Shown one piece after another: positions 1 to 38,073 of a stretch of DNA of 38,073 bases; the stretch's first letter is position 1; the number at the start of each line of letters is the position of its first letter. The notes under the pieces were generated by a model. The model saw nothing but the letters and a program-made list of their open reading frames with translations, made no database searches and was not told where the DNA came from. Origin of the DNA: Acidobacteriota bacterium (GTDB lineage Bacteria > Acidobacteriota > UBA4820 > DSQY01); NCBI GenBank assembly GCA_021813555.1, contig JAKAKG010000037.1:1-38073 (forward strand), in the 5' to 3' direction. Position numbers and translations under genes: made by a program.

Positions 1-662
1 TCCCAGGCGATGGTGCTCCGGTCGAGCCGCGGCGGCGTCCCCGTCTTAAACCTGCCCACGGGAAGCCCTAGACCTCGCAGGCACCTCGCCAAACCTGCGG
101 CCGCGAACTCGCCCATGCGCCCGCCCGTCGTCTGCTCCGGCCCCACATGCATGAGACCGTCCAGGAAGGTCCCCGCGGTGATGATCACGGCCCGGGCCGC
201 CACCCGCCGGCCATCCTCGAGCTCCACGCCTGCGGCCTTGCCGCCGTGCAGCAGGAGCGTCACCGCCCGCCCCTCCACGAGGCTTAGCCCCGGGGTTCCT
301 TCTAGGATCCTGCGCACCGCTCGATGATAGGCCAGGCGGTCCGTCTGGCACCTCAGCCCCTGGACCGCCGGGCCCTTGCTGGCGTTGAGCAGGCGAAAGT
401 GGATCCCCGTGGCGTCCGCCGCCCTGGCCATAAGCCCGCCCAGGGCGTCGAGTTCGCGAACCATGTGGCCCTTGCCGACGCCCCCGATGGAGGGGTTGCA
501 CGACTGCCTCGCGATGGCCGACAGGGATTCGGTTACCAGGACCGTCTCCAGCCCCTTGCGCGCCATGATCCTGGCCGCCTCGCAGCCCGCGTGGCCCGCG
601 CCCACGACGACGGCATCACATGTGACTTCGAGGTTCTTATCCCCGGGCTCTCGGACCGCCAT
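1..662 (-). CDS. mnmG: tRNA uridine-5-carboxymethylaminomethyl modification enzyme MnmG, N-terminal part (cut by window edge)
   Basis: This is the first ~220 residues of MnmG (GidA), the FAD protein that works with MnmE to modify the wobble uridine (U34) of certain tRNAs. I read it by reverse translation from an ATG at 662; it stays open to base 1, so the C-terminal two thirds lie outside the window. The dinucleotide-binding motif VVGAGHAG is near residue 20, followed by NPSIGGVGKGH, LNASKGPAVQ and the TAGTFLDG segment, all in the order found in the family. The usual RAQADR segment reads RCQTDR here, a mild variation. The start lies 15 nt after the mnmE stop, with a GGTGGAG Shine-Dalgarno that begins in that stop codon, so it is the downstream partner of mnmE in one transcript. 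Confidence 0.95.
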   Translation of the reverse strand, partial: MAVREPGDKNLEVTCDAVVVGAGHAGCEAARIMARKGLETVLVTESLSAIARQSCNPSIGGVGKGHMVRELDALGGLMARAADATGIHFRLLNASKGPAVQGLRCQTDRLAYHRAVRRILEGTPGLSLVEGRAVTLLLHGGKAAGVELEDGRRVAARAVIITAGTFLDGLMHVGPEQTTGGRMGEFAAAGLARCLRGLGLPVGRFKTGTPPRLDRSTIAW

Positions 663-677
663 GCGTGGCCGCTCCAC

Positions 678-2027
678 CTATTTGCCTATACAAAACCGGG
701 AAAATATCCGGTCGTAGAGATCTTCCACCGATCCGCCCGTGATGCATGCTTCCAGCGCGCGCTGTGCTTCCACGAGTCCCCCACAGGCTAGGTCCTCCCC
801 TCTGCCCTCCTCGGCGGTCCTGAGAGCCGCGAGGCAACCGGCAAGGGCCCCCCGGAGGGCCTCCACCTGGCGATCCGACGACAGGACTTCCCGCCCCTTG
901 GGCGCCGCCGCCTCCATCCAGACTCCGAGGCGCTCAGAGAGGCGTTCCAACCCCGCCCCGGTCACGGCACTGACGGAAAACGTCCCGGCTGGCATGTGAC
1001 CCGCCTGGATGCCTAGGTCGGCCTTGTTGGCCACAATTGCCACGGGAGCCCCGTTCAAACGCCCCAGGAGTCCTTCCTCCTCGTCGCCCCAGCCCTTTCT
1101 GCCGTCGAACACCAAAACAGCGCCATCGGCTACGCTCGCCGCCTTCAGCCCCCGCTCGACCCCCAAGCTCTCCACCGGGTCGCTGGTTGCGCGTACTCCC
1201 GCCGTATCCATGAGGATCAGCGGGTATCCCCCGATTTGTACCGACTCCTCGAGAACGTCGCGGGTAGTTCCGGGATGAGGGGTAACAAGGGCGCGCTCTC
1301 TCTTGAGGAGCGCGTTGAAGAGGGATGACTTACCGGAGTTCACGGGCCCCACCAGAGCGAGGCGCCATCCCTCTCGAAGGTAGCGCAAGGCCGGAGCGGC
1401 CCGGACGAGCCCCTCCAGTTGCCCCACCATGGACCGAAGGCGCTCCAGTGAACCTGCCAAGCCCATGTCGCCCACATCTTCGGGAAAGTCGATGCCCGCC
1501 TCCCAGCCGGCTCGCAGATCCAGCACCTCTTCCAGCATGGCCCGCAGCTCCCCCTCGATCCCCCCGTGCAATCCTCCCGCCAGCCCCGCCGCCTGCCCTT
1601 CCGTCTCCGCGTCCACCAGGGCGTTGACGGCCTCCGCCTCCATGACCGAGAGCTTGCCGTTGAGGAAGGCTCTGTACGAGAACTCCCCCGGCAATGCCAT
1701 GCGGGCTCCGCCGGCACCCAGAAGATCGAGGACGCCGCGCACCACCCCCGGCGCGCCATGGACCTGGAGCTCCACCACATCCTCACCGGTGAGGGAGTCG
1801 GGACTCCGAAAATACACGGCGAGAGCCCGATCAAGGATCCCCTCGCCCGGTGCGCGCACGGCACCCAGGCACAAACACCGCGGCCGCTCCCAAGGGAGCG
1901 GCCCCTGTGGCACAAACAGCGATTTCAACAGAACCACGGCCTGCGGCCCGCTCAGCCTCACGATCCGGACGCTCCCCCGTCCCGGAGGGGTGGCCTCGGC
2001 GGCGATCGTGCCCGACAGATCCCTCAT
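678..2027 (-). CDS. mnmE: tRNA modification GTPase MnmE
   Basis: MnmE (TrmE) is the GTPase and tetrahydrofolate-binding partner of MnmG in tRNA wobble-uridine modification. The 449-residue protein has the normal family length. The N-terminal folate-binding domain begins with TIAAEATPPGRGSV. The G domain inserted in the helical domain shows G1 GPVNSGKS (227-234), G2 PGTTRD (252-257), G3 DTAG (274-277) and G4 NKAD (334-337). The C-terminus is the diagnostic CIGK, with the catalytic Cys446. A longer reading exists upstream, but the ATG at 2027 gives the family-like N-terminus and overlaps the yidC stop codon by one base (TGATG), which suggests translational coupling. jag/khpB, often between yidC and mnmE, is absent. 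Confidence 0.97.
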   Translation of the reverse strand: MRDLSGTIAAEATPPGRGSVRIVRLSGPQAVVLLKSLFVPQGPLPWERPRCLCLGAVRAPGEGILDRALAVYFRSPDSLTGEDVVELQVHGAPGVVRGVLDLLGAGGARMALPGEFSYRAFLNGKLSVMEAEAVNALVDAETEGQAAGLAGGLHGGIEGELRAMLEEVLDLRAGWEAGIDFPEDVGDMGLAGSLERLRSMVGQLEGLVRAAPALRYLREGWRLALVGPVNSGKSSLFNALLKRERALVTPHPGTTRDVLEESVQIGGYPLILMDTAGVRATSDPVESLGVERGLKAASVADGAVLVFDGRKGWGDEEEGLLGRLNGAPVAIVANKADLGIQAGHMPAGTFSVSAVTGAGLERLSERLGVWMEAAAPKGREVLSSDRQVEALRGALAGCLAALRTAEEGRGEDLACGGLVEAQRALEACITGGSVEDLYDRIFSRFCIGK

Positions 2028-3814
2028 CAGGATGGCCGGGACGGCCCCTTTGGCGTTGACTTCCTGCCTTTGGCCGCGGCCTCCTGCCTGACCTGGACCT
2101 GATGGTTGATGATGGCCTGCTGGCCCATGGTCAGGAGGTTGTTGGCCAGCCAGTAGAGGGTCAGGCCGGCGGGAGCCCATAGGCAGATCCAGGTGAACAT
2201 GACGGGCATGAAATAGAGCAGCATCTTCTGGCTCCCCTCCATACCCGTGGAGCTGGTCATCTTGGTGGAGGCGAACATGGACAGGCCCATGAGGATCGGC
2301 GTTACGTAGTACGGGTCCTGCATGGAGAGGTCGTGAATCCACCCAAAGAACGGCGCCCCCCTGAGCTCAAGAGTCTTGGGCAGCAGGGTGAAGAGGGCAA
2401 AGAAAATGGGCATCTGCAGCAGGAGCGGCAAGCAACCGCTCATGCCCCCGAGGGGATTGATGCCCTCCCGCTGATAGAGCCCCATCATTTCTTCGTTCAG
2501 CTTGGCCCGGTTGGCCATGTCCTTGGGCAGCTTCTTATACTTGGCCTTGATGCGGTCGAGCTGGGGCTTGAGCTTCTTCATACCCTCGCCCATTTCCTTC
2601 ATCTTGACCATGGACCGCTGAGTCAGCGGGTAGAAGGCGAGCTTGATGATGAGCGTGAGGAGAAGGATGGCCACCCCGTAGTTTCCCACCAAGCCGTGCA
2701 GGCCCTTGAGGCCCCATAGCAGGGCCGCGCAGATGGGGCTGAGGATGGCGTTGGAAAATCCATAGGAGCCCCAATCCAGGATCCTGTAAAAGGAATCCCC
2801 CATGTCCCGCAATCGCCCGTATTCTTTCGGCCCGATGAAGACCTTCCCCTGCCCGGGGAATCCCACGATGAGGGAGACGGATGAATCCGAAGGGTGGATC
2901 TTTCTTTCCTCAGGGGTGAGCGCGAACGTTTCCAGCGTTACCCCGGTCAGGGGCCGGTCGGGGATAAAGATGGCCGCGAAATAGCCCGTGCTCAGTCCCG
3001 CCCAGGTGTCGCCCCCGGGGAACGTCGTGGCCGATTCCGGCTTCCCGGACCCCACCTTCCGGTCCCGGTCCACCTTCTTGTACCCCTCCGGCGTCACCAC
3101 CGCAAGGAACTCCTGCTGGAAGTACTTGTTCTTCGCCTCTGCCTCCGTCAGGGTCCCCAGGCCCGCGCCCCACGTGAGGGGAACGCTCTCCAGCGCCCTC
3201 CCGCCCTTCAGCGCCGAGACCTGCAGGCCCAGCTCATAGCCTGAGGCGGGCAGCGTGACGGTCTTGGTTACGGCGTTGCCCTTGCCGTCCGCCCAGCTCA
3301 TGCGCAGCCCGTCTGCTCCCTGGAGCCCGGGGATGTGTTCCACGTGGAACAATGCCTCCGACACGGCCTTGTCGAAGGCCGGGTCCCCTGTCCTGACGGC
3401 CAACGGGTAGGCTCCCGTCATGGCCGACAGGGGTGAAACCAGGTCGTCGTTGGGCCCGCCCTTGGCCCGATACTTCTTCAGCACCGCGCTGCGCAAGATG
3501 CCGCCCTTGTTTCCGAATACCAGCCGAAGGTCATCGTTCTCCAGGGTGAAGGTCTCCTCCTTCTCCCCTTGCACCGGCACGGGATTCACCTCGGGAGCCG
3601 CCAGCGCAGCCTGCGGAGCTTGGGCCGAGGCCTGGACCCCCGCCGCCGCCTGAGCCGACACGCCCTTAGTTGCCTGCCCCCCTTGGCCCGGCGCGGCCGT
3701 CGGAGCCTTGCTCCGCATGAAGTAGGTGCTGCCGCCGAAGACGACGGCCATGAGGATCATGGCCCAGATGAGGCGCTTGAAGCTCTGCGGATCTTCCTGT
3801 CCCAGCTGTTCCAT
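2027..3814 (-). CDS. yidC: membrane protein insertase YidC
   Basis: YidC inserts and folds inner-membrane proteins, alone or with SecYEG; Fo subunit c is a classic client. The protein is 595 residues from the ATG at 3814, which has GGGAG about 10 nt upstream. It follows the Gram-negative plan: one N-terminal membrane helix (about residues 14-33), an Ala/Gln/Pro-rich linker, a large periplasmic P1 domain (about 65-330), then the five-helix insertase core. The core includes the segment ending YPLTQRS, which carries the conserved groove arginine, the segment GCLPLLLQMP, and a final helix with the APAGLTLYW motif. The C-terminus is basic (KGRKSTPKGPSRPS), as expected for ribosome contact. It lies between yidD and mnmE. 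Confidence 0.97.
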   Translation of the reverse strand: MEQLGQEDPQSFKRLIWAMILMAVVFGGSTYFMRSKAPTAAPGQGGQATKGVSAQAAAGVQASAQAPQAALAAPEVNPVPVQGEKEETFTLENDDLRLVFGNKGGILRSAVLKKYRAKGGPNDDLVSPLSAMTGAYPLAVRTGDPAFDKAVSEALFHVEHIPGLQGADGLRMSWADGKGNAVTKTVTLPASGYELGLQVSALKGGRALESVPLTWGAGLGTLTEAEAKNKYFQQEFLAVVTPEGYKKVDRDRKVGSGKPESATTFPGGDTWAGLSTGYFAAIFIPDRPLTGVTLETFALTPEERKIHPSDSSVSLIVGFPGQGKVFIGPKEYGRLRDMGDSFYRILDWGSYGFSNAILSPICAALLWGLKGLHGLVGNYGVAILLLTLIIKLAFYPLTQRSMVKMKEMGEGMKKLKPQLDRIKAKYKKLPKDMANRAKLNEEMMGLYQREGINPLGGMSGCLPLLLQMPIFFALFTLLPKTLELRGAPFFGWIHDLSMQDPYYVTPILMGLSMFASTKMTSSTGMEGSQKMLLYFMPVMFTWICLWAPAGLTLYWLANNLLTMGQQAIINHQVQVRQEAAAKGRKSTPKGPSRPS

Positions 3815-3816
3815 CC

Positions 3817-4047
3817 TCAACTCCCTTCGCCACCCGCCTTGGGGACCGGGTCGTAGCCGCCTTCGAACCAGGGATTGCACCTAAGCAGGCGCTTGAACCC
3901 CATCCAGCCCCCGCGCATCAACCCATACCGCTCCACCGCCTCGTACGTGTAATGCGAGCAGGAAGGATAGAACCTGCACGCGCTGCCCAGAAGCGGGCTT
4001 AGGGTCAACTGATACGCCTTGATCAGCCACAGCACCAAGCGCCTCAC
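3817..4047 (-). CDS. yidD: membrane protein insertion efficiency factor YidD
   Basis: YidD is a small membrane-associated protein that helps YidC-dependent insertion. The reading frame is open further upstream, but a GTG start at 4047 gives 76 residues, the usual size, beginning [20 protein letters not shown] with an amphipathic helix. The family cysteines are present in [10 protein letters not shown] and in RCNPW, as is GGYDPVP near the end. The GTG overlaps the rnpA stop codon (GTGA), so the two genes are likely translationally coupled. yidC starts three bases after its stop. The rpmH-rnpA-yidD-yidC order is standard in bacteria. Confidence 0.93.
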
Positions 4048-4427
4048 GAGAGGTACCCCTCCCGCCCGATTCGCCCCGCCACGTCCAGGAAGTGCCGGAG
4101 AACCTCCTCCAAGCTCACTCCCGCCGCGCTTCGCTTGGCGTTCACCACCACGACGCACCCTTCCGGGAAGCGGCCCCGCGTCTGTCTGAAGGCCTCACGG
4201 ATGAGACGCTTGATGCGGTTCCGCTCCACCGCGTCTCCCACCACTTTGGGTACCGTGCATCCCAGCCTGCGCCTCGGCCCTTCCCCCGGGCAAGCATAAA
4301 ACACGAGCCGCGCGGTGTACATGGGCGCGGCCCGCTTGTAGACCGATTTGTACTCCGGCCGCTTTCGGACCTTGTCGTCTTTCCGAAAAGGCCCGGTCGG
4401 AGGGGTTACGCCGGCGTGAGCCGCCAT
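4044..4427 (-). CDS. rnpA: ribonuclease P protein component
   Basis: RnpA is the protein subunit of RNase P, which removes 5' leaders from precursor tRNAs by helping the catalytic RNA bind its substrate. The 127 residues contain the signature [18 protein letters not shown] (about residues 64-81), including the RNR motif, and the N-terminal block [12 protein letters not shown]. The only suitable start is the ATG at 4427, which lies inside the end of rpmH, so the two genes overlap by 22 nt in different frames. The first ~14 residues ([14 protein letters not shown]) look like an extension relative to short family members. The stop overlaps the yidD start. Confidence 0.95.
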
Positions 4428-4543
4428 CGCCCCTTGGCGCGCCTGCGCGCGAGCACCTCGCGGCCGCCCTTGGTGGCCATGCGGGCGCGGAACCCGTGCG
4501 TTTTTGCCCTGCGGTGCCGGTTGGGCTGAAAGGTTCTCTTCAT
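4406..4543 (-). CDS. rpmH: 50S ribosomal protein L34
   Basis: L34 is a small, very basic protein of the large ribosomal subunit. The gene was read directly from the sequence because it is short: 45 residues, beginning [20 protein letters not shown] and continuing with the family segment [19 protein letters not shown]. The start has a strong AAGGAAGAG Shine-Dalgarno. It lies 37 nt after the atpC stop, so it is either the tail of the atp transcript or the head of its own unit; I saw no convincing promoter or terminator in that short gap. The last 22 nt overlap rnpA. dnaA, the usual upstream neighbour, is replaced here by the atp operon. Confidence 0.97.
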
Positions 4544-4580
4544 AGGATCTCTTCCTTAAAAAGGTTCGGTGGTTATGGAA

Positions 4581-5009
4581 CTACCTGGGCAGGGGCGCCG
4601 CCTTCGCCGCCACCTGCATCCGCACGAGGGCCTGCTCCAGCGAAATCTGCGCCGAGAGGAAGTCCGCGTCCGGGTGTTTCAACCTGCTCTCCGCCACATC
4701 GCGCGCCTCGCGAGCCGCGGCCACATCAATGTCCTCCGGCTGCTCCGCGATGTCCGCCAGCACCGTGACCCGGCCCGGCAGGACCTCAACAAAGCCCCAG
4801 GATACAAACAAGTACTTCACGGTGCCGCCAAACCGGTACCTGATCTCACCGATCTTCAGGGCAGTCAACAGCGGGGTGTGCCCCGGAAGAATGCCCAGGT
4901 ACCCTTCTACACCCGGAAGGGTCACCTCGTCCACCTGCTGGCTCACGAGGCTCCGCTCGGGGGTCACGATGATCAGCTCAATAGCCTTGGGGAGCTCGAA
5001 AGTCGCCAT
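4581..5009 (-). CDS. atpC: ATP synthase F1 subunit epsilon
   Basis: The epsilon subunit sits in the central stalk of F1 with gamma, couples to the c ring and can inhibit ATP hydrolysis. The protein is 142 residues. The N-terminal beta-sandwich has the family pattern VTPERSLVSQQVDEVTLPG, then GYLGILPGHTPLLTALKIG, which is highly conserved. The C-terminal helical hairpin (about residues 90-138) is present and rich in Ala and Arg. It begins 11 nt after the atpD stop and is the last atp gene; rpmH follows. Confidence 0.97.
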   Translation of the reverse strand: MATFELPKAIELIIVTPERSLVSQQVDEVTLPGVEGYLGILPGHTPLLTALKIGEIRYRFGGTVKYLFVSWGFVEVLPGRVTVLADIAEQPEDIDVAAAREARDVAESRLKHPDADFLSAQISLEQALVRMQVAAKAAPLPR

Positions 5010-5020
5010 GGGCTCCGTCC

Positions 5021-7338
<2,318 letters not shown>

Positions 7339-7341
7339 GGC

Positions 7342-8862
<1,521 letters not shown>

Positions 8863-8868
8863 CTCTTC

Positions 8869-9402
8869 CTACCCCTTCACGAGGTCCTGGCGCAGGGCCT
8901 TCAGCGCTCCTGCCACGGTTCCGTCGTAGACGGTGGATCCCAGCCGGAGCTCCACACCCCCGAGGAGGGCCGGCGACACGCCCGGTTCAAGCTCGACGCG
9001 GCGGCCCAATACTTTGCCCAGGCGAGCCGCCAAGTCTGTCCTGGTCACTTCTTTCATGGGACGGGCGGTTCGGACCCGTGCCCGGACCACGCCGTGCTTC
9101 TCATCCACCAAGCCGCGGAAGGCGTCCGCCAGGTCGCCCCACTCGCGGATGCGGCGGTTGGCCACGACCATCTGCACAAACCGCTCCGAAACCGGCTCAA
9201 ACCCCGCCTTCTTGCACAAGTCCTTGAGGAAGCTCTCCTTGAGGGAGCTTGGGATTCCAGGGTTCTCGACGGCCCCCCGAAGGGCGGGCACGCCGGCCAC
9301 CCACTGGCCGAACGATTCCAGGTCCGACAAGACCTTGTCCGCACTCGCATCCCCGAGGCCCTTCATGAGGACCTGGGCGTAGCGCTTAGCCCTGGCGCTC
9401 AT
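8869..9402 (-). CDS. atpH: ATP synthase F1 subunit delta
   Basis: Delta joins the peripheral stalk to the top of F1. The gene is called from the ATG at 9402, giving 177 residues that begin SARAKRYAQVLMKGLGD. This is the typical AxRYAxAL start, and GGAGGAGGAAG precedes it. A longer reading adds 17 residues with no family resemblance. The C-terminal part has the usual V-(x)-ARPM and LGGVELRLGSTVYDGTVAG segments (family: GG-x-x-x-x-x-G-x-x-x-x-D-x-S). The first 17 nt overlap the end of the b subunit gene. Confidence 0.94.
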   Translation of the reverse strand: MSARAKRYAQVLMKGLGDASADKVLSDLESFGQWVAGVPALRGAVENPGIPSSLKESFLKDLCKKAGFEPVSERFVQMVVANRRIREWGDLADAFRGLVDEKHGVVRARVRTARPMKEVTRTDLAARLGKVLGRRVELEPGVSPALLGGVELRLGSTVYDGTVAGALKALRQDLVKG

Positions 9403-10003
9403 GGGCTTCCTCCTCCATCTCCGAAAGGAACCGGCCGCGGAGCCTGTCCTCATCCGCGTCCGTCACCGCTTTCGCCAAGATGTCCCGGGCCGCCGCCACG
9501 GCGCTGTCCGCCGCGTAGGTCCGCAGATCACGCCGGGCCTCCGTGAGCCGGCGCTCGATCTCGTCCCTGGTTTCCTGCTGGATGCGCGCTCGGGCTTGTT
9601 CGGCCTCAGCCTGCACGCGCTGCTGGTCAACCTCGGCCTGCTGCTTGGCCGCGGTCTCGATGGCGGAGACTTCGTCCTGGAGCCGCTCCATCTTGGCTTC
9701 GACTTCCTTCAGGCGCTGCGTGGCCTCCTCCTTCTCCCGCACGGCCTTCTCCAGGAGGTCTTGAATCTCCTTGGCGCGCCCCTGGAAGAACTGCGGCGCG
9801 GGCCTCCGAAGGAGGTACACGAAGAGCCCAACCACCAGGAGGAGGTTGATGATCTGCCAGATGATCATGGGCACGCCCCAGATGGGGTCCACCCAGCCGG
9901 GGGCATGTTCCACGGCGCCCTCGGCGGCCTTTTCGGCCTCCTGCGCCAGCATCGCCGCGCCGGGTAAGAGCAGCGCGAAGGCCGCGGCCACCCGGCGCCT
10001 CAC
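9386..10003 (-). CDS. atpF: ATP synthase Fo subunit b, with signal-peptide-like N-terminus
   Basis: Subunit b forms the peripheral stalk that holds the F1 stator. The protein is 205 residues, longer than a standard b of about 160. It starts with RRRVAAAFALLLPGAAMLAQ, which looks like a cleavable signal peptide. A periplasmic stretch follows, then one membrane helix (about residues 47-66, IIWQIINLLLVVGLFVYLLR), then a long charged coiled coil rich in Ala, Glu, Gln and Arg. The GTG start overlaps the stop of the preceding b-type gene (GTGA). The signal-like extension is seen in b subunits of Acidobacteriota and some deltaproteobacteria, from memory. Two adjacent b-type genes imply a b/b' heterodimeric stalk. 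Confidence 0.9.
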   Translation of the reverse strand: MRRRVAAAFALLLPGAAMLAQEAEKAAEGAVEHAPGWVDPIWGVPMIIWQIINLLLVVGLFVYLLRRPAPQFFQGRAKEIQDLLEKAVREKEEATQRLKEVEAKMERLQDEVSAIETAAKQQAEVDQQRVQAEAEQARARIQQETRDEIERRLTEARRDLRTYAADSAVAAARDILAKAVTDADEDRLRGRFLSEMEEEAHERQG

Positions 10004-10443
10004 GGAGCCACCTCGCGGCCGAGGATCTTGGAGGTCATGATCTTGACGAGGTCGGGCGTCGTGGCGTCCAATTCTCTCTTGATGGCTTCCGTGCTCACTT
10101 TGAGCTCCGCCTCGGTTTTGCGAATCTCCGCGTCCATCTCGGCCTTCATGGCACCCAGGACCTGGGAACGGTACGCGTAGGCTTGGCCGCGCGCCTCTTC
10201 CTTGATGTGCGTGCCCTTGCGGTGGGCCTCCAGCACGGCCTGCTCGTAATCGGCGAACCGCTGTTTCAGGGACTCGCGGGACTGCTCGGAGAGAGCCCCA
10301 GCCTCGCGGATCCTGCCTTTGCGGTCATCCAGAACCCGCAGGACGGGCCGGAAGAGCACGCGGTTGAGCAAGAACCCGTAGACCAGGATCATGGCCATGA
10401 GGATAGGGATATGCCACAGGTTTTTGACGATCTCTTCAAGCAC
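10000..10443 (-). CDS. ATP synthase Fo subunit b' (second b-type subunit)
   Basis: This is the first gene of the atp run. The 147 residues have a short N-terminus, one membrane helix (about residues 10-28, LWHIPILMAMILVYGFLLN) and then RPVLRVLDDRKGRI, the typical b-subunit junction. A long hydrophilic helical tail follows. There is no signal-peptide extension, unlike the next gene, so the pair probably forms an asymmetric b/b' stalk. The start is GTG at 10443 with GGGAG about 10 nt upstream. It could equally be named atpF with the neighbour as atpF2; the sequence alone does not decide. The a and c subunit genes, normally upstream, are absent here. Confidence 0.88.
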   Translation of the reverse strand: MLEEIVKNLWHIPILMAMILVYGFLLNRVLFRPVLRVLDDRKGRIREAGALSEQSRESLKQRFADYEQAVLEAHRKGTHIKEEARGQAYAYRSQVLGAMKAEMDAEIRKTEAELKVSTEAIKRELDATTPDLVKIMTSKILGREVAP

Positions 10444-10488
10444 GGTCAGATCTCCCGAACGGAACCCCGTTCATAAGGAAGATGATAG

Positions 10489-10517
10489 ACATTATCAGAT
10501 TTCTCCTATCCGGTCAA
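10489..10517 (-). promoter_or_regulatory. sigma70-type promoter of the atp-rpmH-mnm gene run
   Basis: On the minus strand TTGACC (10512-10517) and TAATGT (10489-10494) are separated by 17 bp. Transcription would start near 10482, about 40 nt before the GTG of the b' gene. It is the only strong promoter I found for the whole 1-10443 gene run, and it is back to back with the tRNA-Val promoter. Confidence 0.7.
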
Positions 10518-10565
10518 GGCTTTGTAGAACAAGTCTTGGCCTTTTTGCGAGAAAACCCTCTCCGT

Positions 10566-10594
10566 TTGACCTTCGCTCCCTCATCCGTTACACT
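10566..10594 (+). promoter_or_regulatory. sigma70-type promoter of tRNA-Val
   Basis: On the plus strand TTGACC (10566-10571) and TACACT (10589-10594) are separated by exactly 17 bp. The -10 box ends 12 nt before the first base of the mature tRNA, which gives a very short 5' leader for RNase P to remove. Confidence 0.7.
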
Positions 10595-10606
10595 GCGCGG
10601 GCTTCC

Positions 10607-10681
10607 GGGCGGTTAGCTCAGCGGAAGAGCGCCTGCCTTACACGCAGGATGTCGGGGGTTCGAATCCCTCACCGCCCACCA
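10607..10681 (+). tRNA. tRNA-Val (anticodon UAC)
   Basis: The 75 bases fold into a complete cloverleaf. The acceptor arms GGGCGGT (10607-10613) and ACCGCCC (10671-10677) pair perfectly. The D arm contains AGCTCAGCGGAAGAGC. The anticodon stem CCTGC/GCAGG encloses loop CTTACAC, so the anticodon is TAC (UAC), reading GUA and related valine codons. The T arm is GGGGG-TTCGAAT-CCCTC with one G-U pair. Discriminator base A is followed by an encoded CCA (10679-10681). Confidence 0.97.
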
Positions 10682-10783
10682 TCCGCACACGACGTCCCGC
10701 AGGCCCGAACCCGCCCGCATCCTCACGCGCTTTTGCGTTCTTATCCCCCCGCCCCCGTTCACTCGCTTGTCCGATCTACCCTT

Positions 10784-10984
10784 TCATCCGCCGCCCACGA
10801 ATTGGACGACCTCCAGCCGGTCACCCTCGGCAAGAACGGTGTCCGAAAACCGATCCCTAGAGACGATGGCTCCGTTGCGCTCCACGGCAACGCGCGCCGC
10901 GGAAAGGCCGAGGGCCTGGAGAAGCGCAGCGATGCTCGTCCCCTCAGGGCATTCCCTCTCTTGGCCGTTGAGGCGTACCGTCAT
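10784..10984 (-). CDS. thiS: ThiS/MoaD-type sulfur carrier protein
   Basis: ThiS is a ubiquitin-like beta-grasp protein whose C-terminal glycine carries sulfur as a thiocarboxylate for thiazole synthesis. The 66 residues start MTVRLNGQERECPEGTSIAA and contain the family block VAVERNGAIVSRDRF, then LAEGDRLEVVQFVGGG at the very end, so the Gly-Gly tail is intact. Its ATG overlaps the stop of the upstream gene by one base (TGATG), implying coupled translation with that unknown protein. No thiG, thiF or thiH is next to it. The length and the VVQFVGG ending favour ThiS over MoaD, but a sulfur carrier for another pathway cannot be excluded. Confidence 0.88.
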   Translation of the reverse strand: MTVRLNGQERECPEGTSIAALLQALGLSAARVAVERNGAIVSRDRFSDTVLAEGDRLEVVQFVGGG

Positions 10985-11628
10985 CACGGCGCCCTCTTGG
11001 CCACCAGCGCCTTGTGCTGGTAGGCGCCCTTGGCGTGGGTCACCTCCGTGAGGATCACGGCGTTCTCGGCCACGGCCGGCACCAGGAACTCGGCGGAGCA
11101 CAGGCCCTGGTCGTCGGTGCGGCCGGCGAAGAGATCCTGGGTCTGTCCGCTGGTGGAGGTGAGCCTCACCGTGACGCGGGCACCCGCAAGAGCCGTCTTG
11201 CTGATGTCGGTGGCGGCCCTGACCTTGATCCAGGCTCGCTCTCCCGCCACGGGCTGCTGCTGGTCGAGGATGGCCACGGCCAGCTTTTCCCCTTCCGCCT
11301 CGCTGGTAAGGTAGTCCAGGATCACCTCGTCCAGGCTTCTCGATGACACGAGGCCGGCGCCGAAGGCCTCCTCGGGCTCCCGGGCGTACTTGCCCAGCTT
11401 GATGTCCACCACCACGCGCCGGTGCTGCTGCTCCAGCCGGGCCATGAGCTTGGGCTCGTCGTATCCCTCCTGAAGGAGGTCTTCGTAGGAGCTCTTCTTG
11501 GAGGACAGAATTTCCCCCCCCGCGTAGATGAGGGTCTCGATGACCGGGTTGTTCTTGCCCCGGTCCTCCGTCTGGACGTGATAGACCTTGCCTTTGTAGG
11601 TGACGTCCTGGTTGAATCCCGTGATCAT
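10984..11628 (-). CDS. conserved protein of unknown function, cotranscribed with thiS
   Basis: The 214-residue soluble protein has no signal peptide or membrane helix. The N-terminal ~60 residues carry a pattern I recall from unannotated proteins of Acidobacteriota and deltaproteobacteria: FNQDVTYKGKVYHVQTEDRG followed by ETLIYAGGEIL. I do not know its function. The middle (about 60-115) is charged, and the rest (about 120-210) alternates hydrophobic and polar residues. It includes GARVTVRLTSTSG and TDDQGLCSAEFLVP, which looks like an Ig-like or carboxypeptidase-regulatory-like beta fold. The start ATG has a GGGGGAAG-rich region upstream. It overlaps thiS by one base, so the two are probably made together. 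Confidence 0.85.
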   Translation of the reverse strand: MITGFNQDVTYKGKVYHVQTEDRGKNNPVIETLIYAGGEILSSKKSSYEDLLQEGYDEPKLMARLEQQHRRVVVDIKLGKYAREPEEAFGAGLVSSRSLDEVILDYLTSEAEGEKLAVAILDQQQPVAGERAWIKVRAATDISKTALAGARVTVRLTSTSGQTQDLFAGRTDDQGLCSAEFLVPAVAENAVILTEVTHAKGAYQHKALVAKRAP

Positions 11629-11734
11629 GCGCCCTTCACTTCCCCCAGTCGTACAGCATAAGCAACAAACGGCTCCGGCTCAAGGGGCGGGCGCTCAAAA
11701 GCCCGCTGTCCCTCTGTTAGCCGGCGGCGGCGCT

Positions 11735-13108
11735 TCAGGTCACGGGAGCCAGCCGCGCGGAAAAGTGACGGAGGAAGGGCGGCTCCTCCACGATGCGGTA
11801 GCCCCCGTAGGTCCCTTTCCGCCGCATGATCTCACCCGCCACCTCGGCCACGTAGCCCAGATGGTTGTCGGTATAGACCCGGCGGGGCACGGCGAGCCGG
11901 ACCAGTTCCAGGTCCGCCCCTTGGAAGGTCCCGTCGGGCAGCGTTCGGCCGAACATGAGGGAGCCGATCTCCACGCCGCGCACGCCGCCTTCGGCGTAGA
12001 GGGCCACCGTGAGGCTCTGGGCCGGGAGGCCCTCGGGGGCGATGTGCGGAAAGGCGCCGCGGGCGTCGAGGTACACCGCGTGCCCCCCCGTGGGTTCAAG
12101 GATGGGCATCCCGGCCGCCTTGAGCGCCTCCCCGAATCGCGCCACCTGCCCGATGCGCGCCGCGAGGTAGGCTTCGTCCTGGACCTCTTCAAGGCCCGTC
12201 GCCAGCGCCTCCAGATCGCGCCCGGCCAGGCCGCCGTACGTGGGAAATCCCTCACGCAGAATGAGGGCGCTCTTCAGCCGCACGGCCAGGGCGCCATCCC
12301 TCAGTGCCAGGAAGCCTCCGATGTTGCCCAGGCCGTCCTTTTTGGCGCTCATGGTGGCCCCGTCCGCGCAGGCGAACATGGCCCTGGCGATCTCGCCCAC
12401 GGTCATGGCTTTGCATGCTTCTTCGCGCTGCTGGATGAACCAGGCGTTCTCGGCGAACCGGCAGGCGTCCAGGAAGAAGGGCACGCCGTGGGCCCGGCAG
12501 AGGGCCGACGCGCCCCGGATGTTTTCCAGGGATACGGGCTGCCCGCCTCCCGTGTTGTTGGTGACCGTGAGCATGCAGAGGGGGACCTTCTCCCGCCCCT
12601 TGGCCTTGAGCAAGGCTTCCAGGCGGTCCAGATCCATGTTTCCCTTAAAGGGCAGGCGGGCGTGGAGGTCATGGCCCTCGGGAACCACCAGGTCCACGGC
12701 CTCGGCGCCGAAGAACTCAATGTTGGCCCGGGTCGTGTCGAAGTGGCTGTTGCTCGGGATCACGAGGCCCGGCTTGGAGATCTCCGAGAAGAGGATATTC
12801 TCGGCCGCGCGCCCCTGGTGCGTGGGCAGCACGTGCTCCATGCCCGTGATGCCCTTCACCACGTCGTAGAAGCGAAACCACGAGCGGGCCTGGGCGTAGG
12901 ACTCGTCCCCCCGCATGAGCGCCGACCACTGGCGGTCGCTCATGGCTCCGGTACCCGAATCGGTGAGGAGGTCGATGAAGACGGCCTCCGCGGGGACGAG
13001 GAAGAGGTTGTACCCTGCCTGTTCGAGGAGGCGCAGGCGCTCTTCCCTTGAGGTCTGGCGGATCGCCTCGACCATTTTGATGCGGTACGGCTCCGGATTG
13101 TGCTGCAT
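11735..13108 (-). CDS. tnaA: tryptophanase (tryptophan indole-lyase)
   Basis: This PLP enzyme of the tryptophanase/tyrosine phenol-lyase family would split L-tryptophan into indole, pyruvate and ammonia. The 457 residues align along the whole family: IDLLTDSGTGAMSD, PTHQGR, TGGGQPVS and SAKKD, whose second lysine (Lys257) binds PLP. Three positions separate the two activities. Tyrosine phenol-lyase has Thr124, Arg381 and Phe448. Here they are Asp124 (FDTT), Ile381 (VEIGS) and His448 (LRHF), as in tryptophanase, where the Asp and His are Asp137 and His463 of E. coli. Tyr71 is kept. No tnaB transporter or TnaC-like leader peptide is visible; the ATG follows AGGGGGGTG. The function is assigned from family residues only. 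Confidence 0.9.
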   Translation of the reverse strand: MQHNPEPYRIKMVEAIRQTSREERLRLLEQAGYNLFLVPAEAVFIDLLTDSGTGAMSDRQWSALMRGDESYAQARSWFRFYDVVKGITGMEHVLPTHQGRAAENILFSEISKPGLVIPSNSHFDTTRANIEFFGAEAVDLVVPEGHDLHARLPFKGNMDLDRLEALLKAKGREKVPLCMLTVTNNTGGGQPVSLENIRGASALCRAHGVPFFLDACRFAENAWFIQQREEACKAMTVGEIARAMFACADGATMSAKKDGLGNIGGFLALRDGALAVRLKSALILREGFPTYGGLAGRDLEALATGLEEVQDEAYLAARIGQVARFGEALKAAGMPILEPTGGHAVYLDARGAFPHIAPEGLPAQSLTVALYAEGGVRGVEIGSLMFGRTLPDGTFQGADLELVRLAVPRRVYTDNHLGYVAEVAGEIMRRKGTYGGYRIVEEPPFLRHFSARLAPVT

Positions 13109-13214
13109 GGATCACCCCCCTGTAACTTCTGGCTGGAACCCTGGTGGATGGGGAGCCCGGGGCACAGCCTACCGCCGCCAGGGCGAATCCGGCCTTCCCC
13201 GTCCCGTCCCCGTT

Positions 13215-16037
13215 CTATTTTCTGCCGCCAAGGAGCCTCTTGAGATAGGCTCCCGTGGGCGAGGCCTCTACCATGGCTACGTCTTCGGGTGTGCCGCGGG
13301 CCACCACGTAGCCTCCCGCGTCACCGCCCTCGGGCCCGAGCTCGATGATGTGGTCCGCGCACTTGATGACGTCCAGGTTGTGCTCAATGACCACCACCGT
13401 GTTTCCCGTGTCCACCAAGCGCTGGAGGACCTCCAAAAGGCACCGCACGTCCTCGAAGTGAAGGCCCGTCGTGGGCTCGTCCAACACGTACAGGGTACTG
13501 CCTGTGGCGCGCCGGGACAACTCCCTGGCGAGCTTGATGCGCTGGGCCTCCCCTCCCGAGAGGGTCGTGGCCTGCTGGCCCAGGTGGACGTACCCCAAAC
13601 CCACGTCTTCGAGGGTCCTCAGCTTCTTGGCCACGAGAGGAACCTTGTCGAACAGGAGGAGCGCCTCGCTCACGGTCATGTCCAGGACTTCGGCGATGGT
13701 CTTGCCCTTGAATCGCACCTCCAGCGTCTCACGGTTGTACCGCCGGCCTTTGCACGTCTCGCAGGTGACGTACACGTCCGGCAGGAAGTGCATCTCGATC
13801 TTCAAGACGCCGTCGCCCTGGCAGGCCTCGCAGCGGCCCCCTTTCACGTTGAAGGAGAAGCGGCCGGGTTTGTACCCGCGGGCCCGGGCCTCGGGAACCT
13901 GCGCGAAGAGGTCCCTGATGGGGGTGAAGAGCCCCGTATACGTGGCCGGATTGCTGCGGGGCGTGCGCCCGATGGGCGCCTGGTCGATCTCGATGACCTT
14001 GTCCAGGAGCGGCCAGCCTTCGATGCTCCGGTGCGCGCCGGGCCGGTCCACGCCGTGGTACACCTTCTGCACGAGCCCCTTGTAGAGGACCTCGTGCACC
14101 AGGGTGGACTTGCCCGAACCGGACACCCCCGCCACGACGGTGAGCGTGCCCAAGGGGATGGACACGTCGATATCCTTCAGATTGTTTTCTTGCGCCCCTC
14201 GCACCCAAAGAGCTCCGCGGGAGGGCCGGCGCTTGGCCGGGACGGGAACGCTGCGGCGCCCCGAGAGATAGGCACCCGTGAGAGAGCGCGGTTGGGCGCA
14301 CAGGTCCGGCACCGTGCCTTGGGCCACCACTTCGCCCCCCAGCACGCCCGCACCCGGCCCCAAGTCCAAGACGTGGTCCGCGGTGCGGATGGTCTCCTCG
14401 TCGTGCTCCACCACCACCACCGTGTTGCCCAAGTCTCGCATGGCCTCCAGGGTGTCCAGGAGCTTGCGGTTGTCCCTGGGATGCAGGCCGATGGATGGCT
14501 CGTCCAGAACGTAGAGAACCCCCGTGAGCTGGCTGCCCACCTGGGTCGCGAGCCGAATGCGCTGGCTCTCTCCCCCCGAGAGGGTCGTGGCTGACCGAGA
14601 AAGGGCCAGGTACCCGAGCCCCACGTTCTCCAAAAAGGTCAGCCGGCTGCGAATCTCCTTCAGAATCAGGCGGGCGATCTCCCGGTCCCGGGCGCCCAGG
14701 TTCAGGCCCTCAATAGCCTGCCGCGCCTGGCTCACGGGCAGGGCACTGAAGGAGGCGATGTTGTAGGCTCCCACCCGCACGGAAAGGGCCTCGGGCTTCA
14801 GGCGCAGCCCGGAGCAAGCGGGGCAGGGGTTGGAGGACATGTAGGCCTCGATTTCTCCCCGGGACAGGTCCGACTTGGTTTCCTTATAGCGGCGCAGGAG
14901 GTTGGGAACGATCCCTTCGAAGGCGTGCTGGAACTGGTAGCGGCTCGTGTCCCGTTTCACGTCGTAGGCGATCTTCTTGCCGTTGGTGCCGTAGAGGACG
15001 GCGCGCCGCGCCTCCTCAGGAAGTTTGCTCCAGGGGGTCTTGAGGGAGAAGTTCATCTCGCGTCCCAGCCCCTCCAGCATCTCCCGGTACCAGAAGCCTC
15101 CCTCCACGGGCCACGGCGCCAGAACCCCCTGGGCGATGGACAGGGACGGGTTGGGCACGATCTTGGAGGGGTCGAGCTCCATCTTCACCCCCAAGCCCGA
15201 ACAGTCCGGACAGGCGCCGTGGGGGCTGTTGAAGGAGAAAAGGCGCGGCTCCATCTCTGGCAGGGCCGTCTGGCACGTGGGGCAGGAGAGCCGCTCGGAG
15301 AAAAGCTGGTTCTCCTCCGAGTCCAGGCGGTGGACCACCATGAGGCCCTCCCCCTTCTGCAGGGCCAGCTCTACCGATTCCGTGAGGCGGCCCTGGATCC
15401 CCGCTTTGATGACGAGCCGGTCCACCACCACCTCGATGGTATGCGCCTTGTACCGGGCCAGGTCGGCGATCCCCTCCAGCTCCACCACCTTGCCGTCCAC
15501 CCGGGCCCTGACGAAGCCTTCTCGCAGCAGGTCCAGGAAGAGTTTGCGGTATTCGCCCTTCCGGCCCCGGACCACGGGCGCCAGGACGAAGATCTTTTCC
15601 CCCTCGGGGAAGGCCAGGACCGCGTCCACCATCTGCTGGACCGTCTGGCTCTCGATGGGCCGCCCGCACTTGGGGCAGAAGGGTTTGCCGATGCGGGCGA
15701 AGAGCACGCGAAGGTAGTCGTAAATCTCCGTCACCGTGCCCACCGTGGACCGCGGGTTGTGGGAGGTGCTCTTCTGCTCGATGGAGATGGCCGGCGAGAG
15801 CCCCTCGATGGCGTCCACGTCGGGCTTTTCCATCAAGTCCAGGAACTGGCGGGCATAGGCCGAAAGGCTCTCCACGTAGCGCCGCTGACCCTCCGCGTAG
15901 AGCGTGTCAAAGGCCAAGGAGGACTTTCCCGAGCCCGAAAGTCCCGTGATGACCACCAGCTTGTTTTTAGGAAGGACCACGTCCAGGTTTTTGAGGTTGT
16001 GCTCCCGGGCGCCTCTGATGTGAATGTGTTCCATCAT
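13215..16037 (-). CDS. uvrA: excinuclease ABC subunit A
   Basis: UvrA is the damage-recognition ATPase of nucleotide excision repair. The 940-residue protein has the standard architecture: a first ABC ATPase with Walker [13 protein letters not shown] (about residue 32), the UvrB-interaction and DNA-binding insertions, and signature [12 protein letters not shown]. The second ABC ATPase has Walker [11 protein letters not shown] and signature [12 protein letters not shown]. Zinc-binding pairs CPTC/CPDC and CEAC/CETC are present, the latter in the second ATPase. It starts [20 protein letters not shown], with GGAGG just upstream. uvrB is not nearby, and I see no terminator after the stop. Confidence 0.98.
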
Positions 16038-16148
16038 ACCTCCGAAACTTCCATGCTATCACAGACTTGGCGCCTTGGCCAGGGAGCATGGCGAGGCACC
16101 GTTCAGGGGGGCCGGGGCCGCCTCCCGCACCGGGCGCCGGTTACCACT

Positions 16149-16183
16149 AACAAAGCGGAGGGGCCTTGATTCGACCCCTCCGC
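16149..16183 (-). terminator. rho-independent terminator after the DUF4097 gene
   Basis: A perfect 9-bp inverted repeat, GCGGAGGGG (16155-16163) and CCCCTCCGC (16175-16183), encloses an 11-nt loop. Read on the minus strand, the stem is followed by TTTGTTAG. It lies 35 bp after the stop of the minus-strand DUF4097 gene and upstream of uvrA, so it separates the two transcripts. Confidence 0.7.
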
Positions 16184-16217
16184 CAGGAGGTTTCCAGTTG
16201 GAGGTGCACACACTGCG

Positions 16218-17048
16218 TTACGAGGCCGACTTGATCTCGATGCTCCCGTTGACGGTCTCCACGGTGAGGGTCGCCCCGCCGCCGTTCAAGTTCCCCGAGA
16301 GGCTGTGCTTCTCCGCCGCCAGGCCCGGCAGGCCGCTGCGGATGGATCCGTTCACGTTCTCCGCCTCGATCCTCAGGGCCGCCTTCGATGGAATCGCCAG
16401 CGCCACATGCCCGTTCACGGTCTCCACGTGTCCCGCCCCGGGGGCCAGCCCCAACAGGGATCCTTCCACGGAGCCGTTGGTGGAACTCACGTCGCCCACC
16501 TGGTCAGCGGCGAAGCGGATGCGCCCGTTGACGGTGGTGGCGCTGAGCACCGCGGCTCCCTCCACGCGGATGGTGCCGTTGGTGGCCTCGCAGGCCACCT
16601 CCGAGCCGGGAGCGTCCACGTCCATGGACCCGTTCACTCCTGAGAGCTTCAGCTTCGTGCCCCGGGGCACCTCGACGGTATAGTCCACGGCCAGATACAC
16701 ACCGGCCCCGAAGAGCATCCCGCTCGGGCTGGAGGGGTACCGGGTGGTGATGGAAATGGCCTTGGGGGAGCTCTCGACGGCCACCGTGAGTTTGGACAAG
16801 CCCTCCCGGGCCTTGCTCTCGTCCAGGGCCTTGGCCCGCTTCACGGCCACGAGATGGACCGAGTGTCCCTCCACGGCCCGCACCGTCACGTCGCCATTCA
16901 CGTTCTCGAGGGATAAGCTCCCCCCCTGTTCCAGGGGAATCGTTTGTTCCTGCCGGTCCGTAGCCGAGGCGCTCAGCAATGCCTGCGCGCACCCCACGGT
17001 CATCCACAGGAACAGTGCCATCATCGCAACCGCTAGCTGGCGTTTCAT
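16218..17048 (-). CDS. DUF4097-family exported beta-solenoid protein
   Basis: The 276-residue protein starts at the ATG at 17048, which has GGAGGTGGATC upstream. The N-terminus MKRQLAVAMMALFLWMTVGC is a signal peptide ending in a possible but weak lipobox (TVGC). The body is a ladder of short repeats built round Asn-Gly: NVNGDVTV, GVNGSMDV, ATNGTIRV, TVNGRIRF, STNGSVEG, TVNGHVAL, NVNGSIRS and TVNGSIEI. This is the signature of DUF4097, a putative adhesin-like family expected to form a beta-solenoid. Its biological role is not established; such genes are often near envelope-stress regulators, but none is present here. It is monocistronic by position, with a terminator downstream. Confidence 0.85.
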   Translation of the reverse strand: MKRQLAVAMMALFLWMTVGCAQALLSASATDRQEQTIPLEQGGSLSLENVNGDVTVRAVEGHSVHLVAVKRAKALDESKAREGLSKLTVAVESSPKAISITTRYPSSPSGMLFGAGVYLAVDYTVEVPRGTKLKLSGVNGSMDVDAPGSEVACEATNGTIRVEGAAVLSATTVNGRIRFAADQVGDVSSTNGSVEGSLLGLAPGAGHVETVNGHVALAIPSKAALRIEAENVNGSIRSGLPGLAAEKHSLSGNLNGGGATLTVETVNGSIEIKSAS

Positions 17049-17251
17049 GATCCACCTCCTCACGCCCGTTTCTTTAAACGCAGGGCTGAGGACCAAGGTT
17101 TCACGGAGCCCTTCCCAGCCAACCTGCCTGCTCCTCCGAATGCCCGTGTTCCATGGGGAAGGCGCCTGAGGTACACTAACGGCCTTCGCGGCCCCCGAGA
17201 AGCGGGAGCTCGCGATTCGGTGTTCCGTCCCTGTGTGAGGAGAAACGACCC

Positions 17252-17821
17252 ATGCACCTGAAACCCTTCGCGATCCCGGCGGCGCTGCTCCTGGCCTGCC
17301 TTGGCCTTGCCTGCTCCAAGCCCGCCACCCCCAACAACCAATCCCAGACGGGACAGGTCGCCGCCCCGGCGGCCGCGTCCGAATCCACCGCCTCGCCCGC
17401 CCCCTCCGACCCCATTCAGAAGGCCGTCTACACCTACCTCCAGGATGTGCGCCAGCTGAACCTGTCCAAGATGGACGTGGCGGTGACGGGCCAGAAGATC
17501 GAAGGGAACAAGGCCACCTGCGACGTTACCTTCACCGTGAAGGGCGGGGGCATGACGCCCATGGAATACACCTACGATCTGGCCCAGGAAAACGGCGCCT
17601 GGAAGGTCACCTCGTCCAAATCCAAAAGCGGCGCCCACGGCGGCGGCATGCCCCCGGGCACGGGCGAGATGCCTCCCGGCCACCCCGCCATGGGAGGCGA
17701 GGGCGCTCCCTCAGGGATGCCCGCCCACGGAGACACCACGGGCCTTCCGGCGGGCCACCCTCCGGTGGACGCCCAGCCCGCCCCGGCACCGGCTCCCGCG
17801 GCTGCACCCAAGGCCAACTAG
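17252..17821 (+). CDS. small lipoprotein with Ala/Pro/Gly-rich tail, function unknown
   Basis: The 189-residue protein has a clean lipoprotein signal: MHLKPFAIPAALLLACLGLACS, with lipobox LAC at Cys21. An Ala/Ser/Thr/Pro-rich linker follows. A compact domain of about 75 residues (roughly 52-125) begins DPIQKAVYTYLQDVRQLNLS and contains TCDVTFTVKGGG and WKVTSSKS. This resembles small DUF4878/NTF2-like lipoprotein domains in layout, but I cannot assign a family. The C-terminal third is low complexity, rich in Gly, Met, Pro and Ala with repeated GHP motifs. GAGGAG precedes the ATG. It stands alone on the plus strand with its own terminator. Confidence 0.85.
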   Translation: MHLKPFAIPAALLLACLGLACSKPATPNNQSQTGQVAAPAAASESTASPAPSDPIQKAVYTYLQDVRQLNLSKMDVAVTGQKIEGNKATCDVTFTVKGGGMTPMEYTYDLAQENGAWKVTSSKSKSGAHGGGMPPGTGEMPPGHPAMGGEGAPSGMPAHGDTTGLPAGHPPVDAQPAPAPAPAAAPKAN

Positions 17822-17843
17822 GCCCGTGACGGTTTGAAAACCT

Positions 17844-17870
17844 GGCCCGGCTTCATGCCGGGCCTTTTTT
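17844..17870 (+). terminator. rho-independent terminator of the lipoprotein gene
   Basis: The perfect 8-bp stem GGCCCGGC / GCCGGGCC with a 5-nt loop (TTCAT) is followed directly by six T residues, 22 nt after the lipoprotein stop codon. radA ends on the other strand eight bases further on; the reverse strand has no matching T run. Confidence 0.92.
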
Positions 17871-17877
17871 CTTGAGG

Positions 17878-19233
17878 TTACGGCAGGAGCAAAGCGAGGG
17901 CTTCGTCGAGCCGGGTGACGGGGTGCAGGGTGATCCCCCTGGGAGGGTTCTCCAGGCGCTTGTGGTCGGAGGCGGGAAGGAGGCAGCGCGTGAAGCCCAG
18001 CGCCGCAGCCTCAACCGCCCGGGCGCGGGCCGAGCCCACGCCTCGGATCTCGCCCGCGAGGCCCACTTCGCCGAAGGCCGCCAGCTCGGACGGGAGGGCC
18101 TCACCCCGGTAGGCCGAGGCCACGGCCATGCACAGGGGCAGGTCCAGGGCCGGTTCGTCCAGCTCCACGCCGCCCACCACGTTCACGAAGAGATCCCGGT
18201 CCCCCATGGTCATTCGGGCCGCTCGCTCCAGCACGGCGGTGAGGAGCTGGACGCGGTTGCGGTCCAGCCCCAGGCTCATGCGCTTGGCCAAGCCGAAAGC
18301 AGAGGGACTGGTAAGGGCCTGGATCTCGAAGAGGAGGGGCCGCGTCCCCTGAACGGCCACGCCGATGATAGAACCTGGAACGTGCAGGGGCCGGTCTGCC
18401 AGGAGGGCCGCCGAAGGGTTCTCCACTTCTTTGAGGCCTTCTCCGGTCATGTCCAGGAGGGCCAGTTCGGAGGTGGCGCCGAAGCGGTTCTTTTGCGCCC
18501 TGAGCACCTTCAGGTGGCGGTACTTCTCCCCCTCCAGGTAGAGGACCGTATCCACCATGTGCTCCAGGGCCTTGGGGCCGGCGATCATGCCGTCCTTCGT
18601 GATGTGGCCCACCATCACCACCGGCATGCCCCGCCCTTTGGCCACTTCGATGAGGCGCGCCGAGCACTCCCTCACCTGAGAGAGAGACCCGGGCGTGGCG
18701 CTCAGGGCCGAGGTGCCCGCGGTTTGGATGGAGTCCACGGCCAGGGCGGCGGGAGCGAGGCGCTCCACCTCCCCGAGGATGGCTTCGAGGGACGTCTCGG
18801 CGTAGAGATTCAGGGTCGACGATTCGATGCCCAGCCGGCCGGCGCGGGCGGCCACTTGAGCCAGGGACTCCTCGCCGCTGGCGTAGAGGAGGGTGCGGCC
18901 CCGGGCGAGGTGCCCGAAGAGCTGGAGGAGGAGGGTGGATTTGCCGACCCCCGGATCTCCCCCCAGGAGGGTGACGCCGCCGGGAAAGAGGCCGCCCCCA
19001 AGCACCCGGTCCACCTCGGCCATGCCCGTAGACAGGCGCGCCCCCTCGTCGAAGGACACCTCCGGAAGGGGCGTAGCCCGGCCCGCTTTGCGCGGAAGTC
19101 CCGGTCGCGGCTCCTCGCCTCCCGAGACTTCTTCCACCAGTGTGTTCCACTCGCCGCACCCAGGGCAGCGCCCCATCCACTTAGGGCTCTGAGTCCCGCA
19201 CGACTGGCACACGAACACCGTCGAGGACTTCAA
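17878..19233 (-). CDS. radA: DNA repair protein RadA
   Basis: RadA (Sms) is a RecA-like ATPase that drives branch migration in recombinational repair. Domains in order: a C4 zinc finger (CQSCG and CPGCGEW), the ATPase core with Walker A GDPGVGKSTLL, the RadA motif KNRFG, and a C-terminal Lon-protease-like domain, which lacks protease function in this family. The start is uncertain. No ATG is available; I chose the TTG at 19233, giving 451 residues starting MKSSTVFVCQSC. A TTG at 19255-19257 would add eight residues, but it falls in an intergenic-type repeat. It follows pyrC by about 58 nt and is probably the last gene of the pyrimidine operon. Confidence 0.93.
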   Translation of the reverse strand: MKSSTVFVCQSCGTQSPKWMGRCPGCGEWNTLVEEVSGGEEPRPGLPRKAGRATPLPEVSFDEGARLSTGMAEVDRVLGGGLFPGGVTLLGGDPGVGKSTLLLQLFGHLARGRTLLYASGEESLAQVAARAGRLGIESSTLNLYAETSLEAILGEVERLAPAALAVDSIQTAGTSALSATPGSLSQVRECSARLIEVAKGRGMPVVMVGHITKDGMIAGPKALEHMVDTVLYLEGEKYRHLKVLRAQKNRFGATSELALLDMTGEGLKEVENPSAALLADRPLHVPGSIIGVAVQGTRPLLFEIQALTSPSAFGLAKRMSLGLDRNRVQLLTAVLERAARMTMGDRDLFVNVVGGVELDEPALDLPLCMAVASAYRGEALPSELAAFGEVGLAGEIRGVGSARARAVEAAALGFTRCLLPASDHKRLENPPRGITLHPVTRLDEALALLLP

Positions 19234-19237
19234 GGAA

Positions 19238-19268
19238 TGAACCACCAAGGCACCCAAGCACCGAGAAA
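19238..19268. repeat. CACCAAGG-type short repeat between pyrC and radA
   Basis: The stretch contains CACCAAGG, CACCCAAG and CACCGAGA in tandem (period 8, imperfect). The same kind of sequence occurs in the trpS-flavoprotein gap near 31785-31811. It touches the possible 5' end of radA, which is why I prefer the shorter radA start. Confidence 0.55.
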
Positions 19269-19291
19269 TAGCTGGGGGGTAAGTCTCCTTG

Positions 19292-20569
19292 TCATCTCGC
19301 CGGGTACACCCTGCCGGCGATGACCACGGCCACCACGGCCCCTTTGAGTTTCATCCCCAGGAAGGGCGTGTTCTTGCTCAGGGACTTGATGTCCTCGGCC
19401 TTGAGACGCGTCTCTTTGCGCAGGGAAAAGAGGGTGAGATCCGCCTCCACCCCGGGAGCGATCTTTCCCTTGTCCGTCAGGCCCAGCAGGCGCGCGGGGG
19501 CGCAGGAGAAGGCGTCCACCATGCGCTTGAGGGAAATGCGGTCGGTCTTCACGAGGCGGTCCAGCGCCAGGGGGACGGCCGTCTGGAGGCCGATGATCCC
19601 GTTGGGGGCCCGGTCGAACTCCACCATCTTCTCCTCGTAGGCGTGGGGGGCGTGGTCCGTGACGATGGCGTCGAGAGTGCCGTCGGCCAGGCCCTCGATG
19701 ACCGCATCCACGTCGTCCTTGCCCCTCAAAGGAGGGTTCATCTTGGCGTTCGTGTCGAACCCCAGCACCGCCTCGTCCGTGAGGGTGAAGTGGTGGGGCG
19801 TAGCCTCGGCGGTGACGGGAAGGCGCTTTTTCTTGGCGGCGCGTATGGCCTCCACGCCCAGCCGGGTGGAGACGTGGGCGATGTGGACTCGCTGTCCCGT
19901 GAGGCGCGCCAGGGAAATGTCGCGGCGGATGGGGATGACTTCGGCCTCGGCGGGGATGCCCTTGAGTCCCAGGCGCACCGAAACCGTGCCCTCGTGCATG
20001 GAGCCCTCTCCCGCCAGATCCGGGTCCTCGCAGTGGTCGATGACCAGCAGCCCCAGGGAGCCCGCGTATTCCATGGCCCGGCGCATGACCGAGGCCTTCA
20101 CCACGGGCTTGCCGTCGTCCGAGAGGGCCCGGACGCCGGCCTCTCTCAGCTCCGCATAGGGGGCCAGCTCCTCGCCCTTGGACTCTTTCGTGATGGCACC
20201 GATGGGATAGACACGGACGGGACTCACGGCCCTGGCCCGGTCCAGAATGAAACGGGTCACGGAGGCGCTGTCGTTGACGGGGTCCGTATTGGGCATGCAG
20301 CAGACCCCCGTGAAGCCTCCCGCGAGAGCGGCGGCGAGGCCCGTGGCGATGGTCTCCTTGCGCTCGTAACCGGGCTCCCGCAGGTGCACGTGCATGTCCA
20401 TGAATCCCGGGGCCACGATGAGGCCCGTGGCGTCCAGGACCTCGGCCCCCTTGGCCTCCAGCTTCTTGTCCACGGCCTCCACGCGGCCGTCCTTGATGAG
20501 CACGTCGAGGGTCTCGTCGGTGCCCGAGGAGGGGTCCACCACGCGGCCGTTCTTAATGAGCAGATACAT
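19292..20569 (-). CDS. pyrC: dihydroorotase (class I)
   Basis: Dihydroorotase catalyses the third step of UMP synthesis, closing carbamoyl-aspartate to dihydroorotate. The protein is 425 residues and belongs to the class I (allantoinase-like) amidohydrolases. The metal-binding motif [10 protein letters not shown] has His60 and His62. Further ligands lie in [14 protein letters not shown] and HIAHVS, and the catalytic aspartate is in VTDHAPH. All metal-site motifs appear intact, so it should be an active enzyme rather than the inactive pyrC' form found with some PyrB proteins. It overlaps the end of pyrB by 17 nt. Confidence 0.97.
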
Positions 20570-21491
20570 CTTCCCCTCCGCCCAGCAGGAGGTACAGCAC
20601 GGCCATGCGCACCGACACGCCGTTCTCCACCTGGTCCAGGATCACCGAGTACGGCCCGTCGGCCACCTCGGAGGCGATTTCCACCCCCCGGTTCATGGGC
20701 CCGGGGTGCATGACGATGACGTCCTTAGCCGCGAGTTTCAGCCGCTCTTCGGTGAGGCCGTAACGCTGGTAGTACTCCATGAGGGAGGGGAAGAGGCCGC
20801 GCTTCTGACGCTCAAGCTGGATGCGCAGCATCATGACCACGTCCTTGCCCTTGATCGCCTCCTCGAACTCCGTGCTCGCCGTCACGCCGAGGCTCTCGAT
20901 GTGCGGCGGAAGCAGAGTGGCGGGGCCGCACACCGTGACCTTGGCACCCATCGTGTTGAGGAGGTGGATGTTGGACCGCACCACGCGGGAGTGGGCGATG
21001 TCCCCCGCGATGAGAACCTTGAGGCCCTTGAAGCCGCCCTTCCGCTGGCGGATGGTCATGGCATCGAGGAGGGCCTGCGTGGGGTGTTCGTGGGCACCGT
21101 CCCCCGCGTTGACGATGGAGGCCTTGGTGAACCCGCTGATGAGCTGGCCTGCGCCGGGGCTGGGGTGCCGCATGACGTAGCAGTCGGGCATCATGCGCTC
21201 GATGTTGAGGATGGTGTCCACGAGAGATTCGCCCTTGCTCACTGAGGATGTGCTGGCGGAGAAGTTGAGGGTGTCGGCGCTCAGGCGCTTCTCGGCGATC
21301 TCGAAGGAGGAGCGGGTGCGGGTGGAATTTTCGAAGAACAGGTTCACCACGAGTTTGGCGCGGAGGGCGGGCACCTTTTTGACGGGACGCGTGGCCACCT
21401 CGGCCATCTTGTCCGCCGTGTCCAGGACGAGGGTGATCTCTTCCGGCGCGAGCCCTTCGATGCCCAGGAGGTGTTTGTGGCGCCAGTTCAT
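20553..21491 (-). CDS. pyrB: aspartate carbamoyltransferase catalytic subunit
   Basis: PyrB transfers the carbamoyl group from carbamoyl phosphate to aspartate, the committed step of pyrimidine synthesis. The 312-residue protein carries the phosphate-binding motif [20 protein letters not shown] (the 80s loop), [14 protein letters not shown], and HPGPMNRG near the end. No pyrI regulatory subunit is adjacent, as usual in pyrR-type operons. The start overlaps the pyrR stop (ATGA) and the end overlaps pyrC, so the three genes are tightly coupled. Confidence 0.97.
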
Positions 21492-22045
21492 GGTCTCCCC
21501 TCCTTGGCGGTGATCTGCGTCTCCAACAGGAGCGCGTCCTCGCCGTCAAACTCGGTCAGGTGCAGCTCCACGTGGTCCTCTCGCCGCGTGTTGAGAGAGA
21601 GGCCCACGTAGTCGGCCTGAACGGGCAGTTCCCGGTGGCCGCGGTCCACGAGGACCGCGAGCTGGACTCGGGCCGGGCGCCCCAAGTCCACGAGGGCGTC
21701 GAGGGCCGCGCGGATGGTCCTCCCGGTGAAAAGGACGTCATCCACCAGAACCACCGTCCGCCCTTCGATGTCGAAGTCCACCTGGGTTCCACGGAGGACG
21801 GGAGCCGTCCCCGCGCTGGAGAAATCGTCCCGGTAGAGGTTGATGTCCAGGCTCCCCACGGGCACCTGCACCTTCTCCACCTCGCTGAGCTTGTCCGCGA
21901 TGCGCCGGGCCAGAGGCACGCCCCGCCGGTGGATGCCGATGAGCACCACGCCCTCGCACCCCTGGAGGCGCTCGGCGAGTTCCAGGGCCAGGCGGCCCAG
22001 GGTGCGCTGGATACCCGCCGCGTCGAGGATGGTCTTCCGCTTCAT
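21488..22045 (-). CDS. pyrR: pyrimidine operon regulator / uracil phosphoribosyltransferase PyrR
   Basis: PyrR binds leader RNA of pyrimidine genes when UMP is high and also has some uracil phosphoribosyltransferase activity. The 185 residues start [19 protein letters not shown] and include [15 protein letters not shown]. The PRPP-binding motif [18 protein letters not shown] (about 97-114) is complete. [10 protein letters not shown] near the end is also typical. It is the first gene of pyrR-pyrB-pyrC(-radA), preceded by AAGGAG and a ~97-nt leader, so autoregulation through that leader is likely. Confidence 0.96.
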
Positions 22046-22142
22046 GGGATCGGTCTCCTTGGTCGGGTGGCTGGCGCTGGGCGCCCTCCCCGGGACTACC
22101 CCTCACGGACGACGGAAGGGGTGGCGCGGTCTCTCCGGTCAT
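22046..22142 (-). promoter_or_regulatory. candidate regulatory leader of the pyr operon (possible PyrR target)
   Basis: From the predicted transcription start the minus-strand RNA begins near ACCGGAGAGACCG (within 22127-22142). This partly matches the PyrR-binding consensus, sharing the CC-N-G-N-GAG core. A 6-bp stem, ACCCCT/AGGGGT (22098-22103 with 22117-22122), follows, then GC-rich sequence and the pyrR Shine-Dalgarno. There is no U-tract, so a classical attenuator is not obvious; control of translation would fit better. The assignment is an inference from the partial match and position. Confidence 0.3.
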
Positions 22143-22147
22143 GGTTC

Positions 22148-22176
22148 AGTTTACCGTGGCCCGTGCCCAGCGTCAA
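22148..22176 (-). promoter_or_regulatory. sigma70-type promoter of the pyr operon
   Basis: On the minus strand TTGACG (22171-22176) and TAAACT (22148-22153) are 17 bp apart. The start point would be near 22141, about 96 nt before the pyrR ATG. It is divergent from the cold-shock gene promoter. Confidence 0.7.
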
Positions 22177-22219
22177 CGCGGCGCGGCCCGGCGGAAAAGC
22201 CCTGAAAGACCGTGCCAGC

Positions 22220-22249
22220 TTGACAGAGGGCGGGCTCGGATGGTACGTT
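22220..22249 (+). promoter_or_regulatory. promoter of the cold-shock protein gene
   Basis: A consensus -35 box TTGACA (22220-22225) is followed after 18 bp by TACGTT (22244-22249), which keeps the TAnnnT pattern. The leader to the ATG at 22306 would be about 50 nt, and long 5' leaders are common in cold-shock genes. Confidence 0.55.
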
Positions 22250-22305
22250 CGGGTCTCCGGTGAGCCCGTTTACCGGAGGGACGATTTTCAAATGAAGGAG
22301 CTGCA

Positions 22306-22512
22306 ATGTCTACAGGAACAGTGAAGTGGTTCGACGAGAAAAAGGGCTACGGGTTCATCACGGAAGATGGCGGTAAGGACGTGTTCGTCCACTACAGCGC
22401 CATCGTCGGCAGCGGGTTCCGCAAGCTCGCTGAGGGAGAAAAGGTCTCCTTTGAGGTCAAGGAGGGGGCCAAAGGTCCGCAGGCGGACCAAGTTCAGGCG
22501 CTCCGCGACTAA
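22306..22512 (+). CDS. cold-shock domain protein (CspA family)
   Basis: This 68-residue single cold-shock domain protein binds single-stranded RNA and DNA and keeps mRNA unfolded. It opens [18 protein letters not shown] with RNP1 as KGYGFI, and RNP2 as VFVHYS follows. The rest, including [14 protein letters not shown] and a final [10 protein letters not shown], matches the family; length is normal. An AAGGAG Shine-Dalgarno precedes the ATG. It has its own promoter and terminator, so it is monocistronic. CspA paralogues cannot be told apart by sequence, and cold induction is not assured. Confidence 0.97.
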
Positions 22513-22539
22513 CCGCCCGCGGTTACGACGGACAACCCA

Positions 22540-22571
22540 TAAGGGGCCTTCGGGCCCCTTATTCCTTTTTG
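22540..22571 (+). terminator. rho-independent terminator of the cold-shock gene
   Basis: A 9-bp stem, TAAGGGGCC / GGCCCCTTA (22540-22548 with 22553-22561), is capped by a stable TTCG tetraloop and followed by TTCCTTTTT, 28 nt after the stop codon. Confidence 0.92.
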
Positions 22572-22652
22572 GGGCGGCCCCCTTCTGGACATCCTCCCCC
22601 CAGGGGTTCATACTTGGAAAAGAATCGAGCCAGGTTTCAGGGGGGTCTCTCT

Positions 22653-23114
22653 ATGTTGGACCGTCGCCGCGCGCTAAGAGTTTCACCCAAGAAGCCCATT
22701 AAGGCCAAGGTGAAGACGTCCCTTATGGCCAGAGTGGTGGACATCTCCTCCCTTGGCGTGCAGGTAGAGCTGGCCTACTCCCTTCCCCTGCGAACACGAT
22801 GCGACGTGCGCCTGCAGAACGGAGGGGCGGACCTCTCCCTGACGGGGACGGTGCGCCGCTGCACGGTCCTGGGCTGGACGGAGCACGAGGGGAAGAAGGT
22901 GCTCATGTACCGGGCGGGACTTGAATTCGAAGGAACAACCCGGGAGCTGGTGCAGGCGCTGGAGGCCAAGTTCCCCGAACTCTTCGAAGAGGCCCGGCCA
23001 ACGAGTCACGACCTCCCGTCTCAAGGTGAAGCCGATTCGCCCAAAGACATTGAAGTGATCATCCAAGTGCAGGACGGCGGGAAGAAGGGCAAGCCTTCGG
23101 ACCAGAAAGGCTGA
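22653..23114 (+). CDS. PilZ-domain protein
   Basis: PilZ domains bind cyclic di-GMP and pass its level on to motility or envelope functions. The 153-residue protein starts at the ATG at 22653 behind AGGGGGG. It has both halves of the binding motif: arginines in RRRALR (residues 4-9) and D-x-S-x-x-G as DISSLG (30-35). The single domain covers about residues 1-110. The tail (about 115-153) is polar, with GEADSPKDIEVIIQVQDGG, and has no recognisable domain. The gene follows the csp terminator; I found no convincing promoter in the 80-nt gap. The effector target is unknown. A second PilZ protein lies at the right end of the window. Confidence 0.88.
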   Translation: MLDRRRALRVSPKKPIKAKVKTSLMARVVDISSLGVQVELAYSLPLRTRCDVRLQNGGADLSLTGTVRRCTVLGWTEHEGKKVLMYRAGLEFEGTTRELVQALEAKFPELFEEARPTSHDLPSQGEADSPKDIEVIIQVQDGGKKGKPSDQKG

Positions 23115-23148
23115 GGCAGGGCCCTTTCCCTGGGTGGCTGGACAGAGA

Positions 23149-23697
23149 TCACCCGCCCAGCCCCCCCCATGCTTTTGCCAGGACCCACAGAACCCGCACC
23201 GCGGCGAGCGCCAGAAAGGCTCCGCCGCACCCCAGTTTGGCGCCCAATCCCACGGCCCGGCCCAAGGCGGCCCCAAGACCGGCCAGGGCCGCGCGCCCCG
23301 CGTGCCTCTGGCGGTAGAACTCCGAGGCCAGGGCTCCAAGAAAAGCCCCGAGGACCGTTCCAGGTATGGCCCCCAAGCCATACCCAAACCCCGCGCCCAG
23401 CAGGGCTCCGGCGATGGCGCCCACCAGGGCGAAGAGACCGCTCCACCGGCTCCCGCCAAAGGTCCGGGCCCCCAAGTAGCCGGAGAGGTGTTCCGCCACC
23501 TCCGCCACGGCGAACAGGACGAACCCCGTCGCGAGCACCCATGGGCGCATGGCGCGGAACCCTTCTCCCCAGCCGTAGAGGAGAGCGAGCAGAAGCATGA
23601 TCCAGTTACCCGGAAGGCTGAAGACGCTGGACGCCCAGGCCAAGGTGGCCAGAAGCAGGAAGGCGGCGCTCAGGGCGGTCAGCCATTCCGTGGTCAA
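23149..23697 (-). CDS. DUF456-family membrane protein
   Basis: The 182-residue protein is very hydrophobic with about four to five membrane helices. The segments FSLPGNWIMLLLALLYG (about 26-42), AEVAEHLSGYLGARTFGGSR and the glycine-rich block GALLGAGFGYGLGAIPGTVL are typical of DUF456. The glycine spacing suggests tight helix packing. Function is unknown for the family. The start is a TTG at 23697, since no ATG or GTG fits upstream of the first helix; the Shine-Dalgarno is weak. It converges on the PilZ gene and lies after the secDF terminator. Confidence 0.82.
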   Translation of the reverse strand: MTTEWLTALSAAFLLLATLAWASSVFSLPGNWIMLLLALLYGWGEGFRAMRPWVLATGFVLFAVAEVAEHLSGYLGARTFGGSRWSGLFALVGAIAGALLGAGFGYGLGAIPGTVLGAFLGALASEFYRQRHAGRAALAGLGAALGRAVGLGAKLGCGGAFLALAAVRVLWVLAKAWGGLGG

Positions 23698-23740
23698 GGA
23701 GGGTGCCCTCTCAAGGTCATTCTACTCACAGAGCCGCGGC

Positions 23741-23777
23741 ATAATCAAAAAGGCCCGGGGGCTTTGCCCCCGGGCCT
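23741..23777 (-). terminator. rho-independent terminator of yajC-secDF
   Basis: A perfect 12-bp GC-rich stem, AGGCCCGGGGGC / GCCCCCGGGCCT (23751-23762 with 23766-23777), has a TTT loop. On the minus strand TTTTGATTAT follows, 26 nt beyond the secDF stop. Confidence 0.88.
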
Positions 23778-23802
23778 GCAAACATTAAAGCGGCGGGTGA
23801 GC

Positions 23803-26577
23803 CTAGCGCCGGCGCCCGCTGGATTTTTTGAAGTACTTATCAACGCCGAGCTTGTCCCACCACAGCACGTAGGGGCTGGCTACGAAGATGGAGGAGTAGG
23901 TTCCCACGATGATACCCACGGTCATGACGAAGCTGAAGGAGAAGAGGACTTCGCCGCCGAAGATGAGCATGGCCACCACCACGAAAAACGTCAGCATGGA
24001 GGTGATCATGGTACGGGACAAGGTCTCGTTGATGGACCGGTCGAAGAGGTCGTCGTCCTCCTTTTTCCGCTCCTTCTTCATGTGCTCGCGAACGCGGTCG
24101 AATACAACGATGGTGTCGTTGATGGAGTAGCCCAGCAGGGTCAGGAGGGCGGCGATGGTGGGCAGGTTCACTTCCACCTGGAAGAGGGACACGAGACCGA
24201 TGGCCATGAACGTGTCGTGAATCAGGGAGAGGATGGCGCCCACGCTGAACCGGAACTGGAAGCGGAACCAGGCGTAGAGCAGGATGCCGATGAGGGACCC
24301 GATGACGGCCTGGATAGCTTTGGTCTGGAGCTCCTTGCCGACGGTGGGGCCCACCGTGTCGATGCGCTGGATGGAGAAATCGCCCGCCACCACCTTGCCC
24401 TTGAGGAAGTCGAACATGGCATCGCTCATGCCCGGGACCTTCTTCAAGTCATCCACCGTGGCGAACAGGCCGCCGTGCTCGCGCTTGTACTCTTGGATCG
24501 CCTCGGCCAGGGCCTTGCCCTGATCGTCGGTTCCCGAGAGGGTGCCCGAATGCATGGCGGAGAGAATGAGGTCTTCCAGGGTCCTGGTGTTGACGGAGTT
24601 CACATCTGTCTTGCCAGCAGCTATTTCCTGCTGGAGCTGGGGACCGCGCAAGCCGCTCAAGATTTGCTGGCTCCTCGTGGCTAGGGCCTCCTCGCTGAGC
24701 ATCTGGCCCGTCTTGTCGCGGGCGTCCATGCGCACCAGAACCTCATGGTCCTCGGGCTTGCCATAGCTCACCACCGTCACGGTGCCAGTGGTGTTTTTCT
24801 TGATGGTGGCTTCGATGGTTCTGGGGTTCACCTCGTGGCTGAACCGGACCTGCATCTCCTGGCCGCCCCGGAAGTCGATACCCCAGTTGATACCCCGGGT
24901 GGCGACGCTCCACATGCCAATGGCGATGAGGATGGCCGAGGCGACGATGAAGTGAACCTTGTACCTCATGAAAGGAACTTTGAGGCCGCGGAAGGAGTGG
25001 ACGGGGCCGATGGAGAGCGTCGTGGGGCGCTTGCCGCCCTTGGTTCGGATGTCCAAAACAATATCGTAGATGAGGCGCGAGACGAATATGGCCGAGAACA
25101 TGGAGGCGAGCAGGCCCACGGTGAGGGTGATGGCGAACCCGCGCACGGGGCCCGTTCCGAACTGGAGCAGGAAGAGCGCGGAGACGAGGGTCGTCACGTT
25201 GCTGTCGAAAATGGTGACGAAGGCCTTCCCAAACCCGCTCGTGATGGCCGTCTGGACGGTCTTGTTGTCGATGAGCTCGTCCTTGATCCGCTCGAAAATC
25301 AGGACGTTGGCATCAATGGACATGCCCAGCGTGAGAATGATGCCCGCGATGCCCGGCACCGTGAGGGTGAGGCCGAAGGTGGACATGACCCCCAGGAGGA
25401 GAACAAGGTTGAGCAGGAGGCAGAAGTTGGCATTGATACCCGAGGCCCGGTAGTAGAGGAACATGAAGGCCAGGATGGCGATGAGGCCGAGGATCCCCGA
25501 CACGGTCCCCTTCCGGATGGAGCTCAGGCCCATGCTCGGCCCGATGGTGCGCTCCTCGGCGAAGCGAGGAATGGCCGGTAGGGCGCCCGACTTGAGCTGG
25601 AAGACCAGCTCCTGGGCTTCCTGGGTCGTGAAATTGCCCTCGATGATGCCCCGGTCACCGATCTCCGCGTTGATGACCGGCGCCGAAATGACGTTGCCGT
25701 CCAGAACGATGGCGAGGGGCTCGTGGAGGTGCGCGCGGGTCAACTCGCGAAAGCGCTCGCCCGCGGTGGCCGTCAGGATGAAGCCCACGGCGGGCTGCCC
25801 GTACTGGTTGGCCTCCACCCGCACTTCCTGGATGTCCGCGCCGGTGATGGGGGCCACGGTCTTCAGGGCGAAGTAGATTTCGGAGCCGAACTTATCACGG
25901 CTTCCCGGGTAGATGGCCACGTCCGGCGGAAGGGTGCCTCCGTACAGCTTCAGGATGGCTTCGCGGCTCGGGGCTCCCTGCTTGGGGTCCACGGCGATGT
26001 GCCACTCGAGCTGGGCGGCCTTGCCGATGAGGGCCTTGATCTCGGTGGAATCCTCCACCCCCGGCAGCTCCACCACGATCTTGTTGGAGCCCAGCCCCTG
26101 GCGATGGATCGAGGGCTCGGACACGCCGTACTTGTCGATGCGGTTCCGGATGACCTCCACGGACTGCTGGACGGCTTTATCGCGCAGGTCGCGTTCGAAG
26201 GGCGCCTTGAGCGTGAGGGTATATTGGCCGCCGCCCAGGGCTTTGAAGTCGTAGTTGTTGAGCGACTTGTCCGCCAGGTCCCTAAGGGCCACCCCCAGGT
26301 TGGGGTTGTCGCCCGACACGAAGATCGTGTTGATGTTGTTGTTTTCGGAGTAGAGCTTGCTGTAGGGAACGTTCTTTTCCTTGAGCTGCGCTTCCGCCGT
26401 CCGGATGTCTTCCTGCACGCGATTGTAAACGGAGATGTCTGTATCCATGATGAGGACAAGGTGGACACCGCCGCGCAGGTCCAGACCCTCTTTCAAGCCG
26501 TTCTTGAAGTAAAAGAAAACGCAGAGGGCGGTGACCGCAAGAACCAGAAGGACCCGCCACTTGATGTTGTCGCGCAT
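23803..26577 (-). CDS. secDF: protein translocase SecD-SecF fusion, with an insertion in the SecF periplasmic domain
   Basis: SecDF uses the proton gradient to pull exported proteins through SecYEG. The 924-residue protein fuses both halves. SecD (about 1-520) has LDLRGGVHLVL, the periplasmic P1 domain, and GMSIDANVLIFERIKDE in the membrane region. SecF (about 530-924) has WGIDFRGG and GYSINDTIVVFDRVRE. Twelve membrane helices are expected. The SecF periplasmic part is enlarged: about residues 620-735 include AIQEYKREHGGLF and DDLKKVPGMSDAMFDFLKGK, a helix-hairpin-helix-like pattern reminiscent of ComEA or GspK. From memory, similar insertions occur in acidobacterial SecF; their role is unknown. 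The start is nine bases after the yajC stop. Confidence 0.96.
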   Translation of the reverse strand: MRDNIKWRVLLVLAVTALCVFFYFKNGLKEGLDLRGGVHLVLIMDTDISVYNRVQEDIRTAEAQLKEKNVPYSKLYSENNNINTIFVSGDNPNLGVALRDLADKSLNNYDFKALGGGQYTLTLKAPFERDLRDKAVQQSVEVIRNRIDKYGVSEPSIHRQGLGSNKIVVELPGVEDSTEIKALIGKAAQLEWHIAVDPKQGAPSREAILKLYGGTLPPDVAIYPGSRDKFGSEIYFALKTVAPITGADIQEVRVEANQYGQPAVGFILTATAGERFRELTRAHLHEPLAIVLDGNVISAPVINAEIGDRGIIEGNFTTQEAQELVFQLKSGALPAIPRFAEERTIGPSMGLSSIRKGTVSGILGLIAILAFMFLYYRASGINANFCLLLNLVLLLGVMSTFGLTLTVPGIAGIILTLGMSIDANVLIFERIKDELIDNKTVQTAITSGFGKAFVTIFDSNVTTLVSALFLLQFGTGPVRGFAITLTVGLLASMFSAIFVSRLIYDIVLDIRTKGGKRPTTLSIGPVHSFRGLKVPFMRYKVHFIVASAILIAIGMWSVATRGINWGIDFRGGQEMQVRFSHEVNPRTIEATIKKNTTGTVTVVSYGKPEDHEVLVRMDARDKTGQMLSEEALATRSQQILSGLRGPQLQQEIAAGKTDVNSVNTRTLEDLILSAMHSGTLSGTDDQGKALAEAIQEYKREHGGLFATVDDLKKVPGMSDAMFDFLKGKVVAGDFSIQRIDTVGPTVGKELQTKAIQAVIGSLIGILLYAWFRFQFRFSVGAILSLIHDTFMAIGLVSLFQVEVNLPTIAALLTLLGYSINDTIVVFDRVREHMKKERKKEDDDLFDRSINETLSRTMITSMLTFFVVVAMLIFGGEVLFSFSFVMTVGIIVGTYSSIFVASPYVLWWDKLGVDKYFKKSSGRRR

Positions 26578-26586
26578 GATGCCCCC

Positions 26587-26901
26587 CTATTCCTTCTGGC
26601 TCACGAGGGCCGCGATGGCGGCCTTGTTGAAGGTCAGCTTCACGTTGTCGGCCACGCGCAGGATGACCGTGTCCTGATCAACCCCGGCCACGGTCCCGTG
26701 GAGGCCGCCCACGGTCACCACCTGGTCACCGCTCTTGAGAGAGTCCAGCATGGCGCGCTGCTGTTTGGCCCGTTTCTGCTGGGGCCGGATCAACAGGAAG
26801 TAGAAAATCACGATGATGAAAAGGATGGGCAGGAACGCCGTGATGGGGTTACTCTGCGCGCCGCCACCGCCCGGCTGGGCCATCAACAGGAACCAGGACA
26901 T
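26587..26901 (-). CDS. yajC: preprotein translocase subunit YajC
   Basis: YajC is a small single-helix partner of SecD and SecF in the holotranslocon. The 104 residues have a short periplasmic N-terminus, one membrane helix (about residues 20-40, ITAFLPILFIIVIFYFLLIR) and the hallmark RPQQKRAKQ. A small beta domain follows with LKSGDQVVTVGGLHGTVAGV. It is the first gene of the yajC-secDF unit, downstream of a strong promoter and a long GC-rich leader. tgt and queA, often upstream, are absent. Confidence 0.96.
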   Translation of the reverse strand: MSWFLLMAQPGGGGAQSNPITAFLPILFIIVIFYFLLIRPQQKRAKQQRAMLDSLKSGDQVVTVGGLHGTVAGVDQDTVILRVADNVKLTFNKAAIAALVSQKE

Positions 26902-27059
26902 GGGAACCTCCCTCGCTCAACCCTAAAAAAGGACGCCCCGCGCGTCCACGGCCCCGCCGGGCCCTCCGCGCCTCCCGGCGCCCGGCGCCTCCGCAGGACC
27001 GCTTCGGGTCCCAGGCGGCCAAATCCGGAGAGCGGAACACCGGACTTCCAGCGTTCCGA
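26902..27059 (-). other. long GC-rich structured 5' leader of yajC-secDF
   Basis: About 160 nt lie between the predicted start point and the yajC ATG. The minus-strand RNA can form GGACC-CGAAGC-GGTCC, extended outward by CGCCT/AGGCG with a bulge, near 26985-27020. It also has further GGCGCC-type pairings closer to the gene. I recognise no riboswitch class. It may be a translational control element or simply a long leader. Confidence 0.3.
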
Positions 27060-27065
27060 ACCCGG

Positions 27066-27094
27066 ATTATCCCTCCAAGTGGCTCATTAGTCAA
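27066..27094 (-). promoter_or_regulatory. sigma70-type promoter of yajC-secDF
   Basis: On the minus strand TTGACT (27089-27094) and GATAAT (27066-27071) are separated by 17 bp. It sits between the aldolase gene end and yajC, so the translocase genes need not depend on the upstream transcript. Confidence 0.72.
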
Positions 27095-27130
27095 GAGTTT
27101 GTACGTGAACCCAGGACGCGGGCCCCCATG

Positions 27131-27151
27131 CTGCCCCCTGTCCCTTGTCCC
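27131..27151. repeat. three-copy 7-bp tandem repeat after the aldolase gene
   Basis: CTGCCCC, CTGTCCC and TTGTCCC stand in perfect 7-bp register (GGGACAA GGGACAG GGGGCAG on the minus strand). It lies six bases beyond the aldolase stop codon. Three copies alone could be chance, but three longer 7-bp arrays exist in other gaps of this window. Confidence 0.45.
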
Positions 27152-27156
27152 CAGAA

Positions 27157-28599
27157 TCAGTCCGCCCTCGGATTGGACTCAGCCGCCTCCACCACTACCT
27201 TCTTGCAGGCGGCGATCTCCGCTTCCCGGTCCGGGGCGGGCGTTTCGGTCTTCACCCAGCGGGCAACCGTCCCCTTCGTATCCCTCACACCGAGCTGGCC
27301 GATGAGGAAAGCGAACTTGGCTTCCAGGGCCGCCCCCACCTCCTCGCGCACCTCCGAGGGGAGGGACCACCACTCCCGCTTCAGGGGTCCGCCGAAACCC
27401 TTCTTGCGAGTTTTGTAGAGGAACTGCTCTTCCGTCTCGCCCTCCTTGCGCTCCTTGGCGAAGGCGCCCCTCAGGTGGTCGTACACGTGGGCCTTGAACT
27501 GGGCGGGGAGGGCGGGGTGATCGTAGATGAGGTTCTGGAAGCCCGTGGCCAAATGGACCTCCACGGCGCCGCTTTGCGGGAAATGGTGGAACATGTCGTC
27601 GGGCAGGGTGGAGGCCCCGTGCTGCACCGTTCCCCCTAGCCCGTAACGGCTGCGGGCCGACTCGGAGATGGCCTTGAGGACGCCGAAATCGAGCTTGACC
27701 TTGGCCACCGTCCCGTCGGGGAGGACCACGCCGCCGTGGCTGGTGCCCGTCTGGACCGAGATCTTGGAGATGCCGCGCACGCCCTCCCCCAGTCCCTTGC
27801 GGTACTCGCCCATGAACGCCTCGAACTCCTCTACGGTGCTGTTGTGGCCCCCTACCTCGCCGATCTCGCCGCCCACGGAGACGGTCGTGCCCTTCGGCTC
27901 CTGCTCCCGAATGAACCGGGTGAGTTCGGCGCAAACGGCTCCGTTGTCCCGCTGCTGTGCGCCCAGGCCTTGGCGCTCCAAAACCACCAAGGTCGAGGAA
28001 TCGATATCGATGTTGTAGAAGCCCGCCCCGATGGACTCGCGAATGAGGGCGCGGAGCCGGTCCACCTCGGCGCCAGGGTCCTGCGCGTAACTTTTGGCCG
28101 CGGCCTGGAAGTGGTCCCCCTGGATGAAGACGGGGCCCGTGAAGCCCTCCCGGATGGCCGCTGCCAGCATGACCGCCACGTATTCATGGGGCCGCTGGTC
28201 GGTGTAGCCCATCTCGCTCTTGGCGATCTCGAAGACGTAGGCTCCGCAGGATGTGGCGTTGGCCGCGCGGTAGAAGGCCCGGGCCGTGTCGTAACTGAGG
28301 CCGCGGATGTTCATGGCCGGCACCGTGAAGGGGCCGGCCTCCCCCCGTCCCGAGGCGAGGTAGAGGTCCTGGATAGAGGCAAGGTGAATGCCCAAGGCAC
28401 GGGCCACGTTTTTGAGGATGAACCGCGCCCGGCCCCGAAGTTCCGGATCGGGGGCGAAGACGGCGGTCCAAACCACGCTGTCGCACAGGGGCCCGTGCCA
28501 TGCCTGGGGATCGGTTACCTTGAGGCCGCCCGCCTCGCCGCAGTGCTCCACCGTTTTATGCACATCGTCGCGCATCTGTTCAAAGGTCGGATAGATCAT
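27157..28599 (-). CDS. class II fructose-bisphosphate aldolase family protein (long form)
   Basis: Class II aldolases are zinc enzymes that cleave or form ketose bisphosphates. The 480-residue protein is clearly longer than the usual 280-360. Family positions can be seen: GDH at Asp162-His163 (catalytic Asp, zinc His), GGEIGEVGG round Glu245, GTSHGG with His288 and VQHGAST with His327. The first ~85 residues form an extra, mostly helical N-terminal region, and the last ~100 residues are a charged extension. It starts at the ATG at 28599 behind AGGAG. I recall similar long proteins annotated as class II FBA; tagatose-bisphosphate or another ketose substrate is possible. It follows a dehydrogenase gene in the same direction. 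Confidence 0.8.
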   Translation of the reverse strand: MIYPTFEQMRDDVHKTVEHCGEAGGLKVTDPQAWHGPLCDSVVWTAVFAPDPELRGRARFILKNVARALGIHLASIQDLYLASGRGEAGPFTVPAMNIRGLSYDTARAFYRAANATSCGAYVFEIAKSEMGYTDQRPHEYVAVMLAAAIREGFTGPVFIQGDHFQAAAKSYAQDPGAEVDRLRALIRESIGAGFYNIDIDSSTLVVLERQGLGAQQRDNGAVCAELTRFIREQEPKGTTVSVGGEIGEVGGHNSTVEEFEAFMGEYRKGLGEGVRGISKISVQTGTSHGGVVLPDGTVAKVKLDFGVLKAISESARSRYGLGGTVQHGASTLPDDMFHHFPQSGAVEVHLATGFQNLIYDHPALPAQFKAHVYDHLRGAFAKERKEGETEEQFLYKTRKKGFGGPLKREWWSLPSEVREEVGAALEAKFAFLIGQLGVRDTKGTVARWVKTETPAPDREAEIAACKKVVVEAAESNPRAD

Positions 28600-28663
28600 C
28601 GGAGACTCCTCTCGGGGCACGGGGCATGGCCCGCATTCATGAACGCCCGCATCCTAGTTATTT

Positions 28664-28691
28664 GCGTCTCGCGTTTCGCGTCTCGCGTTTT
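28664..28691. repeat. four-copy 7-bp tandem repeat between aldolase and dehydrogenase genes
   Basis: GCGTCTC, GCGTTTC, GCGTCTC and GCGTTTT stand in exact 7-bp register, and CGTTTCGC continues the theme. It lies 12 bp after the dehydrogenase stop (minus strand). Confidence 0.75.
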
Positions 28692-28703
28692 CGTTTCGCT
28701 CTT

Positions 28704-29438
28704 TCAAACCGTATTGATTCCCCCATTGAGCGGGATGTACTGCCCCGTCACCCACCGGGCTTCCTCGGAGCAGAGGAAGGCCACGACGCCCCCGATGTCC
28801 TCGGGCTGCCCGACGCGCCGAAGGGGCGTGAAGAGGGCGACTGCCCGCTTCATCTCTTCCGGCTGGTGGGACGTGGCATCCGTTTCCACCAGGCCCGGAG
28901 CCACGGCATTCACGGTGACGCCGCTGGGACCCATCTCACGGGAAAGGACGCGCACGGCGCCGTCGAGGGCCGACTTGGCCGCGGCGTGGGCGCCGAAGCC
29001 GTCGCTCGCAAACCGGGAAAGGCTACTTGAGACGGCCACGATGCGTCCGTGCTTCCGCTCCACCATGCCGGGCCCCACGGCGGCCACGAGGGCGTGGAAA
29101 GCACCCAGCTCTCCTTCGAGCTTGGCCCGCACTTCATCCCACGGCAGGCGCCAGAAGGGTCCCATGGGGAAGTGAATGTTGGCGTTGTGCACCGCCGCTT
29201 CCACGGGGCCCAGCCTGGCCTCCACGGCCTTCACCATGGCGGCCACCTGGCCGTGATCGCGGGCGTCCGCCTGGAAGACGGCGCCTTGGCCCCCGATCTC
29301 CCCCAAAACCTTTTCCGCCAGCTCCGTGTTCTTGAGGCAGTTCACGGCGACGGTGAACCCCTTCGCCGCGAGCCCTCGCACGATGGCGGCTCCGATGCCC
29401 CGGCTCCCCCCCGTTACGAGTGCCACGTGTTGTGCCAT
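28704..29438 (-). CDS. short-chain dehydrogenase/reductase (FabG-like) with His in place of catalytic Tyr
   Basis: The 244 residues form a classical SDR Rossmann fold. The cofactor motif is TGGSRGIG (residues 9-16); small basic residues near it suggest NADP(H). The catalytic Ser is in VSSS (136-139). Two key positions are unusual: the NNAG motif reads HNANI (84-88), and Y-x-x-x-K reads HAAAK, with His151 where the catalytic tyrosine should be and Lys155 kept. The His codon is CAC, one base from TAC. The C-terminal part, including VNAVAPGLVETD and GQYIPLNGG, is FabG-like. AAGGAG precedes the ATG. The substrate is unknown. From memory, His variants exist in actinobacterial FabG-like proteins. 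Confidence 0.85.
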   Translation of the reverse strand: MAQHVALVTGGSRGIGAAIVRGLAAKGFTVAVNCLKNTELAEKVLGEIGGQGAVFQADARDHGQVAAMVKAVEARLGPVEAAVHNANIHFPMGPFWRLPWDEVRAKLEGELGAFHALVAAVGPGMVERKHGRIVAVSSSLSRFASDGFGAHAAAKSALDGAVRVLSREMGPSGVTVNAVAPGLVETDATSHQPEEMKRAVALFTPLRRVGQPEDIGGVVAFLCSEEARWVTGQYIPLNGGINTV

Positions 29439-29467
29439 GACCGGCTCCTTTCTATTGCGGTCTCAAG

Positions 29468-29495
29468 AGTATAGGAGGAGGGCCAGGGCTGGCAA
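29468..29495 (-). promoter_or_regulatory. promoter of the dehydrogenase-aldolase genes
   Basis: On the minus strand TTGCCA (29490-29495) and TATACT (29468-29473) are 16 bp apart. The leader to the ATG at 29438 would be about 23 nt and holds an AAGGAG site. Confidence 0.6.
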
Positions 29496-29578
29496 CTCGG
29501 GAACCCTGCCAAGCCCCCCTCTGGCCGCGGGGGCCGCTGGAGGCTACAATGCCCATGACATTCCATGGAGGAGAACCC

Positions 29579-30562
29579 ATGTCGACATCCAAGCGCTGGC
29601 CACTTACAGCCCTTCTGCTCGCTTCGGCGTTTCTGGCCGCCGGCCTGGCGGCCCATGCCCAAAGGCATCCGGCGGCGGGGCTCATGGTGGCTCAGCCTCA
29701 GGCCCTGAACATCACCGCCGAGAGCGCCGTCGCCTTCCGCGTCCCAGCTCCACTCAAAACGGCCTTGAGCGGCCGGTTCGACCTCCTGTCGGAGGATGGA
29801 CGGGTCGTGGTGCCCGTTTTCGACTCCGCTGTTGGGCCCGGGCCTGCCGAGCGAGAGGCGTCCTTCTCCATAACACCGGCCCAGCTCGCCCCCTTCGCCC
29901 TGGGCGAAACGGTGACCTTGCGGGGCACCGTGGGGCCCTGGCGGACCGAGGCCCAGCTGAAGGTGACGGCCACGGAAGCCAGGCCCGAGAGCCGCGGGTG
30001 GGTCCTGAACGTTCCGGCCACGGCCGTGGTCTACTCGACCCGCGACAGCGAGGTGGCCTTCCGCAGCGTGAGCCCCAAGAACAAACCCGTCGCCGCCAAA
30101 CTCCTCCTCAAGTTCAGAAATATCAAGGGTAACGTGGTGGCCAAGTGGAAGTACCCCATCGTGGCCCTGCCTGGAGAATCGGTCCACACCGTCACCGTGC
30201 CCGTGGCCGTCTGCCTGAAGGCCAAGCTGAAAGGGGCCGCCAGCCTAAAATCCTTCCTCATGGTGGGGGGAATTCAGAGGGCCGCGGGGCAGTCTCTCGT
30301 GGATTGGGACCTGGCCGTTTCCGCCTCCGCGGACCAATCCTCGGGCACGGCGCCCGCCCTCGTGACCTTCACCACGCTGGTGTCGGGCGGCGCCGCCCCG
30401 TACATCTACGCCTGGGACTTCGGAGACGGATCGGCGCCGAGCACGAGCCAGAATCCATCGCACGTCTACACCTCGCCAGGGATTTACACGGCGGCGGTGG
30501 CGGTGGTGGACAGCCGCGGCGGCACGGTGGCCTCCGATCCCATCGTCATCGCGGTGAACTGA
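29579..30562 (+). CDS. secreted PKD-domain protein, function unknown
   Basis: The 327-residue protein starts at the ATG at 29579 behind GGAGGAG. A signal peptide covers about residues 1-28 and ends AAHAQ. Residues about 30-240 are beta-rich with no family I recognise; they include SGRFDLLSEDGRVVVPVFDS and a charged section near KNKPVAAKLLLKFRNIKGN. The C-terminal ~85 residues are a PKD domain, with YAWDFGDGSAPSTSQNPSHV and YTSPGIYTAAVAVVDS, an Ig-like fold used in surface and secreted proteins for binding. A TACAAT box at 29545-29550 may be its -10 site; no good -35 is visible. It is divergent from the dehydrogenase gene. Confidence 0.82.
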   Translation: MSTSKRWPLTALLLASAFLAAGLAAHAQRHPAAGLMVAQPQALNITAESAVAFRVPAPLKTALSGRFDLLSEDGRVVVPVFDSAVGPGPAEREASFSITPAQLAPFALGETVTLRGTVGPWRTEAQLKVTATEARPESRGWVLNVPATAVVYSTRDSEVAFRSVSPKNKPVAAKLLLKFRNIKGNVVAKWKYPIVALPGESVHTVTVPVAVCLKAKLKGAASLKSFLMVGGIQRAAGQSLVDWDLAVSASADQSSGTAPALVTFTTLVSGGAAPYIYAWDFGDGSAPSTSQNPSHVYTSPGIYTAAVAVVDSRGGTVASDPIVIAVN

Positions 30563-30579
30563 GGGGCAGGCCCCGCGTC

Positions 30580-30607
30580 TTGCCGGTGCGGCTGCTTGTC
30601 TGATAGT
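30580..30607 (+). promoter_or_regulatory. candidate promoter of trpS
   Basis: TTGCCG (30580-30585) and GATAGT (30602-30607) are 16 bp apart; TAGTCT at 18 bp spacing is an alternative. It lies in the 70-nt gap between the PKD gene stop and the trpS ATG. Confidence 0.4.
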
Positions 30608-30632
30608 CTCTAGGACCTTCGGGAGGAGCCGC

Positions 30633-31598
30633 ATGCGTATCTTGTCGGGCATCCAGCCTTCTGGCAAGCTCCACGTCGGGAACTACCTGGGAGCCATGAA
30701 GCAGCACCTGGATCTCCAGGACAAGGGCGAGGCCTTCTATTTCATCGCCGATCTCCACGCCCTCACGACGGTGAAGGAGCCCCAGGCCCTTCGCGACCAC
30801 ATCCGCGATGTGGCCCTGGACTATCTGGCGCTAGGGCTGGACCCCCAAAAGTGCACCTTCTACCGCCAGTCGGACATCCACCAGGTGCCCGAGCTGGCCT
30901 GGATCCTCACCACCGTGACCCCCATGGGCCTGCTGGAGCGATGCCACTCCTACAAGGACAAAGTGGCCAAAGGCATCCCGGCGGACCACGGCCTTTTCGC
31001 GTACCCCGTGCTCATGGCCGCCGACATCCTCATCGTGGATTCCAACGTGGTACCCGTGGGCAAGGACCAGAAACAGCACGTGGAGGTCACGCGGGACATC
31101 GCGGGACGATTTAACAACCTTTACCAGTCCGAGGTTTTCGTGATCCCCGAGGATCGAATCCTGCCCGAGGCGGGCGTGGTCCCCGGCATCGACGGCCAGA
31201 AGATGAGCAAGTCCTACGGCAACGCCATCGACATTTTTCTGGAGGGGAAGGCGCTCAAGGAGCGGGTCTTTTCCGTGGTCACCGACTCGGCTCCCGTGGA
31301 CGCGCCCAAAGACCCGGATTCGAACAACGTCTTCAACCTGCTGAAGCTGTTCGTTTCGGCGGAGGAGCAGGCCGAGTGGCGGGACCGTTTTCTTGCGGGC
31401 GGCCTGAAATACTCCGACGCCAAGAAGCGCCTCCTCCAGGTCCTGGACGAAACCTTCGGCCCCGCGAGGGAGCGGCGCAAGGAGCTTGCCAAGGACAAGG
31501 ACTACGTGGAGGGCGTCCTTCGCGCTGGAGCGGCGCGCGTGGAACCCATCGCCGCCACCACCCTCGCCCGCGCCCGGAGGGCCTGCGGGATCGATTGA
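30633..31598 (+). CDS. trpS: tryptophan--tRNA ligase
   Basis: TrpRS charges tRNA-Trp with tryptophan in the cytoplasm. The 321-residue class I synthetase has the HIGH motif as HVGN in PSGKLHVGNYLGA (residues 10-22). The KMSKS motif is intact in GQKMSKSYGN, and VGKDQKQHVEVTRDIA between them is typical. Length is normal. GGGAGGAG precedes the ATG. It stands alone; a stretch of repeats begins two bases after its stop codon. Confidence 0.97.
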   Translation: MRILSGIQPSGKLHVGNYLGAMKQHLDLQDKGEAFYFIADLHALTTVKEPQALRDHIRDVALDYLALGLDPQKCTFYRQSDIHQVPELAWILTTVTPMGLLERCHSYKDKVAKGIPADHGLFAYPVLMAADILIVDSNVVPVGKDQKQHVEVTRDIAGRFNNLYQSEVFVIPEDRILPEAGVVPGIDGQKMSKSYGNAIDIFLEGKALKERVFSVVTDSAPVDAPKDPDSNNVFNLLKLFVSAEEQAEWRDRFLAGGLKYSDAKKRLLQVLDETFGPARERRKELAKDKDYVEGVLRAGAARVEPIAATTLARARRACGID

Positions 31599-31600
31599 CG

Positions 31601-31640
31601 GGAGCAGGGAGCAGGGAGCGGGAAGCGGGGAGCAGGAAGC
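31601..31640. repeat. 7-bp tandem repeat array (GGAGCAG, about 5.7 copies) after trpS
   Basis: The units are GGAGCAG, GGAGCAG, GGAGCGG, GAAGCGG, GGAGCAG and GAAGC in unbroken 7-bp register, starting three bases after the trpS stop. It is purine-only apart from the C in each unit. Confidence 0.9.
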
Positions 31641-31659
31641 ATCCAACGACAGAACGTCT

Positions 31660-31811
31660 CACCGCGAAGACGCCAAGGATGCCAAGAACGGTTCCCTTTA
31701 GCTTTGAACCCAAGTGTTCATCTTGGTTCCCTCTGCGCTCTTCGCGTCTTAGCGGTTCAGTGTTCGCCTTTATCTCTTGGCCGGCCTCTTGGTGCCCTCG
31801 TGCCTTGGTGG
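31660..31811. repeat. cluster of related intergenic repeats, partly inverted
   Basis: Three related elements lie in this gap. Copy 1 (31660-31690) contains ACCGCGAAGACGCC with AAGGATGCC following. Copy 2 (31721-31758) is inverted; its reverse complement reads GAACCGCTAAGACGCG and then AAGAGCGCAGAGG. Copy 3 (31785-31811), reversed, reads CCACCAAGGCACGAGG then GCACCAAGAGG, matching the repeat at 19238-19268. Copies 1 and 2 could pair as an imperfect hairpin. No coding frame fits; the gap from 31599 to 31811 otherwise holds nothing I recognise. Confidence 0.65.
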
Positions 31812-33044
31812 TCAGATCCATTCCCTTCCCGCCGCGCCGAGGCCCGCGGCTCGCCCCGTGGTCCAAGCCCACTGAAAGTTGTGGCCACCGATGGGCCCGA
31901 AGGCATCCAGCAATTCTCCGCAAAGAAAAAGTCCACGGTGAAGACGGCTCTCCATGGTCTTCGCGTCGATCTCGCCCAAATCCAGCCCGCCCCCCGTCAC
32001 CTCGGCCTTGGCGTACCCCTCGTCGCCCGTCCAGGGCAAGGAATACCGCGTAAGACAGCGGAGGAGCGCGAGCCGCTGATCCCGCCGGAGCTGTGCCGTG
32101 GCCACCCCTGCTTCAAGCCCCGCTTCCCTGCAGAGCGTTTCCCCGAGCCGCGAGGGCAGGTAACCCGCCAGCAGGGAGGACACCACTCGCCGGTGCTGAA
32201 ACAGCCGCTGCTCCCACCCCTTGGCATCCAGCTCCGTCCACTTCACGAAAATGGGCTGCCTCGCCTCCCCCGCAAGCCGGGAGCGAACGGCCATGTGGGA
32301 GATGTTCAGAATCGCCGGCCCGCTGTAGCCCCGGTGGGTGAAGAGGAAGCCGCCCCTCATGGTGATCTTCTTTTTCGGTCCAGGCGCCTCCAGGGTGACC
32401 TCCAGCGAGATGCCCGACAGGTGCGCGTGGACGGGGGGCTCGGCCGTAAGAGGCGTGAGGGCCGGGTAGGCCGGATGGACCCGGTGCCCCAGGCGCGTAA
32501 GGAGATCCAGGCCCCAGCCGTCGCTGCCCGTGGCGGGGACGGACCGCCCCCCCGTGGCAAGGATCACCGCCGAGGCGGCTACGGGCGTTTCCTCGTCGGT
32601 GCTCACCCTCCACCCGTCCGGGCCGGGTTCGAGCCCCTTGGCGCGGACGCCGAACCGGATCTCTACCCCCCTGCCTAGGGCCAGGGTCACGAGGGCGTCG
32701 CGGACCTTCCGCGCGCTGTTGCTTTCGGGAAAGAGCTTGCCCAACGCCTCTTCCAGGACCAGCGCCAGCCCAGCCTCCACCTCGAAGAACCGCCGCTGTT
32801 CGATGAGGGGCCACGAGCGCAGCAGGTTTTTGAGGATGTTGGGGGAGGAATCTGTGACGAACCGCTCGGGGGCCGAAAGCGAGGGGAGGATGTTGCACCG
32901 CCCTCCTCCGCTGATGAGGATCTTCCGGCCCCCGTCCTTCGTGCCTTCCAGCAGCACCACGGAGCGGCCGCGGCCCGCGGCCCAGATGGCCGCCATGAGG
33001 CCCGAAGCTCCCGCGCCCACGACGACAATGGGACGTCCGTTCAT
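31812..33044 (-). CDS. BaiN/HI0933-family FAD-dependent oxidoreductase
   Basis: The 410-residue flavoprotein starts at the ATG at 33044 behind GGAGGG. The N-terminal FAD motif is VVVGAGASGLMAA. Family marks follow in order: ISGGGRCN (about 47-54), ATGGRSVPATGSDG, FTHRGYSGPAILNIS, and near the end VTGGGLDLGEID, then GLFLCGELLDAFGPIGGHN. This is the HI0933/YhiN/BaiN group (NAD(P)/FAD-dependent oxidoreductase). Family members have no settled physiological reaction; BaiN from bile-acid-converting clostridia is one named member. It converges on the repeat cluster after trpS and is divergent from the MFS gene. Confidence 0.9.
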   Translation of the reverse strand: MNGRPIVVVGAGASGLMAAIWAAGRGRSVVLLEGTKDGGRKILISGGGRCNILPSLSAPERFVTDSSPNILKNLLRSWPLIEQRRFFEVEAGLALVLEEALGKLFPESNSARKVRDALVTLALGRGVEIRFGVRAKGLEPGPDGWRVSTDEETPVAASAVILATGGRSVPATGSDGWGLDLLTRLGHRVHPAYPALTPLTAEPPVHAHLSGISLEVTLEAPGPKKKITMRGGFLFTHRGYSGPAILNISHMAVRSRLAGEARQPIFVKWTELDAKGWEQRLFQHRRVVSSLLAGYLPSRLGETLCREAGLEAGVATAQLRRDQRLALLRCLTRYSLPWTGDEGYAKAEVTGGGLDLGEIDAKTMESRLHRGLFLCGELLDAFGPIGGHNFQWAWTTGRAAGLGAAGREWI

Positions 33045-33104
33045 CGAACCCTCCGCGCGGCGCGCACCGGCAGCACCATCAAATGCAAAACCTGGCCCCA
33101 TGGG

Positions 33105-33141
33105 TTGGCGCTTGCCAAACAGGTGCCATCGGGCTTAGCTT
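33105..33141 (+). promoter_or_regulatory. candidate promoter and operator of the MFS gene
   Basis: TTGCCA (33112-33117) and TAGCTT (33136-33141) are 18 bp apart (TTAGCT at 17). The -35 box lies within a palindrome TTGGC-GCTT-GCCAA (33105-33118), so a dimeric regulator could compete with polymerase. No regulator gene is adjacent. Confidence 0.35.
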
Positions 33142-33166
33142 AAACCCATTCACACGGGGGGAGACG

Positions 33167-34459
33167 ATGGCGGACTCCGGAGATGGCCGTCTTCTGAACG
33201 AATCCGAACGCCCCACGAGGAAACATTACGTCATTCTGGGCATGGCCTGGGCGGGGTGGCTCTTCGACTTCTACGACCTCATGCTCCTGTCTTTCCTTCT
33301 CGTGCCCATCAAGCGCAGCTTGGCCCTGAGCGACTACGAGCTCTCCCTCCTTCTGGGCACTACCCTGGCGGCCACCGCGCTGGGAGGCATCATCTTCGGC
33401 GTCCTGGCGGACCGCTTCGGGCGCAAACGGGTTCTCACGTGGACCCTTTTGACTTACTCCGCGGGAACCTTCCTGTGCGGCATGTCCCACGCCTTCTGGC
33501 TCTTCCTTGTGTTCAGGATCCTGACGGGCCTGGGGGTGGGCGGGGAGTGGGCCACCGGGCAGACTCTCGTGGGGGAGACCTTCCCGGCCAGGATGCGGGC
33601 GCGCTTCGCCGCCGTCATGCAGACGGGCGCCCCCCTCGGCATCCTGCTGGCCTCCGTGGTGGGCTCCTTCGTGGAGCCCTTCTTCGTATCCCTCTTCGGC
33701 CCCGACTGGGGGTGGCGCGCCTGCTTCTTCATCTCCCTCCTCCCCGCGGGGCTCGTCGTGATCATCCGGCGCCACATGCCCGAATCGGACGTGTGGACGT
33801 CAAGCCGCCGCGGGCTCACGGCGCGGGCCCCCGGGCTCCTGCGCGAGCTTCGCGCCGACGGCCTCCTGCGCAAGCTCTTTCTCCTGGGGCTCGTCCTGGC
33901 CGTGGCGGACATGTCGGCCTACTGGTTCACCTACACGTGGATGCCCAAGTACCTTTACGACCATCTGGGCTTCTCCTTGGTGAAGAGCGGCCTGTGGATG
34001 ATTCTGACCCAGGTGGCGGCCTTTGCCGGCTACCTCTCCTTCGGGGTGGTGGCCGACTGGAAGGGACGGCGATGGGCCTATTCCGCGTACTCCATGGTGT
34101 GGGCCTTGGGGCTCCTGGGCATCACGTGGTTCTGGGGGACCATCGACCGGTTCCCATGGATGCCCCTGGTCTTCATGGTCCTCGTAGGGCTGGGGACCGG
34201 CAATTTTTCGGGCTACGGCCCCATTTTCTCCGAACTTTTCCCCACGCGCATCCGGAACAGCGCCATGGGGGTGGCCTTCAACCTCTCCAGGGGCGTGCAG
34301 TTCTTCACGCCGGTCATCATCACCTGGGTCACCACCCTCCCCATTGCCCGAGGGAACGGCCTGGGGGCTGGCATCTCCATCGGAGCCTTCTTCGCCCTCT
34401 TTACGGGCCTCTGGGTGTGGACCCTTCCGGAGACCAAGGGGACCCAAATCACAGGCTAG
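33167..34459 (+). CDS. MFS transporter (metabolite:proton symporter type)
   Basis: The 430-residue protein has about twelve membrane helices. Helix 1 ends in GWLFDFYDLMLLSF, with the acidic residues typical of the aromatic-acid and metabolite:H+ symporter families. The MFS signature after helix 2 is GVLADRFGRKRVL, and GLGVGGEWATGQTLVGETFP is the helix 4-5 motif of that group. The second half repeats the signature weakly (GVVADWKGRRWAY). The start is the ATG at 33167 behind GGGGGGAG; an upstream reading is not family-like. The substrate cannot be named; carboxylates such as shikimate, benzoate-type acids or similar metabolites fit the family. It is followed 21 bp later by the MEMO-family gene. 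Confidence 0.9.
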   Translation: MADSGDGRLLNESERPTRKHYVILGMAWAGWLFDFYDLMLLSFLLVPIKRSLALSDYELSLLLGTTLAATALGGIIFGVLADRFGRKRVLTWTLLTYSAGTFLCGMSHAFWLFLVFRILTGLGVGGEWATGQTLVGETFPARMRARFAAVMQTGAPLGILLASVVGSFVEPFFVSLFGPDWGWRACFFISLLPAGLVVIIRRHMPESDVWTSSRRGLTARAPGLLRELRADGLLRKLFLLGLVLAVADMSAYWFTYTWMPKYLYDHLGFSLVKSGLWMILTQVAAFAGYLSFGVVADWKGRRWAYSAYSMVWALGLLGITWFWGTIDRFPWMPLVFMVLVGLGTGNFSGYGPIFSELFPTRIRNSAMGVAFNLSRGVQFFTPVIITWVTTLPIARGNGLGAGISIGAFFALFTGLWVWTLPETKGTQITG

Positions 34460-34480
34460 CTGGCTGCTGGAGGTGAACCC

Positions 34481-35614
34481 ATGCGATCTCTGCTGTTCCT
34501 CGCGCTGGTGGCGGTCCTCCTCTCGGTACGCGCGGGGGGCACCGGTGAACACCCCAAGCTGCCTACACTCGACCAAGTCCGGAAGGACATGGGACTCCCC
34601 TCACAGGGCGACGTCCGCGGCCAGAAGGACGCCGTGGGATTCGCCTCCACCGCACTGCAGATGGCCGAAGCCTGGTCCCTGTCCGCTCTGGGACCGGCCC
34701 CGGACACGCTGGGGACAACACCCGGAGGCCCCGTCTGGGGCGTGATCTGTCCCCACGACGACTACCTCTACGCGGGCCGCGTCTACCGGGCCGTGCTGCC
34801 GCTCGTGAAGGCCAGACACGTCATCGTGCTGGGCGTATTCCACGGATGGCGCAAGTTTGGCGCCAAGGACGCCCTCGTCTTCGACCCTTACCGGGCGTGG
34901 CGAAGCCCCGACGGAGAGGTTCCCGTTTCCTCGCTCAGGGAAGACCTTCTGGCCCATCTCCCCAAAGAAGACGTGGTCCAGAGCGCCGCCATGCACGATT
35001 CGGAGCACTCGGTGGAAGCCGTCGTCTACTGGCTCAAACATCAGACCCCGGACCTGGACATCGTGCCCATCATCGTCCCCGTCATGGATTCGAGCCGGAT
35101 GCAAGGGCTGGCGGCACACCTGGGAACCGCCCTCGCCTCCAGCCTCAAGGCGCGCGGTTGGGTGCTCGGGCGGGACGTGGCGGTGGTGATCTCCTCCGAC
35201 GCCGTTCACTACGGTCCCGATTTCAACTACACGCCGCACGGACAGGGCGGCGTGGAGGCTTACACCAAGGCCTGTGCCGCGGACCGCACCCTCCTCACGG
35301 GGCCGCTGGCGGGAACCATGACCGCTGCCAAGGTGCAGCAGGCCTTCGAGGCCTTCTGCGACCCCAGGGACCCGGCCCAGTACCGCCTCACCTGGTGCGG
35401 GCGCTACTGCGTCCCTCTCGGCCTGCTCCTGCTGGAGAACCTCGCCTCGGTTCAGGGCACCACCCTGCAAGGCTGGCCCTTGGCCTACGCCACCTCCGTG
35501 GGGTGGCCCCAGCTCCCGGTGAAGACGCCGGGGCTCGGTGTGACGGCGCCGTCCAACCTCTACCACTTCGTGGGGTATCCCGCCGCCGCCTATGCCGCAA
35601 GGAAAAGAGAATGA
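34481..35614 (+). CDS. MEMO1-family protein with signal peptide (AmmeMemoRadiSam system protein B type)
   Basis: The 377-residue protein is a MEMO homologue, a dioxygenase-like fold. It differs from usual bacterial members by an N-terminal signal peptide (about residues 1-20, MRSLLFLALVAVLLSVRAGG) and an extra ~60 residues before the domain. The conserved positions are present: PHDDYLYAG with His92 (PHAGY in others), VLGVFHGW with His121, HDSEHSVE, VISSDAVHYG, and Cys306 in TWCGRYC. Human MEMO1 binds metal through His49, His81 and Cys244, which these match. Its usual partners, an AMMECR1 protein and a radical SAM enzyme, are not in the window. The function is unknown. Confidence 0.87.
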   Translation: MRSLLFLALVAVLLSVRAGGTGEHPKLPTLDQVRKDMGLPSQGDVRGQKDAVGFASTALQMAEAWSLSALGPAPDTLGTTPGGPVWGVICPHDDYLYAGRVYRAVLPLVKARHVIVLGVFHGWRKFGAKDALVFDPYRAWRSPDGEVPVSSLREDLLAHLPKEDVVQSAAMHDSEHSVEAVVYWLKHQTPDLDIVPIIVPVMDSSRMQGLAAHLGTALASSLKARGWVLGRDVAVVISSDAVHYGPDFNYTPHGQGGVEAYTKACAADRTLLTGPLAGTMTAAKVQQAFEAFCDPRDPAQYRLTWCGRYCVPLGLLLLENLASVQGTTLQGWPLAYATSVGWPQLPVKTPGLGVTAPSNLYHFVGYPAAAYAARKRE

Positions 35615-35665
35615 TCCACCCAGGCACCCGAGCTTGATGGACCAGCCGTGAACCTTGCGCGCTGA

Positions 35666-35734
35666 ACAGGGAGGATTGTAGGACGGGAGGAAACCATGCC
35701 ACTTAAACCCTCCGCTGCCTCCTTTCCTCCCTGT
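35666..35734. repeat. inverted repeat between convergent genes
   Basis: Perfect 10-bp arms ACAGGGAGGA (35666-35675) and TCCTCCCTGT (35725-35734) enclose 49 nt. That loop carries more GGGAGGAAA and CCTCC sequence able to pair. It lies between the ends of the MEMO-family gene and the aldehyde dehydrogenase gene. There is no T run, so it is not a standard terminator. Confidence 0.5.
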
Positions 35735-35790
35735 GAACGCGGTCTTTTCTCAGGGGCCCTGCCATCTGTGCGGCAAACATTCGTTGAGGA

Positions 35791-37149
35791 TCAGGCGATC
35801 CACACCGTCTTGATGTTGACGAACTCGCGGATGCCGAAGGCGCTCAGCTCCCGGCCGTAACCGGAGCGCTTGACGCCGCCGAAGGGCAGGCGGGGGTCGC
35901 TTTTGACCATTCCGTTGATGAAGACGGAGCCCGATTCGATCTGCGTGGCCAGAGCCTCGCCGCGCCGCAGGTCTTTCGTCCACAGACTCGCCCCGAGGCC
36001 GAAGGGCGACCGGTTGGCCAGGGACACGGCCTCCCCTGCGTCCTTGGCGCGGATCACGGCCGCCACGGGGCCGAAGGTCTCCTCGTCGAAGGCGGCCATG
36101 CCCGGCTTCACCCCCGTCAGGACCGTGGGCGGGTAGAAGGCGCCTTCCCCCTCCATGGGCTTGCCGCCGAGCCTGAGCACGGCGCCCGCCGCGGCGGAGC
36201 GCTCCACCTGGTCGTGCAACTCCCTGCGAAGATCCACGCGGGCCATGGGCCCCACGTCCGTCGCCGGATCCATGGGGTCGCCCACGCGCAAAGCCCCCAT
36301 GGCCGCCAAGAAGGCCTGTTCGAAAGCCTCCGCCACGGGCTCCACCACGATGAAGCGCTTGGCGGCGATACAGCTCTGCCCGTTGTTGATGCACCGGGCT
36401 TGGGCCGCCGTGCGCGCGGCGGCCTGGATGTCGGCGTCTTCGAGGATGATAAAGGGGTCCGAGCCGCCCAGCTCCAGGACCGTCTTCTTCAGCGCGCGCC
36501 CCGCCGCCGCCGCCACGGCCATGCCCGCGGGTTCGCTCCCCGTGAGGGTCACCGCCTTGACGGCGGGGTCAGCGATGACCGCGTCCACGGCCCCGGACCC
36601 GATCATGAGCGTTTGGAAACAGCCCAGGGGAAAGCCCGCCTCCTTGAAAATGGCCTCGATAGCCAGGGCGCATCCGGGCACGTTGGATGCGTGCTTCAGG
36701 AGCGCCACGTTGCCGGCCATGAGGGCCGGAGCGGCAAAACGAAACACCTGCCAAAAGGGAAAGTTCCAGGGCATCACCGCCAGGACGGGCCCCAGGGGAT
36801 CGTACCGAATCAGGCTGCGGGAGGCGTCCGTGGCCACGGCCTCGGGCGCCAGGAAGGCCTCGCCATGGTCGGCGTAAAACTCGCAGCACAGGGCGCACTT
36901 CTCCGCCTCGGCTTTGGCCGCTGCGAAGGTTTTCCCCATCTCGGCGGTCATGAGCCGCGCATAGTCCTCCTGGTGGCGGCGAAGCTCCGCCGCCGCGCCC
37001 CTCATGAGGGCTCGCCGCTCGGCGAAAGGCACGCCCCTCCATGCGTGAAAGGCATCCAGGGCGCGTGCCAGGATGGCCTTGACCTCTCCTGGCCCATGTT
37101 CCGGGTAGTCGCGGATGGTTTCTCCCGTAGCCGGATTGACGGATCGCAT
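35791..37149 (-). CDS. NAD(P)-dependent aldehyde dehydrogenase, succinate-semialdehyde dehydrogenase type
   Basis: The 452-residue enzyme would oxidise an aldehyde to its acid. The N-terminal NPATGETI is typical of the GabD/Sad group. Active-site residues are Asn129 (MPWNF), Glu226 (LELGGSDP) and the nucleophile Cys260 (NNGQSCIAAKR). PFGGVKRSGYGREL near the C-terminus closes the family pattern. Length fits the short Sad/YneI-like succinate-semialdehyde dehydrogenases (about 455) better than GabD (about 480). GABA transaminase is not nearby, so the substrate is inferred only from family resemblance. The ATG follows CAGGGGGATG; the upstream gap contains an A-rich repeat. Confidence 0.9.
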   Translation of the reverse strand: MRSVNPATGETIRDYPEHGPGEVKAILARALDAFHAWRGVPFAERRALMRGAAAELRRHQEDYARLMTAEMGKTFAAAKAEAEKCALCCEFYADHGEAFLAPEAVATDASRSLIRYDPLGPVLAVMPWNFPFWQVFRFAAPALMAGNVALLKHASNVPGCALAIEAIFKEAGFPLGCFQTLMIGSGAVDAVIADPAVKAVTLTGSEPAGMAVAAAAGRALKKTVLELGGSDPFIILEDADIQAAARTAAQARCINNGQSCIAAKRFIVVEPVAEAFEQAFLAAMGALRVGDPMDPATDVGPMARVDLRRELHDQVERSAAAGAVLRLGGKPMEGEGAFYPPTVLTGVKPGMAAFDEETFGPVAAVIRAKDAGEAVSLANRSPFGLGASLWTKDLRRGEALATQIESGSVFINGMVKSDPRLPFGGVKRSGYGRELSAFGIREFVNIKTVWIA

Positions 37150-37169
37150 GACATCCCCCTGAAAGGATA

Positions 37170-37211
37170 GTGAAAAGGTAATAGTAAAACGTAAAAAGTA
37201 AAGGATTAAAC
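37170..37211. repeat. A-rich 7-bp tandem repeat array (GTAAAAN) upstream of the aldehyde dehydrogenase gene
   Basis: In 7-bp register the units read GTGAAAA, GGTAATA, GTAAAAC, GTAAAAA, GTAAAGG and ATTAAAC. The array lies 21 bp before the aldehyde dehydrogenase ATG (minus strand), where a promoter would be expected, and is strikingly AT-rich for this genome. Confidence 0.75.
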
Positions 37212-37317
37212 CGCAACGAGGAGCTACGCCTGAACCGATTGTTCTATCGCGGCGTACCCTTGGGCCTTCTGATGCTCGATGAATGCGTCATCCTTCTGGT
37301 CTCATGCCGCCAGGTGC

Positions 37318-37983
37318 TCACGCCTTGGCGAAGGCCGCGATGAGCCCCCGCGCCTGCTGGTCCAGGGCGCTGAAGGCCAGGCCGTATCCCCCCGGCACCT
37401 CCCGCACGACGCGCGCGTTGACCCGGATGACGTGGGGCGTTTTCTGCATGATGAGGGCAAAGCCAAGCTGGATCATGGTTCCCACGGGAATCCGGTCGGA
37501 GACCACTACCTGCGCCCCCAAAATGGAGACGTCGCTGATGCGCCCCTCGTACTTGAGCCCCCCCTTGGACACCACGCAGGGCCCCCGCAACCCCTTGCGC
37601 GGCGCCTTGCGCAGGACGGGCTTCACGTAGCGCGCCAGGGCGTCCTCCAGGTCCTTCTCTTGGACCGGCTTTCTGAAAAACCGCGTAGCCCCGGCCGTCC
37701 GGGCATCCTCGGCACGGTCCACCTCGGACACCACGAAAATGGGCAGGAGCATGAAGGCGCTGAACCGCCTGAGCGCCTTGATGGCGAGGAAAGGCTGAAA
37801 CCTGGCCATGTCGGCGTCCAGGAGGAGAAGGTCCGGCGGGTCCTGAAGGACGAGCCGGTCCACGAGGGTTTCCTCGGGCTGCACGTGCTCCACGCGAAGG
37901 TCGGCCCTGGCCAGAAGGCCGAGCCCGAGACCGATGGCCCTCGCTTCCTGCGGATTCACCGATGCAACGGCTACCACGCGCAC
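37318..37983 (-). CDS. receiver-like domain fused to a PilZ domain
   Basis: The 221-residue protein has a CheY-like fold (about 1-120) followed by a PilZ domain (about 122-221). The receiver part keeps the phosphoacceptor position Asp56 (LLLLDAD), Ser86 in place of the switch Thr (VVSEVD) and Lys105-Pro106. The acidic pair normally near residues 8-10 is missing (ASVNPQEA), so Mg2+ binding and phosphorylation are doubtful. The PilZ part shows basic RKAPRKGLR and D-x-S-x-x-G as DVSILG (151-156), so cyclic di-GMP binding is plausible. The start is a GTG at 37983 behind a near-perfect AAGGAGGT. TATACT at 38054-38059 could be a -10 box, but its -35 would lie outside the window. Confidence 0.87.
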   Translation of the reverse strand: MRVVAVASVNPQEARAIGLGLGLLARADLRVEHVQPEETLVDRLVLQDPPDLLLLDADMARFQPFLAIKALRRFSAFMLLPIFVVSEVDRAEDARTAGATRFFRKPVQEKDLEDALARYVKPVLRKAPRKGLRGPCVVSKGGLKYEGRISDVSILGAQVVVSDRIPVGTMIQLGFALIMQKTPHVIRVNARVVREVPGGYGLAFSALDQQARGLIAAFAKA

Positions 37984-38073
37984 GCCCCACCTCCTTCGCG
38001 CAGGCTTTCACCATCGCCGCCTTCAAGACAACCTGCGCACCAATCTCGTGAACAGTATAATGCCCCGCCGGCT

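Follow-up and report, generated by a model that had tools for sequence, protein, structure and literature searches.

Polar purine-rich tandem arrays, most often of seven-base period, at gene borders in an Acidobacteria-related genome

The window analysed here, a stretch of 38,073 nucleotides, is contig 31 of a 3.30-Mb metagenome assembly in 235 contigs. Within it, trpS, encoding tryptophan--tRNA ligase (30633..31598, plus strand; TIGR00233, 287 bits against a cut-off of 177, E 1.6e-85), is followed 1 bp past its stop codon by a GGGAGCR array (31600..31641, plus), the purine-rich strand of which is the trpS sense strand. TRF and direct inspection agree on this array (period 7, 6.0 copies, score 56), and its identity at lag 7 reaches 0.83, the other lags that we tested giving 0.29-0.42. 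The first-pass annotation had counted about 5.7 copies of GGAGCAG in exact register; the array is real, but it holds six copies, and the register was slightly overstated because of A/G changes in the last three units. The same gap carries a related purine-rich module of about 9-nt units, ACCGCGAAGACGCCAAGGATGCCAAGAACGG (31661..31691, plus), which matches the motif ACCRCNRAGNCRCNRAG and points inwards as the trpS array does, and a converging partner, GAACCGCTAAGACGCGAAGAGCGCAGAGG on the minus strand (31722..31758), with a motif match at 31740 minus. A degenerate third module, ACCACCAAGGCACGAGGGCACCAAGAGG on the minus strand (31774..31814), was recognized by reading the sequence; it matches the motif inexactly and hence lies outside the motif-scan count. 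This module begins inside the stop codon of the convergent neighbour, a gene for an aminoacetone oxidase family FAD-binding enzyme (31812..33044, minus; TIGR00275, 335 bits).

Three further 7-bp arrays had been proposed in the window, and all of them exist, although each is weaker than the trpS array. The GAGACGC/GAAACGC array (GCGTYTC on the plus strand; 28664..28699, minus; found by TRF) is a good one and belongs to a family of 14 loci in our sample; it follows an SDR-family gene (28704-29438, minus) at a distance of 5 bp from the 3' end, with the purine strand as the sense strand. The GGGRCAR array (YTGYCCC on the plus strand; 27131..27152, minus) is short (3.1 copies of CTGTCCC by TRF, 80%); its purine strand is likewise sense, and it lies 5 bp past the 3' end of the minus-strand gene at 27157-28620. 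The GTAAAAN array (37167..37205, plus), which belongs to the AAAAGTG family, is imperfect: it was recognized from the sequence, its lag-7 identity is 0.64, and TRF assigns it a period of 13. It lies 18 bp upstream of the start of a minus-strand aldehyde dehydrogenase gene, the sense strand there carrying pyrimidines, which matches the polarity rule described below. All four window arrays obey this rule, and, as had been claimed, all are intergenic and close to a gene end (each at most 18 bp from a predicted one). Their neighbours in the window are mostly housekeeping genes. The view that the host is not a cyanobacterium was also borne out, the nearest trpS relatives being Acidobacteria MAGs (87 and 81%).

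To place these arrays in their genomic context, we examined 1.19 Mb (36%) of the assembly, in which our own in-frame hexamer model called 985 genes (86.8% coding); the model is simple, so its start sites are approximate and its stop codons more reliable. When a strict run is defined as 12 or more successive matches at one lag, period 7 yields 143 runs, 127 intergenic and 16 coding, and period 8 yields 43 intergenic runs and one coding run, whereas periods 3-6 and 9-13 give 0-2 intergenic runs each and a fourth-order Markov null predicts about none. The predicted genome-wide excess of period 7 in intergenic DNA is thus strong, and the arrays are far from equally common inside genes, the run density per 100 kb being 80.9 in intergenic and 1.55 in coding DNA. 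TRF found 126 period-7 matches in intergenic DNA and none in five Markov-null simulations; arrays of this class are therefore not a product of chance. Part of the sampled contigs had been selected for GGGAGCR matches; on the 77 contigs that remain when these and the window are left out, 108 intergenic runs at period 7 and 40 at period 8 persist, and the excess is therefore independent of contig choice. The earlier proposal of one shared unit length needs correction, since period 8 is also in excess. The 8-bp arrays, whose units include AGATGAGG and AGATGCCG among others, show the same polarity and a sharp four-unit mode (L155 (G000:C219) 8311-8410, L159 (G000:C215) 3448-3675 and others). The sister species G001 yielded no strict run of period 8 in 219 kb.

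The longer unit seen in the trpS gap recurs as well. The motif ACCRCNRAGNCRCNRAG has 28 copies in the 1.19 Mb against none for its reversed control, with a polarity of 22:1, and convergence is seen in every one of its six close pairs on opposite strands, including the pair in the trpS gap (31661 plus, 31740 minus). From its sequence, this module of about 9 nt looks like the same array design with a longer unit. A variant of the motif, ACCACAGAGGCACAGAGACACAGAG, occurs in L051 near 1917.

The units fall into families. In the 1.19 Mb, the 7-mer families comprise GGGAGCR (56 loci), GGGATTT (24), GAGGAGT (21), GAGAGTT, GCGAGAC and an AATTCCG-like unit (14 each) and AAAAGTG (12); among the 8-mers, AGATGAGG has 38 loci and AGATGCCG has 13, in addition to others. 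The flanks of loci that share a unit are mostly unrelated: only 56 similar pairs were found among 444 flanks, and many of these are duplicates or pieces of composite arrays. Among 39 7-mer unit types, 43 pairs differ by one base, compared with a mean of 16 in letter-shuffled sets (maximum 26 in 50 sets), and single arrays switch units in step, from AAAAGTG to GAGGAGT and from GGAGTGA to GGAGCAG. These one-base links and in-step switches indicate that descent with modification explains part of the unit diversity. The units had been described as unrelated and as pointing to a shared mechanism rather than to descent; the strong intergenic excess of period 7 is what a dedicated process was expected to leave, but the units form families that are partly linked by descent. 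The repeat period outlives the sequence of the unit.

Shared units bear directly on the hypothesis that Mrazek et al. put forward in 2007 (reported in passages of PMC4692102 and PMC4679880), in which plain replication slippage acts on chance seeds, here purine-rich ones, and the footprint of the polymerase sets the period. Array length does change by whole units, and the sharp onset at 7, dropping to 8 and then 9, is what such a footprint would produce. However, one unit recurring at dozens of unrelated loci is not what independent births would produce, and plain slippage is already strained by this observation. Two further regularities fall outside its reach, namely the fixed register and the polarity described below, and it predicts a steady fall in number from two units upwards rather than the mode of four units that we observed (54 of 173 7-mer arrays and 31 of 82 8-mer arrays), a typical array having four units or about 26-33 bp. 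We therefore regard plain slippage as an improbable account of the class.

The register of the arrays relative to the neighbouring gene is fixed in part of the class. The gene-proximal start falls in one phase in 24 of 48 GGRAGCR arrays (4.8 expected), in 12 of 19 GAGGAGT arrays (2.6 expected) and in 13 of 30 AGATGAGG arrays (4.6 expected); with random phase and shuffled flanks, the observed counts were not reached in 300 simulations per family. Of the seven families that we tested, only these three have a significantly fixed start and one further family a fixed end; GAGAGTT, GTRAAAA and GACGCNA showed no significant register.

The most pervasive order is polarity. Of 216 arrays in gaps between two predicted genes, 181 have the purine-rich strand directed, 5' to 3', away from the nearer gene and towards the interior of the gap, and the bias remains when one array per gap is counted (113:23; sign test, 1.8e-15). 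Within 15 bp of a stop codon, the purine strand lies on the gene sense in 79 cases against 6, and 16-50 bp upstream of starts it lies opposite to the gene sense in 33 against 1. Where one gap holds two arrays, the order is purine-then-pyrimidine in 72 cases and the reverse in 6, and the rule extends over convergent (37:6), codirectional (128:21) and divergent (16:8) gaps. A general purine-to-pyrimidine gradient across all gaps was rejected as an explanation, since gaps devoid of arrays are flat. The first-pass annotation had missed these forms of order, namely the rule of polarity, the mode of four units and the fixed start register.

One conceivable source of this order is the G-quadruplex, which modules with four G-tracts could fold as DNA or as RNA, as proposed for GGGNATC repeats. 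The GGGAGCR and GGGATTT modules often begin or finish with a G-tract and hold four tracts, and quadruplex-capable arrays, with four GGG tracts, obey the polarity rule 42:4. Four tracts within loop limits are nevertheless present in only 46 of the 216 placed arrays, and only part of the GGGAGCR family qualifies, whereas arrays with no GGG at all (AAAAGTG, GAGAGTT, GCGAGAC and others) also obey the rule, 68:17. Polarity independent of G-tracts removes quadruplexes as a general answer; they are insufficient for the whole class, and we rejected them as a common cause, considering such an origin very unlikely.

A selected gene-border element acting on the transcript, purine-rich after stops and pyrimidine-rich before starts, must be taken more seriously. 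Such an element might serve in termination or insulation, bind an RNA-binding protein or exert an effect in the 5' leader, and tandem units would be an easy way of constructing it. In its favour, placement at stops is sharp, 85 arrays lying within 15 bp of a stop codon compared with 35 expected from random placement in the same gaps; the arrays are also sparse between divergent genes (7.4 per 10 kb, against 19.6 in convergent gaps), and the four-unit mode speaks for it as well. On the other hand, an array is carried by only 132 of the 424 gaps of at least 80 bp, about a third, and the units are too varied for one obvious binding protein. A Rho-loading, pyrimidine-first insulator would require the opposite order in convergent gaps, where we observed purines first, and is argued against on this ground. 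A terminator or hairpin core between facing arrays was rejected as a general rule, the segments between them being seldom hairpins (z below -1.5 in 7 of 44), which also weighs against a border element. Since polarity relative to the gap and polarity relative to gene sense are inseparable from sequence, a border function stays a serious rival, even though we think it unlikely. L170 (G000:C204) contains a pair of similar intrinsic terminators (GGGCCCCGGGG...CGGGGCCCTTTTTT, minus), at about 6015 and 9450, each of which directly precedes an AGTGAAA/AGTAAAA array.

Comparison with relatives reveals how the arrays change. In the sister species G001 (94% identity), arrays occupy the same gaps and differ by whole units: the ortholog of the trpS array is 14 bp (two units) shorter, and differences of 14 and 21 bp occur elsewhere, an array with the GGGRCAR unit at another locus being 14 bp longer in G001. 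Within the assembly itself, contig 67 ends and contig 82 begins in one and the same locus, the flanks being 100% identical and the arrays 52 and 81 bp long; the 29-bp difference consists of 21 bp (three units) and an 8-bp variant unit and is most readily interpreted as length variation within the population sampled. Arrays also stand at contig breaks (C67 end/C82 start and C16 start/C186 end), with length variants between the overlapping contig ends, and repeat polymorphism probably fragments the assembly.

Beyond the species, the units themselves turn over. All three genomes of the genus are rich in the GGGAGCR pattern, which has a single match in one family member outside the genus and is absent from the other 36 relatives searched. 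The polarity is repeated in G001. Period-7 arrays built from other units are present in G003, from the sister genus, and in G009, from the same order, and they follow the rule beside stop codons in three of three and two of two cases, respectively, small as these numbers are. AGTGAAA arrays were found in 9 of 297 genomes of the phylum, with eight or nine places in one distant genome; this unit is mirror-symmetric, and the reversed control of the phylum scan says nothing on its specificity. What follows trpS in G003/G006 and in L051/L052 is not orthologous, so these relatives offer no clean empty site there.

Mobile elements, as remnants or ends of the REP/RAYT or MITE kind, could in principle scatter shared units, and the genome has three Y1 transposase matches, only three, as well as arrays in facing pairs. 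Yet the flanks are mostly not common to the loci, only 8 of the 72 purine-then-pyrimidine pairs within one gap are complementary, and neither a target-site duplication nor a clean empty site was seen. Our flank comparison did not show flanks or terminal inverted repeats that travel with the arrays, as those of a transposon or MITE would, and the arrays are direct repeats rather than the imperfect palindromes of 20-40 bp with a conserved tag that characterize REP/BIME elements. We find a mobile origin scarcely credible.

Taken together, we propose that the trpS array is a member of a lineage-wide class of polar purine-rich modules, most often of 7 bp but also of 8 bp and about 9 nt, which occupy intergenic borders and have arisen by whole-unit slippage and in-register copying to gene edges; we give this reading a probability of roughly 0.45. 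The first step is shown by our comparisons: an existing array changes its length in place by whole units, as in replication slippage, and its unit mutates and re-spreads inside the array, so that the period outlives the sequence. In a second step, which we infer, short modules would be copied in register to new gene edges, independent births by slippage not being the main source. The simplest route may be template switching during repair synthesis: on entering the gap, a 3' end would copy a purine-rich module. The placement would then be retained because selection acts on gene bodies and ribosome-binding sites but leaves the gap free. Periods of 7 and, less often, 8, and almost never of 5, 6, 9 or 10, probably correspond to the shortest workable slip, one that mismatch repair overlooks and that still has sufficient paired duplex for polymerase extension, which is a form of the polymerase-contact idea reported in passages of PMC4692102 and PMC4679880. 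Phase variation is not a likely role of the arrays.

The copying model is supported by the period spectrum (7, then 8, far above all others), units shared among unrelated flanks, the register, the four-unit mode and the polarity. Against it stand four points: the arrays yielded no clean empty site in which copying to a new place could be seen directly; the start register is significant in no more than three of seven families; selection at gene borders would yield polarity and the four-unit mode without directional copying; and no dedicated dispersal enzyme was identified in the genome. The two reverse transcriptases found, which by reading resemble a group II intron type and a Cas6-RT-Cas1 fusion, have no link to the arrays and were rejected as dispersal enzymes. 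The latter is a 959-aa ORF in L268 (G000:C180:4478), which reads as a CRISPR adaptation reverse transcriptase and has an RVT_1 match. A trans-acting process that keeps register could also extend 3' ends at the borders of genes by purine-rich repeats of 7-9 nt, much as in telomere addition or in the insertions made by polymerase theta. It would render both sides of a gap purine-rich inwards and seed the same units across the genome; we consider it very unlikely.

Heptamer repeats in excess have been published for bacteria (as reported in passages of PMC4692102 and PMC4679880), and the period-7 intergenic excess, four-unit preference and strand-specific placement found here are those of Mrazek/Rehm-type heptamers. 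Rehm et al. 2015 (PMC4692102) described intergenic GGGAATC and GGGGA(C/T)T heptamers in Xanthomonas and Nostoc, with four units preferred, located on the sense strand near stops and on the antisense strand upstream of starts, whichever the gene direction. Their place is conserved between species (83%), their length varies between related species, and they are singular or in inverted pairs with no link to mobile elements (PMC4692102). Our arrays share the heptamer unit, intergenic position, four-unit preference, placement by strand and length variation with these repeats. They differ in having many units, mostly lacking four GGG tracts, in including 8-bp and about 9-nt classes, in their measured fixed start register, in facing pairs that are mostly not complementary, and in their host, an Acidobacteria-related MAG in whose relatives the units turn over between genera; GGGNATC and GGGGAYT are not among the main units here (GGGAGCR, GGGATTT, GAGGAGT, GAGAGTT, GCGAGAC and AAAAGTG). 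The STRR sequences of filamentous cyanobacteria, such as the Calothrix heptanucleotides cited in passages of PMC4692102, likewise comprise several distinct heptanucleotide units dispersed in one genome; our host belongs to another lineage, and these passages describe neither polarity nor register. In Geobacter metallireducens, according to passages of PMC2700814, elements of four GGGACCG heptamers occur at 49 places and class 3 sites consist of five MTYCTGA heptamers, proposed to be regulatory RNA elements or sites of global regulators. These elements resemble our arrays in their fixed heptamer number at many places and, in the GGGACCG class, in their purine-rich unit; unlike our arrays, they also lie within genes, and the passages give no polarity. 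The TAACTGA direct repeats of Beggiatoaceae (PMC4679880) are also intergenic heptamers scattered sporadically over distant lineages, but they have one dominant unit and lie mainly upstream of starts.

The array after trpS, one of hundreds in this genome, represents a known bacterial repeat type that is far more ordered here than slippage alone would give. What is new is a polarity rule independent of G-tracts, the 8-bp and about 9-nt classes, a fixed register in several families and the recurrence of the rule with other units in related genera. The preference of bacteria for seven-base repeats has been a question since 2007, and in the present genome and that of its sister species a wealth of units shares a single polarity and a single length mode. 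Slippage in place accounts for the changes in length, but shared units, register and polarity go beyond it and point either to dispersal of short polar modules by some process or to selection at gene borders; any mechanism must explain both the polarity and the shared units.
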